64,000 nt of DNA from Streptomyces sp. SUK 48 (GTDB lineage Bacteria; Actinomycetota; Actinomycetes; Streptomycetales; Streptomycetaceae). A program made the translations under genes and the position numbers. The stretch spans positions 682,001 through 746,000 of the forward strand of contig NZ_CP045740.1 of NCBI RefSeq assembly GCF_009650765.1, in the 5' to 3' direction. The notes below the pieces were generated by a model. That model was not told where the DNA came from and did no database searches. It saw only the letters and a program-made list of their open reading frames with translations. Of the stretch, positions 1 through 64,000 are shown one piece after another (the first letter of the stretch is position 1; every line of letters begins with the position of its first letter).

Positions 1-1
1 G

Positions 2-1147
2 GCGGCGGGGAACTCGGTGTTCGTGGTGGAGCACCATCTGGAGGTGGTGCGCGGCGCCGACTGGCTGGTGGACGTGGGGCCCGGTGCGGGCGAGCACGGC
101 GGCCGGGTGCTGTACAGCGGGCCGCCGGCCGAGCTGGCGTCGGTCGAGGAGTCGGCGACGGCCGCGTTCCTCTTCGACGAGGCGCCGGGGCCGCCGCGTG
201 AAGTCCGTGAGCCGCGCGGCTGGCTGAAGGTCGGTCCGGTGACCCGGCACAACCTGCGCGAGGTGACGGCCGAGTTCCCGCTGGGCGCGTTCACCGCCGT
301 CACCGGGGTCTCCGGCTCCGGCAAGTCCACGCTGATCGGGGAGTTGACGCAGGAGCTGGAGGGCGTGGACCGGCTGGTGCGGGTCGACCAGAAGCCGATC
401 GGGCGTACTCCGCGTTCCAATCTGGCCACGTACACCGGGCTGTTCGACGTGGTGCGGAAGGTGTTCGCGGCGACGGACGAGGCGCGGGCGCGCGGGTACG
501 GCGTCGGGCGGTTCTCCTTCAATGTCGCCGGGGGCCGCTGCGAGACCTGCCAGGGCGAGGGGTTCGTCAGCGTCGAGCTGCTGTTCCTGCCGAGCACGTA
601 CGCGCCCTGCCCGGACTGCGGGGGCGCCCGCTACAACCCCGAGACGCTCCGGGTGACGTACCGGGGGCGGAACATCGCCGAGGTGCTGGACCTGACGGTG
701 GAGGCGGCGGCGGAGTTCTTCGCGGACGTCCCGGCCGCCGCCCGCAGCCTCGGCACCCTGCTGGACGTGGGTCTCGGCTACGTGAGCCTCGGCCAGCCCG
801 CGACCGAGCTGTCCGGCGGCGAGGCCCAGCGGATCAAGCTGGCGAGCGAGCTGCAGCGCGGCCGCCGCGGCCACACCCTGTATCTGCTGGACGAGCCGAC
901 CACCGGACTGCACCCGGCCGACGTCGAGGTCCTGATGGACCGGCTGCACGGCCTGGTCGACGACGGGCACACGGTCGTCGTGGTCGAGCACGACATGACG
1001 GTGGTCGCCGCCGCCGACTGGGTCGTCGACCTCGGCCCGGGCGGCGGCGACCGGGGCGGCCGTATCGTCGCCGCGGGCCCGCCCCAGCGGGTGGCCCGGG
1101 CCAAGGACAGCGCGACGGCACCGTATCTGGCCCGGGTGCTGCCCTAG
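2..1147 (+). CDS. UvrA-like excinuclease ABC subunit A, 3' part only
   Basis: The reading frame is open from the window edge, so the true start lies upstream. The visible 381 codons carry the C-terminal half of a UvrA-type ABC ATPase. Features are a Walker A (GVSGSGKSTL), a zinc-binding module (CETCQGEG followed by CPDCGG), the UvrA signature LSGGEAQRIKLASEL, and a Walker B with D-loop (LYLLDEPTTGLHP). UvrA proteins bind damaged DNA in nucleotide excision repair; short UvrA-like paralogues in Streptomyces are often linked to drug tolerance. With the N-terminal half missing I cannot tell housekeeping UvrA from a paralogue. The short linkers suggest the shorter paralogue class (inference). The gene ends in a strong hairpin. 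Confidence 0.93.
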   Translation, partial: AAGNSVFVVEHHLEVVRGADWLVDVGPGAGEHGGRVLYSGPPAELASVEESATAAFLFDEAPGPPREVREPRGWLKVGPVTRHNLREVTAEFPLGAFTAVTGVSGSGKSTLIGELTQELEGVDRLVRVDQKPIGRTPRSNLATYTGLFDVVRKVFAATDEARARGYGVGRFSFNVAGGRCETCQGEGFVSVELLFLPSTYAPCPDCGGARYNPETLRVTYRGRNIAEVLDLTVEAAAEFFADVPAAARSLGTLLDVGLGYVSLGQPATELSGGEAQRIKLASELQRGRRGHTLYLLDEPTTGLHPADVEVLMDRLHGLVDDGHTVVVVEHDMTVVAAADWVVDLGPGGGDRGGRIVAAGPPQRVARAKDSATAPYLARVLP

Positions 1148-1198
1148 GGATGTCCCGCAGGGCACGACCCCGCCTGGCCCGGCCCTGCGGGACATCCC
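1147..1198. terminator. Perfect 16-bp inverted repeat, bidirectional terminator
   Basis: Arms at 1147-1162 and 1183-1198 are exact reverse complements (gggatgtcccgcaggg on the left) around a 20-nt loop. The left arm starts on the last base of the uvrA-like stop codon. The acyltransferase gene on the other strand ends 50 bp further on, so the hairpin sits between convergent genes. No U-tract follows, as is usual for Streptomyces. Confidence 0.75.
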
Positions 1199-1247
1199 GC
1201 CCGGACGATCCCCTGCGGGTCATCCCCTCCGGAAAGTCACCTCCGGA

Positions 1248-2126
1248 TCAGCGCGCCCGGGTCATTCCCTCGCGGTCGGCCGGTGCGGGCTGTCCGAGGG
1301 GGCGGGGGGACGCGCGGTGGTCGTGGACCAGGGCCGCGTGGGTCCAGCTCGGGGCGGGGGTGATCGGCTGGGCCGCGGTGGCGAGGGCGCGGCGGTCGGG
1401 ATGGGTGTCCGCGGGGATCAGCGGGCGCACCTCGGCCTCGGCGACCAGGCCCCGGGTGCGGGCCACCCGCCACAGGGAGGCGAGCAGGGTGTCCTCGCCG
1501 ACGAAGGCCGCGGCGGTGCCCGTACCGCCGTCCTGGAGCCGGTACCGCAGGCAGACCGGCTGCACGGGCACGCCCGCGTCCAGCGCCGCCTGGAAGACGG
1601 CCCGGTGGAAGCGGCCGTGGGCGCGCCCGCACCAGGTGCTGCCCTCCGGGAACGCGGCCACCGCGGACCCGGTGCGCAGGACGTCGGAGATCACCGCGAC
1701 CGTGCCGGGCAGCGCGCGCAGCCGGTCCCGCTCGATGAAGAGCGTCCCGCCCCGCGCCGCCAGCGCACCCGCCACCGGCCAGCGCCGTATCTCCGTCTTG
1801 CCGAGCATCCTGGCTGGCCGTACGGCGGTCAGCAGCGGGATGTCCAGCCAGGACACATGGTTGGCGACCAGCAGCAGCCCGCCGCCGGGCGCGACCGCGC
1901 CGGTGATGCGCGCCCGTACCCCGATGGCCCGTACGACGGCCCGGCACCAGCGCCCGATCCACTCGGCGGGAATCCGCCGGCCGAGCGGGGACAGGGCGAT
2001 GCCGGCCAGCACCAGGACGGCGACGGCGGTCAGCCGCAGCACGGCCCGGGGCACGGGGACGGCGGCGGGCGCCGGTTCCACACAGGCGTCCGGGGTGCAG
2101 GGCGCGGTGGGCAGCCAGCCGCTCAT
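1248..2126 (-). CDS. Lysophospholipid acyltransferase, PlsC/OlsA-like
   Basis: A 292-residue protein of the 1-acyl-glycerol-3-phosphate acyltransferase family. After a short N-terminus there is a membrane segment (about residues 25-45), then the acyltransferase block I (NHVSWLD) and block III (FPEGST), giving the catalytic His-Asp pair and acceptor-binding motif. It transfers an acyl chain to a lysolipid at the inner membrane face. Its start codon overlaps the stop of the upstream N-acyltransferase-like gene by one base (TGATG), so the two are probably translationally coupled. That pairing is the arrangement of olsB-olsA, which make ornithine lipids, and favours a lyso-ornithine-lipid O-acyltransferase over general phosphatidate synthesis (inference). 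A much longer upstream reading frame exists, but it runs through the neighbour and is not used. Confidence 0.85.
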   Translation of the reverse strand: MSGWLPTAPCTPDACVEPAPAAVPVPRAVLRLTAVAVLVLAGIALSPLGRRIPAEWIGRWCRAVVRAIGVRARITGAVAPGGGLLLVANHVSWLDIPLLTAVRPARMLGKTEIRRWPVAGALAARGGTLFIERDRLRALPGTVAVISDVLRTGSAVAAFPEGSTWCGRAHGRFHRAVFQAALDAGVPVQPVCLRYRLQDGGTGTAAAFVGEDTLLASLWRVARTRGLVAEAEVRPLIPADTHPDRRALATAAQPITPAPSWTHAALVHDHRASPRPLGQPAPADREGMTRAR

Positions 2127-2896
2127 CAGGCCGGCACGAGGGAGAGGAAGTGCCGCAGATAGCGCGGGTTGACCCGGCGCATCGACAGCAGCACGTACAG
2201 GTCGGCGACCCCGAAGTCCGGGTCGTGCGCGGGCTCCCCGCACACCCAGGCGCCCAGCCGCAGATAGCCGCGCAGCAGGGCGGGCAGTTCGGTGCGTCCG
2301 GCGGGGGCCTCGGCGTTCGGGGTCCAGGGCGTGCGCGGTCGTACCCGGAACTCCTCGGGCGCCAGGTGCTTGTCGCGCACCCGGTCCCAGGTGGCGGTGG
2401 CGAGGGCGCCGCCGTCGGCGAGCGGTATCGAGCAGCAGCCGGCCAGCCACTCGTGGCCCCGGCCGGTCATGTAGCGGGCTATGCCGGCCCAGATCAGACC
2501 GATGACCGCGCCGTCGCGGTGCTCGGGGTGCACACAGGAGCGGCCGACCTCCACCAGGCCGGACCGGATCGGGTCGAGCGCGCCGATCGTGAACTCGCCC
2601 TCGGAGTACAGCCGTCCGGCGGCCGCGGCCCGCTCGGGCGGCAGCAGCCGGTAGGTGCCGACGACCTGCCCGGTCGCGGTGTCGCGGACCAGCAGATGGT
2701 CGCAGTGGGCGTCGAAGGCGTCGATGTCGTGGCCCGGCCGCGGGGTGGCGAGTACGGCGCCCATCTCCTTGGCGAAGACGTCGTACCGCAGCCGCTGCGC
2801 GGCCCGCACGTCGTCCTCGTCGCGGGCGAGCGTGACGGTGTAGCGGGCGGGTGCCAAGGGCCCCGGGGGACGGTCGAGGGTGGGAACGCCGGTCAT
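2126..2896 (-). CDS. GNAT-fold N-acyltransferase, OlsB-like
   Basis: A 256-residue member of the acyl-homoserine-lactone-synthase-like/OlsB branch of the GNAT fold. The N-terminal block RLRYDVFAKEMGA is typical, as are the central VEVGRSCVHPEHRDG segment and the IARYMTGRGHEWLAGCCSI region. OlsB acylates the alpha-amino group of ornithine with a 3-hydroxy-acyl chain to give lyso-ornithine lipid. A clear AGGAGAG ribosome-binding site precedes the ATG. It is the first gene of a two-gene unit with the PlsC-like gene that overlaps its stop. The amino-acid substrate cannot be read from sequence; another N-acyl amino acid is possible. Confidence 0.82.
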   Translation of the reverse strand: MTGVPTLDRPPGPLAPARYTVTLARDEDDVRAAQRLRYDVFAKEMGAVLATPRPGHDIDAFDAHCDHLLVRDTATGQVVGTYRLLPPERAAAAGRLYSEGEFTIGALDPIRSGLVEVGRSCVHPEHRDGAVIGLIWAGIARYMTGRGHEWLAGCCSIPLADGGALATATWDRVRDKHLAPEEFRVRPRTPWTPNAEAPAGRTELPALLRGYLRLGAWVCGEPAHDPDFGVADLYVLLSMRRVNPRYLRHFLSLVPA

Positions 2897-3052
2897 GGCT
2901 CTCTCCTGGTCACGGGGCCGGTTCGGCGGCAGCGGCGGCGGACCGGTGGTCCACGGCCCGCCGCTCCTGTTCTTCCGACGCCGGTTGGCCGGCGCGTAAC
3001 GGGTGCCGGGAGAGCGGATGTGGGGATGCTGAACGGCCGGGGCGCCGGGCCG

Positions 3053-3954
3053 TCACGCGCCCGGCGGCTCCTTGGTCACGCACCCGGCGAGCAGCCGCCC
3101 GGCCTCTTCGGGGGCGAGGAGGCGTTCGAGGACGAGGTCGCCGGTCATGTGCGGGAAGAAGCGGCCCGCGGGCCGGCTCCGCTGGTACGGCGGCGGCTCA
3201 GGCACGAGGAGCCGGGCGCCGTCCACGACGGGGATGTCGGCGGGGGCGCCCTCGTTCCACAGCCACGCGCCGGTGGGGGCGACCAGGTTGAAGGAGCCGG
3301 TGGTGTGCACCTGGCCCGGCTGGTCGCGGCAGACGGCGGCCTCCTCGACGGCGGGGGCCCGGCCGGGGAGGTGGCCGCCGCCGATCAGCACGTCGGCGAG
3401 CAGGGTGTGCAGCGGGAAGTTGTCGCCGAGGCCGCTCATCCGCAGCGCGAAGCCGGTGCCGGTGGCGCGGTCGAGGGCGATCAGCGGTTCGTCGTCGAGG
3501 ACGAGCAGGGCGTGGTGGAGGCACTTGAACGCGTCTTCGGACGCCTCCCGCACCGCGCTCCCGCACCGCGCGCAGCGCCGTGAGCAGTGCGGTGCGGGAG
3601 CGCGGTGCGCACGGCGGCGTGGTGGAGCACGGCCACGCAGGCCATCTCCCACTGGGGCAGGGTCAGCCGGGCCAGGGCGGCCTCGGGACCGACCCGGTCG
3701 AACGGCCCCGGGTCCTGCTCCCCTCCGGGTCCGGCAGCTCGCGCCCCCGCCGGTCGCCGCCCAGCGCTCGCGGCCGGCAGCGCGGCGAGGCGCCGGGCGG
3801 CCTGCGCGGTCTCCTGCGCTCCCGCCTCCTGAAAGTGCTGGTACGGCTCCTGGAACTCGTGCTCGGCGCGACCGGTGTCCCGCTCCCGCACAGCGGTCTC
3901 GAACCCGGTGACGGCGTCGAGGAACCGCTCCCTCCCCTTGTGTCCGAAGATCAT
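3053..3954 (-). pseudogene. Hypothetical protein gene disrupted by a palindromic 26-nt insertion
   Basis: Two open frames on the minus strand, 3954 to about 3600 and about 3560 to 3053, both have coding character but lie in different phases. Between them sit two 13-bp duplicated units that are reverse complements of each other. Removing one 13-mer from each side gives a continuous frame reading ...VRTALLTALRAVREASED... and brings the length from 902 to 876 nt, exactly 292 codons. The N-terminal half begins MIFGHKGRERFLDAVTGFE; the C-terminal half ends GRLLAGCVTKEPPGA. I do not recognise the family. The gene follows sdhB at 110 bp on the same strand. It is either broken in this strain or mis-sequenced at a strong hairpin. 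Confidence 0.7.
3549..3609. repeat. Perfect 21-bp inverted repeat at the frame break
   Basis: Arms 3549-3569 and 3589-3609 are exact reverse complements with a 19-nt loop. Each arm contains an internal duplication of an 8-bp block (cgcaccgc on the left, gcggtgcg on the right). The pair lies exactly where the host gene changes reading frame. Confidence 0.95.
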
Positions 3955-4063
3955 GAGCGGGGGGTACAGGTGCGGGACACCACGAGACGGGGCCGGGTGA
4001 GCACCACTCTCCCGGCCCCGCCCGCCCGCCCCTGTCGGCGAACGTCTGTGTGTGCGAGCGGCG

Positions 4064-4809
4064 TTACCGCTTGCCCGCCTTCCGGGTGGCCCGCAGCCAT
4101 TCCCGGTTCATGCCGGTGATGGACATCAGCGGGATGCCCTTGGGGCAGGCGGTGGCGCACTCCCCCGTCAGGGTGCAGCCGCCAAAGCCCTCGTCGTCCA
4201 TCTGCGCCACCATGTCCAGCACCCGGGTCTCCCGCTCGGGCGCGCCCTGCGGCAGCACGTTCAGATGGTTGATCTTGGCCGAGGTGAACAGCATCGCCGC
4301 GCCGTTGGGGCAGGCCGCCACGCAGGCTCCGCAGCCGATGCACTCGGCGTGCTCGAACGCGAAGTCGGCGTCGGCCTTCGGCACCGGCGTGGCGTGCGCC
4401 TCGGGCGCGGAGCCGGTGGGCGCGGTGACGTAGCCGCCGGCCTGGATGATCCGGTCGAACGCGGACCGGTCGACCACGAGGTCCTTGATCACCGGGAACG
4501 CGGCGGCCCGCCAGGGCTCGATGTCGATCGTGTCGCCGTCCTCGAAGGACCGCATGTGCAGCTGGCAGGTGGTGGTCCGCTCGGGTCCGTGCGCGTCGCC
4601 GTTGATCACCAGGGAGCAGGCGCCGCAGATGCCCTCGCGGCAGTCGTGGTCGAAGGCGACCGGGTCCTCGCCGGACAGGATGAGCCGCTCGTTGAGGAGG
4701 TCCAGCATCTCCAGGAAGGACATGTCGGACGAGATGCCGTCCACCTCGTAGGTGGACATCGTGCCGTCGGCGTCGGCGTTCTTCTGCCGCCAGACGCGCA
4801 GGGTGAGCT

Positions 4810-4813
<4 letters not shown>
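4064..4813 (-). CDS. sdhB: Succinate dehydrogenase iron-sulfur subunit
   Basis: A 249-residue electron-transfer subunit linking SdhA to the membrane anchor in TCA cycle and respiration. It has the plant-type [2Fe-2S] ligands ([10 protein letters not shown] ... TTTC) near residues 60-85. Two further cysteine clusters, [12 protein letters not shown] and [16 protein letters not shown], ligate the 4Fe-4S and 3Fe-4S centres. The ATG used here overlaps the sdhA stop by four bases (ATGA), which fixes the start; an upstream extension in the same frame would run inside sdhA. It is the last gene of sdhC-sdhA-sdhB. Confidence 0.96.
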
Positions 4814-6759
<1,946 letters not shown>

Positions 6760-6760
6760 G

Positions 6761-7468
6761 TCAGCTCACCACTCCGGTCATGACGCCCACGGGTACGGCG
6801 ATGAAGCCGGCCGTGAGCAGCAGCGCGAGGACGTTGGCCACGGTCTTCAGGGCGCGGTCGCGGGCGCGGCTGCCGACGCCGAGGGTCTGCGCGGCGCTCC
6901 AGAAGCCGTGCCGGACGTGCAGGCCGAGCGCGAGCATCGCGACGATGTAGATCACGTCGCCGTACCAGGTGGAGAAGGTGTCCACGACGTTCTGGTACGG
7001 GTGGCCGGGCTGGAAGCCGCCGGAGTGCACGGTGCCGGTGGTCAGGTCCAGGATGTGCCAGACGATGAACAGGCCGAGGATGATCCCGCCCCAGCGCATG
7101 GTGCGCGTGGCGTAGCTCGCCCGGGGCCTCGTGTGGACGTACTTGCTGGGCCGCGCCCTGATGTCGCGGCGGCTGAGCTGGTACGCGGACGTGGCGTGGG
7201 CGACCACGGCGACGACGAGCACGATCCGGACGAGCCAGAGGGTCCACTCGTAGTGCATGAAGGGTTCGCCGACGGTGCGCAGCCAGTGGGCGTAGTGGTT
7301 GAACTCGCCCGCCCCGAAGTAGATCTTCAGGTTTCCGATCATGTGCACCACCAGGTAGAGCAGCATGATCAGACCGCTGACGGCCATCACCGTCTTCTTG
7401 CCGACGGAGGAGTCCCACATCGTGCGCGCCATGGACGGCCGTCGGTCCGTCCGCGTTGCCAGAGCCAT
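6761..7468 (-). CDS. sdhC: Succinate dehydrogenase cytochrome b558 anchor subunit
   Basis: A 235-residue membrane protein with about five hydrophobic helices: [65 protein letters not shown] and [18 protein letters not shown]. The spaced histidines within helices are candidate haem b ligands. This single long anchor belongs to the b558 family, unlike SdhCD pairs, and receives electrons from SdhB to reduce quinone. I chose the ATG at 7468; a longer frame runs through the promoter toward the divergent LysR gene. It is the first gene of the operon. Confidence 0.93.
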
Positions 7469-7528
7469 GGAACAGCACGCTAGGGCCGAACGTCCCGATC
7501 GGTCCAAGACATGGTGCGGCTCGTTTCC

Positions 7529-7543
7529 ATAGCCTGGGGCTAT
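7529..7543. promoter_or_regulatory. LysR-type operator ATAG-N7-CTAT between sdhC and lysR
   Basis: atagcctggggctat has 6-bp inverted arms (atagcc/ggctat) around tgg and satisfies the LysR T-N11-A rule. It lies 10 bp upstream of the LysR-type gene start and 61 bp upstream of sdhC, in an 84-bp divergent intergenic region. The placement suggests autoregulation and control of the sdh operon (inference). The half-site also resembles the OxyR consensus, but the regulator has no other feature that marks it as OxyR. Confidence 0.6.
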
Positions 7544-7552
7544 CGTTGCTGT

Positions 7553-8433
7553 ATGCAGCTCCAGCAGCTCCAGTATTTCGTGGCCGTCGCCGAGACCCGG
7601 CACTTCACCCATGCCGCCGAGCAGGTGCATGTGGCCCAGCCGTCGCTGTCGCAGCAGATCAAGGCGCTGGAGCGGGAGCTGGGCGCGGATCTGTTCCTGC
7701 GCGCGCGGGGCAACATCACGCTCACCGACGCGGGGGAGGCGCTGCTGCCGCTGGCCCGGCGGATTCTCGCCGACGCGGACACCGCCCGGCAGGAGGTGCA
7801 GGAGCTGGTGCAGCTACGGCGCGGCCGGGTGCGGCTCGGTGCGACGCCGAGCCTGTGCACGGGCCTGCTGCCGGATGTGCTGCGCGCCTTCCACGACCGC
7901 TATCCGGGCATCCGGCTCATGATCGAGGAGGGCGGCTCGCACGACCTGGTGCGGGAGCTGGCCCGGGGCGCGCTGGACCTCGCGCTGATCGTGCTGCCGC
8001 TGCCGACGCCGTCGCCCGCGCTGACCACGCGGGAGGTGCTGCGCGAGGACCTGGTCGTCGTCTCCTCCCCGGAGGCGCCGGCGCCCGGGGACGGGCGGAT
8101 CGTGCACCTCGCCGATCTGGAGCGTGAGCGCCTGGTGATGTTCCGGCACGGCTACGACCTGCGGGAGCTGACCGTCGCCGCGTGCCGCTCCGCCGGGTTC
8201 GAGCCGGAGTTCGCGGTCGAGGGGGCGAGATGGACGCGGTGCTGGGGTTCGTGCGGGCGGGGCTGGGGGTGGCGGTCGTACCCCGGATGGTCGCGACCAG
8301 GGCGGGGCTGAGGTTGCGGGTGACTCCGCTCGCCCGGCCCGGGTTGCACCGGGTGATCGCGCTGGCGCATCGCAGCGATGTGGCTCCGCCGAGGGCCGCG
8401 CGGGAGCTTCAGCGGATGCTGCTGGAGCGGTGA
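7553..8433 (+). pseudogene. LysR-family regulator with a 1-nt frameshift
   Basis: The N-terminal winged HTH (MQLQQLQYFVAVAETRHFTH ... QPSLSQQIKALERELGADLF) and most of the effector domain read in one frame to about 8220. The last 70 residues (GEMDAVLGFVRAGLGVAVVP ... LQRMLLER) continue in another. The break is at a run of five G (8221-8225); six G would give an intact protein of 293 residues, the normal LysR length. Either a sequencing error or a recent loss is possible. It is divergent from sdhC with a LysR-type dyad between them, so it is the likely regulator of sdhCAB (inference). Confidence 0.88.
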
Positions 8434-8524
8434 GGGCGTTCGGTGCGGGGTGGCACCTGCCCCTGGAGCGCCGTCGCCGGGTGCGGTTGCGGTGTGGCCC
8501 GGCGCGCGGTTCCCCGCGCCCCTG

Positions 8525-8545
8525 GTGGGGGGCCACGCCCCCCAC
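8525..8545. terminator. Hairpin between convergent lysR and rmdA
   Basis: A 9-bp perfect stem, gtggggggc (8525-8533) with gccccccac (8537-8545), around a 3-nt loop. It sits in the 122-bp gap between two convergent genes and is well placed to stop transcription from both. Just upstream is the string gttccccgcgcccct, part of a repeat common downstream of Streptomyces genes. Confidence 0.7.
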
Positions 8546-8555
8546 ACCGCCGCGA

Positions 8556-10697
8556 TCACCCCTGCGCGTCCGCCAACGCCAGGTCGTGGAGCCGCTCCGG
8601 CGGCCCCGGACGGGCGTAGTACCAGCCCTGGGCCGTGTCGCAGCCCAGGACGCGGAGCTGTTCGGCCTGGGCGCCGGTTTCCACGCCCTCGACGGTGACG
8701 GCCAGGTCGAGGCTGTGGGCCAGGGTGACGATGCCCTCGACGATCTTCAGGTCGACGGGGTCGGCGGGGAACTGCTGCATGCCCTGGGTGAAGGAGCGGT
8801 CCAGTTTGAGGACGCTCACCGGGAGGCGGCGCAGGTTGGCGAGGTTCGAGTAGCCGGTGCCGAAGTCGTCCAGGGCGATGTCCACGCCCATCTCGGCGAG
8901 CCTGCGCAGCGGTTTGAGCAGATCGTCGTCGGCGCCGATGAGCGCGGACTCGGTGACCTCCAGGCACAGGGCGTCGGGGGTGACGCCCGCGCGTTCCAGG
9001 ATGTCCACCGTGTCCTGGACCAGACCGGGATGGCTGAGCTGGCACGGGGACAGGTTGACGTTGATCCGCAGCGGCCCGGCGTGCCGGCCGCCGTGCCGCT
9101 CCCGCCAGGCGCGGGCCTGCCGGATCGACTCCTCCAGGACCCAGCGGCCGAGCGGGACGATCAGCCCGGTGTGCTCGGCGAGCGGGATGAAGCGGTCGGG
9201 GCCGAGCACTCCGTGCTGCGGGTGCAGCCAGCGCACCAGCGCCTCCGCGCCGCGCACGCTGCCGTCGCCGAGGTGCACCAGCGGCTGGTACTCGATGAAG
9301 AACTCGCCGCGTTCCAGGGCGGTGGGCAGGGCGTTGGTGAGGCCGTGCCGGGTGATGGCGCGGGCGTCCGCCTCCGGGTCGGCCAGCTCGCAGCGGTTGC
9401 CGCCCGCCGACTTGGCCCGGTACATGGTGATGTCCGCGCTGCGCAGCACCTCGGCGGCCGTACGCTCGCCCGCCGGGCCCTCCACGATGCCGAGGCTGCC
9501 GCGCACCAGCAGGTCCCGGCCGTCGATGCTGATCGGGGTGACCAGCGCGTTCATGATCCGCTCGGCCAGCTCGTCCACGGTGCGGTCGGTGCCGGGTCCG
9601 GTGGTCAGCGCCACGAACTCGTCGCCGCCGAGCCGCGCGACCATCTCGCCGGGCGCGGTCGCGCAGGACTGGAGGCGGTCGGCGACCTCCACCAGGAGCC
9701 GGTCGCCCGCCGCGTGCCCGAGGCTGTCGTTGATGGTCTTGAAGCCGTCCAGGTCGAGGTAGCACAGCCCGAAGCGCTGGCCGTTCCCGGCGGCGAGGAA
9801 CTTCTCCAGCCGCTCGAAGAACAGGGTGCGGTTGGGCAGCCCGGTGAGCGCGTCGTGCGTCGCCTCGTAGCGCAGCCGCAGGTTGAGCAGCCGGCGCTCG
9901 GTGGTGTCCTCCATGAGCGCCAGCTGGTACTGCGGTCTGCCGTCGGCGTCGCGCAGCAGGGAGACCGTCAGGTTCGTCCAGAGCACCGTGCCGTCGGGCC
10001 GGTTGAACGCCTTCTCCAGGTGGTAGTGCTCGCGGTCGCCGCGGACCAGTTCGTCGTACAGGCGCCAGGTCTGCGGGGCGTCGTCGGGGTGGGTCCAGTC
10101 CTGCACCCGGCGGCCGCGCAGCGACTGCTGGGTGAGCCCGAACATGCGCAGCAGCGCCTCGTTGACCTGGAGGATGTGGCCGTCGAGGTCGGCGATGCCG
10201 ATCCCTATGGCGGCGCCCTCGAAGACCGCGCGGAACCGGGCCTCGCTCGCGTGCAGGGCCTGCGCCACCACGCCCTGGGCCCGCAACGCGGCCTGGGCGA
10301 TGGCCTCTTGCTCGGCGAGGGTGCGCCGGCGCAGCGCGTGCGCGTAGCCCGCGGCCATGGCGTGCTGCAACCGCGAGGAACGCATGCGCAGTTCGTCCTG
10401 CGGGCCGTCCCCGCCGCAGTAGAGCACCAGGTAGGCGTCCACGCAGTCCAGGGTGCGCGAGAGCGCCTCAGGGTCGGTGCAGTGCGCCTCGACCAGGGCC
10501 ACGCCGACCGCTTTCGCGGCGTCCGCGTCGAAGCTGCGGGCCCGCAGCAGTTCGCTCAACCGGCGTCCGAGCGGCAGGAGTTGTGCCTCGAACTCGGCGC
10601 GGGTGAGCGACGTGGAGGTCACCGGGTACAGCGCCCGGCTCCAGATCGTCGTCAGCCGGCGCAGTCTGTCCTCCGGCCCGTCCGGTTCCGCGCTCAC
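8556..10697 (-). CDS. rmdA: PAS-GGDEF-EAL cyclic-di-GMP enzyme, RmdA-like
   Basis: A 713-residue cytosolic protein. An N-terminal helical part of about 145 residues precedes a PAS domain (about 150-275). Next is a GGDEF domain with an intact RLGGDEF motif, then an EAL domain with intact AEALVRW, DDFGTGYSN, KLDRSF and EGVET motifs. RmdA of Streptomyces is a c-di-GMP phosphodiesterase with this architecture that promotes morphological differentiation. Residues for both synthesis and hydrolysis are present here, so dual activity cannot be excluded. The GTG start at 10697 overlaps the stop of the upstream methyltransferase gene (GTGA), indicating translational coupling. The same frame stays open far upstream, but that part is antisense-like sequence across the methyltransferase. 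Confidence 0.9.
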   Translation of the reverse strand: MSAEPDGPEDRLRRLTTIWSRALYPVTSTSLTRAEFEAQLLPLGRRLSELLRARSFDADAAKAVGVALVEAHCTDPEALSRTLDCVDAYLVLYCGGDGPQDELRMRSSRLQHAMAAGYAHALRRRTLAEQEAIAQAALRAQGVVAQALHASEARFRAVFEGAAIGIGIADLDGHILQVNEALLRMFGLTQQSLRGRRVQDWTHPDDAPQTWRLYDELVRGDREHYHLEKAFNRPDGTVLWTNLTVSLLRDADGRPQYQLALMEDTTERRLLNLRLRYEATHDALTGLPNRTLFFERLEKFLAAGNGQRFGLCYLDLDGFKTINDSLGHAAGDRLLVEVADRLQSCATAPGEMVARLGGDEFVALTTGPGTDRTVDELAERIMNALVTPISIDGRDLLVRGSLGIVEGPAGERTAAEVLRSADITMYRAKSAGGNRCELADPEADARAITRHGLTNALPTALERGEFFIEYQPLVHLGDGSVRGAEALVRWLHPQHGVLGPDRFIPLAEHTGLIVPLGRWVLEESIRQARAWRERHGGRHAGPLRINVNLSPCQLSHPGLVQDTVDILERAGVTPDALCLEVTESALIGADDDLLKPLRRLAEMGVDIALDDFGTGYSNLANLRRLPVSVLKLDRSFTQGMQQFPADPVDLKIVEGIVTLAHSLDLAVTVEGVETGAQAEQLRVLGCDTAQGWYYARPGPPERLHDLALADAQG

Positions 10698-11506
10698 GCC
10701 GTACGCCCCACGCCGGCGTATCCGGCGAAGGCGAACGGATCCTCGTCCTCCGGCGCGGATTCCGGGCGCCAGAGCGGCATCGGCACCAGTCCGGGTTCCA
10801 CCATGTCGTACCCCTCGAAAAACCGCGCGACCTCGTCGCGCGAGCGCATGATCAGCGGGTTGCGAATGTCCTTGTATACGTCCACCGCGCCCTCGGCCCG
10901 CTCCGCGGACACGGGGATTCCCTCGTACGAGGCATGGGTGAGGATCAGCATGCTGCCGGGCGCGAGCGCGTCGCGCAGCTCGGCCACCGCCCCGTAGGGG
11001 TCGTCCGCGTCTTCCACGAAGTGCAGTATGGCAACGAGGAGGAGGGCGACTGGCTGGTTCAGGTCGATCAGCCGCAGGAGTTCGGGGCTGGTGAGTATCT
11101 CCTGGGGCTTGCGCAGGTCCGCCGCGGCCACGTCCGCGGTGTCGTTGTCCGCGAGCACGGCCTGGCTGTGCGCGACGGCGACCGGGTCGTGGTCGACGTA
11201 GACGACATGGGCGCCGGGGACGGCGCCCTGGGCTATCTCGTGCACGTTGCCGTACGTCGGGATGCCGGAGCCGATGTCGAGGAACTGGGTGATGCCCTGC
11301 TGCCCGGCGAAGCGCACGGCCCGGCGCAGGAAAGCCCGGTTGGCCTGCATCGTCTTGGGCAGCCCCGGCATGAAGTCCATGGCCTTGCGGGCGGCCTCCC
11401 GGTCGACCTCGAAGTTGTGTGAACCGCCCAGGTAGTAGTCGTACATGCGCGAGACGCTCGGCACCGAGATGTCGATGCTGCGTGGGGCCCAGGCGGGACG
11501 CTCCAT
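10694..11506 (-). CDS. SAM-dependent methyltransferase, DUF574 type
   Basis: A 270-residue member of the actinobacterial methyltransferase family earlier called DUF574. The opening SIDISVPSVSRMYDYYLGGS and the following ARKAMDFMPG/ANRAFLRRAVRF are diagnostic. The SAM-binding loop is FLDIGSGIPTYGNVHE, followed by VVYVDHDPVAVAHS. The substrate is unknown for the family. The start at 11506 is set by a good ribosome-binding site (TTGGAGAGATA before the ATG). It lies directly upstream of rmdA with a 4-nt overlap, so the two are co-expressed. The family often accompanies developmental and regulatory genes in Streptomyces. Confidence 0.9.
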   Translation of the reverse strand: MERPAWAPRSIDISVPSVSRMYDYYLGGSHNFEVDREAARKAMDFMPGLPKTMQANRAFLRRAVRFAGQQGITQFLDIGSGIPTYGNVHEIAQGAVPGAHVVYVDHDPVAVAHSQAVLADNDTADVAAADLRKPQEILTSPELLRLIDLNQPVALLLVAILHFVEDADDPYGAVAELRDALAPGSMLILTHASYEGIPVSAERAEGAVDVYKDIRNPLIMRSRDEVARFFEGYDMVEPGLVPMPLWRPESAPEDEDPFAFAGYAGVGRTA

Positions 11507-11905
11507 TATCTCTCCAAGGCGGGGACGTGGACATAGGCGATCCGGTGTTCGAGCTGAGGCTACTGATCGCCCGCCAAAGGAGCGACCCGAACCGGAAATT
11601 GACCATCCGTTCCCGGTCACTGCCTGCGGGAAGCGCCCGGCCGACCCCGCTCGGTGACCTTCCGGGGCGAGCGAGTGCGTCGACCGCGGTCCACCGCGGA
11701 TCATCGGTACGGGTGACACCTCGGACCGTCACTCGGTTGACGGTCCGGAGCCGTCGCCGCGAAGCGCCGAGGGTCGAACTGAGGTGCCTTTCAGGCCATG
11801 TCGGACTCATCCGATCGTCAAACCACTGATCGGCTTTATCCCTCCTTCGGACCAATACCGCCGCAGTCCGGGTTACGGCCGCTCCGCGCGTCCCATGATC
11901 TCCGG
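11507..11905. other. 399-bp divergent intergenic region
   Basis: This gap separates the methyltransferase-rmdA unit (minus strand) from the proline-rich lipoprotein gene (plus strand). Short open frames here look like shadows. The only clear structure is a 26-bp dyad at 11723-11748. The base composition is locally less GC-rich near 11790-11870, as expected of promoters, but I cannot place -35/-10 boxes with confidence. Confidence 0.5.
11723..11748. promoter_or_regulatory. 26-bp dyad upstream of the methyltransferase/lipoprotein genes
   Basis: Perfect 10-bp arms, cggaccgtca (11723-11732) and tgacggtccg (11739-11748), flank a 6-nt centre. The dyad is 217 bp upstream of the methyltransferase start and 158 bp upstream of the lipoprotein start. 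It could be an operator or a leader hairpin. The centre resembles a degenerate BldD-type box, but with mismatches. Confidence 0.45.
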
Positions 11906-12682
11906 GTGCATGGACTCCACCTGACCCGACGCGCGCCCGCCCCAAGGGTGTTGGCCCTGCTGGCGCTGGCCTGCGCGCTGACGGGCTGCCCGGTCGGCCA
12001 TGCGTCGGCCGACGCCTGCGCGTACGTCTCCACCGGGCCGGGCGGCACGGTGGCGGTGGCCTCGGCGGGCGATGTCCCGGTCGCGGCCTCGGGGGGCGGC
12101 ACCTCGGCCCTCACGGGCGGCGCCTGGGCCTTCGCCGGCTCCGACGCGGCCTCGGCCGAGGGGCCTTCGGCCACGGCGGGCGGTGCCTCGGCCTTCTCGG
12201 GAGGCGCCTCGGTGACCCTCTCCGGCGGCCGTCACCACCACTGGCCGCCTCACCACCACCGCCCGCCGCACCGGCACTGCCCGCCACCGCCGCCCCCGCC
12301 GACGTGCCCGCCCACCCCGACCCCGACCCCGACGCCGCCCCCCGCGCCCACCCCGACTCCCACTCCCACCCCGGCCCCGCCGCCCGAGCCGAAGCCGACG
12401 CCCAGGCCGCGGCCCACGCCGAAGCCCGCGCCGCCCGTCCGGGCGCCCCGGCCGACGCCCACCCCCACTCCCCCACCTGCTCCGAAGCCCGTACCGGCCG
12501 CCCCGAAGCCCAAGCCGAAGCCCCGGCCCACGCCGCGGCCTTCGGTGGCGCCGGTGAGCTTCCCGGCGTACCACCCGCATCCGGCCGGCCGGCCCGCCCC
12601 GGGCCACACCGCGCCCGTCACCTACGTCCTGCTCATCGCCGTACCCGCGATCGTCGCCGTCGTGGCCCTGCGCCCGCGCTGA
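11906..12682 (+). CDS. Proline-rich secreted lipoprotein with C-terminal membrane segment
   Basis: From the GTG at 11906 the protein has 258 residues. It opens with an arginine-containing n-region, a hydrophobic core (RVLALLALACALTGC) and a lipobox LTGC, so it is probably lipidated. An Ala/Gly/Ser-rich part is followed by a His/Pro block and about 110 residues of PTP, PKP and PRP repeats of the kind that span cell walls. It ends in a hydrophobic helix with a short basic tail (VALRPR). An earlier in-frame ATG at 11798 would put 36 hydrophilic residues before the signal, which is unlikely. No enzymatic domain is seen. The neighbouring surface genes suggest a cell-wall role (inference). Confidence 0.7.
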   Translation: MHGLHLTRRAPAPRVLALLALACALTGCPVGHASADACAYVSTGPGGTVAVASAGDVPVAASGGGTSALTGGAWAFAGSDAASAEGPSATAGGASAFSGGASVTLSGGRHHHWPPHHHRPPHRHCPPPPPPPTCPPTPTPTPTPPPAPTPTPTPTPAPPPEPKPTPRPRPTPKPAPPVRAPRPTPTPTPPPAPKPVPAAPKPKPKPRPTPRPSVAPVSFPAYHPHPAGRPAPGHTAPVTYVLLIAVPAIVAVVALRPR

Positions 12683-12714
12683 CCCGTCGGGCCGCTCTTC
12701 ACTGGAGGTTTCCG

Positions 12715-13479
12715 TTGTCGGATTGGCTTGTTCTCGTCCTCGGGATGCTGGGCGCCTGTGTCGTGGTGGTCCTCGTGACCTTCGTACGGCACCGGCGGGC
12801 ACCCGAGGACGAGGACCCCAACGAGACCCCGGACGTCATCGAGTACATGACGATGTGGATCGGCGTCGTGTACGCGATCGTCCTGGGTCTGGCCATCGCG
12901 GGCGTGTGGGAGGCGCGTGACTCCGCCCAGAGTTACGCGCAGTCCGAGGCGCAGGCGCTGCACGAGATCTCGGAGCGGGTGCGGGTGTACCCGCCGGCGA
13001 CCCGGGACCTCATCCGGGCCGATGTCAACTCCTATGTCAGCTATGTCGTGCACACCGAGTGGTCCACGATGGCCCGCCAGGAGCGCATCACCGACCACGG
13101 GACCGCGCTGCTCCAGAAGGTCCGTCAGGACGTCACCGACTACCAGCCGAGGAACGACTTCGAGGCGCAGGCGTACCAGCCGCTGCTGGACCAGATGGCC
13201 GCCGCGGACCAGGCCCGCAACGCACGGGGCGACTCGACGGGCGCCACCATGCCCTCGGTGGTGTGGTGGGGGCTGCTCACCGGGGCGGTCATCACCGTCG
13301 GCATGGTGTTCGCGCTGCAGATCCGGCGCACCCGCAGGGAGCTGATCCTGGCCGGGCTGTTCTCCGCGACCATCGCCTTCATGCTGTTCCTGATCTGGGA
13401 CCTGGACGCCCCCTACAGCCGGGGCATCGCGGTGACCGCGGAACCGTTCCTCAATCTGTTCCCGGGCATCGGGAGCTGA
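12715..13479 (+). CDS. DUF4239 (bestrophin-like) membrane protein
   Basis: A 254-residue integral membrane protein starting at a TTG with a strong GGAGG site 7-12 bases before it. An N-terminal helix (LVLVLGMLGACVVVVLVTFV) and a second one (MWIGVVYAIVLGLAIAGVW) precede a charged helical central domain. Two C-terminal helices follow, MPSVVWWGLLTGAVITVGMV and LAGLFSATIAFMLFLIWDL. This layout is typical of DUF4239 proteins, which are distantly like bestrophin channels; their function in Streptomyces is not established. It follows the lipoprotein gene by 32 bp and may be co-transcribed. Confidence 0.85.
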   Translation: MSDWLVLVLGMLGACVVVVLVTFVRHRRAPEDEDPNETPDVIEYMTMWIGVVYAIVLGLAIAGVWEARDSAQSYAQSEAQALHEISERVRVYPPATRDLIRADVNSYVSYVVHTEWSTMARQERITDHGTALLQKVRQDVTDYQPRNDFEAQAYQPLLDQMAAADQARNARGDSTGATMPSVVWWGLLTGAVITVGMVFALQIRRTRRELILAGLFSATIAFMLFLIWDLDAPYSRGIAVTAEPFLNLFPGIGS

Positions 13480-13507
13480 GCGGACCGGACGGCCCGACGG
13501 CCGAAGT

Positions 13508-13547
13508 CCCGGACCGGCGGCCCGCGCACAGGGGCCGCCGGTCCGGG
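13508..13547. terminator. 16-bp stem terminator between convergent genes
   Basis: Perfect arms 13508-13523 (cccggaccggcggccc) and 13532-13547 with an 8-nt loop. It lies between the DUF4239 gene and the convergent glycine-rich protein gene. Confidence 0.85.
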
Positions 13548-13576
13548 CGTTCTCGGGGAACCCCCTACGGGTTCCC

Positions 13577-14596
13577 TCAGACCCGCCGCTCGCCCCTGCG
13601 GCGCAGCCAGTACGCCCCGCCGCCGATCAGGGCCACGCCGACCAGGCCGCCGCCGATGGCCATGTCCGCGGTCGTCGCGCCGCTGGTCCTGCTGCCGCCG
13701 AGGCCGCCGTTGACCCCGCCGATCACCGTGAAGGCCCGGGGCCGGGTGATGGTGCGGCCGTCGCAGCGCACGGAGATGTCGTACCGGCCGGCGCGGGCGT
13801 TGCGGTTGACGTAGACGACACCGCGCGCGGTGTCGTCCCGGAACGGCGTCAGGGGCGCGGTGCGGAAGGCCCGGGAGGCCATCTCGCCGCCGCGCCGGCA
13901 GCCCTGCACGGTGACCATCAGCCGGCCCCCGGCCGCGACCACGCCCGGTGAGACGACGATGTTGCGCAGTCCGCCGTCGCCGGGCCCGTTGCCGAAGTCA
14001 CCGCCCGGGCCGCCGTCGCCGGGCCCGAAATTGTCGCCTCGGCCGCCATTGTCGCCCCGGCCGCCATTGTCGCCCCGGCCGAAGTCGTCGCCCCGGCCGT
14101 TGCCGCTGATCCGGCCGTTGCCGCTGATGGTGCCGTTGAAGTGGCCCTCGAAACGGCCGTTCCCGCTGAAGCCGCCGTTCCCGTTGAAATTCCCGTTCCC
14201 GTTACCGAAGTTGCCGCCTCCGTTCCCGTTCTCGAAATTACCGCCCCCGCCGCCACGGCCCCCACCGCCACCGCCACCGTTGCCGCCTCCGCCCCCGCCA
14301 CCGCCGCCACCACCACCGAAGTTGCCTCCTCCTCCGCCGCCCCCGCCGCCGACGATCCCGCCTCCGCCACCTCCGCCACCGTTACCGAGATTCCCGCCCC
14401 CGCCACCGATTCCGATGGCCCCGTTCCCGAAGTTGCCGACACCGGTACCGGGGCCGACGATGGTCCCCGAGCCCGTACCCGTGCCTCCCGTGGTGCCGCC
14501 CCCGTTGCCCATGCCGTCCGCGACGGCCACGGGGGCGGCGAGTCCGAGCACGGCCACCGCGGTGCACGCGGCCGCCAGGGCGCGTTGGTTTCGCAT
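13577..14596 (-). CDS. Glycine-rich cell-wall protein with C-terminal anchor
   Basis: A 339-residue secreted protein. A Sec signal (ALAAACTAVAVLGLAAPVAVA) ends near residue 28. About 170 residues of Gly/Asn/Phe repeats follow (GGGG, GNGG, GNGNFNG). A conserved-looking domain comes next, with two cysteines (VTVQGCRRGGEMASRAF ... YDISVRCDGRTITRPRAFTV). The C-terminus is a hydrophobic helix followed by RRRGERRV. That tail looks like a wall-sorting signal, but there is no LPXTG or LAXTG box. It is divergent from a class F sortase gene 288 bp away, making it a candidate substrate (inference). The glycine repeats make strong antisense shadow frames. Confidence 0.8.
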   Translation of the reverse strand: MRNQRALAAACTAVAVLGLAAPVAVADGMGNGGGTTGGTGTGSGTIVGPGTGVGNFGNGAIGIGGGGGNLGNGGGGGGGGIVGGGGGGGGGNFGGGGGGGGGGGGNGGGGGGGRGGGGGNFENGNGGGNFGNGNGNFNGNGGFSGNGRFEGHFNGTISGNGRISGNGRGDDFGRGDNGGRGDNGGRGDNFGPGDGGPGGDFGNGPGDGGLRNIVVSPGVVAAGGRLMVTVQGCRRGGEMASRAFRTAPLTPFRDDTARGVVYVNRNARAGRYDISVRCDGRTITRPRAFTVIGGVNGGLGGSRTSGATTADMAIGGGLVGVALIGGGAYWLRRRGERRV

Positions 14597-14884
14597 GTGA
14601 TCCTCCGCGGAAGGCACCCCGGGGCCCGTCCCCGGTCGATCGGCGAGAAAGCACCTCCCAGCAAAACCCTCGGGCGCGCGGAACACGCCCGCATGTCGAG
14701 AATGGTCCGTCCTGGTGATCCGACACACCGCACGACAACCTGACAATCGGATATAGCCGCAGGTCACGGACCGTCAGAAAATTCCTGGGAACGGCAACTC
14801 GGATGGCGCACCACGAGGGTGACGGGCCACCCGTTCGCCACTCGGCCCGTCGCCGCTCGCCCGCGCGGGACTTAGCTTTTTCCC

Positions 14885-15622
14885 ATGCGCAACGCAGGGG
14901 ACGACCGACGCTTCGAGACGGGACGGCGCGTGTCCGCGCCCCGGCTGTACCAGCCGGCCCGGCTCCCCGAGGAGGACGAGGGCGACGCCGCACGGCGCCG
15001 GCGGCGCGCCCCGTGGGGTGTGATGGCGCTGCTGCTGCTCTCCGGTCTGGCACTCCTTCGCAACGGCTCGGGCGAGTTCGACGTCGGCCCGCCGCAGCCC
15101 GCCTCGGCGGCGGCCCCGGACACCCACCCCCCGCGGAGCCCGCTGCCCACCGGGCCCGTACCGCTGGCGTTCTCCGCGGCGGACCGGGTGCGCATCCCGG
15201 CGATCCACGTGGACGCGCCCATCACGCCCGTGGGTCTGGACCAGACCGGGGCGGTGAGCGCGCCGCCGCCCGAAGACCCGGATCTGGCGGGCTGGTTCAC
15301 CGGTGCGGTCTCCCCCGGCGAGAAGGGCACCTCGGTCATCGTCGGCCATGTCGACAACCAGCAGGGCCCCGCCGTGTTCTACGGGCTCGGAGCGCTGAAG
15401 AAGGGCGACCGCGTCGAGGTCACGCGCAAGGACGGCAGGACGGCGGTGTTCGAGATCTACGGCGTCGAGGTCTTCTCCAAGGCCGGCTTCCCGGGCGACC
15501 GGGTGTACGGCTCGAAGGGCGCCCCGGAGCTGCGCGTCATCACCTGCGGCGGCGGTTTCTCCAAGCAGAACGGCTACGACGGCAATGTCGTCGTCTTCGC
15601 CCGCCTGGCCGCGGTCACCTGA
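14885..15622 (+). CDS. Class F sortase
   Basis: A 245-residue membrane-anchored transpeptidase. A cytoplasmic basic stretch and a single helix (WGVMALLLLSGLALL) are followed by a proline-rich linker. The sortase fold begins at VRIPAIHVDAPITPVGL. The catalytic histidine is in SVIVGHVDNQQGPAVFY and the cysteine in LRVITCGGGF; a C-terminal arginine (FARL) can complete the triad. Class F sortases are the actinobacterial type with a short catalytic domain, and their sorting motifs are poorly defined. Its divergent neighbour is a glycine-rich wall protein, and a deacetylase follows convergently. Confidence 0.92.
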   Translation: MRNAGDDRRFETGRRVSAPRLYQPARLPEEDEGDAARRRRRAPWGVMALLLLSGLALLRNGSGEFDVGPPQPASAAAPDTHPPRSPLPTGPVPLAFSAADRVRIPAIHVDAPITPVGLDQTGAVSAPPPEDPDLAGWFTGAVSPGEKGTSVIVGHVDNQQGPAVFYGLGALKKGDRVEVTRKDGRTAVFEIYGVEVFSKAGFPGDRVYGSKGAPELRVITCGGGFSKQNGYDGNVVVFARLAAVT

Positions 15623-15655
15623 ACCACCGCGGCCCGGCGGGGGTTGGGCGCGGCG

Positions 15656-16504
15656 TCAGACGCGCCGGTTCGGCACCGTGAGGCGGTATCCGCTGTCGAG
15701 CAGATGGGGCAGCCATTTCTGGATGGCCGCCACGGTCTGCGAACGGTCGCCCCCGGCGTCGTGCGAGAGGATCACCACGCCCGGCGCGGCGCCGCGCTCC
15801 ACCCGGTCGATGATGACGCCAGTGCCGGGCGTGTCCCAGTCGGTGGTGTCGATCGTCCAGGCCATCGGCTCCATGCCCATCTCGGCGCCGAGCTGGAAGG
15901 TGGCCTTGTTCCAGGCGCCGTAGGGGGCGCGGAACCATTGCGGGAGCTCGCCGTAGGTCTTCTCGATGATGTGACTGGTGCGTTCCATCTCGGACTCGAT
16001 CTCCGAGCGGTCGAGGGTGGTCAGCAGGGGGTGTGTCCAGGTGTGGTTGCCGACGACATGGCCGTCCTGTGCCATCCGGGCCACCAGGTGCGGGTTGGCC
16101 TCGACGCACTCGCCGCACAGGAAGAACATCGCGCGTACGTCGTGCCGGGCGAGGGTGTCCAGGATGTGCGGGGTGTAATCGGGGTTGGGGCCGTCGTCGA
16201 AGGTCAGCATCATCTGCCGGCCGTGTTCGGAGATCCGGAAAATGGGTTCCGTGCGCACCTTCAGCCTGCGCGGCACGGAGTGCGGCGGGGCGCCTCCGGT
16301 GAGCGGCTGGAGCCGGAAGGCGGAGGACTTCAGGGGCGCCTGGCGGGCCTGCGGGCCGGGGGCCGGCGCGGGCGCGGAGGCGGCGGTCGGGGCGCCCTCC
16401 TCGTCGGCGCCCGCCACGATGAGACCCGCGGTGCCGGCCGCGCCGAGGGCGGCGGCACCGGCGAGGAGCATACGACGGCGTGTGAACAACTGATCCTTCT
16501 GCAT
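15656..16504 (-). CDS. Secreted polysaccharide deacetylase (NodB domain)
   Basis: A 282-residue carbohydrate esterase family 4 protein. It starts with a twin-arginine-like signal (FTRRRMLLAGAAALG) and an Ala/Pro linker. The NodB domain follows with motif 1 MLTFDDGPN (catalytic and metal aspartates), motif 2 GNHTWTHP (metal histidines), motif 3 RAPYGAWN, motif 4 near DTTDWDTPG and motif 5 VVILSHDAGG. All catalytic positions are present, so it should remove N-acetyl groups from peptidoglycan, chitin-like or other wall sugars outside the cell. It ends 33 bp from the convergent sortase gene. Confidence 0.92.
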   Translation of the reverse strand: MQKDQLFTRRRMLLAGAAALGAAGTAGLIVAGADEEGAPTAASAPAPAPGPQARQAPLKSSAFRLQPLTGGAPPHSVPRRLKVRTEPIFRISEHGRQMMLTFDDGPNPDYTPHILDTLARHDVRAMFFLCGECVEANPHLVARMAQDGHVVGNHTWTHPLLTTLDRSEIESEMERTSHIIEKTYGELPQWFRAPYGAWNKATFQLGAEMGMEPMAWTIDTTDWDTPGTGVIIDRVERGAAPGVVILSHDAGGDRSQTVAAIQKWLPHLLDSGYRLTVPNRRV

Positions 16505-16738
16505 GACCCATCAGTCGCCCCGCGAAGGGTCGCCGCACCGCAACGGCACGGCGTGCGGGCGGTATTCCACCCGGTCGGACCAGCGCGGGCACCACCCGCG
16601 GTGCCCCCGAGGGGGCTCCGGCGACCCGTCGGCCGCCGCGGACGTCGTCACGGCAACGGGTGGAGCGGCGAGTCGAGTTGGCGCGGTCGGCGGGCGCCGG
16701 CGACGGGACTCGCCCCGGCCATGAGCCGGAGCCGGGGC

Positions 16739-19700
16739 TCAGCGGTGGCGCACCAGCGGGAACGGCAGGGTCTCCCGGATGGTGAGCCCGGTGAGGAACA
16801 TGACGAGCCGGTCGACGCCGAGGCCGAGGCCGCCGGTCGGGGGCATCGCGTAGTCCAGAGCCTGGAGGAAGTCCTCGTCGAGCTCCATGGCCTCCGGGTC
16901 TCCGCCGGCCGCGCGCAGCGACTGCTCGGTGAGCCTGCGGCGCTGTTCGACGGGATCGGTCAACTCGGAGTAGGCGGTGCCGAGTTCCATGCCGAAGGCG
17001 ACGAGGTCCCAGCGTTCGGCGAGCCGGGGGTCGGTGCGGTGCTGCCGGGTCAGCGGGGAGACCGCGGTCGGGAAGTCCTTGTAGAAGGTGGGCAGTCGGG
17101 TGTGCCCCTCGACCAGCCGCTCGTACATCTCCAGGACGACGTCCGCGGGCTGGTCGTCCGGCGTGTACGGCACCGAGGCGCGGTCGCACAGCCGGTGCAG
17201 GCGCAGCAGCTCGGTGCCCGGCCCGATCTCCTCGCCGAGGGCCTCGGACAGGGCGCCGTACACCGTCTTCACCGGCCAGTGCCCGGAGATGTCGTACTCC
17301 TCGGTGCCTCTGCGGGCCACCGGGGCGCCGTGGGCTGCGGTGGCCGCGCCCTGGATCAGTTCGCGGGCGAGGTCGAGCATCACGTCGTAGTCGGCGTACG
17401 CCTGGTACGCCTCCAGCATGGTGAACTCGGGGTTGTGCTTGGGGGACACGCCCTCGTTGCGGAAGGTGCGGCCGAGTTCGAAGACCTTCTCCAGGCCGCC
17501 GACGCAGAGCCGCTTGAGGTACAGCTCGGGGGCGATGCGCAGATACAGGTCGAGGTCGTAGGCGTTGCTGTGGGTGGTGAAGGGGCGGGCGTTGGCGCCG
17601 CCGTGGATCTGCTGGAGCACCGGGGTCTCGACCTCGACATAGCCGCGCGCGGACAGGCCCTGGCGCAGGGCTCCCACGGCGGCGGAGCGGGCGCGGAGCA
17701 CGGCGCGGGCGGCGGGCCGGGTGACCAGGTCGAGGTGGCGCAGCCGGACCCTGGCCTCGGGGTCGGTCAGGCCCCGGCGCTTGTCGGGCAGCGGGCGCAG
17801 GCACTTGCCGGTGAGCTGCCAGCCGGTGGCGAAGACGGTGGGCTCGCCCCGGTCGCTGAGGCCGCTCGTCCCGGTGACGGTGATGTGGTCGCCGATGTCG
17901 GCGTCGGCGGTGAAGCGGGCGAGGGCGGCGCCGCAGCGGTCGCGGGTGAGGGCGATCTGGTGGTCGCCGGACCAGTCGCGGAGCACCGCGAAGACGATGC
18001 CGCCGAGGTCGCGGACCAGCATGATCCGCCCGGCGACGGTGACCTGCTCGCCGGGCGGGACGTCGGCGAGGGCGTGGGTCGGGGGGCGGACGCCGACGGG
18101 GTAGGGGTCGGTGCCCGCGGCGCGCAGCCGGTCGAGCGTGCGGTGGCGGACCCGGACCTGGTCGGGCAGTCCCGCGTCCGGGGCGGCGGGCGCGGCGCCG
18201 GTGTCGGGGGCGGGCGCGGGCGTGAGCGGCGGGGCCCAGGGCGCGGACGGCCGCCCGGCCGCCCGGTGCCCCTTGCCCCACAGGGTGCGCAGGGACGGTA
18301 CGGGGACGAAGCCCTCGGCGATGCCGGAGGCCAGGCCGATCCGGGCGAGGGAGGCGGTCTCGCCGTAGCAGATGAAGCGCGGGTACCACTCGGGGTGGTA
18401 CTTGGCGTTGGAGCGGTACAGGGCCTCCAGCTGCCACCAGCGGGAGAAGAACAGCAGCAGCCGGCGCCACAGGCGCAGGACCGGGCCCGCGCCGATGCGG
18501 GCGCCCTCCTCGAAGACCGAGCGGAACACGGCGAAGTTCAGGGAGATCCTTCGGATGCCCAGCTTCGGCGCGGCGGCGCACAGTTCGGTGACCATGAACT
18601 CCATCACGCCGTTGGGCGCGGCGCGGTCGCGGCGCATCAGGTCGAGGGAGACGCCGTCGGTGCCCCAGGGCACGAAGGAGAGCAGCGCGAGCAGCCGGCG
18701 GTCCTCGCCGCATGCCTCCACGAGCAGGCAGTCGCCGTCGGCGGGGTCGCCGAGCCGGTCCAGGGCCATGGAGAAGCCGCGCTCGGTCTCGGTGTCGCGC
18801 CAGGCGTCGGCCCGGTCGACGATCTCCTCCATCTCCCGTTCGCCGAGCGAGGCGTGGCGGCGGATGCGGCAGGTGGCGCCACTGCGGCGGACGCGGTGCA
18901 CGGCCTGCCGGGTGACGCGCATGTCCCGGCCGTCCAGATCGAACCCGGCGACGTGCAGGATCGCCTCGTCGCCGAGCTGGAGGGCGCCGAGACCGGCCCG
19001 GGCGTAGGCGCGGGCGCCGTCCTCGGAGGCGCCCATCACGGCGGGCACCCAGGCGTAGCGGCGGGCCAGGTCCAGCCAGGCGGCGATGGCGTGCGGCCAT
19101 GCCTCCGGATCGCCGACGGGGTCGCCGCTGGCCAGGCACACCCCGACCTCGACGCGGTAGGTGACGGCGGCCTTGCCGCTCGGTGAGAAGACGACGGCCT
19201 TGTCGCGGCGGGTGGCGAAGTAGCCGAGGGAGTCGCGCTCGCCGTACGCCCGCAGCAGGGCGCGGATGCGGGCCTCCTCGTCGCCGTGCAGGGCGGCCTC
19301 CAGGCGCTGTGAACGGAACAGCGCGGCGGCGGCGTTGAGCAGGGCGAGGGCGCCGAGCAGCCCGAGCACGAAGGTGACCTCGCGGGACGGGTGCCCGGTG
19401 AAGGAGCTGGCGGAGACGAGGCCGCCGCAGACCCGGTCGGCGGCCCACGCCAGGTGCTCGTCCGCGGGGAGGGTGCCCGGGAACAGCAGGACCAGGCCCC
19501 AGCCGAGCAGGATCGCCGCGGCGAGGCCGCCGAGCAGCACGGCGAGGGCGCGCCACACCGCGCCGCGGCGGGAGGCGGCGTAGAACTCCCGGCGGGCCAC
19601 GAGCAGCAGGACCAGCAGCAGGCCGCACAGGATCAGGGAGGGCAGCGACTGGGCGTACACGCCGAGGGCGAGGCCGAGCGCGTCGCTGAGGACGAGCAGG

Positions 19701-20008
19701 CCCAGGTAGACGACGACCAGCCACCAGGCGACCTTCTTGCGGGCGGCGGTGGCCCCGGCCAGCAGGAACAGGAAGACCGCGTAGGCGAGGTTGGCGCTGA
19801 TGGGGACCAGCAGCAGATCGACGGTCCGCACGAGCGGGCGCAGCACCCGGCGCAGGGGCTCCACCAGCGCGATCGCCGCGCACAGCAGCCCCAGCGCGGC
19901 GAACAGCCCGCCGAACGCCTCGGGCACCCAGCCAAGCCGCCCGCCGCCGGCCGGGGGGTCCTCCCCCGCGCCGTCCCTGCGCGCGGCGGGCTCCGCGGTG
20001 GCGGTCAT
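16739..20008 (-). CDS. lysX: Bifunctional lysyl-phosphatidylglycerol synthase/lysyl-tRNA synthetase
   Basis: A 1089-residue fusion that charges tRNA with lysine and transfers it to phosphatidylglycerol, making the membrane less negative and more resistant to cationic peptides. The N-terminal quarter has about seven membrane helices. Next is the DUF2156 lysyl-transferase domain (for example [20 protein letters not shown]). An OB-fold ([18 protein letters not shown]) and a class II synthetase domain follow, with motif 2 [16 protein letters not shown] and motif 3 [15 protein letters not shown]. The ATG at 20008 begins [12 protein letters not shown]; an upstream extension of 50 residues lacks coding character. 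It matches the mycobacterial LysX layout. Confidence 0.95.
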
Positions 20009-20111
20009 GGTTCCGACTCTAGGGAGGGGGACAGGGGACGCGCGCGTCGAGGCGTGCTCCCGGTGCGCCCTGGCGGTCCACGGGAAGCGGCGGTTCCGAT
20101 AGCCTCGGGAC

Positions 20112-20582
20112 GTGACGGAGCAGCACGAAGAACATGCGCAGCGGTTCGAACGGGGCACGGACGGGCCGAAGGTGATCCTGGTCGGCGTGGACGGCTCCGA
20201 GTCCTCGATGCGCGCCGCCGCCTACGCGAGCGGTCTGGCCCGGCGGCAGCACGCGCTGCTCGCGGTGGTGTACGTGCGGCCGGTGCTGGCCGCCGGGGCG
20301 GCGCTCGGGGCGCCGGTGATGGAGACGACCGACGAGATCGCCGAGGATCTGGTGACGCAGATCCGGGAGGCGGCCGAGCGGGTCCGCGGGATATTCGAGG
20401 TGCGCTGGGAGTTCCACACCTTCCGGGGCGACCCCTACGCCGGACTGGTGACGGCGGCCGAGGAGCTGACGGCGGACGCGGTGGTGGTGGGCGCCTCGGA
20501 GCAGGCCGGGCACCGGATCATCGGGTCGGTGGCGGTGCGGCTGGTGAAGGCGGGACGGTGGCCGGTGACGGTCGTTCCGTAG
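20112..20582 (+). CDS. Universal stress protein, UspA family
   Basis: A 156-residue single-domain protein starting at GTG. It has the N-terminal strand [18 protein letters not shown] and the ATP-binding-type loop [20 protein letters not shown] near the C-terminus, close to the G-2X-G-9X-G-S/T pattern. Such proteins bind nucleotides and modulate stress survival. Its 3' end overlaps the convergent MFS gene by 65 bp, so the two transcripts are antisense to each other there. Confidence 0.9.
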
Positions 20583-21768
20583 CGGCCGGGCGGGGCCACA
20601 GCAGCAGCGGGGTGGCGAGCAGCAGCGCCCCGGCGAGGCCGAGCGCGGTGCGCGGGCCGGCGAGGGCGGCGATCAGCCCCCACAGCGCGGTGAGGGCGGC
20701 CGTGACCGCCTTGCCGGTGACCGACCAGGCGGCCAGCACGCGGGCCACCCGGTCGTTCGGGGTCAGCTCCAGGCGCTCGGTGACGACGAGCGGGTTGAAG
20801 ACGCCGCAGCAGGTGATCAGTCCGGCCTCGACGACCATCACCACCAGCAGTCCGCCCGTGCCGGGTCCGACGAAGGCGAGGCCGACCGGCCAGCAGGCGC
20901 GCAGGGCGCCCGAGACGCGCAGCACCCGGCGCCTGCCGTACCGGGTGGCGAGCGGGCGGGCCAGCCGGGAGCCGAGCAGTCCGCCGAGGCAGGGCACGGC
21001 GAAGGCGAGGCCGTACTGCCAGGGCGTGAAGCCGAGCCGGCCGAGCATGAGGACCGCGAGGACCGGCGAGCCGGCCATGATCAGCGCGTTGTTCAGCAGG
21101 ACGTTGAGGAACAGCGGGCGCAGGGCGCGGCTGGTGAGCAGGTGCCGCCAGCCTTCGAGCAGTTCTCCGGCGCGGGGTGCGCCGGCGCGCTCGGGGACGG
21201 TCTCCGCGCGGCCGACGGCGCGGATGCCGAGCGCGGAGAGCAGATAGCTGACGGCGTCCGCGGCCACCGTGGTCACCGGCCCGAGCAGGCCGACGAGGGC
21301 GCCGCCGGCCGGGGGGCCGAGGACGCTGGCGGTCCAGGTCGTGGACTCGAACCGGCCGGCGGCGGTGAGCAGGCCGTCGGGCGGCACGAGCGCCTTGAGG
21401 TGGGCGCCGGAGGCGGCGGTGAAGGTGATGTCGGCGGCGGCGACGACCACGGAGACCACCATGAGCTGCCCGAAGCCGAGCACGCCGAGCGCATGGGCGG
21501 CGGGCAGGGTGAGCAGCGCGGCGCCGCGCACGAGGTCCGCGGTGATCATCACCGGCCGCTTGCGCCGGAACTCGATCCAGGGCCCGAGCGGTACGGCGGC
21601 CACCGCGCCGACGGCCACCCCGACCGAGGCGAGCAGCGAGACCTGGGCGGCGCCCGCGTGCAGCACGATGACCGCGATCAGCGCCAGCGCGTCGAACGCG
21701 AGCCAGGTACCGAACGTACTGACCGTGTACGCGGCCCACAGCCACCCGAACCGCCGACCCAGCTTCAT
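20518..21768 (-). CDS. MFS transporter
   Basis: A 416-residue major facilitator with about 12 hydrophobic helices. It includes the inter-helix basic loop PWIEFRRKRPVMI and its counterpart LATRYGRRRVLRVSG in the second half. The start at 21768 (MKLGRRFGWLWAAYTVS) has a good GGGAGG site 8 bases upstream; two earlier in-frame starts (21795, 21852) are less supported. Homologues include enterobactin exporter-like MFS proteins; the substrate is unknown. It is divergent from a LysR gene with a dyad in between, so it is probably controlled by that regulator. Confidence 0.9.
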   Translation of the reverse strand: MKLGRRFGWLWAAYTVSTFGTWLAFDALALIAVIVLHAGAAQVSLLASVGVAVGAVAAVPLGPWIEFRRKRPVMITADLVRGAALLTLPAAHALGVLGFGQLMVVSVVVAAADITFTAASGAHLKALVPPDGLLTAAGRFESTTWTASVLGPPAGGALVGLLGPVTTVAADAVSYLLSALGIRAVGRAETVPERAGAPRAGELLEGWRHLLTSRALRPLFLNVLLNNALIMAGSPVLAVLMLGRLGFTPWQYGLAFAVPCLGGLLGSRLARPLATRYGRRRVLRVSGALRACWPVGLAFVGPGTGGLLVVMVVEAGLITCCGVFNPLVVTERLELTPNDRVARVLAAWSVTGKAVTAALTALWGLIAALAGPRTALGLAGALLLATPLLLWPRPAATERPSPATVPPSPAAPPPTR

Positions 21769-21844
21769 CCACAACCTCCCGTTGACCCGGGACATGAAAA
21801 CCACCAGGTGGGGTGCGGAGCAAACAACCGGGACACCGTCAGCC

Positions 21845-21859
21845 ACAACCATGGGTTGT
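21845..21859. promoter_or_regulatory. Candidate LysR operator acaacc-N3-ggttgt
   Basis: A 15-bp dyad with perfect 6-bp arms in the 121-bp divergent region, 31 bp before the LysR GTG. The acaacc half-site recurs near 21825 and 21771, the latter next to the MFS start. The repeated half-sites suggest binding by the adjacent regulator. Confidence 0.5.
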
Positions 21860-21889
21860 ACCGCGGGAGGCGGTGGCTACGATGGCGGC

Positions 21890-22837
21890 GTGGATCTCAA
21901 GGCCGTGCGCACCTTCGTCGCCGTGGCGGACACCGGGCAGTTCCAGGAGGCGTCGGCCGTTCTCGGCATCACCCAGCAGGCCGTCTCCAAGCGGATCGCG
22001 GCGCTGGAGAAGGAGCTGGGGGTACGGCTGTTCACCCGGACCGCGCGCGGGGCACGGCCGACCATCGACGGGCAGGCGTTCCTGCCGCACGCCCGCGAGC
22101 TGCTGCTGGCCGAGGAGCGCGCCGCCGCCTCGGTGCGGCCCGGCCGGCGGGCGCTGCGCGTCGATGTGGTCGGGGCCCGGCTCGGCCCGGCGGGGCTGCT
22201 GCGCGACTTCCACCGGGCGCACCCGGAGACGGCCCTGGACGTGGTGACCCTGTTCGACGCAGACACGGCCGTCGCCGCGGTCCGCGCGGGCACCATCGAC
22301 GCGACCTTCCGCGCGGTCGGCACCCGGCTGCCCGCGGGGCTGCGGGCGGCCCGGGTCCTGGACGAGCCGGTGCAGCTGCTGACCGGCCCGCGGCATCCGC
22401 TCGCCGGGGCCCGCTCGGTGACCCCGGCGCGGCTGGCCGGGCACCGGATCTGGATGCCGGGCCTGGTGGCGGGCACCGAGTGGGCGGCGTACTACGCGGC
22501 GCTGGCCGCCGAGTTCGGGCTGACCATCGACTCGGTGGGCCCCGACTTCGGCTCGGAGGCGCTGCTCGACACGATCGCGGACTCCGCCTCGCTGGCCACC
22601 CTGGTCGCCGAGGGCATCCGGCTGGTCTGGCCCCAGGGGCACGATCTGCGGCGGATTCCGCTCACCGATCCGACGCCGGTCTATCCGCACTCCCTGGTGT
22701 GGGCCGCGGCGAACGCGCATCCGGGGCTCGCCGCGCTGCGCGCCCATCTCGCCGAGCGGCCCCCCGCCCGCCCGTCCTCGCGTGCGTGGACCCCGGCCTG
22801 GGCCGTGCGTGGCGCCTTCCCTGCGCGGCACCCCTGA
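21890..22837 (+). CDS. LysR-family transcriptional regulator
   Basis: A 315-residue regulator beginning VDLKAVRTFVAVADTGQFQE from a GTG. The winged HTH is clear (AVLGITQQAVSKRIAALEKELG) and the effector domain ends in a proline/alanine-rich tail. Its frame remains open upstream only because of GC bias. The divergent MFS gene and the dyad between them suggest it controls that transporter and itself. Confidence 0.92.
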   Translation: MDLKAVRTFVAVADTGQFQEASAVLGITQQAVSKRIAALEKELGVRLFTRTARGARPTIDGQAFLPHARELLLAEERAAASVRPGRRALRVDVVGARLGPAGLLRDFHRAHPETALDVVTLFDADTAVAAVRAGTIDATFRAVGTRLPAGLRAARVLDEPVQLLTGPRHPLAGARSVTPARLAGHRIWMPGLVAGTEWAAYYAALAAEFGLTIDSVGPDFGSEALLDTIADSASLATLVAEGIRLVWPQGHDLRRIPLTDPTPVYPHSLVWAAANAHPGLAALRAHLAERPPARPSSRAWTPAWAVRGAFPARHP

Positions 22838-22888
22838 GCCATCATGATCCGCCGTCAGCCGTTTGCCGTCGGTGAAGAGGTGAGGCGT

Positions 22889-24310
22889 ATGGCAAGACTC
22901 CGCGCGGGTGAGGGCATTCTCCGCCGCAAACCCATCGAGCACATCGAGGACACGGAGGTCGGCGAGGGGCCCCGCCTGGAGCGGTCCCTCGGGCTGTGGC
23001 AGCTCACCGCGATCGGTGTGGGCGGCATCATCGGCGCCGGCATCTTCACCCTCGCCGGTACGGTCGCCAACGGCACGGCCGGGCCCGCGGTGCTGCTGTC
23101 CTTCCTGATCGCCGGCGCGGCGAGCGCGTGCGCGGCGCTGTCGTACGCCGAGTTCGCGGGGCTCATCCCGAAGGCCGGCTCGGCGTACACCTACGGCTAC
23201 GCGGTGCTCGGCGAGTTCGCGGGCTGGTTCATCGGCTGGGACCTGCTGCTGGAGTACACGGCGATCGTGGCGGTGGTCGCGATCGGCATCTCCGGCTACT
23301 TCGGCTTCCTGGTCGAGCAGATGGGCGCGAAGCTGCCGCACTGGATGATGGGCGCGCCCGGCACCGGGGCCGGGCACCGGGTGGACCTGTTCGCGATGCT
23401 CCTCTGCCTGCTGATCGCCTGGCTGCTCACCCTCGGCATCCGCAGCGCGGCCCGCTTCGAGACGATCGTGGTCGCGGTGAAGGTGCTGGTGGTGCTGCTG
23501 GTCATCGGGGTCGGCATGTTCCACATCGACAGCGCCAACTATCACCCGTTCTTCCCCTACGGGATCAGCGGCGCCTTCACCGGCGCGGCGACGGTGTTCT
23601 TCGCGGTCTTCGGCTACGACGCGATGTCGACCGCCGCCGAGGAGTCCAAGGACGCGCAGCGGCACATGCCGAGGGCGATCATCTACTCGCTGGTGATCGC
23701 CATGGTGCTGTACGTGGCGGCCTGCCTGGTGCTGACCGGCATGCAGAACTACCGGGACATCGACAAGGAGAGCGGGTTCAGTACGGCCTTCAAGTCGGTC
23801 GGGCTGAACGCGCTCGCGGACGTGATCGCGGTGGGCGCCATCATCGGCATCCTCACCGTGATGTTCACGTTCATGCTCGGAGTCACCCGTGTCTGGTTCT
23901 CCATGTCCCGGGACGGTCTGCTGCCCCGCTGGTTCGCCAAGACGCACCCGACGCGGCATGTGCCGACCCGGGTGACCTGGATCGTCGGGGCGGCGTCCGC
24001 GCTGATCGCCGGGTTCCTGCCGATCGGGGAGGCGGCCGAGCTGACCAACATCGGCATCCTGCTGGCGTTCGTGGTGGTCTGCGTGGCGGTGATCGTGCTG
24101 CGCCGGCGGCGCCCGGACCTGCCGCGCGCCTTCCGTACGCCGGGGGTGCCGTTCGTGCCCGGGCTGGGTGTCGTCTTCTCGATCTGGCTGATCACGTTCC
24201 TCCAGTGGCAGACCTGGGTGCGGTTCGCGGTGTGGTTCGTGATCGGCTGCCTGGTCTACTTCACCTACTCCTACAAGCGTTCGGCGCTGGCCGAGCGGCG
24301 CCCCGGCTGA
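22889..24310 (+). CDS. APC-family amino acid permease
   Basis: A 473-residue cationic amino acid transporter-like permease with about 12 helices. Helix 1 carries the substrate-binding GVGGIIGAGIFTLAG motif. The loop AAEESKDAQRHMPRAI is typical of the CAT/YfnA group. I chose the ATG at 22889 because AAGAGGTGAGG lies just upstream; an ATG at 22844 is in frame but has no ribosome-binding site. Its stop codon abuts the stop codon of the convergent CapA-like gene with no bases between. Confidence 0.92.
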   Translation: MARLRAGEGILRRKPIEHIEDTEVGEGPRLERSLGLWQLTAIGVGGIIGAGIFTLAGTVANGTAGPAVLLSFLIAGAASACAALSYAEFAGLIPKAGSAYTYGYAVLGEFAGWFIGWDLLLEYTAIVAVVAIGISGYFGFLVEQMGAKLPHWMMGAPGTGAGHRVDLFAMLLCLLIAWLLTLGIRSAARFETIVVAVKVLVVLLVIGVGMFHIDSANYHPFFPYGISGAFTGAATVFFAVFGYDAMSTAAEESKDAQRHMPRAIIYSLVIAMVLYVAACLVLTGMQNYRDIDKESGFSTAFKSVGLNALADVIAVGAIIGILTVMFTFMLGVTRVWFSMSRDGLLPRWFAKTHPTRHVPTRVTWIVGAASALIAGFLPIGEAAELTNIGILLAFVVVCVAVIVLRRRRPDLPRAFRTPGVPFVPGLGVVFSIWLITFLQWQTWVRFAVWFVIGCLVYFTYSYKRSALAERRPG

Positions 24311-25441
24311 TCACTCCCCCATCACGAGGCCGTCGTCGGCGGCGCCCCGGCTGAGCACCACGTCCCGGATCCGGTCGCGGACCCCGGCGAGGTCGGCCCC
24401 GCCGGCGACGGCCCGGTTCACGTCGAGCACGCGCCCGGCGTCGAGGTCGTACATCTGCGGCACGAACTCGGCCCGCGTCACCTGCCAGCGCTCGCCGGCC
24501 CGGGCGGGCGGGGCGAAGGTGAAGCGGGCGAGGGTGGACTCGTTGCCGCGCGGGTCCCGGGAGCCGTCGCCGGCGTCCAGTTCGTCGGAGATCTGGTCGC
24601 CGAGGCCGTAGACCACCCAGGTCCCGTTGACCTTCTCGTACGGCTGCGGGACATGGGTGTGGCTGCCGAGGATGAGGTCGATGTCCGGGCGGCGGCCGTC
24701 GGCGGCCGCGGTCAGCCTGCGGGCGAGGGCGGCCTGGTCCTCGGTGGGGGCGTCGTCGCCGTTCGCGCCCCAGTGCAGGGAGAGGACGACCACGTCGGCG
24801 CCGGCCTTGCGGGCGGCGCGGGCGTCGGCGGTGATCCGGTCCGCGTCGATCGGACCGAGCGCCCAGGGCTGCCCGTCCGGCAGCGGCCGCTCGGTGTCGA
24901 AGGTGTACGACAGCTGCGCGACCGTGGCGGAACCGGCCCGGTAGCGGGCCGGGCGCCGGGACTCGTCCGCGCCGCGGGCGGTGCCGACGTGCCGCAGGCC
25001 CGCCGCGTCCAGCGTGTCGAGGGTGCCCCGGATGCCGTCGGCGCCGTTGTCCAGGGCGTGTTCGGAGGCGGTGGCACAGCCGTCGTAGCCGGTCATGGCG
25101 AGGTCCTGGGCGAGCTGCGGCGGGGACAGCGGGGCCGCGCCGCCGATGCCGTCCTCCAGGTGGCACAGCGCCAGATCGGCGCCGTGGACGAGGGGTTCGA
25201 CGCCCGAGAGCATGGGCCGGAAGTCGTAGCCGCCGCCCGAGGCGTCGGCGGAGGCGCGTTCGAGGACGGCGGGGTGGGTGAGGATGTCGCCGGTGGCGAC
25301 GAGGGTGAAGCCGTGCCGCGCCGCGGGCGGCCCGGCGGCGCCGCCCCGGCCGGAGTCCTGGCGGACCTGCTGGGAGCAGGCGGCCGCCGCCGTGAGGACG
25401 GCGGTCAGGGCCAGGGCCACCTGGTGTCTGCGTCCGATCAT
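24311..25441 (-). CDS. CapA-family lipoprotein (PGA_cap metallophosphatase fold)
   Basis: A 376-residue secreted protein. The signal peptide ends in a lipobox-like AAAAC at about residue 21. The PGA_cap/CapA domain follows with VATGDILTHP, LCHLEDGIGG and HWGANGDDAPTEDQAALA, and the metal-type motif LILGSHTHVPQPYEKVNGTWVVYGLGD. CapA proteins take part in poly-gamma-glutamate or other envelope polymer handling; no cap operon is present, so the substrate is unknown. The start at 25441 has an AGGGG site; an upstream 34-codon extension is unlikely. Confidence 0.88.
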   Translation of the reverse strand: MIGRRHQVALALTAVLTAAAACSQQVRQDSGRGGAAGPPAARHGFTLVATGDILTHPAVLERASADASGGGYDFRPMLSGVEPLVHGADLALCHLEDGIGGAAPLSPPQLAQDLAMTGYDGCATASEHALDNGADGIRGTLDTLDAAGLRHVGTARGADESRRPARYRAGSATVAQLSYTFDTERPLPDGQPWALGPIDADRITADARAARKAGADVVVLSLHWGANGDDAPTEDQAALARRLTAAADGRRPDIDLILGSHTHVPQPYEKVNGTWVVYGLGDQISDELDAGDGSRDPRGNESTLARFTFAPPARAGERWQVTRAEFVPQMYDLDAGRVLDVNRAVAGGADLAGVRDRIRDVVLSRGAADDGLVMGE

Positions 25442-25561
25442 CGGCTCACCCCTTCGGATCTGCGTCAGCACGTCAGTACGGCTGTCGTATTTACCGACCT
25501 TGCCGTGACGGGCATATGGGTATGAAGCCGACTCTCCGTCCAAACGGTCCGCGTCCCCTCA

Positions 25562-25792
25562 TTGACCCATCCGGGGCCTTGGCGAGAGGCGGGCGGACGC
25601 GTCCGGGCGGCTGTGAAGACTCTCACGCCGCTCGGCCGTGACGTGCTTGTCCTCGTGTACGCCCCCGGGACCGGTGTGGCGCACGCGGCGCGCGCCCCCG
25701 GCACCTCGCCCGGTACCGTGAGGTCCCGGGCGTTCCGCGCGCTCCACGCCCTGCGCGGGGAGCTTCCGGATGGCGCGGCCGACCTGCGCTGA
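25562..25792 (+). CDS. Stand-alone sigma-70 region 4-like HTH peptide
   Basis: A 76-codon frame from a TTG. The part RDVLVLVYAPGTGVAHAARA followed by GTSPGTVRSRAFRALHALRG matches the layout of sigma region 4.2 (helix-turn-helix, then the recognition helix ending R-A-L-R). Regions 2 and the linker are absent. It may be a degraded ECF-type sigma factor or a small regulator. No strong ribosome-binding site is seen and the start is uncertain. Confidence 0.45.
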   Translation: MTHPGPWREAGGRVRAAVKTLTPLGRDVLVLVYAPGTGVAHAARAPGTSPGTVRSRAFRALHALRGELPDGAADLR

Positions 25793-25936
25793 AACCGGGT
25801 CTCAGGTCAAACCTCGGCAAAGCGCCTTGCTGTGGGCCCCGTTGGGGCAATGGGCTGTCCTCATCCGCGTTCCGGGCGAGGGCGGGTCCCCGGGGATCGG
25901 GCGGCCCGTACGCACCGGAGGAAGGGCAGGAAGGAA

Positions 25937-26455
25937 ATGCCGCACAGAGGTCACGAGGGCACCGACGGCGCGGACGGCGTCGGCGGTGCCGAACTGGTCG
26001 TTCCCATGGCGTGGTTGTACGCCGAGTACATCGCCGACGAGCTGCTGCGCACCGGCGATCTGATGCCGCCGACGTCCTTCGAGTTCCGGGCGGGCCGGGA
26101 CGCGCTGGCGCTGACCGTCTTCCTGTCCGACACCGAGGGGGAGCTGTCCGGCATCCGGGTCGTCTCCCAGCTGGAGAACTGGCTGTCGCTGACCGCCTGC
26201 GACCATCCGTGGCAGGACTGGGTCCGCGCCCGCATGGCCGACCTGACCGCCGACGCCGCCGGCTCCCCCTCCCCCGACCTGGCCCTCGCGCAGGACGCCT
26301 GGCGCTGGCTGGAGGAGACGGAACTCCTCGCCACCGACCTGGACGCGGTGCCGGGCGGGATCACCCCGGCCGACGAGGACGACGGCCCGAAGGTGTGGAC
26401 GCCGGCATGGCAACTGGGGCTGCCGCTCGGGCACTTGGCGATCCACCTGTTCTGA
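25937..26455 (+). CDS. Conserved hypothetical protein
   Basis: A 172-residue soluble acidic protein starting at the ATG after AGGAAGGA. It begins MPHRGHEGTDGADG and has a compact alpha/beta-looking body (ELVVPMAWLYAEYIADELL ... ALTVFLSDTEGELSG). It ends WQLGLPLGHLAIHLF. No known catalytic motif is visible. It converges with the glycosylase gene 19 bp away. Confidence 0.75.
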   Translation: MPHRGHEGTDGADGVGGAELVVPMAWLYAEYIADELLRTGDLMPPTSFEFRAGRDALALTVFLSDTEGELSGIRVVSQLENWLSLTACDHPWQDWVRARMADLTADAAGSPSPDLALAQDAWRWLEETELLATDLDAVPGGITPADEDDGPKVWTPAWQLGLPLGHLAIHLF

Positions 26456-26474
26456 GGCGGGGGCGCCGGCCCCC

Positions 26475-27338
26475 TCACTTCAGCAGACGGGACAGGCGTC
26501 GGTCCGCCAGGGGTTTGCCACCCGTCTGGCAGGTGGGGCAGTACTGGAGGGAGGAGTCGCTGAAGGAGACCTCGCGGATGGTGTCGCCGCAGACCGGGCA
26601 CGGTTCGCCGGTGCGGCCGTGGACGCGCAGGCCGCTCTTCTTCTCGGACTTCAGGCGGCCCGCGGCCACGCCCCGGGAGCGCTCGACCGCCTCGGTCAGC
26701 GTGGTGCGCAGCGCCTCGTAGAGGTGGCGGGTCTCCTCCGGGGTGAGGGAGGCGGCGAGTTTGAAGGGGGACATCTTCGCGGCGTGCAGGATCTCGTCGC
26801 TGTACGCGTTGCCCACCCCCGCGATCAGGGACTGGTCCCGCAGGGCGCCCTTGAGCTGCCGTCTCTCGCCCGCGAGGAGGGCCGCGAAGCGCGTCTCGTC
26901 GAAGTCGGCGGCCAGCGGATCGGGGCCGAGGCGGGCGATCCCCGGCACCTGCGCCGGATCGCGCACCACGTACACCGCGAGGCGCTTCTGGGTGCCCGCC
27001 TCGGTGAGGTCGAAGCCCTCGCCGGTCTCCAGCGCCACCCGCAGCGCGAGCGGGCCCTTGCCCGGCTTGGGCGGTCCGTCCGGCAGCCGGTCCCGCCACT
27101 GGAGCCAGCCGGCGCGGGCCAGATGCGTCACCAGGTGCAGCCCGCTGTCCGCCTCGAGGTCCAGGAACTTGCCGTACCGGCGCACCTCGGTCACCCGCGC
27201 GCCCTCGAGGGCGGTGACGGGAGGGTCGTACGTCTTCAGCACGCTGACGGCGACCGGCAGCACCCGCGCCACCCGGAGGCCGACCAGGTGCTCGGCGAGG
27301 AAATCCGTCAGCGCTTCCACCTCGGGCAGTTCCGGCAT
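26475..27338 (-). CDS. Fpg/Nei-family DNA glycosylase
   Basis: A 287-residue bifunctional DNA glycosylase/AP lyase that removes oxidised bases. The N-terminal MPELPEVEAL gives the catalytic Pro-2 and Glu-3. The helix-two-turn-helix segment is QSLIAGVGNAYSDEILHAA, and the C-terminal zinc finger CPVC ... CPTC is intact. The long insertion and K-rich loop (RLKSEKKSGLRVHGRTG) suit the actinobacterial Fpg-like paralogue group rather than canonical MutM, so no gene symbol is given. Confidence 0.93.
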   Translation of the reverse strand: MPELPEVEALTDFLAEHLVGLRVARVLPVAVSVLKTYDPPVTALEGARVTEVRRYGKFLDLEADSGLHLVTHLARAGWLQWRDRLPDGPPKPGKGPLALRVALETGEGFDLTEAGTQKRLAVYVVRDPAQVPGIARLGPDPLAADFDETRFAALLAGERRQLKGALRDQSLIAGVGNAYSDEILHAAKMSPFKLAASLTPEETRHLYEALRTTLTEAVERSRGVAAGRLKSEKKSGLRVHGRTGEPCPVCGDTIREVSFSDSSLQYCPTCQTGGKPLADRRLSRLLK

Positions 27339-27386
27339 ACGTCCAGAGTGCCACCCGCCACCGACAACGCCCCCGGGCTCACCCGT

Positions 27387-29501
27387 TCAGCCCTCCCCCG
27401 TTCGGCCCTCGCCCGTTCGGCCCTCCCTCTCTCGATCCTCGCTCAGCCGGAACTCGCACCACACCGCCTTGCCGCTGCCCCGCGCCTCCACGCCCCAGTC
27501 GTCGGCCAGCATCTCCACCAGCAGCAGCCCCCGCCCGGACACGCCCTCCTGGCCCGCGTCCCGGCGCCTCGGCAGCGCGCTGGAGGAGTCCTCCACCTCG
27601 ATCCGCAGCCGGTGCCCGGCGCCGGCGAGGGACCGCAGGGTGACGATCGCCGCGCCCTCGGTGTGCACCAGGACATTGGTCATCAGCTCGTCCGCGGCCA
27701 GCTCGATCTCGTCCGCGCGCTCACCCGCGCCCCACGCCCGCACCGCCGATCTGATCATGTGCCGGGCCTGGGTGAGGGCCTCCGGGTCGCCGGGCGCCAC
27801 ATGCTGCTGGACCCGGCCGCAGGCCCGCACGGTCTCCGGCTCCCGGCGGCGCAGCAGAAGCAGGGCCACGTCGTCCTCGCCGCCGCGCTCCTCGGCCGCC
27901 TGGATCAGCCGGTCGGCGAGGTCGTCCACGTCCTCGGGCCCGCCGCAGACCTGCTCCGCGAGGCCCCGCATGCCGTCGTCCAGGTCGGCGCCGGGCTGTT
28001 CGACCAGTCCGTCGGTGCACAGCAACAGGGTCTCGCCCGGGTCGAGTTCGAGGGTGGAGACGGGGTAGTCCAGGCCGCCGAACTCCGCCGAGAGCCCGAG
28101 CGGCAGTCCGCCCTCCACCGGGAGGCGCCGGCAGCCGCCGGGCCCGCGCATCAGCGGGTCGAGGTGGCCGGCGCGCACCATCTGCACCACCCCCGTGGAC
28201 AGGTCGGCCTCGGCGTACAGGCAGGTGGCGAAGCGGTCGGTGTCGAGTTCGTGCAGGAAGACGGAGGCGCGGGCCATCACGGCGGCCGGGGTGTGCCCCT
28301 CGGCGGCGTAGGCGCGCAGCACGATCCGCAGCTGGCCCATCACGGCCGCCGCGTGGGTGTCGTGGCCCTGGACGTCGCCGATGACCGCGCCGACCCGGCC
28401 GCCGGGCAGCGGGATCACGTCGTACCAGTCGCCGCCGATGTCCCGGCCGAGCGCGCCCGAACGGTAGCGTACGGCGATGTCGGCGCCCGGCACGTCCGGA
28501 ATGGTGCGCGGCAGCATGGCCTGCTGGAGGCCCTGGGCCAGGTCCTTCTGCTGCTCGTAGAACATGGCCCGCTGAAGGCTCTGCGCGATGCTGGCGCCGA
28601 GCGCGACGAGGACGCCGCGTTCCTCGTCGGAGAAGCCGCGCCGGTCGCTGTAGAGCAGGCCCATCGCGCCGATCGGGCGGCCCTGGGCGATCAGCGGCAG
28701 ATAGGCGGCCGAGGCGATGCCCAGATGGGTGATCTGCGGCCACAGCAGCGGGTACTCCCCGGCGAACTCCTCCGGCGTCTCGACGAACCGGGGGCTCAGC
28801 GTGCGCACGACCTCGCTCATCGGATACGGCTCGTCGATCCGGTTCACCTGGCTGGCCGGCACGAAGCTGCCGGGCGGCGCCTCCGCGACGAGCCGGATCC
28901 GCCCGGCCTCCACCAGGGCCATCACGAAACTGGCGGCGCCCAGGCGGCGGATGCCGTGGGTGTCCTTGAGCACGTCGATGACGTCCTGCACGGTGCGGGC
29001 GTGCGCGAGGGCCGCGGAGACGACCTGGACGATGTTGGTCTGCTGCCGGAAGGCCAGCTCCTGCGCCGCGCGCACGCTCCGGGACGTGCTGTCGGCCAGT
29101 TCCTCGGTGGCGTCCCGGACGATGCCGACGACCCTGCGGGGGCGCCCGGCGTCGTCGCGGCGGATGTAGCCCTGGGTGTGGGTCCAGCGCGGGGTGCCGT
29201 CGCGGCAGCGGATGCGGAAGTAGGCGCCGTAGTTCTCGCCGCCCTCCTTGATGACCTGGGCGATGAGGGCGTCGAGCCGGGCCGCCTCGGGCCGCGGTAC
29301 CCGCAGGACCAGGGATTCGGGGCGCCCGTCGAACTCCTCGGGCAGCAGGTCGAAGACCTCGTGCGCCTCGGCGTCCATGTGGAACAGGCCCTTGTCCAGG
29401 TCCCAGTCGAAGGTGCCCATGTGGTTGAGCGCCAGAATCGGGTCCGGGTGGGCGGGCCAGTCCTCCGGGAGTGACAGGGCACTCGCTCCCCGATCAGCCA
29501 T
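27387..29501 (-). CDS. PAS-GAF-PP2C(SpoIIE)-HATPase regulator
   Basis: A 704-residue multidomain regulator. A PAS domain (about residues 20-130, with a PAC segment ending VVGIVRDATEELAD) is followed by a GAF domain (about 150-310). Next is a SpoIIE-type PP2C phosphatase (about 325-545; GRDIGGDWYDVIPL, VIGDVQGHDTHAAAVMGQLR and LLLCTDGLVEQPG carry the metal aspartates). The C-terminal HATPase_c_2 module has ELAADELMTNVLVHT and GRGLLLVEML. Such proteins act on anti-anti-sigma factors in partner-switching stress or development pathways. The protein ends with a short tandem EGRTGEGRTGEG. The start is the ATG at 29501. Confidence 0.94.
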   Translation of the reverse strand: MADRGASALSLPEDWPAHPDPILALNHMGTFDWDLDKGLFHMDAEAHEVFDLLPEEFDGRPESLVLRVPRPEAARLDALIAQVIKEGGENYGAYFRIRCRDGTPRWTHTQGYIRRDDAGRPRRVVGIVRDATEELADSTSRSVRAAQELAFRQQTNIVQVVSAALAHARTVQDVIDVLKDTHGIRRLGAASFVMALVEAGRIRLVAEAPPGSFVPASQVNRIDEPYPMSEVVRTLSPRFVETPEEFAGEYPLLWPQITHLGIASAAYLPLIAQGRPIGAMGLLYSDRRGFSDEERGVLVALGASIAQSLQRAMFYEQQKDLAQGLQQAMLPRTIPDVPGADIAVRYRSGALGRDIGGDWYDVIPLPGGRVGAVIGDVQGHDTHAAAVMGQLRIVLRAYAAEGHTPAAVMARASVFLHELDTDRFATCLYAEADLSTGVVQMVRAGHLDPLMRGPGGCRRLPVEGGLPLGLSAEFGGLDYPVSTLELDPGETLLLCTDGLVEQPGADLDDGMRGLAEQVCGGPEDVDDLADRLIQAAEERGGEDDVALLLLRRREPETVRACGRVQQHVAPGDPEALTQARHMIRSAVRAWGAGERADEIELAADELMTNVLVHTEGAAIVTLRSLAGAGHRLRIEVEDSSSALPRRRDAGQEGVSGRGLLLVEMLADDWGVEARGSGKAVWCEFRLSEDREREGRTGEGRTGEG

Positions 29502-29548
29502 GGGCCCACCTTGCCAGGATTCGCCGGATTCTTCGACCGGTCCGGCGG

Positions 29549-31975
29549 TCAGCCGCCGAGCACGTCGGCGGGGGTGGGGACGGCTCCCCCGGCGCCACCG
29601 CCGCTGGGGTCGGGCAGGGCGGGCGTGTCCGTGACGTTGGGCGGCCCGATCTCGTCCGGGCCCTGCGGCATGAGGGAATCGCCGAAGGGAGCCGAGTTGT
29701 AGAGGGAGGTGTCGGGGGGATAGGCGAGGGGGTCGAGGAGGGAGGGGGCGGCGGAGGGAACGGTGGCGGGGGCGGGCTCGGAAGCGTCCGGCGGGGCCGC
29801 CGAGGCCGAGGAAACGGCCGAGACGGGGGGTACGGCACGTGCCTCGGGGGAGGCGGCGGGGCTGGCCGTACTCCGGCCGGGGGAGGCGGAAGCACGGCGG
29901 ACATCGGCAGCCGGAGTGCCGTGGCCGGTCACAGCGGGAGCGCTGGACGCGTCGACCGCACGGGTGCCCTGGCCGGTCCCGGTCGACGCCGGAGCCCTGG
30001 ACGCATCAGCCGCCCGGGGGCTCTGGCCGGTCTTGGCGGGAGCGACGGAGGCACCGGCCTTGCGAGCCGCGTCGCCCGTCACAGCCCGAGAACGAGCCGC
30101 ATCGGACGTCGGCGTGACGCGACCGGACGCAGCCGGAACCCCGGACGCATCGGACGTGCGGGTGCCCTGCCCGGTCGCCACCGGAGCACCGGACGCATCA
30201 GCCGCCCGGGTGCCCTGCCCGGTCGCGGCGGAAGCGGCAGAGGCACCGGCCTTCCGAGCCGCGTCGCCCGTCACAGCCCGAGAACGAGCCGCATCGGATG
30301 TCGGCGTGACGCGACCGGACGCAGCCGGAACCCCGGACGCATCGGACGTGCCGGTGCCCTGCCCGGTCGCCACCGGAGCACCGGACGCATCAGCCGCCCG
30401 GGTGCCCTGCCCGGTCGCGGTCGCCGCCGGAGCACTGGACGCGTCGACCGCACGGGTGCCCTGGCCGGTCTTGGCGGGAGCGACGGAGGCACCGGCCTTG
30501 CGAGCCGCGTCGCCCGTCACAGCCCGAGAACGAGCCGCATCGGACGTCGGCGTGACGCGACCGTTCACAGCCGGAACCCCGGAACCATCAGCAGCCCGGG
30601 TTCCGTCGCTCGTCGACGCCGGTGCGCTGGACGCGTCACCCGTCCGCGTCACGTCCCTGGTCGCATCCGAAGTGCCGCGCGCGTCGGGCGCCGTAGTCAC
30701 CCGCTCGTCCGTCACGTGCGTGCCGCGCCCGTCGGCGGAGGCGGCGCTGCGCGAACCGCTCTCCGCCCTCCCTCCGGCGCTCCGCGAACCCGTCTCCGTC
30801 CCCCTTCCAGTGCTCCGCGAACCCGTGTCCGCCCTCCCCTCGGCGTTCCGCGTCCCCGTCTCCGCCCGCTCTCCGGCGCTCCGCGTCCCCATGTCCGAGC
30901 GGCTTTCCCCCCGATCCGCCGCCCGGCGCTCCAGCACCCCCGTGCCCCGCTCCCCCGTGTCGGTCCCGTTCGCTCGTGTACGGCGATCATCCGCGCGCTC
31001 ACCACGGCCCTCGCCCCGCCCCGGTGTGACCCGTCCCGTGTCGATCACCGCGCCCCCGATCTCGCCCGTCGCCGTGTTCGACCTGCTCCCCTCGGGACTG
31101 GGCCGGCCGGTGTCCGGCCGGGACGGGTGGGGGAAGCCGGTGAGGCCCGGGTCCGGGGGCGCGGTGTCGGCGACGGCCGGCGGAGCCACGAGGTGGTCGT
31201 TGCGGACGTCGGGGCCGAGCCGGCGCTCTATCCACGTGTTCGTCCCGGCGTCCAGCAGCGTGAGGCTGCCGACGGCCTGGGGCGCCGGGGTCACCACGAT
31301 GACCTGGTTCGGCCGGTAGCCCGACCACGCGGTGCCGCGCGCGCCGACGCCGCCCCGGGCCTCCTGGGGCGGCCGCAGCGGGTTGCCGCAGGCGCAGCGC
31401 ACCCGGGGCACGCCCCGGTCGTCGACCAGCACGGCGGTGCCGGCCTGGAGCACGGCCTGGTACCCGGTGATGCGCCCGTCCCGGTAGCCGTGATTGGTGA
31501 CCCGGGTGTCCGCGCGCAGCAGGACCGGGGTCAGGGCGCGCAGGTATCCGGGCAGATCCGTCCGGGAGACACCCGCCACATGGGCGAACGCGTCCCCCCG
31601 GGCGGGGTCCGCCGTCAGCCCCCCGATCTGCCGCTCGACATCGCAGCCGGCGACGCGGACGCTGCCGCTGTAGAGCCCCGGGGTGCCGCCGGACAGGGCG
31701 CGCGCCGCCGCCAGGGGGGCGACGGCGAGGCCGGCGGGCGGCGCGCTGGCGTCGGCGGTACGGCCGGTGCCCGTCGGCCGGGGCGTGCCGGTGCGGGCGG
31801 GGCCGGTCGCCGTGGAGGCGGTGAAGGGGTTGGGCCCCCGCTCGGCGGCGGGCTGGAGGAAGACCTCCTCGCCCAGCTGGGCCTCCTTGACGGCGGCGCC
31901 CGCACACCCGGTGAGGAGCAGCGCCACCGAGAGCAGCACGCAGGCCATGACCATGGATCCGGTGGGTATGCGCAC
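29549..31975 (-). CDS. DUF6777-like lipoprotein with long repetitive tail
   Basis: An 808-residue lipoprotein from a GTG; a signal peptide ends in the lipobox LLTGC. Residues about 40-270 form a DUF6777-like domain (GGTPGLYSGSVRVAGCDVE, RADTRVTNHGYRDGRITGY, LVDDRGVPRVRCACGNPL, SGYRPNQVIVVTPAP). It has three to four conserved cysteines and is exposed outside the membrane. The rest is a low-complexity tail of Thr, Ala, Ser, Gly, Asp and Arg with three long imperfect repeats, then a Pro/Asp-rich end. No enzymatic motif is seen. The tail resembles a wall-spanning or flexible region (inference). It is divergent from the lipase-maturation-factor gene over an AT-rich 100-bp gap. Confidence 0.85.
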   Translation of the reverse strand: MRIPTGSMVMACVLLSVALLLTGCAGAAVKEAQLGEEVFLQPAAERGPNPFTASTATGPARTGTPRPTGTGRTADASAPPAGLAVAPLAAARALSGGTPGLYSGSVRVAGCDVERQIGGLTADPARGDAFAHVAGVSRTDLPGYLRALTPVLLRADTRVTNHGYRDGRITGYQAVLQAGTAVLVDDRGVPRVRCACGNPLRPPQEARGGVGARGTAWSGYRPNQVIVVTPAPQAVGSLTLLDAGTNTWIERRLGPDVRNDHLVAPPAVADTAPPDPGLTGFPHPSRPDTGRPSPEGSRSNTATGEIGGAVIDTGRVTPGRGEGRGERADDRRTRANGTDTGERGTGVLERRAADRGESRSDMGTRSAGERAETGTRNAEGRADTGSRSTGRGTETGSRSAGGRAESGSRSAASADGRGTHVTDERVTTAPDARGTSDATRDVTRTGDASSAPASTSDGTRAADGSGVPAVNGRVTPTSDAARSRAVTGDAARKAGASVAPAKTGQGTRAVDASSAPAATATGQGTRAADASGAPVATGQGTGTSDASGVPAASGRVTPTSDAARSRAVTGDAARKAGASAASAATGQGTRAADASGAPVATGQGTRTSDASGVPAASGRVTPTSDAARSRAVTGDAARKAGASVAPAKTGQSPRAADASRAPASTGTGQGTRAVDASSAPAVTGHGTPAADVRRASASPGRSTASPAASPEARAVPPVSAVSSASAAPPDASEPAPATVPSAAPSLLDPLAYPPDTSLYNSAPFGDSLMPQGPDEIGPPNVTDTPALPDPSGGGAGGAVPTPADVLGG
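30031..30565. repeat. Three long repeats in the lipoprotein tail
   Basis: A nearly identical block of about 62 bp begins at 30064, 30256 and 30502 (spacing 192 and 246 bp). It contains the string gcccgagaacgagccgcatc. The first and third copies also share about 30 further bases to their left. The encoded unit is GRVTPTSDAARSRAVTGDAA. Copy number is likely to vary by slippage or recombination. Confidence 0.9.
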
Positions 31976-32075
31976 CGTGCACTCCGCATCACTGTGGGTG
32001 AATTATCACTATTATTTGCTTTGCTCCCGTTTCGCTGGCAACTCGGGGGACCGGTACGAGGGAGGCGAGGCGGCC

Positions 32076-33497
32076 GTGGACTGGTTCACCGCACCCGACT
32101 ACTGGCTGAGCCGGCTGGTCCTCCAGCGGGCGCTGGCCGCCGTGTACCTCGTCGCGTTTTCGGCGGCCGCCCTCCAGTTCCGGGCGCTGCTGGGCGAGCG
32201 CGGGATGCTGCCGATCCCGCACTACGTGGCGCGGATCCGCTTCCGCCGGGCGCCGAGCCTGTTCCAACTGCACTACTCGGACCGGTTCTTCGCGGCCACG
32301 GCCTGGACGGGGTGCGCGGTGTCGGCGGCGCTGCTCGCCGGGGCGGACGCGCTGCTGCCGCTGTGGGCCGCGATCGTGCTGTGGCTGGTGCCGTGGGCGC
32401 TGTATCTGTCGATCGTGAACGTGGGCCAGACCTGGTACGCGTTCGGCTGGGAGTCGCTGCTGCTGGAGACCGGTTTCCTGGCCGCGTTCCTCGGCAACGA
32501 CCGGGTGGCGCCGCCGGTGCTGGTGCTGTTCCTGCTGCGCTGGATCCTGTTCCGGGTGGAGTTCGGCGCGGGGCTGATCAAGCTGCGCGGCGACGCGTGC
32601 TGGCGCGAGCTGACCTGCCTCTACTACCACCACGAGACCCAGCCGATGCCGGGCCCGCTGAGCTGGTTCTTCCACCATCTGCCCAGGCCGCTGCACCGGG
32701 TGGAGGTCGCCGCCAACCACTTCACCCAACTCGTGGTGCCGTTCCTGCTGTTCACGCCCCAGCCGATCGCCTCGGCCGCCACCGCGCTGATGATCGTGAC
32801 CCAGCTGTGGCTGGTGCTCTCCGGCAACTTCTCCTGGCTGAACTGGATCACCGTCGTGCTGGCGGTCTCCGCGCTGCGGCTCCCGGCGACGGCTCCGTCC
32901 CTGCCGTCCGCGCCCCTGGGGTACGAGATCGTGGTCCTGGCCCTCGCCGCGCTGCTGTTGTTCCTCAGCTATCGCCCGGTGGTGAACATGGTCTCCCGAC
33001 GCCAGGTGATGAACCGCTCCTTCGATCCGCTGCACCTGGTCAACACCTACGGCGCGTTCGGCAGCGTCAGCCGGGTGCGCTACGAGGTGGTCGTGGAGGG
33101 CACCTTGGACGAGGTGGCCCGGCCGGACGCGGACTGGCGCGAGTACGAGTTCAAGGGCAAGCCGGGCCGACTGCGCCACTGGCCGCGCCAGTTCGCGCCG
33201 TACCATCTGCGCCTGGACTGGCTGATGTGGTTCGCCGCGCTGTCGCCCGCGTACGCCGGGGAGTGGTTCGGCGGCCTGGTGGAACGCCTCCTGGAGAACG
33301 ACCGCGCCACGCTGCGGCTGCTGCGCCGCTCCCCCTTCCCGCCGGACACCCCGCCGCGTTATGTCCGCGCCCGCCTCTTCCGCTACCGCTACACCTCCTG
33401 GCGGGAGTTGCGGGAGACGGGGGCGTGCTGGGACCGGACGTACGTGCGCGAGTACCTGCCGCCGACCCGGCTGGCCGCAGCGACCGAGAGGCCGTAA
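32076..33497 (+). CDS. Lipase maturation factor family membrane protein
   Basis: A 473-residue polytopic membrane protein from a GTG after GGAGGCGAGG. It has about eight helices and LMF-type landmarks: LLQFR-type N-terminal loop (AALQFRALLGERGMLPIPHY), SLLLETGFLAAFLG, FRVEFGAGLIKLRGDACW and LYYHHETQPMPGPLSWFFHH. A soluble C-terminal domain includes RYEVVVEG, WREYEFKGKPG and FAPYHLRLDWLMWFAAL. LMF1 in animals is needed for lipase folding in the ER; the bacterial role is unknown. It converges with the GH38 gene. Confidence 0.9.
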   Translation: MDWFTAPDYWLSRLVLQRALAAVYLVAFSAAALQFRALLGERGMLPIPHYVARIRFRRAPSLFQLHYSDRFFAATAWTGCAVSAALLAGADALLPLWAAIVLWLVPWALYLSIVNVGQTWYAFGWESLLLETGFLAAFLGNDRVAPPVLVLFLLRWILFRVEFGAGLIKLRGDACWRELTCLYYHHETQPMPGPLSWFFHHLPRPLHRVEVAANHFTQLVVPFLLFTPQPIASAATALMIVTQLWLVLSGNFSWLNWITVVLAVSALRLPATAPSLPSAPLGYEIVVLALAALLLFLSYRPVVNMVSRRQVMNRSFDPLHLVNTYGAFGSVSRVRYEVVVEGTLDEVARPDADWREYEFKGKPGRLRHWPRQFAPYHLRLDWLMWFAALSPAYAGEWFGGLVERLLENDRATLRLLRRSPFPPDTPPRYVRARLFRYRYTSWRELRETGACWDRTYVREYLPPTRLAAATERP

Positions 33498-33577
33498 CCC
33501 GTACGCCCACGCCCCCGCCGTGCTCCCACCCGCGCCCGCGCCCGGCCAGCGCGACCCCGGGCACGGTCAGGGGTGCT

Positions 33578-36500
33578 TCAGACCCTGCGCAACCGCAGCG
33601 TCATCAGTTCGAACGGGCGCAGCCGTACGGTGATCCGCTCGCCCTCGCGGACCGGCTGCGGCGCGTCCGCGAGCGGGCGTTCCAGCAGGTCGGTGACCGT
33701 GAGGCCACTGAAGGCGAAGCCGGCCGTGAGGGTGGGCCGGGCGCGGCCGCCGTGGGCCTCGTGGAAGCGGATCACCACGTCGCCGCTGCCGTCGTCGGCC
33801 AGCTTGACCGCCGTGACGACGACCGCGTCGTCGTCCACGGTGATGAGCGGGGCGACGTCCCGGGCGCCGGTCGTACGGCGCTCGGGCAGGTTGACCCGCC
33901 AGCCCTCGCGGACCGCGTCGGCGATCGAGGCGCCGGGCACCAGGGCGTGCCGGAAGCGGTGCCTGCCCTGGTCGGTGTCGGGGTCGGGGAAGCGCGGGGC
34001 GCGCAGCAGGGAGGCGCGGACGGTGGTGGTCGTACCCCGGTCGCCGTCGGTCCGTACGGTGCGGGTGACGTCGTGTCCGTACGTCGCGTCGTTGACGAGG
34101 GCCACGCCCCAGCCGGGTTCCTCCAGGTGGACGAAGCGGTGGTTGCACGCCTCGAACTTGGCCGCCTCCCATGAGGTGTTGGTGTGGGTGGGACGGAAGA
34201 CGTGCCCGAACTGGGTCTCCGACGCGTACCGTTCGGCGTGCAGGTCGAGCGGGAAGGCCAGTTTCAGGATCTTCTCCGTCTCGTGCCAGTCCACTTCCGT
34301 GTCGACGACCAGCCGCCGCTCCCCCCGGGGCAGCGAGAACACCTGGGTGGCACGGGAGTCGCCGAAGGAGCGGACGATCCGTACCGATGCCCCGTCCTCG
34401 CCGACGCCGATCCCGTCGGCGTCCGTGAGGTCGGTGACGGTGTTGCGGTAGAAGGAGTCGACGTCCCAGGCGTCCCACATGTTCGGGAGATCCTGGTGGA
34501 GTTGGAGGAGGCCGGCCGCCGCGCCGGGGGCGACGCCCTCGCGGTCGGCGGTGAGATCGCGGGCGGAGACGATGAGGCCCCGGGCGTCGATCTCCACGTG
34601 CAGCAGCCCGTTGTCGAGCACGTACCCGCCCGCCGCGCGGGGCTCGGGCACCGCCCCGGCGCCCGCGCCCGGAGCGGGCCGGGCGCCCGCCGCCGGCACC
34701 CCGGCGTGCTCGTACGGCGCCGCGTTGAACACCAGCTCCCGCGTTCCCTCCCCCGCCAGCGCCCGCTGCGCCCCCGCGATGACCGCCTCCAGCTCCCCCG
34801 CGACCCGCGCGTAGGTCGCCCGCGCCTCCCGGTGCACCCAGGCGATGGAGGAGCCGGGCAGGATGTCATGGAACTGGTGCAGCAGGACCGTCTTCCAGAT
34901 GCGGTCCAACTCCTCGTACGGGTAAGGGTGTCCGGTGCGTACGGCGGCGGTCGCGGCCCACAGCTCGGCCTCCCGGAGCAGATGTTCGCTGCGCCGGTTG
35001 CCCCGCTTGGTCCCGGCCTGGCTGGTGAGGGTGGCGCGGTGCAGTTCCAGGTACAACTCCCCCACCCAGACGGGGGCGTCGGGGTATTCGGCCGCCGCCT
35101 TGCCGAAGAAGGCGCCCGGGGTCTCCCAGACGACGGCGGGCGAGCCCTCCAGATCGCGCAGCCGGGCCGCCCGGCCGGCCATCTCGCGGGTGGTGCCGCC
35201 GCCCCCGTCGCCGTAGCCGGTGGGCGCGAGCGAGTGCCGGGCGCGGCCCTTCTCCCGGAAGTTGCGTGCGGCGTGGGCGAGTTCGGAGCCGTGCAGGGTG
35301 CAGTTGTAGGTGTCGACGGGCGGGAAGTGGGTGAGAATCCGGGTGCCGTCGATGCCCTCCCACTGGAAGGTGTGGTGCGGGAAACTGTTCGTCCTCGACC
35401 AGGAGATCTTCTGGGTCAGCAGCCACTTGGCGCCCGCCGCCCGGATGATCTGCGGCAGCCCGGCCGCGAACCCGAAGGTGTCGGGCAGCCACACCTCCTC
35501 GTTCTCCAGGCCGAACTCCTCCAGGAAGAACCGCTTTCCGTGCACGAACTGCCGGGCCATCGCCTCCGAGCCGGGCATGTTGGTGTCCGACTCCACCCAC
35601 ATCCCGCCGGCCGGCACGAACCGCCCCGTCGCCACCGCCTCGCGCATCCGCGTCCACACCTCGGGCCGGTGCTCCTTCACCCAGGCCCACTGCTGGGCCT
35701 GCGACATGGCGAAGACGAACTCCGGCTCGTCCTCGATCAGGGCGGTCATGTTGGCCGCCGTGCGGGCCACCTTGCGCACCGTCTCGCGCAGCGGCCACAG
35801 CCACGCCGAGTCGATGTGGGCGTGTCCGACCGCGCTGATCCGGTGGGCGGAGGGGACGGCGGGCGCGGACAGGACGCCGGTCAGCCGCTCGCGGGCGCGG
35901 GCCGCCGTGCCGTTCACGTCCTGGAGGTCGACGGCGTCCAGGGACCGTTCGACGGCACGCAGGATGTCGTACCGGCGCGCGGAGTCCACCGGCAGCTCGG
36001 CCATCAGCTCGCCGAGCACCTCCAGGTCGAGGACCAGCTGCCACACGGTGTCGTCGAAGACGGCGAGATCCATGCGGGCGAGCGTGTACTGCGGCGCGCT
36101 CCCGGCGGTGCCCTTCTCGCCGAAGGGGGTGGGCCCCGGCCCGAAGACCAGCGGGTTGGCGGCGGCCTCGATGTGCAGGCACACCGGCTCGCCGCCCGCG
36201 ACGGGGGCCCCGATCCGCACCCACTGGTTGCGCGGGTTCAGGCCCTTCACCGGGGTGCCGTCGGGCCGGTACACCAGGCCCTCGCACTGGAATCCGGGCA
36301 GGTCCTGCGCGAAGCCCAGGTCGAGCAGGGCCTCGACGGTCCGGCCCGCCCACGCCTCGGGCACGGTCCCGGTCACCCGGAACCAGCTGGTGCCCCAGGG
36401 GGCGCCCCATGGGGTGCCCACCTCGACCGGCCGGAGTTCGGCGGCGAGCCCCTCGGCCACCGGCACCGGCTCGCCGGGCGCGTGCCACACCGCGACCTGG

Positions 36501-36592
36501 AGCGGCACGGACGCGGGGTACACGGCGGGGCGGATGCGCTCGGTCAGGACGCGGCGCAGGCGGTCCTCCACCAGCGTGCGGTCGTCATGCAT
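33578..36592 (-). CDS. GH38 alpha-mannosidase
   Basis: A 1004-residue glycoside hydrolase without a signal peptide, so probably cytoplasmic. The catalytic N-terminal domain begins near residue 250 with the zinc-binding AVGHAHIDSAWLWPLRE. GGMWVESDTNMPGSEA follows, and the nucleophile segment is WLPDTFGFAAGLPQI. Helical middle and C-terminal beta domains follow (VIRFHEAHGGRARPTLTAGF near the end). The length is standard for bacterial GH38 enzymes, which trim alpha-mannose from glycans. The ATG at 36592 has a GGGAG site. A GH92 mannosidase lies 6 kb downstream. Confidence 0.95.
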   Translation of the reverse strand: MHDDRTLVEDRLRRVLTERIRPAVYPASVPLQVAVWHAPGEPVPVAEGLAAELRPVEVGTPWGAPWGTSWFRVTGTVPEAWAGRTVEALLDLGFAQDLPGFQCEGLVYRPDGTPVKGLNPRNQWVRIGAPVAGGEPVCLHIEAAANPLVFGPGPTPFGEKGTAGSAPQYTLARMDLAVFDDTVWQLVLDLEVLGELMAELPVDSARRYDILRAVERSLDAVDLQDVNGTAARARERLTGVLSAPAVPSAHRISAVGHAHIDSAWLWPLRETVRKVARTAANMTALIEDEPEFVFAMSQAQQWAWVKEHRPEVWTRMREAVATGRFVPAGGMWVESDTNMPGSEAMARQFVHGKRFFLEEFGLENEEVWLPDTFGFAAGLPQIIRAAGAKWLLTQKISWSRTNSFPHHTFQWEGIDGTRILTHFPPVDTYNCTLHGSELAHAARNFREKGRARHSLAPTGYGDGGGGTTREMAGRAARLRDLEGSPAVVWETPGAFFGKAAAEYPDAPVWVGELYLELHRATLTSQAGTKRGNRRSEHLLREAELWAATAAVRTGHPYPYEELDRIWKTVLLHQFHDILPGSSIAWVHREARATYARVAGELEAVIAGAQRALAGEGTRELVFNAAPYEHAGVPAAGARPAPGAGAGAVPEPRAAGGYVLDNGLLHVEIDARGLIVSARDLTADREGVAPGAAAGLLQLHQDLPNMWDAWDVDSFYRNTVTDLTDADGIGVGEDGASVRIVRSFGDSRATQVFSLPRGERRLVVDTEVDWHETEKILKLAFPLDLHAERYASETQFGHVFRPTHTNTSWEAAKFEACNHRFVHLEEPGWGVALVNDATYGHDVTRTVRTDGDRGTTTTVRASLLRAPRFPDPDTDQGRHRFRHALVPGASIADAVREGWRVNLPERRTTGARDVAPLITVDDDAVVVTAVKLADDGSGDVVIRFHEAHGGRARPTLTAGFAFSGLTVTDLLERPLADAPQPVREGERITVRLRPFELMTLRLRRV

Positions 36593-36820
36593 ACGGGATG
36601 CTCCCTGCTGGGTTCCGGGCGTTCACGGCTCACGGGGGAGGTACGTCGGACTGCTTCGGGCTCGGTTTCGTCCGCGCTTCGGGCCCGCTTCGGACCCGCT
36701 GAGGAACGCATTCCCCTCCGACGGCCGCCGGACCCTCGACGTACCGTGCCCGACGAGGCACAGTTCTCCCTGCGCCCCTGTGCGTACCGGCGAGTAGCCG
36801 ACGATCGACCGAGGAGTGCC

Positions 36821-38167
36821 GTGGGGAACTGGGCCGGGCGGAGCGCCGCCGACATAGCCACCGCCGTGCGGGAGAAGCGGGTCACGCCACGGGAGGTGGT
36901 GGCGGAGCACCTGGCGCGGATCGAGCGGTACGACGGGCGGATCGAGGCGTTCCGCACCGTACGGGCGCGCGCGGCGCTCGCCGAGGCGGAGGAGGTGGGC
37001 TCGCGCGCCGGGCTGGCCGGACTGCCGCTCGCGGGCGTGCCGGTGGCGGTGAAGGACAACCTGGCGGTGCGCGGCGAGGCCCACCGTGACGGCTCCGCCG
37101 CGACCCCGGACGCCCCGGCGGCCGAGGACCATGTCACGGTGGCCCGGCTGCGGGCGGCGGGCGCGGTGGTCGTGGGTCTGACGAACGTGCCCGAGCTGTG
37201 CGTCTTCGGTACGACCGAGGGGCCGTACGGCGCCTCGCGCAACCCCTGGGACACCACGCGCACGGCGGGCGGGTCCTCCGGGGGCAGCGCCGCCGCCGTG
37301 GCCGCGGGGTTCGTGCCGCTCGCGCTCGGCAACGACGGCATGGGCTCCCTGCGCATCCCGGCGGCGAACTGCGGGCTCGTCACGGTGAAGCCGGGGCACG
37401 GGGTGGTGGCGGCGGGGATCGGCAACGGCGACTGGTTCGGCATGTCGGAGAACGGCCCGCTGGCCACCACGGTCGAGGATCTGCGGCTGATGCTGGGCGT
37501 CCTGGCCGGCCGGGACTTCCCCGCCGCCGGGGAGCCCGCGCGGCGCACGATCGCCGTGGCCCTGCGCAATCCGCTCCCCGTGGCGGGCGTCGGCGGCGCG
37601 TACGCGGGCGCGGTCCGGCAGGCGGCGGGGGCGCTGGCGCGGGCGGGCCACCGGGTGCGCCGGGCGGAACCGCCGTACCCCCTGACGATGGGGGTGAGCG
37701 CGCTCAAGCACTGGACGGCGGGGACGGCGGTGGACGCCGAGGGGCTGGACGCGGCGCGGCTGGCCCGGCGCACCCGGGTGCACGCGGCGATCGGCCGGCG
37801 CTTCGTCGGCCAGGTCCGCACCGGCAGCGAACGCGAGCGCCTGCGCGCCCGGCTGACCCCGTTCCTCACCGAGCACGACGTGCTGCTCACCCCGGCGCTG
37901 GCCCGCCGCTCCCCCGCCGCCGGACCGTGGCACGAACGCGGCTGGCTGCGCAACGTCCTCGCCAACTCGGCCTACTCGCCCTTCACCCCGCCCTGGAACC
38001 TGACCGGCTGGCCCGCGATGTCCGTCCCCGTCGGCACCCTGCCCTCGGGCGCCCCCGCCGCCGTCCAACTGGTGGGCCGCCCCGGCACGGAGGCCGTCCT
38101 GCTGGACCTGGCCGAGGAATTGGAGCACTCACTGCCATGGCACCGCACGGCACCTCTGGGCGACTGA
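36821..38167 (+). CDS. Amidase signature family enzyme
   Basis: A 448-residue Ser-cisSer-Lys amidase. The lysine is in PVAVKDNLAVRG, the glycine/serine-rich core is TAGGSSGGSAAAVAAG, and the nucleophile segment is ALGNDGMGSLRIPAANCG. It hydrolyses a carboxamide; the substrate is not predictable. The GTG start follows GAGGAG at good spacing. The same frame is open for several kilobases upstream because it is antisense to the GH38 gene, which is why the start was set here. The promoter is shared divergently with GH38. Confidence 0.92.
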   Translation: MGNWAGRSAADIATAVREKRVTPREVVAEHLARIERYDGRIEAFRTVRARAALAEAEEVGSRAGLAGLPLAGVPVAVKDNLAVRGEAHRDGSAATPDAPAAEDHVTVARLRAAGAVVVGLTNVPELCVFGTTEGPYGASRNPWDTTRTAGGSSGGSAAAVAAGFVPLALGNDGMGSLRIPAANCGLVTVKPGHGVVAAGIGNGDWFGMSENGPLATTVEDLRLMLGVLAGRDFPAAGEPARRTIAVALRNPLPVAGVGGAYAGAVRQAAGALARAGHRVRRAEPPYPLTMGVSALKHWTAGTAVDAEGLDAARLARRTRVHAAIGRRFVGQVRTGSERERLRARLTPFLTEHDVLLTPALARRSPAAGPWHERGWLRNVLANSAYSPFTPPWNLTGWPAMSVPVGTLPSGAPAAVQLVGRPGTEAVLLDLAEELEHSLPWHRTAPLGD

Positions 38168-38181
38168 CACACCGGGGCCCG

Positions 38182-38236
38182 GAAGCCGATCGGCTTCTCT
38201 GATCGGCATGGGCGCGATGCTCGCATCGCACCCATG
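38182..38236. terminator. Double hairpin between convergent genes
   Basis: A perfect 16-bp palindrome, gaagccgatcggcttc (38182-38197), is followed by a 14-bp arm pair (38207-38220 and 38223-38236, one mismatch). They fill the gap between the amidase gene and the convergent small gene and are well placed to terminate both. Confidence 0.7.
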
Positions 38237-38257
38237 CGCGGCGACGCCGAACGGGGA

Positions 38258-38430
38258 TCAGTCCACGCTCGGCAGGATGTGGGGTTCGGCGAGGTCCTCC
38301 TCGTAGCCGGCGAGGCGGATGGGGGCGGACCGGGCCCACACGTCGAGGCTGCCGAGTTCTCCGGGCCGGCGGCCCGGGCGCTCCGGGTACTCTTCGGGCT
38401 TTGCTCGCGTTTCGTCTTCTCCGGTGTCAC
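38258..38430 (-). pseudogene. Small conserved-looking protein gene with 1-nt frameshift
   Basis: A GTG at 38430 lies six bases after AGGAG and opens a frame with high third-position GC for about 10 codons (VTPEKTKREQ). Coding character then moves to another frame, which reads KPEEYPERPGRRPGELGS, then LDVWARSAPIRLAGYEEDLA, and ends EPHILPSVD followed by a stop at 38258. Adding one A to the AAA run (ttt at 38400-38402 on the plus strand) joins them into one 57-residue protein. I do not recognise the family by name. The second half has a clean codon bias and a distinctive C-terminus. Confidence 0.55.
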
Positions 38431-38437
38431 CGCGCAC

Positions 38438-38893
38438 TCCTTATGTGTCGGGTCACCCTCGGGGCGTACCGGACAATCTGCGCTCCGGCGCTCGCCGCCC
38501 GCTCAGGTCTGGATGGAAGGCCAGTTCGGGCGCGGTGGCGCCGGTACTTCAGGTGGAGCGGGCCGATGATCCACGGCACACTCCTCGGCGGACGAAATGG
38601 GTGGGGGTGGGACCCCTTTTCGCTGCCCGTCCACTCCAGATTAACCAAATGAGCGGACTGCCGCTCGATAGGGAATGCAAACAAGGGGTAACTATCACGC
38701 TTCGAACGGCAACCCAATACCGTCCAATATGCAGCTATCCATAACAAAGCGCATCGCGGAATCGACGCTCCGTATCACCCGTTCGGCGTACGCCGGGCAG
38801 TCCCGCGCGTCAGTTCAGGTGCCGTTGGCCGGACCGCAAGCTCACCATGGTCTGCTGGCGCCCGACACGGTCCTCTCGCGGAAGGACGGACGC
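38438..38893. other. 456-bp intergenic region with AT-rich patch
   Basis: No convincing gene. Bases 38635-38765 are clearly more AT-rich than the surroundings, a likely promoter zone for the gene at 38894 or for the small gene on the other strand. Open frames here lack codon bias. Confidence 0.5.
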
Positions 38894-39286
38894 ATGGAGC
38901 TGCGCAGCGTCGAGGAGCTGATGGAGCTGCTGCACGCCGGGCGGCCCCGGCACGCGCTGCGGACCGCCGCACTGCTGCGCCGCGGCCGCCCCGCCGACAA
39001 GGAGCTCCAGGTGGCGGGGCTGGTGCAGGGCATCGGGCCGCTGCCGGGTACGGGCGGCGAGGCGGACTCGGCACGCCGGGCCGCCGCGGCGGTACGGCCG
39101 CTGCTCGGGGAACGGGTGTTCCGGCTGCTGCGCGGGGACGCGGGCGCCGACGAGGACGTCCTGCGGCTGAGCCTGGCCCGCGAGGAGGCCCGTACGGCGG
39201 GCTTCGACGCCGGTGTGCTGGAGGACTGGCGCACGGTCCTGGAACTGGTTGCCGCGCGCCACCGCCGGCTGGACGCGGTCGACTGA
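38894..39286 (+). CDS. Degenerate HD-domain-like protein
   Basis: A 130-residue helical protein. The stretch RHALRTAALLRRGRPADKEL followed by QVAGLVQGIGPLPGTGG resembles the first half of an HD phosphohydrolase domain (H...HD). The metal-binding His-Asp doublet is replaced by Gln-Gly, so metal-dependent hydrolysis is unlikely. Conserved spacing suggests descent from inositol-oxygenase or HD-type proteins (inference). I chose the ATG at 38894, preceded by GGAAGGACGGACGC; earlier in-frame starts lie in sequence without codon bias. Confidence 0.7.
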   Translation: MELRSVEELMELLHAGRPRHALRTAALLRRGRPADKELQVAGLVQGIGPLPGTGGEADSARRAAAAVRPLLGERVFRLLRGDAGADEDVLRLSLAREEARTAGFDAGVLEDWRTVLELVAARHRRLDAVD

Positions 39287-39326
39287 CCCCCGGGGCGGAC
39301 CCCGGGACGTCAGTGCGCGGCGCCCG

Positions 39327-40838
39327 CTACCACTTGCCGGGCGCGTAGTCCTTGAGGAAGACGCCGTACACGTCGTCGCCGTCCTCGCCGCGCACGATCG
39401 GGTCGTAGACGCGGGCCGCGCCGTCGACCAGGTCGAGGGGCGCGTGGAAACCGGCCTCGGCGAGGCGCAGCTTGTCGTAGTGCGGGCGCTCGTCGGTGAT
39501 CCAGCCGGTGTCGACGGAGGTCATGAGGATGCCGTCGGTGTCGAACATCTCCTGGGCGCTGGTCCGCGTCACCATGTTCATGGCCGCCTTCGCCGCGTTG
39601 GTGTTCGGGTGACCGGCGCCCTTGTAGCCGCGGCTGAACACCCCTTCCATCGCCGAGACGTTGACGACGTACGACCGTCCGCGCGCCGCCTTGCGGGCCG
39701 CGTCGGCCATCGCCGGGCGGAGCATGCTGATCAGGATGAACGGCGCCGTGTAGTTGCACAGCTGGGTCTCCAGCAGCTCCACCGGGGAGATCTGCTCGAT
39801 GGACTGCACCCAGGTGTTGGAGTCCACGACGTCCGGGACCAGGCCGCCCGCGTCGATCGCGGTGCCGTCCAGGTGCCGGGCGACGCTCGCGTTGCCCGCG
39901 ACGAGCGCGAGGTCGGCGACCTTCTGCGCGTCCAGGCCGCTGGCGCCGATGGGCAGCGCGGCGATGCCGTCCACGGCGCCGGAGTTGAAGGCGCCGATCA
40001 CCTGGTGGGCGGGGAGCTCACCGGCGGGCAGCGGGGCGCTCTCGCCCTCGACCAGCGCGGCGTACGCCGCGGGCAGCCGGCGTACGGTCTGCGTCGCGTT
40101 GTTGATCAGGATGTCGAGCGGGCCCGCCTCGGTGACCCGCTCGGCCAGCGACACGGCCTGCGCCGGGTCGCGCAGGTCGATGCCGACGATCTCCAGGCGG
40201 TGCAGCCAGTCCGCCGAGTCCTCCATCGCCTTGAAGCGGCGGATGGCGTCCTTGGGGAACCGGGTGGTGATCGTCGTGTGCGCGCCGTCGCGCAGCAGCC
40301 GCAGCGCGATGTACATGCCGATCTTGGCGCGGCCGCCGGTGAGCAGGGCGCGCTTGCCGGTGAGGTCGGCGCGGGCGTCCCGCTTGGCGCGGTTCAGGGC
40401 GGCGCACCGGGGACAGAGCTGGTGGTAGAAGTAGTCGACCTCGACGTAGCGGGTCTTGCAGGTGTAGCAGGAGCGCGGGCGCTGGAGTATGCCCGCGATG
40501 CGGCCCTCCTCGACCTTGGAGGAGGGCAGGATGCCCTCGGTCTCGTCGTCGATGCGCTCGGCGGAGCCGGTGGCCGTGGCCTCGGTGATCGCGCGGTCGT
40601 GCGCGGTCTTGGCGGCCCGGCGCTCCTGGCGGCGGCGCTGCTTGACCGTCCGGTAGAGGGACGAGGTGGCCCGGCGCACCAGGATCGCGTCGGGGTGGTC
40701 GACATCGATCGTGTCGAGCTCCTCCAGCACGCTGAGGCAGAGGGCCAGGCGCTCGGGGTCGATCCCCGGGCCGTGGACGACCTCTTCCGCGGCCATGGGG
40801 TCCGTGGCGGCCATGGAGCCGTCTTCTGTCACCGTCAT
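39327..40838 (-). CDS. SDR-fold protein with N-terminal zinc ribbon
   Basis: A 503-residue protein. An N-terminal region of about 120 residues includes a basic helix (SLYRTVKQRRRQERRAAKTA) and a zinc-ribbon-like module CYTC ... CPRC near residues 123-145. A Rossmann SDR domain follows: nucleotide loop LLTGGRAKIGMYIALRLL, the NNA motif (LDILINNATQ) and the active-site serine region VVNVSAMEGVF. The usual Tyr-x3-Lys is HPNTNAAKAAMNM, with Thr in the Tyr position. The protein may bind NAD(P) but work with a changed mechanism. Similar SDR proteins occur in plants and actinobacteria; function unknown. Confidence 0.88.
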   Translation of the reverse strand: MTVTEDGSMAATDPMAAEEVVHGPGIDPERLALCLSVLEELDTIDVDHPDAILVRRATSSLYRTVKQRRRQERRAAKTAHDRAITEATATGSAERIDDETEGILPSSKVEEGRIAGILQRPRSCYTCKTRYVEVDYFYHQLCPRCAALNRAKRDARADLTGKRALLTGGRAKIGMYIALRLLRDGAHTTITTRFPKDAIRRFKAMEDSADWLHRLEIVGIDLRDPAQAVSLAERVTEAGPLDILINNATQTVRRLPAAYAALVEGESAPLPAGELPAHQVIGAFNSGAVDGIAALPIGASGLDAQKVADLALVAGNASVARHLDGTAIDAGGLVPDVVDSNTWVQSIEQISPVELLETQLCNYTAPFILISMLRPAMADAARKAARGRSYVVNVSAMEGVFSRGYKGAGHPNTNAAKAAMNMVTRTSAQEMFDTDGILMTSVDTGWITDERPHYDKLRLAEAGFHAPLDLVDGAARVYDPIVRGEDGDDVYGVFLKDYAPGKW

Positions 40839-41043
40839 CGCGCTGCCGTTTCCCTGATCCCGCGCAGCGCTCCGATTCGCGCCCGCTATCGAACGCGAAA
40901 TTTTAACGGAGCCCGGGACCAGGAAGCGAAACCCGATCGGAGCAGGGGGGCGAGGCCGGTGGAGACAGGGAGGCGGGGCCGGTGGAAAGCGGACGGCCGG
41001 GGCGGGGCCGGGGGCCCGTGCGCACCCCGTAGGGCCCCGTGCC

Positions 41044-42375
41044 TCAGCAGTCGCACGCCGCCAGCAGTGTCTTCACCTCCGTCGATACCGCGTGCGCGAA
41101 CCGGTCGAGATCCGGGACCGCCGCCGCGTCCGCGACCAGGCCGTAGTGGACCCGGCCGCGGTACGTCGAGATCGCGACCGCGAGCGACTGGCCGGGCGCG
41201 AGCGGGGCCAGGGGGTAGACCTCGGTCAGCTGGTGGCCGCCGAGGCGCAGTCCCACGCCGGGCAGCGGCACGCTGGTGACCAGGATGTCGAACCACAGCC
41301 GGGCGGCCTGGCCGACGAGCGGGCCGCCGAGCCGGTGGCCGAGCGCCGGCACATGATCGGCGAGCAGCGCGACCGCGCCGGCGCCCCGGTCGGGGCCCAC
41401 GTCCTTGTTGCGGACCATCGCGGTGCGCACGGCCGCGAGCCGGCCGAGCGGGTCGGGCTCGTCCACGGGGAGCCGTATCAGATAGCCGGAGAGCCGGTTG
41501 CCGGGTGGCTGGGCGGTGCGCGGGCGGCGCCGGGAGACGGGGATCAGGGCGCGCGGCGCCACCCCGGCGCTGCCGTCGCCGCGTTCGTCGAGCCAGCGGC
41601 GCAACGCCCCGGCGACGACCGCGATGAGGACGTCGTTGACCGTGCCCCCGGCCGTCTTGCGCACCCGGTGCACCTCGTCGATGTCCAGGACGACGCCGGC
41701 CGTGCGGCGGGTGCCGCTGGGCGGGGAGGCGAGCGCGGTGCTGGGCCGCATGCGCAGGGTGGACAGGGCGAGGGAGGCGCCGATGTCCAGGGCCCGGCCC
41801 GCATCGGAGAGGACGCCCCTGAGCAGGCCGGGGAGCATGCCGGGCAGCTCGCGCACGTCCGGCAGGGCCCGGCGCGGCGGGGCCGCGGGGCGCGGCGGCC
41901 GCTCGGGCATGTCCATCGGATCGAGGACGCCCGCGGCGAGTTTGAGCGCGCGCAGCCCGTCGGCGAGGGCGTGGTGGAACTTGAAGAGCACGGCGAAGGA
42001 GACCCCGTCCTCGCCGGGCAGGACATGCGCCTCCCAGGGCGGCCGGCCGCGCTCCAGCGGACGCTCCATCAGCCGACCGGCCACCGCGTGGAAGTCGCCG
42101 GTCGGCGCGTGCAGCCGTACATGGTTCAGCGGGTCGAAGTCCGGGTCCGCCTCGCGGGTGGCGCCGCCGAAGGCGAGCGGGCCCCAGACGTCGCGGATGC
42201 GCAGGCGCAGCCCGGGGACGGCGGCGGCGCGGGCGGCGAGCAGGTCGGCGGCGTGGGCGCCCGCGGTGGGCGAGTGCGCGCCGAAGACGCCGAGCGCGCC
42301 CAGGTGCATCGGGTGCCGGTCGGACTCCATGTTCCAGAAGGCCAGGTCGAGGGGAGCGAGCAAATCGGAGGTCAC
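41044..42375 (-). CDS. Wax ester synthase/diacylglycerol acyltransferase (WS/DGAT)
   Basis: A 443-residue acyltransferase with the catalytic HHALADG motif (HHxxxDG) near residue 134 and the family opening LAPLDLAFWNMESDRHPMHL. C-terminal motifs include ILVTSVPLPGVGLRLGGH and YRGRVHYGLVADAAAVPD. These enzymes esterify acyl-CoA to diacylglycerol or fatty alcohols and build Streptomyces triacylglycerol stores at the membrane. The gene order around it resembles that of the characterised S. coelicolor enzyme Sco0958 (from memory, unverified). It starts at a GTG. Confidence 0.93.
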   Translation of the reverse strand: MTSDLLAPLDLAFWNMESDRHPMHLGALGVFGAHSPTAGAHAADLLAARAAAVPGLRLRIRDVWGPLAFGGATREADPDFDPLNHVRLHAPTGDFHAVAGRLMERPLERGRPPWEAHVLPGEDGVSFAVLFKFHHALADGLRALKLAAGVLDPMDMPERPPRPAAPPRRALPDVRELPGMLPGLLRGVLSDAGRALDIGASLALSTLRMRPSTALASPPSGTRRTAGVVLDIDEVHRVRKTAGGTVNDVLIAVVAGALRRWLDERGDGSAGVAPRALIPVSRRRPRTAQPPGNRLSGYLIRLPVDEPDPLGRLAAVRTAMVRNKDVGPDRGAGAVALLADHVPALGHRLGGPLVGQAARLWFDILVTSVPLPGVGLRLGGHQLTEVYPLAPLAPGQSLAVAISTYRGRVHYGLVADAAAVPDLDRFAHAVSTEVKTLLAACDC

Positions 42376-42474
42376 GGGCTTGCCTCGCGCGTCGACGGAA
42401 GGGAACTTCAGTCAAGCCCCGGCAGTCGATTACGGTCAAGTTCGATCGATATGCGCTCAGTTAACAACGGATAA

Positions 42475-42503
42475 AGTCCCGCCCCTCCGAACGGGGCGGG
42501 ACT
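42475..42503. terminator. Terminator after the GH92 gene
   Basis: Perfect 11-bp arms, agtcccgcccc (42475-42485) and ggggcgggact (42493-42503), around 7 nt, just beyond the GH92 stop codon on the minus strand. Confidence 0.85.
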
Positions 42504-42519
42504 CGGGAGAAGCCTGAGG

Positions 42520-44841
42520 TCACTTCAGTACCGGGGGAACCGCCTGGGCCGCCGTACCCCACCCTGACGGGCGCGGGCCGACCGTGAACGCCAGCGAGCG
42601 CAGGGAGCGCAGCGCACGCGTCGTCAGATACGTCCGCCCGTGGGCCGAACCGTCGGCCCGCACGCCCTGGACGTAGCGGTCGGCGGCCGAGGTGCCGGGC
42701 GCGGTGACGGTCAGTCCGCCGCTCGGCCAGTAGCGGCGGTCCAGGGCGAGGTCGACGCGGTCGAAGACCGGGGTGGACAGGCCCCAGGTGTCGTAGCCGG
42801 GCTGGATCGGGAACAGCCCGATGGACGAGAGCACGTTCCAGGCGGACATGGTGCCGAGGTCGTCGTTGCCGGTCATACCGGTGGGGCCGTCGGTGAACAG
42901 GGTCAGGGCCGCGTGCACCACGTCGGTGGTCTTCCACGGCTGGCCGGTGGCGAGGTAGGTGTAGGGCGCGATCAGATCGGGCTCGTTCATCGGGTTGTAG
43001 ACGGCCGCGTTGTAGTACGCGTACGCGTCGCCGTGCACCCACACCTCGCGGGCCGTCCGCGCCGGGTCGGCGAGCAGCCGGTCGTAGGCGAAGAAGGAGT
43101 CCAGGCGGTCGTTGGCGGCGCGCTTGCCGCCGATCAGGCCGATCATGCCGGTCAGGTCCTGCGGGACCAGCCACTGGTACTGCCAGGCCGTGCCCTCGTG
43201 GAAGCCGGTGCCGAGCGCCGGGTCGGGGGAGCCGGTGAAGGCTCCGGAGGCGTCCCGGGCCCGGAAGAAGCCGGTCGAGGGGTCGAAGATGGTGCGGTAG
43301 TTGCGCGAGCGGGCCGCGTACCGGGCGGCGTCGGCGTCATGCCCGAGATCCCGGGCCATCTGGGCGAGCATGGCGTCGGCGAGGGCGTACTCCAGGGTGA
43401 CGGAGGCGCCGTGGTGGTAGTCGGAGTCGCCCATCTTGGCCAGCGGCCGGTCCTTGTCGAACGGGGCGAAGCCGTCCTTGATGTACTCGGCGTTCGCCTC
43501 CCGCCCGATCCCCGGGTTCGCGGCGGGCGGCACCCCGTCCGCGTTCTTGCGCAGCGCGCGGTAGGCCCGCTCCTCGAACCCCTTCAGCAGGCCCATCTGA
43601 TAGGCGGTGGTCAGGAAGGGGGTGACCGGGTCGCCGCTCATCACGTTCGTCTCGACCGGGCCGTACCCCCACTTGGGCAGCCAGCCGCCGTCCTCGTCGA
43701 CCGCCACCACCGAGCGGGCCATGTCCCGTGCCTCGCGCGGCGCGAGCAGGGCGAGCAGCTGGGCCTGGGTGCGGTAGGTGTCCCACAGCGACCAGTTCTG
43801 GTAGTACGTGAAGCCGTAGGCGTGGTGGACCCGCCGGTCCCAGCCGAAGTAGCGGCCGTCGGCGTCGCCGCCGACGTTGGGCGCGAGGTAGGACCGGTAC
43901 AGCGAGGAGTAGAACGTACGGCGCAGGGTGCCGGTACCGCCCCGGACCCGCACCCGCGCCAGCCGCGCCTCCCACTGCCCGCGGGCCGCCCGGCGCACGG
44001 TGTCGAACGAGCGCCCGCCCTCGGCCCGCAGATTGCCCGCAGCTCCCGCCGCGTCGACGTACGACAGCGCGGTGGTCGCCTCGACCGTACGGTCCCGGGT
44101 GGTGTCGAAGCGGACATAGGCGCCGCCACGCCCACTGCGCGAGCCCGCGGTGACGGTGGCGCCGTCCCAGGTGCCGTACGCGGTGAAGGGCCGGCTGAAC
44201 CGGGTGATCGTGTGGACCGTGTACGGACCGGTGTCCCGGCAGAAGCCGTGCCCGGTGATCTCGGTGCGCACGGTGTGGTCGTCCAGGATCTCCACCTTGC
44301 TGCCGCTCGCCTTGTGCAGCGACTGGGCCGCGTTCAGCAGGACGTCGGCCTTGGCGGTGGCGGGGAAGGTGTAGCGCTGCACCCCGGTGCGGGCGGAGGC
44401 GGTCAGCTCGGCGCGGATGCCGGAGGCGAGGCCGACGCGGTAGTAGCCGGGGCTCGCCGTCTCGTCGCCGTGCGCGAAGGCGGCGGCGTACTTGGCGTCG
44501 TCGGTCTGTGTGACGTCGCCGGTGGTGGGCAGCACGGGCAGGTCGCCGCCGATCCGGCAGCCCACACCCGACAGATGGACCAGCGAGAAGCCGCGGATCC
44601 GGCTCTGGGTGTAGTCGTAACCGGTGTTGTGCCCGGTGTCGGGCGAGAGCTGCACCATGCCGAAGGGCACGGCGGCGCCGGGGAAGGTGTTGCCCTCGTC
44701 CTGGCTCCCGATGAAGGGGTTCACCAGGTCGGTGAGGTGGCCGTCGGTCCGCTCGGCGGCTCCTGCGGCGGGGGTGGCGATCAGCGCGGACGCTGCCATC
44801 ACCCAGGCCAGGCACAGCCGTGTGCGCCGGGTCCCTCTCAT
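42520..44841 (-). CDS. Secreted GH92 alpha-1,2-mannosidase
   Basis: A 773-residue exported glycosidase. A signal peptide (LCLAWVMAASALIATPAAGA) precedes DLVNPFIGSQDEGNTFPGAA, the GH92 hallmark. Others are HLSGVGC, WSLWDTYRTQAQLLALLAP, GTAWQYQWLVPQDL and GNDDLGTMSAWNVLSSIG, which hold calcium and acid/base residues. It releases alpha-mannose from fungal or host glycans or mannoproteins. I chose the ATG at 44841, which has GGAGG upstream and the signal right after it; a start at 45096 would bury the signal. Confidence 0.94.
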   Translation of the reverse strand: MRGTRRTRLCLAWVMAASALIATPAAGAAERTDGHLTDLVNPFIGSQDEGNTFPGAAVPFGMVQLSPDTGHNTGYDYTQSRIRGFSLVHLSGVGCRIGGDLPVLPTTGDVTQTDDAKYAAAFAHGDETASPGYYRVGLASGIRAELTASARTGVQRYTFPATAKADVLLNAAQSLHKASGSKVEILDDHTVRTEITGHGFCRDTGPYTVHTITRFSRPFTAYGTWDGATVTAGSRSGRGGAYVRFDTTRDRTVEATTALSYVDAAGAAGNLRAEGGRSFDTVRRAARGQWEARLARVRVRGGTGTLRRTFYSSLYRSYLAPNVGGDADGRYFGWDRRVHHAYGFTYYQNWSLWDTYRTQAQLLALLAPREARDMARSVVAVDEDGGWLPKWGYGPVETNVMSGDPVTPFLTTAYQMGLLKGFEERAYRALRKNADGVPPAANPGIGREANAEYIKDGFAPFDKDRPLAKMGDSDYHHGASVTLEYALADAMLAQMARDLGHDADAARYAARSRNYRTIFDPSTGFFRARDASGAFTGSPDPALGTGFHEGTAWQYQWLVPQDLTGMIGLIGGKRAANDRLDSFFAYDRLLADPARTAREVWVHGDAYAYYNAAVYNPMNEPDLIAPYTYLATGQPWKTTDVVHAALTLFTDGPTGMTGNDDLGTMSAWNVLSSIGLFPIQPGYDTWGLSTPVFDRVDLALDRRYWPSGGLTVTAPGTSAADRYVQGVRADGSAHGRTYLTTRALRSLRSLAFTVGPRPSGWGTAAQAVPPVLK

Positions 44842-45008
44842 CTCGGATGACCTCCGGAGGTTCGACATCGTTGCCTGCATCGTGGCGGGCGAATGCCGTG
44901 AAACCGGGCATTGCACGGCGGGAGAGGGTAAACGCGTCGCGGACGAGGGTGATTTGACGGACTGTGAGAAGAGCGCGCGCCCCGGCCGCGCCCCCGCCGT
45001 ACGGCACT

Positions 45009-45767
45009 TCAGCCGGCCGGCCGATCTCCCGTGTCCGATACGGCGGTTGAGGCGCGCGGTGCCGCCGGGGGCCGGGGGAAGCAGCAGTCGCCGCACACAC
45101 CGCCGCCGGGGACCCGGTAGTACAGGCAGCAGCTGCGCCGGCGGAACGCGGTGCCGGTACGGGTGCCCGTGGACCGCAGCAGGGGGTGGCCGAAGAGTTC
45201 ACCGGCGAGCGCGCGGGTGCGGGCCACCGTGCCGGGGCGCCCCTCGGCGCGGGCCCAGCGCTCCAGTTCCCGGGCGGCTCCGGCGAGCGCGGAGCCCGCG
45301 TTGCCCCACAGCAGCCCGGCCGCGATCCCGTAATGGGCTCTCAGGGTCTCCCCCAGGGGCTCCAGATGACCGTGCAGCACGGCGTCGGCGAGGGCGGTCG
45401 CGTCCCCGGGTCCCGGGCGTACCTCGGTGAGCCACAGGTCGTCGGGCGCGGACGCCTCGATGTCCCAGCGCAGCAGGCCCGGACGCAGATCGGGCAGCCG
45501 GCCGTACAGGACGGCGCAGCCGAGCGCGGCCGACCAGAGCCGGGCGGCCAGGCCCTGCTGGGCGAGGGAGGCGGCGACCCGGGGTTCGGGGGTGCCCAGG
45601 CGGCGGCCGACGAGGCGCACGCGTGCGCTCAGGGGATCGCCGGGGCCGTCCGGCGCGTAGGCCGCCGCGAGGGTCGGCAGCCCGGCCGGGTTCCCGTGCG
45701 GGGCCGGGCGCAGGGTGAAGAAGGGGCCCGGCGGGCGCAGGGCGGCGAGTTCGGGGTCGAGGTCCAC
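45009..45767 (-). CDS. FhuF-like ferric siderophore reductase
   Basis: A 252-residue protein starting at GTG. The C-terminal RRSCCLYYRVPGGGVCGDCC gives the four cysteines of the FhuF 2Fe-2S centre. FhuF-type proteins reduce iron in imported hydroxamate siderophores to release it in the cytoplasm. The N-terminal body shows normal FhuF layout (LPDLRPGLLRWDI, AHYGIAAGLLWGNAGSAL). No siderophore genes adjoin. I saw no clear IdeR/DmdR box in the 244-bp divergent gap. Confidence 0.88.
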   Translation of the reverse strand: MDLDPELAALRPPGPFFTLRPAPHGNPAGLPTLAAAYAPDGPGDPLSARVRLVGRRLGTPEPRVAASLAQQGLAARLWSAALGCAVLYGRLPDLRPGLLRWDIEASAPDDLWLTEVRPGPGDATALADAVLHGHLEPLGETLRAHYGIAAGLLWGNAGSALAGAARELERWARAEGRPGTVARTRALAGELFGHPLLRSTGTRTGTAFRRRSCCLYYRVPGGGVCGDCCFPRPPAAPRASTAVSDTGDRPAG

Positions 45768-46011
45768 GAGGACACTCGTACCAGGCCCGTTCGCGCACCG
45801 GTCGTCGGGGGGCTCCCCCCGGGTAACCCACCTGAGGGATGATCACCGAACCGGTGTACTCCATCGGGAGTAGGACGCATTGCGTGCTCAGGGACGACGA
45901 CGGGAAGAGCGCGGGCGGGCAGAGTGTTGACCATGGAAGCCGACCGTAGGCCGCGCCGGGCTCAGGCCCCCCGCCGCACGCACAGGAGACGCCGATGAGC
46001 GGGAGAGGCCG

Positions 46012-47124
46012 ATGAGCGCCCTCGCGCTGTCGGTGCTGCTGTCGCTCGTGTCCGCCGTCGGCTACGCGGGCGGCGCGATCGTGCAGGAGCGCGTGGCCGT
46101 GACCTCTCCGGACAGCGCGTATCTGCCGCTGCGCAGGCCCGGTTGGTGGGGCGCGCTCGCGCTCAACAGCCTCGGCGGACTGCTGCACGTGGTGGCACTG
46201 GCCTACGGCCCGCTGAGCATCGTCCAGCCGCTCGGCGCGCTGACCATCGTCTTCGCCCTGCCGCTGGCCACGCTGTGCGTGGGCCGCCGGGCCGGGGCGG
46301 CCGCCTGGCGCGGCGCCGTGATGGCCACCGTCGGGCTCGCCGGACTGCTTTCCCTGGTCGGCTCCTCCCAGGACCACGCGCTCGACGCCGCCCAGCGGCT
46401 GGCGACCGCGATCGTCACCGGCGGCGCGGTGGTGGCCCTCATGTGCGCGGGCCGGGCCGCCCACCGGCACCCCGCGGTGCGCAGCGTGCTGCTCGCCACG
46501 GCGGCGGGCACGGCGTTCGGCATCTCCTCGGTGTTCACCAAGTCCGTCACCGTCGACTGGGACGGCGGCCTGCACTCCCCCGGCACCCTGTTCTCACTGG
46601 CACTGATCGCCGTGTTCTCGGTGGCCGGCGTCCTGCTGTCCCAGGCTTCCTACCGGGGCGGCGGCCTGGCCGCGCCGCTCGCCACGCTGACCGTCGTCAA
46701 CCCGGTGCTGGCCGCCGTCGTCGGCATCCTCATGTTCGGTGAGACCTTCCGCTACGGCCCGACGGGCACCCTGCTCGCGCTGGGGTGCGGGGTGCTGGCG
46801 GCCGGCGGGCTGATCATGCTGACGACGGAGCGGATGGAGGAGACGGGGCCGGCGGTCCCGGAGCCCTCGGCCGCCGCCGGGACGCAGGCCGGCGGCGCGA
46901 TGCTCTCCTCGGTGCCGAGGCAGCGGGTCGACGGGGCGGACGTACGCGTCCCCGCGGCCGCCGACGGACCGCTCAGGGAGCAGGACCCCCGGGAGCCGCT
47001 GCTCCCGGCGGCCGGCACCGCCCCGGGCGACCCGGGCGAGCCCGCGCCTGCCGGGGAGCGCGCGCCCACGGCGCCGTACGCCCACCAGGCGCTCCCCCAC
47101 CGGCGGCCGCGGGTCAGATCCTGA
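46012..47124 (+). CDS. DMT-superfamily (EamA/NIPA-like) transporter
   Basis: A 370-residue membrane protein. About nine helices fill the first 280 residues (SALALSVLLSLVSAVGYAGG ... ALGCGVLAAGGLIMLTTERM), in two repeated halves as in drug/metabolite transporters. A charged Ala/Pro-rich cytoplasmic tail of about 90 residues follows. The substrate is unknown; the gene may carry metabolites or divalent cations. It overlaps the convergent M23 peptidase gene by 11 bp. Confidence 0.9.
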   Translation: MSALALSVLLSLVSAVGYAGGAIVQERVAVTSPDSAYLPLRRPGWWGALALNSLGGLLHVVALAYGPLSIVQPLGALTIVFALPLATLCVGRRAGAAAWRGAVMATVGLAGLLSLVGSSQDHALDAAQRLATAIVTGGAVVALMCAGRAAHRHPAVRSVLLATAAGTAFGISSVFTKSVTVDWDGGLHSPGTLFSLALIAVFSVAGVLLSQASYRGGGLAAPLATLTVVNPVLAAVVGILMFGETFRYGPTGTLLALGCGVLAAGGLIMLTTERMEETGPAVPEPSAAAGTQAGGAMLSSVPRQRVDGADVRVPAAADGPLREQDPREPLLPAAGTAPGDPGEPAPAGERAPTAPYAHQALPHRRPRVRS

Positions 47125-48130
47125 CGCCGTGGGCCCTCAGGTAGGCGAGCGGATCGATGTCCGAGCCGAAGCCGGGCCCGGTGCGCACCTCGAAGTGCAG
47201 ATGGGGGCCGGTGACGTTGCCGGTCGACCCGGAGCGGGCGATGCGGCCGCCGGCGGCGACACGCTGTCCGACCCGCACGGAGATCGCCGACAGATGGCCG
47301 TACTGGGTGTAGTGCCCGTCGGCGTGCCGGAGCACCACCTGGTACCCGTAGGAGCCGCCCCAGCCCGCGGCCACCACCTCCCCCGCCTCGGCCGCGTGCA
47401 CGGCGGTGCCGGTCGGCACGAGGAAGTCGACGCCGGTGTGGTACCCCTTCGACCAGTAGGGGCCGGGCACGCGGTATCCGGTGCCGATGGCCGCGTGGAC
47501 CGGGGCGACGACGCCGACGTCATGCGTACTCGTCCCGGCCCTGGTGCCCTTGCCGGTCTTGGAACTCTCGATGGTCCTGGTGCTCTTGGTCCGGTGGTGG
47601 GCCTTCGGCTTCGCCGGGTGCGAAGTCGGCCGCGTGTGCGCGGACTTGGCGTCTCCGGCGGACGCTTTGCCGGGGTGCAGGCCGAGCCGCTCGCCCGGCA
47701 GGATCAGGTCGGGGTCGGCGCCGACGGTGGCGCGGTTGGCCGCGTAGAGCCGCTGCCAGCCGCCCGGGACGTGGTGGTCGCCGGCGATGCCGGAGAGGGT
47801 GTCGCCGTGGACCACCGTGTACATCGTGGTGCGTCCGGCCCGGGACTGGGGCGTGGTCTGGGGGCGCACATCGTGGGCGGAGGCGTCGAGAGCCCTGCCG
47901 GGTACGGCGTCCAGAACCCTGCCGGGTACGGCGTCCCTGATGCCGCCCCCGGGGCTCGCGTGAGGGCCGGCCTCGGCGCCGGCGCGGGTGTCCGCCCCGG
48001 TGGCCGTGCCCGCGGCCGGGCCCGCGGCGATCAGCGGGAGCGCGAGGCCCGCGCCGCCCGCCGTGACCGTGAGCGAGGCGCGGTTGATCCTGTTCGGCTG
48101 ATACCGGCGGTGCCGGCCGCTTAGGGCCAT
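47114..48130 (-). CDS. LysM-M23 peptidoglycan endopeptidase
   Basis: A 338-residue secreted peptidase. An N-terminal basic/hydrophobic segment (INRASLTVTAGGAGLALPLI) is followed by an Ala-rich linker with tandem DAVPGR units. A LysM domain comes next (MYTVVHGDTLSGIAGDHHVP ... ILPGERLGL), then a His/Lys-rich linker. The M23 domain has the zinc motif GYHTGVDFLVPTGTAV and HLHFEV; HTGVD gives His and Asp ligands. It cleaves peptide cross-links in the wall. The start at 48130 is preferred over 48187. I looked for a ydaO-type riboswitch upstream and did not find one. Confidence 0.92.
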   Translation of the reverse strand: MALSGRHRRYQPNRINRASLTVTAGGAGLALPLIAAGPAAGTATGADTRAGAEAGPHASPGGGIRDAVPGRVLDAVPGRALDASAHDVRPQTTPQSRAGRTTMYTVVHGDTLSGIAGDHHVPGGWQRLYAANRATVGADPDLILPGERLGLHPGKASAGDAKSAHTRPTSHPAKPKAHHRTKSTRTIESSKTGKGTRAGTSTHDVGVVAPVHAAIGTGYRVPGPYWSKGYHTGVDFLVPTGTAVHAAEAGEVVAAGWGGSYGYQVVLRHADGHYTQYGHLSAISVRVGQRVAAGGRIARSGSTGNVTGPHLHFEVRTGPGFGSDIDPLAYLRAHGVRI

Positions 48131-48400
48131 GCGCGAGGTCCCCTCATGCGTCAGGAGGGGCAAAGTTATGCGCCGCGAACATGCCACGACAAGACGGCGT
48201 TTCGGCCTTCCATGGGCACCAACTGGCCATGATCGTAGGGTTGTTGACGATACTCACCCCGGGTCGGCACGAAAGGGACCCGGGCCCCGGGCCCGGGGAC
48301 GGCGGGTCTGATGTGCGCTCGCCCGGGCGTCACGTCAGGATGGGCGGGGACCCGTACCACACGGGGGCCGTACGTACGAGGCGATCAGGGAGCAGGCGGT

Positions 48401-49840
48401 ATGAGCACTTCAGCACAGATCGGCGTCACCGGACTCGCGGTCATGGGCCGCAATCTCGCCCGGAACTTCGCGCGCAACGGCTACACGGTCGCCCTGCACA
48501 ACCGCACGGCGTCGCGGACGCACGATCTGGTGAAGGAGTTCGGGCAGGAGGGCGACTTCATCGCGACCGAGACCGCCGAGGAGTTCGTGGCCGCCCTGGA
48601 GCGCCCGCGCCGACTGATGATCATGGTCAAGGCCGGTGACCCGACGGACGCGGTGATCAAGGAGTTCGCACCGCTCCTGGAGCCCGGCGACATGATCATC
48701 GATGGCGGCAACGCGCACTTCGCGGACACCCGGCGCCGGGAACGGGAACTGCGCGAGCAGGGCATCCACTTCGTCGGCACCGGCATCTCCGGCGGCGAGG
48801 AGGGCGCGCTGCACGGGCCGAGCATCATGCCGGGCGGGTCGAAGGAGTCGTACGCCTCGCTGGGCCCGATGCTGGAGAAGATCTCCGCGAAGGCGAAGGA
48901 CGGCGCGCCCTGCGTGACCCACGTGGGCGCGGACGGCGCCGGGCATTTCGTGAAGATGGTGCACAACGGCATCGAGTACGCCGACATGCAGCTCATCGGC
49001 GAGGCGTACCAGTTGCTGCGGGACGTGGCGGGCTACGCGCCGGCGCAGATCGCGGACATCTTCCGCACCTGGAACACCGGGCGCCTCGACTCCTACCTGA
49101 TCGAGATCACCGCCGAGGTGCTGTCCCATGTGGACGCGGCGACCGGGAAGCCGTTCGTGGACGTGGTGGTGGACCAGGCCGAGCAGAAGGGCACGGGCCG
49201 CTGGACCGTTCAGATCGCGCTCGACCTCGGTGTCCCGGTCTCCGGTATCGCGGAGGCGGTCTTCGCCCGCTCCCTGTCCGGCCACGCCGCGCTGCGGGCG
49301 GCCTCCCGCCATCTCACCGGCCCCCGGCCGGCGCCGCTGAGCGGGGCGGAGGCGGCGGCCTTCGCGGACCGGGTGGAGCAGGCGCTGTACGCGTCCAAGA
49401 TCGTGTCGTACACGCAGGGCTTCCACGAGATCGCGGCGGGCGGCGAGGAGTACGGCTGGGACATCGACCAGGGCGCGGTCTCCGCGATCTGGCGCGCCGG
49501 CTGCATCATCCGGGCGGCCTTCCTCGACCGGATCCGCTCCGCGTACGACGCCCGCCCCGACCTGCCGAGCCTGCTGTCCGACGAGACGTTCGCCCGCGAG
49601 ATCGCGGCGGCCCAGGACGACTGGCGGGAGGTGCTGGCCACGGCGGTACGGCAGGGCGTGCCGACGCCGGGCTTCGCCGCGGCCCTGTCCTACTACGACG
49701 GGCTGCGCGCCCCGCGGTTGCCCGCGGCGCTCACGCAGGGGCAGCGGGACTTCTTCGGGGCGCACACGTATCGGAGGGTGGACCGGGACGGGGCGTTCCA
49801 CACGCTGTGGGGCGGGGACCGGAGCGAGGTCTCGGCCTAG
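48401..49840 (+). CDS. gnd: 6-phosphogluconate dehydrogenase, decarboxylating
   Basis: A 479-residue enzyme of the oxidative pentose phosphate pathway, converting 6-phosphogluconate and NADP+ to ribulose 5-phosphate. The Rossmann motif is IGVTGLAVMGRNLARNFARN and the substrate loop is GTGISGGEEGALHGPSIMPG. The catalytic lysine is in GHFVKMVHNGIEYADMQLI, with VVDQAEQKGTGRWTV and FHTLWGG near the end. Full length for the long NADP-linked class. ATG at 48401; earlier in-frame codons lie in promoter-like sequence. Confidence 0.96.
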   Translation: MSTSAQIGVTGLAVMGRNLARNFARNGYTVALHNRTASRTHDLVKEFGQEGDFIATETAEEFVAALERPRRLMIMVKAGDPTDAVIKEFAPLLEPGDMIIDGGNAHFADTRRRERELREQGIHFVGTGISGGEEGALHGPSIMPGGSKESYASLGPMLEKISAKAKDGAPCVTHVGADGAGHFVKMVHNGIEYADMQLIGEAYQLLRDVAGYAPAQIADIFRTWNTGRLDSYLIEITAEVLSHVDAATGKPFVDVVVDQAEQKGTGRWTVQIALDLGVPVSGIAEAVFARSLSGHAALRAASRHLTGPRPAPLSGAEAAAFADRVEQALYASKIVSYTQGFHEIAAGGEEYGWDIDQGAVSAIWRAGCIIRAAFLDRIRSAYDARPDLPSLLSDETFAREIAAAQDDWREVLATAVRQGVPTPGFAAALSYYDGLRAPRLPAALTQGQRDFFGAHTYRRVDRDGAFHTLWGGDRSEVSA

Positions 49841-49929
49841 CGCGGCTGGTTCGGAGCGAGGTCTCGGCGTAGCGCACCTGCCCGCGCGGCCGCGCGGGCG
49901 GGTGCGTTTAAGGGGCACGGGGTGCGCCA

Positions 49930-50003
49930 AAGGGGCGCGGGGTGCTGTCGGGTGGCCGGCCGCGGGTTGGTGGTGGCCGGTCGCGCAGTTCCCCGCGCCC
50001 CTT
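49930..50003. repeat. Streptomyces-type GC-rich inverted repeat (gcgcagttccccgcgcccct)
   Basis: Arms 49930-49942 (aaggggcgcgggg) and 49991-50003 are perfect reverse complements around 48 nt. The right arm is part of gcgcagttccccgcgcccct, a string I know as widespread in Streptomyces intergenic regions. It lies after gnd and may end transcription. A partial copy is at about 8507-8523. Confidence 0.7.
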
Positions 50004-50038
50004 GAGGCGCGTCTTCGCCGGGCCTTTTCGGCCTTGTC

Positions 50039-50326
50039 TCAGGTGGTCAGGGGCGGGCCCGGCTCGGGGTTGGGTACGGGTTCCGGTCCCGGGGGATCGG
50101 GGAGGGGGACGGCTCCGGGGGCCGGGCGCGGGCGGGGTCGGCTGCGGACCGGGGCCCGGCGGTGGCGGGGTCGGCACCGGACCCGGACCGGGTGGGGCGG
50201 GGTCGGCTCGGGGCCGGGGCCGGGTCCCGGGGTCGGCACCGGGCTGGGGTAGGGGTCCGGGGGCGGGGTCGGCTCCGGAGTGGGAGGAGTGCCCGGCGGG
50301 ACAGGGTCGGGATGAGGGTTCGTCAT
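50039..50326 (-). CDS. Small proline-rich protein, frame uncertain
   Basis: A 95-residue frame begins MTNPHPDPVPPGTPPTPEP from an ATG five bases after GGAGG. The pattern of PTP/PGP repeats is lost in the middle of this frame (basic RCRPRHRRAPVRSRP). It continues in the next frame (PVPTPPPPGPGPQPTPPAPG), then returns for the end (PGPEPVPNPEPGPPLTT). Two compensating single-base shifts in C/G runs would explain this. Function unknown; possibly only low-complexity sequence. Confidence 0.45.
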   Translation of the reverse strand: MTNPHPDPVPPGTPPTPEPTPPPDPYPSPVPTPGPGPGPEPTPPHPVRVRCRPRHRRAPVRSRPRPRPAPGAVPLPDPPGPEPVPNPEPGPPLTT

Positions 50327-50431
50327 CAGGTCCTCCGCGCGATCGTCGATGTCACTGGACGTCGCCTCCCGCCTACCCGACCACCGCCGGGCCACTCACC
50401 CGAGATCGACGCGCGAGTGGGCCGGCCGGGG

Positions 50432-50851
50432 TCAGCCCGCCACGGCCTGCGGGCTGCGTCGCTGGTCGGAACCCGGCACCGGCTCGGACGCGTCGGCGCC
50501 CAGGGCCACGATCCGGTTCCCGGCGTCGACATGCACCACCCGCGGCTTCAGCTCCCGCGCCTCGGCGTCGTCGACCTGCGCGTAACTGATGATGATCACC
50601 AGGTCACCGGGGTGCACGAGATGCGCGGCCGCGCCGTTGATCCCGACGACCCCCGACCCCCGCTCCCCCTCGATGACGTACGTCTCCAGCCGGGCGCCGT
50701 TCGTGATGTCCACGATGTGCACGAGCTCGCCGGGCAGCAGATCGGCCGCGTCGAGCAGATCGGCGTCGATCGTCACCGATCCCACGTAGTGCAGGTCGGC
50801 CTGGGTGACGGTGGCCCGGTGGACCTTGGACTTGAACATAGTACGCAACAT
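50432..50851 (-). CDS. panD: Aspartate 1-decarboxylase
   Basis: A 139-residue pyruvoyl enzyme that makes beta-alanine for pantothenate/CoA. The self-cleavage site Gly-Ser is in [19 protein letters not shown]. The substrate lysine is in [11 protein letters not shown], and [20 protein letters not shown] is conserved. The start [10 protein letters not shown] at 50851 gives the normal length; the upstream 21-codon extension is not used. A short C-terminal extension ([18 protein letters not shown]) is usual in Streptomyces. A CCTGC/GCAGG hairpin lies in the leader at 50880-50895. Confidence 0.95.
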
Positions 50852-51413
50852 CGGGGCACTCCCACAAGTAGGCTCCCTGCCTGCGTTTTTGCAGGTCAAG
50901 GGCTGTTTCCACACCCTACAACGAGTCGCACGTTCGGGCAGCTTTCCCCAGATTTTTCAGGACTCATGCTGACCACTTGCTGACTTTCCTGACGCCCCAT
51001 CAGGTGCCTGGAGGAGCGCTTCACCCGCTCTCCCGCCCCCCGGCGACGACGGGTCAAGCCCACGCCGCACCCCCTCAAGGGCAGCCGTGATGACCATCAC
51101 TCGGGCGGCCTGGAGGGCAGTCAGAGATGGCGGCGCTCGACCAGGAGCCGGACCACGCACCGCCGTGAGTCAGCTGACCGAAGCGCCTCGATACCGCCCA
51201 CCAGGGGTGCAGGCAGCCAAGATCCATCAGACATCCCGAGTGCCGAATGGCACGGCAACGTAGCAGCGAATCGCCGGTTAGCCAAACCGACGATTCTCAT
51301 GACCATGGAATAGCTCGTCCGGTGGCACAGGTCGGGAGTAAGGACGTTCGATTCGGCCAGAGCGGAGCGCGAGCCGATGCCGCGATCACGCTCAGGCCAG
51401 CTAGGGAGCCATC
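50852..51413. other. 562-bp region at the edge of the accessory island
   Basis: No supported gene. It holds the panD leader and, further on, less GC-biased sequence without codon periodicity. The boundary between conserved chromosome and accessory DNA falls somewhere here. I found no tRNA gene or obvious attachment core. Confidence 0.5.
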
Positions 51414-51671
51414 TTGCCCGTGGAACCGCAGTCGCACCCCGACGAGCCGCGCAGCCATATCGACTCGTCGCGCCGACGCCGTGACGTCGAACCGGTCCTC
51501 ATGGACACTGCCGAGGTCGCTGCCATGCTCAACATGTCGACAAGCTGGGTCTATAGGGAGGCGTCAAAACTGGGCTTGAAAGGCTACAAGCTCGGCCGAG
51601 GCAGGAATGCGAAGGTCCTCTACAAGAGGGCCGAGATCTTCAAATGGCTGGAGCAGCAGAAGATCCATTAG
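51414..51671 (+). CDS. Excisionase-like HTH protein
   Basis: An 85-residue protein from a TTG, with AGGGAG five bases upstream. Residues 30-85 form a MerR/AlpA-like winged helix: LMDTAEVAAMLNMSTSWVYR, then LGLKGYKLGRGRNAKVLYKR and AEIFKWLEQQK. This is the build of Xis proteins on actinomycete integrative elements, where they set excision direction. An integrase gene normally follows directly, but here none does within the window. It is therefore a likely remnant or orphan. Confidence 0.75.
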   Translation: MPVEPQSHPDEPRSHIDSSRRRRDVEPVLMDTAEVAAMLNMSTSWVYREASKLGLKGYKLGRGRNAKVLYKRAEIFKWLEQQKIH

Positions 51672-51885
51672 GAGAGCCGCAGGCATGCATACGCGGCTAG
51701 GCTGCACTCCATCGCACTGACTTGTGGGCTGGTGTCTGCGTTACCACAGCCGCATCGGCAGTAGTCCTCATTACCGTCGGACCGAGACAGGTCACCTCGT
51801 GGCCTCGATGGAGCCCTCCGGGCACCAGCAGGGCCCGTTGCGAATTGATGATCCACGTAGCCGAGGGGGCGCTCCCGGGTCCACG

Positions 51886-52101
51886 GGCCCGGGATAGACC
51901 AGGGCGGCCCACCGGTCCGGTTCACTGCCGCGGTCGGCCGGTACGTAGGCGTGGCCGTCCCAGTACCAGAGCCGCTCCGGGGCGAACAGATGCCGGGGCA
52001 GTTCTTCGGCGGCCCCGCCGGATCCACGGGGCGCGGGCCGGCCAAAGGCCCCGCTGCTCCATCGCGGCCGCCAGCCGCCGACGCTGCTGGGCGAGGGTCA
52101 C
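51886..52101 (-). pseudogene. 5' fragment of PIMT-like methyltransferase
   Basis: From the GTG at 52101 this matches the first 70 or so codons of the intact methyltransferase at 56536-57693. An extra C in the run at about 52013 shifts the frame. The homology ends at 51886, so the SAM-binding domain is absent. It cannot encode an enzyme. Confidence 0.9.
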
Positions 52102-52126
52102 AACCTAGTCCTTCTTGTGTTTCCCG

Positions 52127-52222
52127 TCAGGCTGAGTCGGCTTGGGGGGTCTGGCCGTCGGCGTTGTCCGGCGGTGGCTTGCCCTGGCTCAGATCCGGCT
52201 GCGGCTTCTCGTGCTTGCCCAT
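52127..52222 (-). pseudogene. Frameshifted copy of the KHKKD peptide gene
   Basis: Same start and ribosome-binding site as the peptide gene at 57697-57813. A run of six G instead of five (52144-52149) shifts the frame after residue 26, so the product would end ...QTPQADSA at 31 residues, without the KHKKD tail. Confidence 0.85.
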
Positions 52223-52411
52223 GGTGCTCCTTGCGGCTTACCGGCTGACCGGGGGCCATGCTGACACGCGGCCAAGCGTGTCGGACAGAGAGCCTTTTCC
52301 GCCACAGCCGGTGGATGTGCCGCACGGCGAGGAAAGCATGACGCGGCCCCTGCCCGCGCGGAGCCCCGCACCCTCTGACCGCTCTCGGATTCGGACGGGT
52401 CAGGCGACCGA

Positions 52412-52804
52412 TCAGACAGCTGGATGCACGTCGTCCTGGCCGACGGGCACGCTTTCCGGGACTGCGCCCTTCGCGTGCCTAAGAGCCTGCCGGGCAGCGA
52501 CCATGGCCGCGCCCTTGATGCCCTCGCCCCTGCACTGCTCCCACCACGTGTGGCACTGCACCAGCACGGTGGCGGCGCGCAGCTTCGCCAGCAGCTGGTC
52601 GAATTGGCCTGCCGCGCTGAGCGTCCAACCGGGTGACGCGGGCCGGCCGCGCCACTCTCTTCCTCGCTCGGCCTCGTCTGGCCAGCCGGGGTGAGGCTCA
52701 CGGGACCAGGGAAGCGTCGCCTGGTGGGCGTGGAGGGCGGCGTACAGTTCCGCCGCCCGGCACTGGGCTGCGATCAGATCGGCAGGGAAGTCGTGCGGGT
52801 CGAA
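52412..52804 (-). pseudogene. 5'-truncated hypothetical protein of mobile-element type
   Basis: The C-terminal part has good codon bias: FDPHDFPADLIAAQCRAAEL, then HQATLPWSREPHPGWPDEAE and FDQLLAKLRAATVLVQCHTW, ending VPVGQDDVHPAV. The DFP-x-DL-x-AAQ opening resembles short proteins often found on actinomycete integrative elements. No start codon lies in frame before the coding signal ends at about 52800, where a transposase remnant begins on the other strand. The gene was probably cut by that insertion. Confidence 0.6.
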
Positions 52805-53080
52805 TACAACACCGAAGCCCGCACCGGCTGCTGGACGGCCGTACCCCGCTGGCCGCCTGGCAGAAGGACGAAGCGCCCTGAACCGGATCGGCACGGACAA
52901 GTTGTGCCACCTGCTGCTGGGCCGGCGACGAGCGCGCGATCCAGAAGGACGGCATCCGCCTGGGCGGGCACGCCTACGACGCCTCCGAGATCGGACGGGT
53001 CGGCCCGCTCGTCCAGGTCTGCTCCATGCCGCACAAGGACCGGTCCATCGAGGTCTGCCTGGGCGGTCTTTACGCGACTG
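52795..53080 (+). pseudogene. Decayed DDE/Mu-type transposase 3' end
   Basis: Three pieces in three frames form the end of a transposase. VRVEYNTE and HRLLDGRTPLAAWQKDEAP fit the end of an integrase-core domain (typical YNTE...RPH..L.GRTPL.AW). NRIGTDKLCHLLL and DERAIQKDGIRLGGHAYDAS, followed by VCSMPHKDRSIEVC, fit a Mu-transposase C-terminal domain. At least three frame changes make it non-functional. No terminal inverted repeats were identified. Confidence 0.6.
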
Positions 53081-53184
53081 GCGCGTGGCCAATACCGTGC
53101 GCTTGGTGTCCGATTTCGTGAACTTTCCGCGCTTCGGCGGTTGTTCAGCGCATCATGGGGGTTCCGAGCGAGGGGAGACTTGCG

Positions 53185-53325
53185 GTGGGCTGGGGCACTG
53201 GTGCGGGCGGATCTGGCGGCGACGGGAAGCACGCGGGCAAGAAGGACCCGGGGGCGTCGAAGCCGTCCTCGGACTCCGCCCGGCCGAGTCCGGAGCCGAA
53301 GCACAAGAAGGACGAATCGAAGTAG
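53185..53325 (+). CDS. Tiny Lys/Asp/Ser/Pro-rich peptide upstream of a methyltransferase
   Basis: A 46-residue peptide from a GTG with GGGGAG eight bases upstream. It has a Gly-rich start (VGWGTGAGGSGG), then DGKHAGKKDPGASKPSSDS, and ends PSPEPKHKKDESK. There is no signal peptide or cysteine. The stop is 10 bp before the ATG of the methyltransferase. It shares the DGKH and KHKKD strings and the gene order with the peptide at 57697-57813, though the rest differs. It is a candidate substrate of the adjacent enzyme (inference). Confidence 0.6.
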   Translation: MGWGTGAGGSGGDGKHAGKKDPGASKPSSDSARPSPEPKHKKDESK

Positions 53326-53335
53326 GTACGCGGAC

Positions 53336-54547
53336 ATGATGCAGACGAGCGACGCCGAGCGGGAGGCTGCGGACCGTCTGCTCGGCCAGGTCGAGGAAGC
53401 TCTCGGCGCGCCTGTGGCGCCTCCGTGGGTGGCCGCTTTCCGTGAGACGCCCCGGACCGCGTTCCTGCCCGATCGCGTGTGGGTCGGTGACGGCCTGGAG
53501 GAGATATCCCGCAGGGCCGACCCGAAGGCGTGGTTGGAGGCGGCCTACGCGGATGGGCCCGTGGTCACGCAGGTCAACGACGGCCGGGCGGTGGAGGCGG
53601 GCGAGGAGCTGTGGCCGTCGTGCAGTGCCTCCGCACCGTCGGTCGTGTTCCGGATGCTCGGCCTTCTGGACGTGCAGGACGGGCAGCGGATCTGCGAGGT
53701 CGGGACGGGGACGGGATGGAACGCCGCCCTCCTCGCCCGCCGGGTCGGAGCGGACCGGGTGACGACGATCGAGGTCGACCCAGGGCTGTCCGAGGAGGCG
53801 AGGGTGCGACTGGCTCGGGCCGGGGTTGCGCCGCGGGTCGTGTGCGGGGACGGTGCCGAGGGGGATGCGGCCGGGGCGCCGTACGACCGGTGGGAGTCAA
53901 CCTGCTCGGTGCGCAGGGTGCCTTCCGCGTGGCTGGAGCAGACGCGGCCCGGCGGTGTCATCGTGACGCCCTGGGACTCGGCGTGGTTCACGTACGGGCT
54001 GCTGCGGTTGGTGGTGGGCGAGGACGGGGATGCCTGCGGGCGGTTCCTGCCGTACTCGGCCTTCATGGGGCGCCGCGAGGAGCGTACGGATCTGCGGATC
54101 TACCGTGACGTGGTCCGCGACGAGCATGTCCCGGCCGAGTCGCGGACCGATCTGTCTCCGTGGTCCGTCGCCGGGGACGGACAGTGGGACATCCGGTTCA
54201 CGCTCGGGCTGCTCCTGCCGGACTTGTGGTCCACGTGGCATCACGACCCGGACGTGGACGGGGTGAAAGTTCGGCTGTGGGTCGCCTCGACCGACGCCGC
54301 CTCGTGGGCCGCCGTCGACTGGGACGGCACGTCCGACGAGATGTTCACGGTGTGGCAGCACGGCGCCGGCGGCCGGCGGGTGTGGGACGAGGTCGAGTCG
54401 GCGTACCGGTGGTGGGTGTCCAACAGGAGTCCGGGCCCGGACCGGTACGGAATGAGCCTGGCCGCGGGCGGAAGGCGGACTGTATGGCTGGACCGTCCTG
54501 GCAACCCGGTCCCCGCGTCTAGGGCGTGGCCGCCTGCGAAGAGGTAG
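53336..54547 (+). CDS. PIMT-like SAM-dependent methyltransferase (second cassette)
   Basis: A 403-residue protein related to protein-L-isoaspartate O-methyltransferase. It contains the SAM loop RICEVGTGTGWNAALLARRV, an acidic motif VTTIEVDPGLSEEAR, and VVCGDGAEGDAAGAPYDRW, then WLEQTRPGGVIVTPWDSAW. The C-terminal 200 residues (HVPAESRTDLSPW ... TVWLDRPG) are an extension not found in minimal PIMT and resemble the actinobacterial methyltransferases that act on peptides. Two adjacent ATGs (53336, 53339) are possible starts. It follows the tiny peptide gene directly. Confidence 0.88.
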   Translation: MMQTSDAEREAADRLLGQVEEALGAPVAPPWVAAFRETPRTAFLPDRVWVGDGLEEISRRADPKAWLEAAYADGPVVTQVNDGRAVEAGEELWPSCSASAPSVVFRMLGLLDVQDGQRICEVGTGTGWNAALLARRVGADRVTTIEVDPGLSEEARVRLARAGVAPRVVCGDGAEGDAAGAPYDRWESTCSVRRVPSAWLEQTRPGGVIVTPWDSAWFTYGLLRLVVGEDGDACGRFLPYSAFMGRREERTDLRIYRDVVRDEHVPAESRTDLSPWSVAGDGQWDIRFTLGLLLPDLWSTWHHDPDVDGVKVRLWVASTDAASWAAVDWDGTSDEMFTVWQHGAGGRRVWDEVESAYRWWVSNRSPGPDRYGMSLAAGGRRTVWLDRPGNPVPASRAWPPAKR

Positions 54548-54630
54548 GGCGGCTGTCCCGGCGCAAGCGCCCTACCTCCTACTGGGGAGCTCCCCCCGTC
54601 GTCCGGGGCCGCCCAGCGAACCCGTCGGTT

Positions 54631-54771
54631 TCAGAACGCCCCCGAACTGATCGGGGCTTCGGGCTGTACGAGAGTGTTCATCAGCTTCTTGCCGGTGTCG
54701 GCGTCGACAACGGCGACCTCCGTTGGCGCTGCCTCGACCGGCGGTGTGCCTGGCCCTGGCGAGGGGGGTGA
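54631..54771 (-). pseudogene. Remnant of a DEDDh-type exonuclease gene
   Basis: A short frame reads TEVAVVDADTGKKLMNTLVQ then PEAPISSGAF and a stop. This matches the second strand and loop of DnaQ-like exonucleases (typically EIAVVDA.TG..L..TLV.P..PIS.GA). The rest of the gene is missing on both sides. Length is too short for certainty. Confidence 0.35.
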
Positions 54772-54786
54772 ACGTCCGGCCAGCGC

Positions 54787-55107
54787 CTAGAACGTGCAGT
54801 GCACGGGAACAGGAGCAGCAAGAACCCAGCCTGTCGGTGTCTCGTACTCCATGCTCGCGGTCACATGGCACAGCACGGCGTACTGCGTGCCGTCGAACAG
54901 CACCTTCAACCGTGTCAGCCGCCCGGTGCGGGAGGTATCCACGATGGTGCCCTTCTTCCCATGTCTGCGGACCCGTCCGCCGATCTCGACACGGATACCG
55001 AAGCGCGCCTCCAACTGGTAGTGGGAGACGATTTGTTCCAGGTCGGCCGCGTGCCTGCGCCTCTCGGCGAGCTTGGCCAGGGCATGGTCGAGGTTGTCGT
55101 TCGTCAC
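54787..55107 (-). CDS. Hypothetical protein with KOW-like module
   Basis: A 106-residue protein from a GTG. A predicted coiled-coil helix (NLDHALAKLAERRRHAADLE) is followed by a small beta-rich part with RVEIGGRVRRHGKKGTIVDT and RLKVLFDGTQYAVLCHVTAS. The pattern resembles the short beta-barrel found in KOW/SH3-like domains. Function unknown; its neighbours are gene fragments, but this frame looks intact. Confidence 0.7.
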   Translation of the reverse strand: MTNDNLDHALAKLAERRRHAADLEQIVSHYQLEARFGIRVEIGGRVRRHGKKGTIVDTSRTGRLTRLKVLFDGTQYAVLCHVTASMEYETPTGWVLAAPVPVHCTF

Positions 55108-55176
55108 GAGACGCGAGCTTTCGCTGTGGAGGCAGTGAGTCAGGTCAGGGTATGGGCCCCCGTCGCTGATGCGCGG

Positions 55177-55632
55177 CTACACGGTGGCCGGGGCGGCCCC
55201 GTAGCTCGGGACGCGTTCGACGACCGGGTGCCCGGACCGCTTCTGCGTCTCCTCGTCGTTGCGGCCCGCTCCGCGGCAGGCGGTAAGGGTGTGCCGGTCG
55301 CCGTGCCCGTCGTACGCCCAGCGCTCGTTGTGGTCGTCGGTGAGCACGCGCAGGTTGCCGTCCAGCAGGAGGTAGGCCCGGGCGTCCCCGGACCAGGCGA
55401 CCGACAGGGTGCCGCCCGGGGTGTGGGCGGCGACGAACCGCGGCGGCCGGTAGGGTCCAGCTCCCGTGGTCGGGGTCCCGGTCGGGCTGGCTGGCGTACC
55501 GGTCACGTTCGGCCCCAGTCCCTGGGCTGACCGGTAGCTGCGGCTCGGTGTCGTGTGCCCGTGGAGTGAGCAGGGCGCGAGCGGCCGTGCGCTGATGTAG
55601 TAGCAAGACCGCTGGTTCGACGGGTATCCCAT
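55177..55632 (-). pseudogene. Fragment of a PP2C-type phosphatase
   Basis: The segment PRFVAAHTPGGTLSVAWSGD followed by ARAYLLLDGNLRVLTDDHNE is the central part of PP2C phosphatases (GDSRAYLL..G.L..LT.DH). N-terminal metal-binding motifs and the C-terminal DG...D motif are missing, and the flanks have poor codon bias. I regard it as debris; the real start, if any, may be the GTG near 55506. Confidence 0.6.
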
Positions 55633-55636
55633 AGGG

Positions 55637-56539
55637 TCACAGGATGTTCCACCGTAGGTGGGGGTCTTGCTGGAGCCCGTCGATACGGCGCTTGACCTCG
55701 TCGTAGGTTCGGGGCGCGCTGGGTACCTTGCGGGCGTTGGTGGTGATCATGCGTAGTTCGCGGATGGCGGCGAGGGTGGAGTAGCCGGGCCAGCGGGTGA
55801 TGTCCCAGCCGTAGGTGTCGGCGAAGGCGGCGTAGTGGGCTTGGCCGTGTCCGAAGCGGCGGCAGTGGACTTCGATGGTGACCAGGTCCCACTCGGGCTG
55901 TCCGAAGGCGACGGTGTCCCAGTCGCACAGGACGACCTCGCCGTCTTCGGTGTACAGCGCGTTGCGGTGCTGGGGATCACCCTGGATCACCCCGGGAGGC
56001 AGAGCGTAGGCGACCTGCGCCAGCTCGGCCTCCAGTTCGTCGGCGCGCTCGCTCAGGTAGGCGAGGGTGTGAGGCGGGAGGCAGGTGATGGAGTTGATGG
56101 ACCGGCGGATGGCTCTGAGGTTGTCGTGGTCGGGAAGGACTATGGGCGGGCGTGGGAGTGTGTGCAGGGCGTGCAGGGGCTTGGCGAGCTGCGCGGCGGT
56201 GACCGGGTGCGGAGGTTGGGGGAAGTAGCGCCACAGGGTGGCTGCGTGTCCGTCGAGGAGAAGGGGTTGGTGCACGGGGTGGAGAGGTGTTGTGGGGAAG
56301 CCGTTGTCCATGAGCCAGGCGACGAGGTCGACGGTGTGCTGGACTTGGGCAGGGGATGAGCCGTTGCGCGCGATCTTGAGGACGACAGGATCGTGTGCGA
56401 GTCGGAAGACGGCGTTGGTGTGGCCACGGAGCAGGCGCGCGTCGCGGGGGTCGAGGCCGGCCATCGCGCAGGCTTGGTGCAGGAGGCGGTCGAGTTGGGC
56501 GGGGGCGAAGCCGCCGGGGGCGGAGGCGGGCGTGGTCAT
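55637..56539 (-). CDS. APH-family phosphotransferase
   Basis: A 300-residue kinase of the aminoglycoside/choline kinase fold. A weak ATP-binding lobe (VFRLAHDPVVLKIARNG, with the lysine) is followed by the catalytic loop GVIQGDPQHRNALYTEDGEV and the metal site VLCDWDTVAFGQPEWDL. The substrate is unknown; many such proteins in Streptomyces clusters do not act on antibiotics. Its ATG overlaps the stop of the methyltransferase by four bases, so it is the third gene of a peptide-methyltransferase-kinase operon. An extended frame upstream is only a shadow. Confidence 0.88.
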   Translation of the reverse strand: MTTPASAPGGFAPAQLDRLLHQACAMAGLDPRDARLLRGHTNAVFRLAHDPVVLKIARNGSSPAQVQHTVDLVAWLMDNGFPTTPLHPVHQPLLLDGHAATLWRYFPQPPHPVTAAQLAKPLHALHTLPRPPIVLPDHDNLRAIRRSINSITCLPPHTLAYLSERADELEAELAQVAYALPPGVIQGDPQHRNALYTEDGEVVLCDWDTVAFGQPEWDLVTIEVHCRRFGHGQAHYAAFADTYGWDITRWPGYSTLAAIRELRMITTNARKVPSAPRTYDEVKRRIDGLQQDPHLRWNIL

Positions 56540-57693
56540 GAGCTCGTAGGGTTGGTTCCCACCTGGAGGCGGTTTGGGGTATCCGTGTTCCACCAGGGGT
56601 TCTCGGGGGTTTGGCACCATACGTACTGCTGATGGGGCTCGACCGTCATGGCGAAGTCGTACAGGTCGGGCTCGCCCGCTGCCTGCCAGCGGTCCCAGGC
56701 GTCTTCGAGTTCGTCGGCCAAGCGGCGCGGGCCGCCCTCGTCGGCGACGCTCTTGCCGCCACCCAGCGCTGAGATCGCGGCCCATGAGGAGTCACCGTCG
56801 TGGAGCCAGGCGTTCATACCGTCCTGGTCGGCCCCCGTGGTGATCTGAACCTCGGGCAGCGCCACCCGCAGCGCGAACTGGAGGTGGACATTGGTGGCCA
56901 GGGGGGAGAGGTCCCGGGTGAACGGCCGCTCGCGCGTCGAGAGGCCGTTGCCGCGTACCTGCTGCCATCTGCGTCCGGCCGCGATTCCGCGAGCGGGCAT
57001 GAACTGGGCGAGCCCCTGCATCCAGCCTGAGGCCGACCGGCTGTCCTCGGCGACGGTGAGCGCTACATGTCCAAGGCGTCCCCATGGGAGGACGATCCTG
57101 CCTCCGGGTCGGGTCTGGGCGATCCAGGCCCATGGGACCTGGTCGACGGCGTACGTCGCGATCACGCGGTCGTACGGCGCGCCGTCAGGCCGGCCTGCGG
57201 CGCCGTCGCCGCAGACGGCGGTTACGTCGATGCCGGCCGCTTCCAGGGTTTGCCGGGCGGTGGCGGCCAGTTCCTCGTCGGCTTCGATGGTGGTCACGTT
57301 GCCGGGTCCCGCGCGGCGGGCGGCGAGGGCGGCGTTGCGTCCGCTGCCGGTGCCGAGCTCCAGGACGCGGTGGCCCGGCTCCAGCAGCAGGGAGTCGAGC
57401 ATGTCCGCGACGACCGCCTCGCAGCTCAGGCTGGAACCCGGGACACCGCTGCTGATCTGGGTGATCGTGGCGTCATCCGGCCCGGGATAGACCAGGGCGG
57501 CCCACCGGTCCGGCTCACTGCCGCGGTCGGCCGGTACGTAGGCGTGGCCGTCCCAGTACCAGAGTCGCTCCGGGGCGAACAGATGCCGGGGCAGTTCTTC
57601 GGCGGCCTGCCGGATCCACGGGGCGCGGGCCGGCCAAAGGCCCCGCTGCTCCATCGCGGCCGCCAGCCGCCGACGCTGCTGGGCGAGGGTCAC
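56536..57693 (-). CDS. PIMT-like SAM-dependent methyltransferase (first cassette)
   Basis: A 385-residue protein from a GTG. The N-terminal MTLAQQRRRLAAAMEQRG and WIRQAAEELPRHLFAPERLW are typical of PIMT-like enzymes from actinobacteria. ITQISSGVPGSSLSCEAV takes the place of the substrate loop TSSASQPS. The SAM site is VLELGTGSGRNAALAARRAG, then TTIEAD, VCGDGAAG and WIAQTRPGGRIVLPWG. It starts 3 bp after the peptide stop and overlaps the kinase gene at its end. Its 5' end is duplicated at 51886-52101. It probably methylates a carboxylate, perhaps in the neighbouring peptide (inference). Confidence 0.9.
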   Translation of the reverse strand: MTLAQQRRRLAAAMEQRGLWPARAPWIRQAAEELPRHLFAPERLWYWDGHAYVPADRGSEPDRWAALVYPGPDDATITQISSGVPGSSLSCEAVVADMLDSLLLEPGHRVLELGTGSGRNAALAARRAGPGNVTTIEADEELAATARQTLEAAGIDVTAVCGDGAAGRPDGAPYDRVIATYAVDQVPWAWIAQTRPGGRIVLPWGRLGHVALTVAEDSRSASGWMQGLAQFMPARGIAAGRRWQQVRGNGLSTRERPFTRDLSPLATNVHLQFALRVALPEVQITTGADQDGMNAWLHDGDSSWAAISALGGGKSVADEGGPRRLADELEDAWDRWQAAGEPDLYDFAMTVEPHQQYVWCQTPENPWWNTDTPNRLQVGTNPTSS

Positions 57694-57696
57694 AAC

Positions 57697-57813
57697 CTAG
57701 TCCTTCTTGTGTTTCCCGTCAGGCTGAGTCGGCTTGGGGGTCTGGCCGTCGGCGTTGTCCGGCGGTGGCTTGCCCTGGCTCAGATCCGGCTGCGGCTTCT
57801 CGTGCTTGCCCAT
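57697..57813 (-). CDS. Tiny KHKKD peptide, first gene of a methyltransferase operon
   Basis: A 38-residue, highly hydrophilic peptide. It begins MGKHEKPQPDLSQGKPPP, continues DNADGQTPKPTQPDGKHKKD and stops. An AAGGAG site six bases before the ATG is excellent. There is no signal peptide, cysteine or hydrophobic core. It has two Asp-Gly steps, which are prone to isoaspartate formation, the classical PIMT substrate. Only three bases separate it from the methyltransferase. The codons are GC-rich at the third position, so it is a real gene despite its size. Candidate modified peptide or chaperone-like partner (inference). Confidence 0.75.
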   Translation of the reverse strand: MGKHEKPQPDLSQGKPPPDNADGQTPKPTQPDGKHKKD

Positions 57814-57853
57814 GGTGCTCCTTGCGGCTTACCGGCTGACCGGGGGCCATGCT

Positions 57854-57873
57854 GACACGCGGCCAAGCGTGTC
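57854..57873. promoter_or_regulatory. Dyad gacacgc-N6-gcgtgtc upstream of the peptide gene
   Basis: A perfect 7-bp inverted repeat, 40 bp upstream of the peptide ATG and between the peptide operon and the divergent XRE gene. The same dyad is kept in the left repeat copy at 52263-52282. Plausible operator for the XRE protein, or a leader hairpin. Confidence 0.5.
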
Positions 57874-58071
57874 GGATAGAGGGCATTTTCCGCCACAGCC
57901 GGTGGATGTGCCGCACGGTGAGGTAGCTGTTCAAGGGGGCATTGCGGACGCTTCCTGCTCGAGCAGATCAGGGACTTTGCCCGGAGGACGTGGCGATGGG
58001 TGGGGCACTCGCCGTCTCGGGTCTACCGCGCGGGGGTACCTTCCTGCTGAGCGCAAGGAATGGAGCCCAGC

Positions 58072-59301
58072 ATGCCCCAATACAGCGATACCGGGGGGAG
58101 CGTGGAGAGCAACGGGCAGCGCCTTGCCCGGCTTCGTGCTCGCCGCCGGTGGACACAGCAACGCCTGGCTACGGAGGCCGGGTACTCCCTCGCCGCGATC
58201 AAGGCGTACGAACAAGGCCGGCGCAGTTTGGAACGGTCCCAGATAGTCCTGGCCTTCGCGAAGGTCCTGGACTGCCATCCGACCGAGATCACGGGCGCTC
58301 CGTTCGTGCCGGTCTCTTCTGACACGGAAGGCCAGGCTGCGGTCGCGTCGGTCGCCGCGGTGCGCCGGGCGCTGCTGCGGCACGGTCGGCCAGCACGGCC
58401 GGCGGAGCACGAGGTCGCGGCCATCGACCTGGCCGAGCTCGGCCGACGGGTTGCCGCGGCGAACGGCTACCGGCAGGCGGCTTCGCTGGCGCGGTCCGGG
58501 GCGGTACTGCCGGCACTGCTGCGCGATCTTCAGGTGGCGTGCGAGGTGAGCCAAGGCGATGGGCGTCGGCAGGTGTTCGCTCTGCTGACCTCCGGCTATG
58601 AGTGTGCGATGCAGTACCTCTACATGCTCGGGCACACGTCGGATGCGACGTTGGCGACTGAGCGCGTGATGTGGTCGGCGCGGGAGACGGGTGACCGGCT
58701 GCGGGTACTGGCCGCGCAGTGGTACGACGCGGGTGAGTTCCTCGCGATCGGCGAGCACGACGAGGCCGGCGACATCATCGACGACGCCCTCACCGGCCTC
58801 GGATCCGGCCGGGAGACGCGCCCCGAGGCTGTCTCGCTGCGTGGAGCCTTCCACCTCAAGGCAGCCCTGAACTCGGCCCGGGCCGCAGACGCACAGACCG
58901 CGGAGCAGCACTGGGTGAAGGCGAAGGAGGCCGCGGAGCAGCTCGGTCAGGACCGCAATGACTTCCAGCTGCAGTTCGGGCCGACGAACGTCGCGATCTG
59001 GGGTGTCTCGCTGCCGGTGGAGCTGGGCAACGGCCGCGTCGCCGTCGACCGGGCCGAACAGGTCCGCCTGCCGCAGCACTTCGCTCCAGAGCGACACTCC
59101 CACCACTACATCGACGTGGGCCGGGCCTACTTCTATAGCGGGCAGAAGGACAAGGCGCTCGGTGCGTTCCTGAAGGCCGAACGTGCGGCCCCGCAGGTGA
59201 CGCGCATGCACGCCGGCGTGCGGGAGACGGTGGGCACGATGATTCGCACGCAAAAGCGCGGGGATCTACTCGAACTGGGCATCCGGCTCGGCGTCGTGTG
59301 A
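58072..59301 (+). CDS. XRE-family regulator with TPR-like C-terminal domain
   Basis: A 409-residue regulator. The N-terminal HTH is clear (GQRLARLRARRRWTQQRLAT followed by AGYSLAAIKAYEQGRRSL). The rest is helical, with TPR-like pairs (YECAMQYLYMLGHTSDATLA; AEQHWVKAKEAAEQLG; YIDVGRAYFYSGQKDKALGA). The build resembles RRNPP-type peptide-responsive regulators, though the family cannot be assigned from sequence alone. The ATG at 58072 has GGAG six bases upstream, better than the in-frame ATG at 58060. It is transcribed away from the peptide-methyltransferase operon, with a dyad in the gap. Confidence 0.88.
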   Translation: MPQYSDTGGSVESNGQRLARLRARRRWTQQRLATEAGYSLAAIKAYEQGRRSLERSQIVLAFAKVLDCHPTEITGAPFVPVSSDTEGQAAVASVAAVRRALLRHGRPARPAEHEVAAIDLAELGRRVAAANGYRQAASLARSGAVLPALLRDLQVACEVSQGDGRRQVFALLTSGYECAMQYLYMLGHTSDATLATERVMWSARETGDRLRVLAAQWYDAGEFLAIGEHDEAGDIIDDALTGLGSGRETRPEAVSLRGAFHLKAALNSARAADAQTAEQHWVKAKEAAEQLGQDRNDFQLQFGPTNVAIWGVSLPVELGNGRVAVDRAEQVRLPQHFAPERHSHHYIDVGRAYFYSGQKDKALGAFLKAERAAPQVTRMHAGVRETVGTMIRTQKRGDLLELGIRLGVV

Positions 59302-59338
59302 GCGAGCGCGAGGGATACATTCTGTAGCCCTCACATCA

Positions 59339-59393
59339 CCCCCTGGTCGCTACGGTCGGTCTTGAACTCGCCGACATGAGCTCGACCAGGGGG
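59339..59393 (+). promoter_or_regulatory. Hairpin covering the ribosome-binding site of the HATPase gene
   Basis: Perfect 11-bp arms ccccctggtcg (59339-59349) and cgaccaggggg (59383-59393), with an inner 5-bp pair (gtcgg/ccgac) in the loop. The right arm contains the AGGGGG ribosome-binding site for the ATG at 59400, so folding would hide it. Possible translational control. Confidence 0.6.
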
Positions 59394-59399
59394 TTTGCC

Positions 59400-60035
59400 A
59401 TGACCGTGATGCTCCAGGCACAAACCAGCGCCTTACTGCCCCAGGCAGCCGAACCTCCCTGTCTCCGTCGCGCCCCGGGGGCATCCCCGGCTCCAACCTC
59501 GGCGGCACCTCACCAGGCAGGGCCGCAGGCAGGCGGCACCCGCTTGCTCCCGTCCACACAGCCCCTCCCGCATGCCCCGGCATCTGCGGCAGCAGCCTCC
59601 CCTACGAGCTCCCCGAGGTGCGGGATCCCCGTCGGCGCACACCAACTCCACGCCGCCTACGCGACCGGCTCTTCCTTCCTGGGCGATGCGCGCCGTGCGG
59701 TGACCGTATGTCTGCACCGTTGGCGGCTGGAGGATGCTGCCTACGCGGCAACTCTGGTGGTCAGCGAACTGCTCGGCAACGCAGTCCAGCATGGCTGCCA
59801 GTACCCCACCGACACCGCCACTCTGCTCTTGACCGCGCTGCCTGAACGACAGCTGCTCATCGAAGTCCACGACCCCTCCCCGGCCAGCCCTTCCCTCATC
59901 ACGGCCGGGCCGGAGTCGGAGCACGGCCGTGGACTCGCCCTGGTCGACGCCATGAGCTCCAAGTGGGGCTGGACGAACGCTCCCGACGGGGGCAAGTACG
60001 TCTGGTCAACAATGGACGCAAGGGCCGCAGCATGA
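59400..60035 (+). CDS. HATPase_c_2 ATP-binding regulator (RsbW-like)
   Basis: A 211-residue protein. A disordered Ala/Pro/Ser-rich N-terminus of about 85 residues precedes the kinase-type ATP fold. The N box is VVSELLGNAVQHGCQYP, the G1 box VHDPSPASPSL and the G2 box EHGRGLALVDAMSSKWGW. Such small ATPases act as anti-sigma kinases in Streptomyces. The ATG at 59400 has AGGGGG seven bases upstream; the earlier ATG at 59376 lies inside the hairpin loop. Confidence 0.85.
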   Translation: MTVMLQAQTSALLPQAAEPPCLRRAPGASPAPTSAAPHQAGPQAGGTRLLPSTQPLPHAPASAAAASPTSSPRCGIPVGAHQLHAAYATGSSFLGDARRAVTVCLHRWRLEDAAYAATLVVSELLGNAVQHGCQYPTDTATLLLTALPERQLLIEVHDPSPASPSLITAGPESEHGRGLALVDAMSSKWGWTNAPDGGKYVWSTMDARAAA

Positions 60036-60535
60036 CGGCGACGATCGCCGGCACTTGGTCGGCCCTCCGCACGGAAGGCGAACTGCGCGAGGCAACCGCC
60101 GTCAGCAACCTGGAGAGCTTGTGGCAGGTGAAGTTCACCACCCCCGAACTCCCCCGCGAACTGCTGGCCGCATGGGATGTTGTCCGCGTCCCTCGGTCCG
60201 GCGGCAAAGCGGCCCTCGAAGCCCTGCGGCAGGACGGCCACCGCGTCGGTCCCGTCCTGGTCTGCGCTGAACACCCCTGGCTGCTCATCCCGGTCCCCGC
60301 GGGGACCGCGCACAGGTGGATGGCACCCCACTCGCTGTGCCGGACCGGGCGATCGGCGGACGGATGGGCCTGCTACGACCTCGCGCGCGAACCGATGGGC
60401 CGCCCCTGCGCGATGCGGTTCTGGCTCTTCCCACCCGGCTGGACCTGCACGGCGCGCCCGCTGACCGACCCCGACCTGCTGTACGACCACCTCGCCCGGA
60501 TTCGAGCCCGCCTCGTCCGAGGAGGCTCAGCATGA
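60032..60535 (+). CDS. Hypothetical protein coupled to the HATPase gene
   Basis: A 167-residue soluble protein whose ATG overlaps the HATPase stop by four bases. It reads MTATIAGTWSALRTEGELRE at the start and has a Trp/Pro-rich centre (HPWLLIPVPAGTAHRWMAPH, RFWLFPPGWTCTARPLTDPD). No family is recognised. Coupling suggests a partner of the HATPase. Confidence 0.75.
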   Translation: MTATIAGTWSALRTEGELREATAVSNLESLWQVKFTTPELPRELLAAWDVVRVPRSGGKAALEALRQDGHRVGPVLVCAEHPWLLIPVPAGTAHRWMAPHSLCRTGRSADGWACYDLAREPMGRPCAMRFWLFPPGWTCTARPLTDPDLLYDHLARIRARLVRGGSA

Positions 60536-60550
60536 ACAGGACGCTCCTCC

Positions 60551-60745
60551 ATGACCATTACCGTGCCGGTGCTGCTGCTCCTCGGTATCGCGATCCTGTT
60601 GCTCGTGCGGTCCGGGAAGCTGTCGGCCGGCGCGGGCCTGGTGGCGGCGGTGTTCGGCTTCCTGCTGGCGGACACCGGCGCCGCACCAGCGATTCATCAC
60701 CTGGTCAGCGACCTCCTCTCCGACGTTCAGTCGCTGCGGCTGTGA
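60551..60745 (+). CDS. Small two-helix membrane protein
   Basis: A 64-residue protein with two hydrophobic helices (TITVPVLLLLGIAILLLVR and AGLVAAVFGFLLADTGAA), followed by an amphipathic tail (IHHLVSDLLSDVQSLRL). Similar short membrane proteins lie near spd genes of actinomycete conjugative elements; here no conjugation gene is present. The good AGGAGG site upstream fits an ATG at 60532 in another frame, so the start is somewhat uncertain. Confidence 0.65.
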   Translation: MTITVPVLLLLGIAILLLVRSGKLSAGAGLVAAVFGFLLADTGAAPAIHHLVSDLLSDVQSLRL

Positions 60746-61560
60746 CCGGGGCCGGGAGGCGGGCGCCGCGACGGAACCCTCGTACCTCTTACCGACCGCA
60801 TAGAGCCGGGCACGACGGCGGGCGCTCGTTCGGCGTTGCCGCAGTGCTCGTCCGTGGGCTTCGGCTTCCGATCTCCGGGGGACCACGCGGTCCCGGAAGC
60901 TGCGAGCGACCTACGCACCGCCCCCTCGGGGTGCCTCGTCCCGGCTGCTGCGGATCCCGGGTCACAGCCGCGGCAGCCGGTCCACACCCCTACAGGCTGC
61001 GCGCCCTGGCGGCGTATCGAGCTGGGGCTTCCTCGGTCCTTGCACCGTACGGTGCGATGGATCCGGTCGCGAGGAAGCGGCGTGCCCGCGACACGCCCCG
61101 GACCTGACTGACTGGCTCACTGGTCCGGCCCTCCCTGTCGCTTCGGCCCCGCATGTGCCGTGGCCGAGGTGGCAGGCCCTGAGCTTCCCTTGCGCCGTGT
61201 GGGGCGGCGTGCTCCGCAGGGGAAGAGCCGGCTTCGGCGCCGGCGATAGCACCCGGCAGGTCTCTGGGGAGCGACCCGCTCGCGAGTGCGCACGGCGCCG
61301 GAGCCCGGCACATGACCTCACCGTTTCGCCAGCTCCTCCGGCCATCCGACCATGTCACCCGCAGCGCCGGGGACGAGACACTGAGAAAGGACCTGCTCGT
61401 GGATCCGCACCTGTCCCCCGCGTCAGCGGCTGCTGGCGTCGTCCAGGCCCTTGGGCTTGGACGACGAACGGTGCGGGTGGATCCGATGCCGACGGCATGC
61501 GGTCGGCTCCCCGCCGCGTCGGCGCCGTGGCCAGGTGTCCCTGGAGCCGTGCTTCGTGAG
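60746..61560. other. 815-bp region without a convincing gene
   Basis: Several open frames exist on both strands, but none has clear codon bias plus a ribosome-binding site or a known motif. The frame at 61155-61559 (plus) has a possible protein-like start (MPWPRWQALSFPCAVWGGVL) and may be a gene remnant. The region probably holds decayed mobile-element DNA. Confidence 0.4.
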
Positions 61561-62478
61561 CTACACGGGAGCAGTGCAGCGGAAGCCGGTGTCGTTGTCC
61601 GACATCGACGCGGCAGCCGTGTTCTGCAGGGACGGAGCTGCGCGTTCGAACGGGGACGTGAAGGCGGAGCCCTTCAAGTGGTAACGACCTTTGCCGGGCT
61701 CTTCCTCGGTGGAGCACCACTCCCAGACGTTGCCGCACAGGTCGAAGATTCCGAACGGGCTGGCGCCGGACTGGTAGCGGGAGACGGGGGTCGTCGCATC
61801 GATGCCGGCCTCGGACGTGTTCGCCTTCGCGGCGGTCGGTTCGTTGCCCCAGGGGTAGATGCGCCCTCGCCGACCGCGAGCCGCCTTCTCCCACTGCCGG
61901 GCGGTGGGCAGGGACTTACCGGCCCAGCGGGCGTACGCGGCTGCGTCGTGCCAGGTGACCCAGACCACCGGGTGCGTGGCCAAAGTGACAGGGCAATGGC
62001 CGTCGGGCCAGTGCCGAGGCGGCCGGTGGTTGGTGGCCACCACGAACTTCGCATAGTCCTGGTTGGTCGTGGGGTAGACGTCGATGAGGAACGGCTCCAG
62101 CCACACCGAGCGGTTGTCGGGTCCGGAGAGGTAGATGCCCTCTTCGACGAGGGCCATGACCTTTCCGTCGACCGGGTGCCGGCGGGTGCTCGGGTCCCTG
62201 CGCAGCAGCGCCTCGGCTCGTTCGTCGTGCTCGGCAGCGGCTCGTTCGGTCAGCAGCGCGGCGAATCGCTGCTGGACGTCGGTCGGGGCCTGGGCGAGGA
62301 GCGTGTCCAGGGCGGCCTGGTTGTCGAGTCCGAGCTCGATGGTCTCCCCGCGTCCTTTCCACCGTGGGACCTGGCGAGGGTTCACACCGACCAGATCGGC
62401 GAAGTCCTTCTGCTTCTTGCGCATCGCCATGCGCAACAACTCGGCTTCTCTACCGGTCCACCTGGTCACCCCCGCCAT
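61561..62478 (-). CDS. HTH plus FGE-sulfatase-fold protein
   Basis: A 305-residue protein. An N-terminal helical DNA-binding-like part (LLRMAMRKKQKDFADLVGVN ... PRQVPRWKGRG) is followed by an FGE-sulfatase/SUMF1 domain. Landmarks are VYPTTNQDYAKFV, HPVVWVTWHDAAAYARWAGK, SLPTARQWEKAARG and IFDLCGNVWEWCS. The copper-binding cysteine pair of true formylglycine-generating enzymes is absent near the C-terminus (...NDTGFRCTAPV). It is therefore likely a non-FGE member, with a binding or different oxidative role. The next upstream gene, 9 bp away, is a class IV aminotransferase. Confidence 0.85.
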   Translation of the reverse strand: MAGVTRWTGREAELLRMAMRKKQKDFADLVGVNPRQVPRWKGRGETIELGLDNQAALDTLLAQAPTDVQQRFAALLTERAAAEHDERAEALLRRDPSTRRHPVDGKVMALVEEGIYLSGPDNRSVWLEPFLIDVYPTTNQDYAKFVVATNHRPPRHWPDGHCPVTLATHPVVWVTWHDAAAYARWAGKSLPTARQWEKAARGRRGRIYPWGNEPTAAKANTSEAGIDATTPVSRYQSGASPFGIFDLCGNVWEWCSTEEEPGKGRYHLKGSAFTSPFERAAPSLQNTAAASMSDNDTGFRCTAPV

Positions 62479-62487
62479 GGTCTCGCC

Positions 62488-63282
62488 TTACAGGGTCTCG
62501 CCGGGGATGGACAGGTACGCCTCCTGGAGTTGCCTCAGGACCGGATGGTCCACGGGGAACTCGGTGTCGTCGATCGCAGCCAGCGGCCGGACCCCGATCG
62601 AGGTGTTGGTGGCGAAGGCGGCTGCCATGCCCTTCGCCTGGTCCAAGGTGACGGTGGCGGTGCGGTGTTCGGCCTGCTGCTGGAGCAGGGCCATCGTGAC
62701 GCCGGGGAGCACAGGGGCGTCCGGCCAGACGATGGTGCCGTCCTGGTCGACGAAGGCCACGTTCCAGGTTCCGCCCTCGGAGACAAGGCCGTCCCGGCCG
62801 ACGAAGAGGGCGTCGTCGAAACTCGCGCGCTGAGCCGCGCCTCGGGCGTGCAGGGCTCCGAACAGGCCGACGTGCTTCACCTGGGGGAGATCGCGCTCGT
62901 ACATCAGACTCTGGGCGCGCAGCGGCGCGGGAGGCAGCGCGCCAGCGCTGCGGACGGACACGAGAACGTGGGGCTCGCTGGCGTCGGCCGGATGCCCCAT
63001 CTCGACCTTGGGGTCGTAGATGGAGACGCGTACGACGCACGGCAGGGTCTGTCCCTCCAGGGCCTGGCGGACGTATCCGCGCACGCGGTCGGTGTCCAGG
63101 GCCGCGTGCCACACGATCTCGCAGTCCCGCACGAGGCGTTCCAAGTGCAGGGACAGGCCACGGATGCTGCCGTCGGTGTCCACGCGCATGGACGTGAAGT
63201 GCCCGATGTTTGTGAGGGCCAGGGGGAGCAGGTCGTCTACGGATACGGGCTTGCCGTCAAGAGTCGCCATGGCGGCCAGCAT
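62488..63282 (-). CDS. Class IV aminotransferase family PLP enzyme
   Basis: A 264-residue PLP enzyme of the branched-chain aminotransferase/aminodeoxychorismate-lyase fold. The PLP lysine lies in ERDLPQVKHVGLFGALHARG. FDDALFVGRDGLVSEGGTWN is the second signature and PGVTMALLQQQAE the third. It may act on an amino acid or aminodeoxychorismate-like substrate. The ATG at 63282 is used; an in-frame ATG at 63270 is an alternative. It forms an operon with the FGE-fold gene. Confidence 0.9.
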   Translation of the reverse strand: MLAAMATLDGKPVSVDDLLPLALTNIGHFTSMRVDTDGSIRGLSLHLERLVRDCEIVWHAALDTDRVRGYVRQALEGQTLPCVVRVSIYDPKVEMGHPADASEPHVLVSVRSAGALPPAPLRAQSLMYERDLPQVKHVGLFGALHARGAAQRASFDDALFVGRDGLVSEGGTWNVAFVDQDGTIVWPDAPVLPGVTMALLQQQAEHRTATVTLDQAKGMAAAFATNTSIGVRPLAAIDDTEFPVDHPVLRQLQEAYLSIPGETL

Positions 63283-63546
63283 GTCAGGACCACTTGCTCG
63301 GGCGGCACCCCGAACCAGGTTACTGACGGGTCAACGTCATCTGAAAGTCATTCCCACGCCTTCACGGTGGGGTGTTGGCTAGTCACCGCGCAGTCACTTC
63401 GGGTGATCAGTTGCGTGTCCCAGGCCGCACACCGCAACGGCGCCGCATGCCGGGCTCGGCTGCACCGCCCACCTGGAATGCCCCCGATGAGCCCTGCACC
63501 AGCCGCGGCCAGTACCGGTTGGCCTGATGTGAAAGGGAGTTGTGCC

Positions 63547-64000
63547 ATGCGTCTGCCGCTGCTGCCCCGTCGGGATGTCGGCCAGCGCCTCGCGAGGAGC
63601 CGGAAGGGCGGGGTCGGAGCCGTGCCTGGCCCGCAGCGCGATCAGGCGGTCGCCGCAGCGGAGATGGTCGCGCTCGTGCTGGATAAGTCGTCGCCGCTGC
63701 CGGAGGGCGCCGGCGACGTGAAAAAACTCGCGCGGCGTCTTCGCGGCCACATCAGCCAACTCGGGCTTGCCGTACCGGCCGGAGCGCCTGTGCTCCGCAA
63801 CGCGCAGCAACTCGCCTCGGAAGGTGTTCCCGTCGGATACATGCCCAGCCGGGTCCATCTCGTCAAGCTGGCTAGGGCAACCCAGGCGCTTGTCGCGACC
63901 GTACGGGCTATCGATGACGTGTCGGTGAAGCGGTTGCACCGACGGCGTTGGTGGCCGCCGCAGATCAACGCCCTGCGCGGGGCGGTCCTCGCCGTCGCCC
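63547..64000 (+). CDS. DUF6415-like protein, 3' end beyond the window
   Basis: An open frame of 151 codons with no stop before the window edge, starting at an ATG with AAAGGGAG upstream. It reads AAAEMVALVLDKSSPLPEGA and then VKKLARRLRGHISQLGLAV, the pattern of DUF6415 proteins, which are often near Streptomyces natural-product genes. The N-terminal 30 residues are basic. The promoter is shared divergently with the aminotransferase gene in a 264-bp gap. Confidence 0.72.
   Translation, partial: MRLPLLPRRDVGQRLARSRKGGVGAVPGPQRDQAVAAAEMVALVLDKSSPLPEGAGDVKKLARRLRGHISQLGLAVPAGAPVLRNAQQLASEGVPVGYMPSRVHLVKLARATQALVATVRAIDDVSVKRLHRRRWWPPQINALRGAVLAVA

Follow-up and report, generated by a model that had tools for sequence, protein, structure and literature searches.

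The window, a stretch of 64,000 nucleotides of Streptomyces sp. SUK 48 DNA, very probably holds two independent two-gene cassettes for imiditides (type I pamtides) lying about 2 kb apart, with an APH-family kinase gene and an XRE gene as neighbours. The assignment is made by architecture and by comparison with the published description of this class of RiPPs, which dates from 2023 and in which a precursor is accompanied by a single PIMT homologue that is extended by a further C-terminal domain (PMC13001092, PMC10787088). A first-pass annotation of the same DNA had correctly described the gene order, with peptide 1, its methyltransferase MT1, the overlapping kinase, the divergent XRE gene, and a second cassette at 53185-54547. 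Its statement that this is not a known RiPP class was wrong, as both cassettes fit the imiditides. The features of the locus are as follows:

51886..52332, minus strand: broken partial duplicate of peptide 1, the MT1 5' end, and about 110 bp of upstream DNA
53185..53325, plus strand: peptide 2, 46 aa, from GTG at 53185 to TAG at 53325; very probable precursor of a second imiditide/pamtide family
53336..54547, plus strand: MT2, second PIMT homologue (probable PAMT), ATG start at 53336, with WVSNRSP
55637..56539, minus strand: APH-family kinase, 300 aa, ATG at 56539; probably a strain-specific neighbour outside the system
56536..57693, minus strand: MT1, PIMT homologue (probable PAMT), from GTG at 57693 to TGA at 56536, with a C-terminal extension and WQAAGEP
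57697..57813, minus strand: peptide 1, 38 aa, from ATG at 57813 to the stop at 57697; very probable imiditide/type I pamtide precursor with the basic tail GKHKKD
57854..57873, no strand: short inverted repeat GACACGC-N6-GCGTGTC, candidate operator
58060..59301, plus strand: XRE gene, divergent from peptide 1; control of peptide 1 is putative

Peptide 1 is separated from MT1 by 3 bp, and the MT1 stop overlaps the kinase start by 4 nt (ATGA). The second cassette, with 10 bp between peptide 2 and MT2, lies on the strand opposite to peptide 1 and MT1. In both cassettes a small precursor gene directly precedes a PIMT homologue with no other RiPP primary enzyme among the window reading frames tested. 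Like the published precursors of about 45 aa, the two peptides (38 and 46 aa) are Gly/Pro/Asp(/Lys)-rich, with a conserved aspartate near Pro or Gly and a charged C-terminus. The extra C-terminal domain of the PIMT homologue is seen in the structure model of MT1 and is probable in MT2, whose match to TIGR04188 spans 27-379.

Most relatives of each methyltransferase have the matching small reading frame upstream of them. This exceeds chance because the peptides are conserved within each family and differ mostly at third codon positions, the differences by codon position being 0.27/0.24/0.50 for the peptide 1 family (26 sequences) and 0.18/0.15/0.36 for the peptide 2 family (15 sequences). The search for small reading frames upstream of methyltransferase homologues, suggested earlier as a check, thus found peptide 1 at 28 of 32 MT1 loci, 25 by script and three by eye (L041, L042, and L058, which the script pattern missed or cut), and peptide 2 at 14 of 16 MT2 loci. 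An intact peptide 1 was missing at four MT1 loci, three of them having none (L016, L044, and L063) and one a fused and truncated form (L052), and the peptide at L040 has no ATG, GTG, or TTG at the usual start place; no peptide 2 was found at L148 and L149. The MT1 set was formed leaving out L013, which is on the same contig as L056, and a short Chloroflexota match (L018). Six of 20 listed plasmid records were examined (H1-H3 and H7-H9), and flanks are shorter than 6 kb at L011, L016, L042, L054, L062, L063, and L146. For MT2, the 16 best-matching loci other than the window itself were used; a match at E<=1e-60 was present in 77 of 295 genomes.

Aspartate 22 of peptide 1, in the context N-x-D-G (N-A-D-G in the window), proved to be invariant in all 26 aligned rows, as are G14, G33, and K37. 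The peptide 2 family has two invariant aspartates, D21 (D-P) and D30 (S-S-D-S), in 15 of 15 rows. Proline carries no amide hydrogen, which an aspartimide at a preceding aspartate would need; D30 is therefore preferred over D21, which stands in KDPG. From these alignments D22 in peptide 1 and D30 in peptide 2 are predicted to be the modified residues. Both the DGKH and the KHKKD letters pointed out in the first-pass annotation do occur in the two peptides, but DGKH is not conserved: its aspartate is Asp in only 3 of 26 aligned rows of peptide 1 (D32, the window's row counted) and in 10 of 15 rows of peptide 2 (D13). As a common modification site DGKH is ruled out by this pattern.

Both methyltransferases match the PCMT Pfam family. 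An AlphaFold model of MT1 (mean pLDDT 88.6) could be aligned over 6-363 with the PIMT of T. maritima (1DL5), with an rmsd of 7.5 over 288. A WXXXGXP motif near the C-terminus is present in MT1 (WQAAGEP) and in 27 of 32 of its relatives; the strict motif is absent from MT2 (WVSNRSP, without G), nine of 16 MT2 relatives having it and seven lacking the G. MT2 forms its own clade (100/99).

It was proposed before that the peptide is the substrate of the methyltransferase, with aspartate converted via an aspartimide, and this is very probably so, the chemistry being taken over from published relatives. In each cassette, translation of a small hydrophilic precursor would immediately precede that of a PIMT-like enzyme, a peptide L-aspartyl O-methyltransferase, which would bind the linear peptide, probably via the conserved basic C-terminal tail. 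By analogy with those relatives one conserved aspartate, D22 in peptide 1 and D30 in peptide 2, would then be O-methylated, and the ester would collapse spontaneously to an aspartimide, which may be hydrolysed to isoAsp or Asp. Published evidence on the tail is mixed, as changing the last five residues of SpaA abolished modification, whereas NmaA tolerated loss of the last five residues but not of the last ten.

The PCMT domain, the lack of a demonstrated product, and the XRE-type genes nearby could also be read as signs of protein-repair PIMTs or of regulatory enzymes acting on other proteins, with the small reading frames encoding antitoxin-like or regulatory peptides instead of substrates. 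This is very unlikely in view of the C-terminal extension and, in MT1, the WXXXGXP motif, which are found in RiPP-associated PIMTs, of the invariant aspartate within each peptide family, and of the pairing of each peptide family with its own methyltransferase clade. In addition, the same two-gene imiditide layout has been reconstituted in published work (PMC13001092, PMC10787088).

The kinase had been suggested to carry out a second step. In a rival reading of this kind, peptide, methyltransferase, and kinase would form one pathway in which the APH protein phosphorylates Ser or Thr of the peptide after the aspartimide step, with the divergent XRE gene as regulator. The ATGA overlap and the shared strand do suggest co-transcription of MT1 and the kinase, the QGDPQHRN and DWD stretches common to all 16 fetched orthologues are intact in the kinase of the window, and downstream of one orthologue (L158) come a PCMT gene, LanB, and LanC. 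However, an APH homologue was absent from all 33 MT1 loci, 31 of them with usable downstream DNA (about 320 bases follow the methyltransferase at L016 and about 22 at L063, both below 350 bp), and from all 16 MT2 loci; the genome context of a 90% relative, P0005, lies outside this count. All 16 fetched APH orthologues instead follow a different regulator gene, REG466, which was not found in the genome of the window at E<=1e-20 in a search run without a positive control. The 16 were taken from at least 17 full-length matches (58-65%) outside the window, leaving out the second copy in G069 and partial matches in G019, G187, and G093. Moreover, the sole Ser (S12) and the Thr residues (T25 and T29) of peptide 1 stand in columns dominated by other residues. 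Taken together, a single pathway of this kind is highly improbable, the kinase is rejected as a conserved third gene, and it is probably a strain-specific neighbour of the two imiditide cassettes.

The kinase and XRE genes have probably been brought beside the cassettes by local rearrangement, for which the broken duplicate gives further evidence. Positions 51886-52332 and 57479-57923 form a direct repeat of 447 bp with 438 of 447 positions identical (98%) and two gaps. Two 1-nt indels in the 51886-52332 copy disrupt both reading frames, that of the peptide and that of the MT1 5' end. The start coordinate of the first-pass annotation, 51886, is the edge of this repeat.

The XRE protein contains an HTH_31 domain above the Pfam cut-off and a TPR_2 match (E=0.017) below it. 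Its role as a dedicated partner or regulator found no support, as its four orthologues (62-70%) travel separately, none lying beside MT1, MT2, or the kinase. Homologues of 25-28% identity are found near four distinct MT1 loci of 32 and one of 16 MT2 loci, and another XRE family near five of 32 MT1 loci; these are raw counts from which no enrichment is claimed. The 246-bp intergenic stretch contains one dyad with 7-bp arms, 41-60 bp upstream of the ATG of peptide 1, which is a possible operator, judged to be within chance without a computed control. Regulation of the cassettes by an XRE-type locus is a guess.

MT2-type cassettes adjoin a DUF6879 plus XRE/DUF5753 module at nine of 16 loci against about 0.13 expected, an association noticed and counted in the same 16 mutually related loci. 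A module of the same kind also adjoins one of the four genes orthologous to the XRE gene of the window. Temperate Streptomyces phages carry an apparent imiditide cassette. When viral models were searched with Foldseek, none matched over the full length. A reading as a defence system was discarded, PADLOC having returned mad2 for MT1 and MT2 (methyltransferase stretch only), RmrA/capH for the XRE HTH, and nothing for the kinase.

The function of imiditides was left open by a 2026 review. A speculative and rather unlikely idea is that they are outputs of XRE-type developmental or antibiotic regulatory loci of Streptomyces (WhiJ-like), acting as self-made signals or effectors which these loci switch, the cassettes having been captured by phages. 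The DUF6879 plus XRE/DUF5753 modules beside MT2-type cassettes and beside the one XRE orthologue speak for it. If true, the XRE gene of the window would be the switch of peptide 1. The locus adds two well-defined imiditide families with predicted modified residues and hints at a tendency of different imiditide cassettes to lie near one another. Its relatives direct the search for imiditide function towards regulatory modules and temperate phages.

Among known systems, the graspetide PAMTs (TIGR04188, ATP-grasp peptide maturase) give the best NCBIfam model for both enzymes, but MT1 and MT2 reach only 248 and 276 bits against a curated cut-off of 380. No ATP-grasp, lantibiotic dehydratase, LANC, or HopA1 domain occurs among the window reading frames tested, which were chosen from about 47-64 kb. 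This best model, together with a TIGR04188 match above the cut-off elsewhere in the genome, could hint at decayed graspetide or lanthipeptide clusters which have lost an ATP-grasp or LanB/LanC gene. Such decay is extremely improbable, as the two-gene form is kept at many relatives' loci, no recognised ATP-grasp peptide ligase or LanB is found among the neighbour families listed (top 12 per set, at least three loci), and the peptides are hydrophilic and free of cysteine. APH-type kinases phosphorylate Ser/Thr of the peptide in class V lanthipeptides and thioamitides. The kinase of the window belongs to the same family; its orthologues instead follow a regulator gene, and the locus differs from these classes in that none of the window reading frames tested has a lantibiotic dehydratase, LANC, or HopA1 domain. 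Against a new three-gene system, neither the kinase nor the XRE gene is conserved beside the pair in relatives. Cysimiditides or type II pamtides (FcaA, TceA, and NalA) share the kind of enzyme and the chemistry from aspartate to aspartimide and isoAsp that is predicted here, but neither peptide has their CXXCXGXG zinc motif or any cysteine. The closest likeness is to SpaA-SpaM of Streptomyces sparsogenes and NmaA-NmaM of Nonomuraea maritima, which have the same two-gene layout, the only modifying enzyme being a PIMT homologue that carries a C-terminal domain. Compared by published description, the precursor is likewise rich in Gly/Pro/Asp/Lys, measures about 45 aa, and has a conserved aspartate near Pro/Gly and a basic C-terminus. 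Unlike those loci, the present one combines two families at a distance of about 2 kb and a third copy that is broken, and its MT2 does without the strict WXXXGXP motif.

The window, G000:C1:682001-746000 of an 8.34 Mb genome in a single contig, contains every gene placed there by the first-pass annotation, namely two cassettes of a small peptide gene followed by a PIMT-like methyltransferase gene (MT1 and MT2), a kinase gene and a divergent regulator gene:

57697-57813, minus strand: peptide 1, 38 aa, with its stop 3 bp ahead of MT1
56536-57693, minus strand: MT1, GTG start
55637-56539, minus strand: APH-family kinase, its ATG overlapping the MT1 stop by 4 nt
58060-59301, plus strand: XRE gene, divergent
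59376-60035: HATPase_c_2 gene, adjoining the XRE gene, an addition to the first-pass set
53185-53325, plus strand: peptide 2 of cassette 2, 46 aa
53336-54547, plus strand: MT2 of cassette 2, after peptide 2

Position 51886, from which the proposed system had been taken to start, is the boundary of a direct repeat of 447 bp, in which 51886-52332 matches 57479-57923 (identity 438/447). Two single-base indels disrupt both copied frames, that of the peptide and that of MT1, so that 51886-52332 is a dead partial duplicate. Elsewhere in the window an FGE-sulfatase-type gene adjoins a class IV aminotransferase gene (61561-63282).

A conserved small reading frame ahead of methyltransferase homologues, the check which had been proposed for this system, was found for both cassettes. 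Relatives of MT1 were drawn from 295 genomes of the genus, 19 of which, the own genome included, had a match at E<=1e-60, from genome contigs, and from six of the 20 plasmid records listed. This gave 32 distinct loci, L013 being left out as a duplicate of L056. A recognisable peptide lies directly upstream in 28 of them, 25 found by script and three by eye, and there is none in L016, L044, and L063. In L052 (G225:C1) the methyltransferase carries an in-frame fusion to a truncated N-terminal part of the precursor, which lacks the region of the modified aspartate. Alignment of the 25 script-found peptides with that of the window (26 rows) showed H4, K6, P7, G14, P17, P18, D22, G33, and K37 to be invariant, and D22 is followed by glycine in 25 rows. 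Among the 16 best relatives of MT2 (54-61% identity) 14 carry a peptide, different from peptide 1, and L148 and L149 lack one. Here W3, G4, T5, G6, H16, K20-D21-P22-G23, P27, S28, D30, P34, P38, and H40 are invariant in 15 rows, the window's included, and D13 of the DGKH motif varies (D in ten, N in two, S in two, G in one). In both families third codon positions are the most variable, as is expected of translated and selected frames, and the two peptides are very probably real genes.

The kinase, proposed as a second modifying step, is not conserved with the cassettes. No APH homologue was found at E<=1e-4 in 33 MT1 loci, of which 31 were usable since L016 and L063 have too little downstream DNA, nor at E<=1e-6 in the 16 MT2 loci. 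At least 17 full-length close orthologues (58-65% identity) occur outside the window, including a second copy in the genome G069, and in all 16 orthologue loci examined a gene related to the 466-amino-acid regulator REG466 stands directly ahead of the kinase. Of three REG466 proteins tested, two show a Pfam HTH, in one case above cut-off; REG466 was not found in the own genome at E<=1e-20. The two form a conserved Streptomyces pair in varied contexts (L150-L165), with a HATPase_c_2-type homologue upstream in eight of the 16 loci. P0005, at 90% overall the nearest relative of MT1 found, can be aligned ungapped up to and including residue 368 and is dissimilar thereafter; similarity ends about 50 bp ahead of the APH start, which fits a recent junction. 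As its kinase motifs are intact, the kinase may be expressed together with MT1 in the window. The sole result which keeps a link between APH and PIMT homologues conceivable is one of the 16 loci, L158:5770-12719 (G050), where a PCMT gene, LanB, and LanC come after REG466 and the APH orthologue; this may be a lanthipeptide cluster that combines a kinase with aspartimide chemistry. Nothing in these comparisons suggests that the kinase is a conserved second step.

The assignment of the XRE gene to the system fares no better. Orthologues (62-70%) occur in four of the 294 other genomes searched, with varying neighbours and no MT1, MT2 or APH homologue within about 6 kb. Behind the orthologue in L130 come a small gene, DUF6879, and XRE/DUF5753. 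Together with the HATPase_c_2 gene the window's XRE gene recalls the abaA/whiJ layout (PMC10294661); the main texts of PMC10294661 and PMC10364602 do not mention methyltransferase, RiPP or DUF6879, and the last term was not found in the literature searched.

A DUF6879 plus XRE/DUF5753 module, without a match in the window, lies near the cassette in nine of the 16 MT2-type loci (L135, L139-L144, L146, L147). Six have the same-strand order small gene, DUF6879, XRE, peptide, MT2; in three the module is reversed, two of these having the small gene. Given that each of 16 genomes has 2-10 DUF6879 matches, about 0.13 loci would be expected, far below the nine observed, a count made post hoc on mutually related loci, so that a binomial P is indicative only.

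Different genes for RiPP-type PIMT homologues (PAMT) tend to be found a few kb apart, as in the window and in four of the 32 MT1 loci (L051, L053, L054, L058; within about 6 kb), where about 0.35 would be expected assuming seven other PAMT genes per 8.3 Mb, the number in the own genome, evenly spread. Those of L051 and L053 each have their own candidate peptide, and that of L058 lies behind a reading frame which is rSAM-like by eye. Another PAMT of the own genome (G000:C1:7137863-7138933; L002/L167) has an overlapping small upstream reading frame with P-D-G, possibly a third imiditide-type precursor. Austintatiousvirus phages also encode a full-length PAMT (36-37% to MT1), which in these temperate Streptomyces phages has the lysis genes on one side and the repressor/integrase region on the other. 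In the four phage records (Bioscum, Alderaan, Austintatious, PapayaSalad) and three IMG/VR viral contigs examined (L174-L177, L188-L190; for example L174:2750-4086) a conserved Gly/Ser-rich reading frame of 47-70 amino acids with SSDG ends 8 bp upstream, likely making up a phage-borne imiditide cassette. No paper with this subject in its title was found under four of these phage names.

Judged from sequence comparison, then, the genes are very probably real and the proposed chemistry is predicted to be correct, while the kinase and XRE parts do not survive and the cassettes fit a class already described. The system had been considered to belong to no known RiPP class; both cassettes, compared by published description, fit the imiditides or type I pamtides. 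According to the main texts of PMC13001092 and PMC10787088, in which the words kinase, XRE, and phosphotransferase do not occur, this class has precursors of about 45 amino acids rich in Gly, Pro, Asp, and Lys, no modifying enzyme other than a PIMT homologue, and 1,414 type I members counted, commonest in Streptomyces and Actinomadura. Aspartate is methylated and converted to aspartimide, with hydrolysis to isoaspartate possible, and the earlier guess of such chemistry for the present peptides would follow from their fit to the class. In the two expressed cases described there, SpaA lost modification once its last five residues were replaced, and NmaA was modified without its last five residues, not without its last ten. 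The modified aspartate of NmaA is followed by histidine, as is D22 in one relative of peptide 1 (L012, N-A-D-H).
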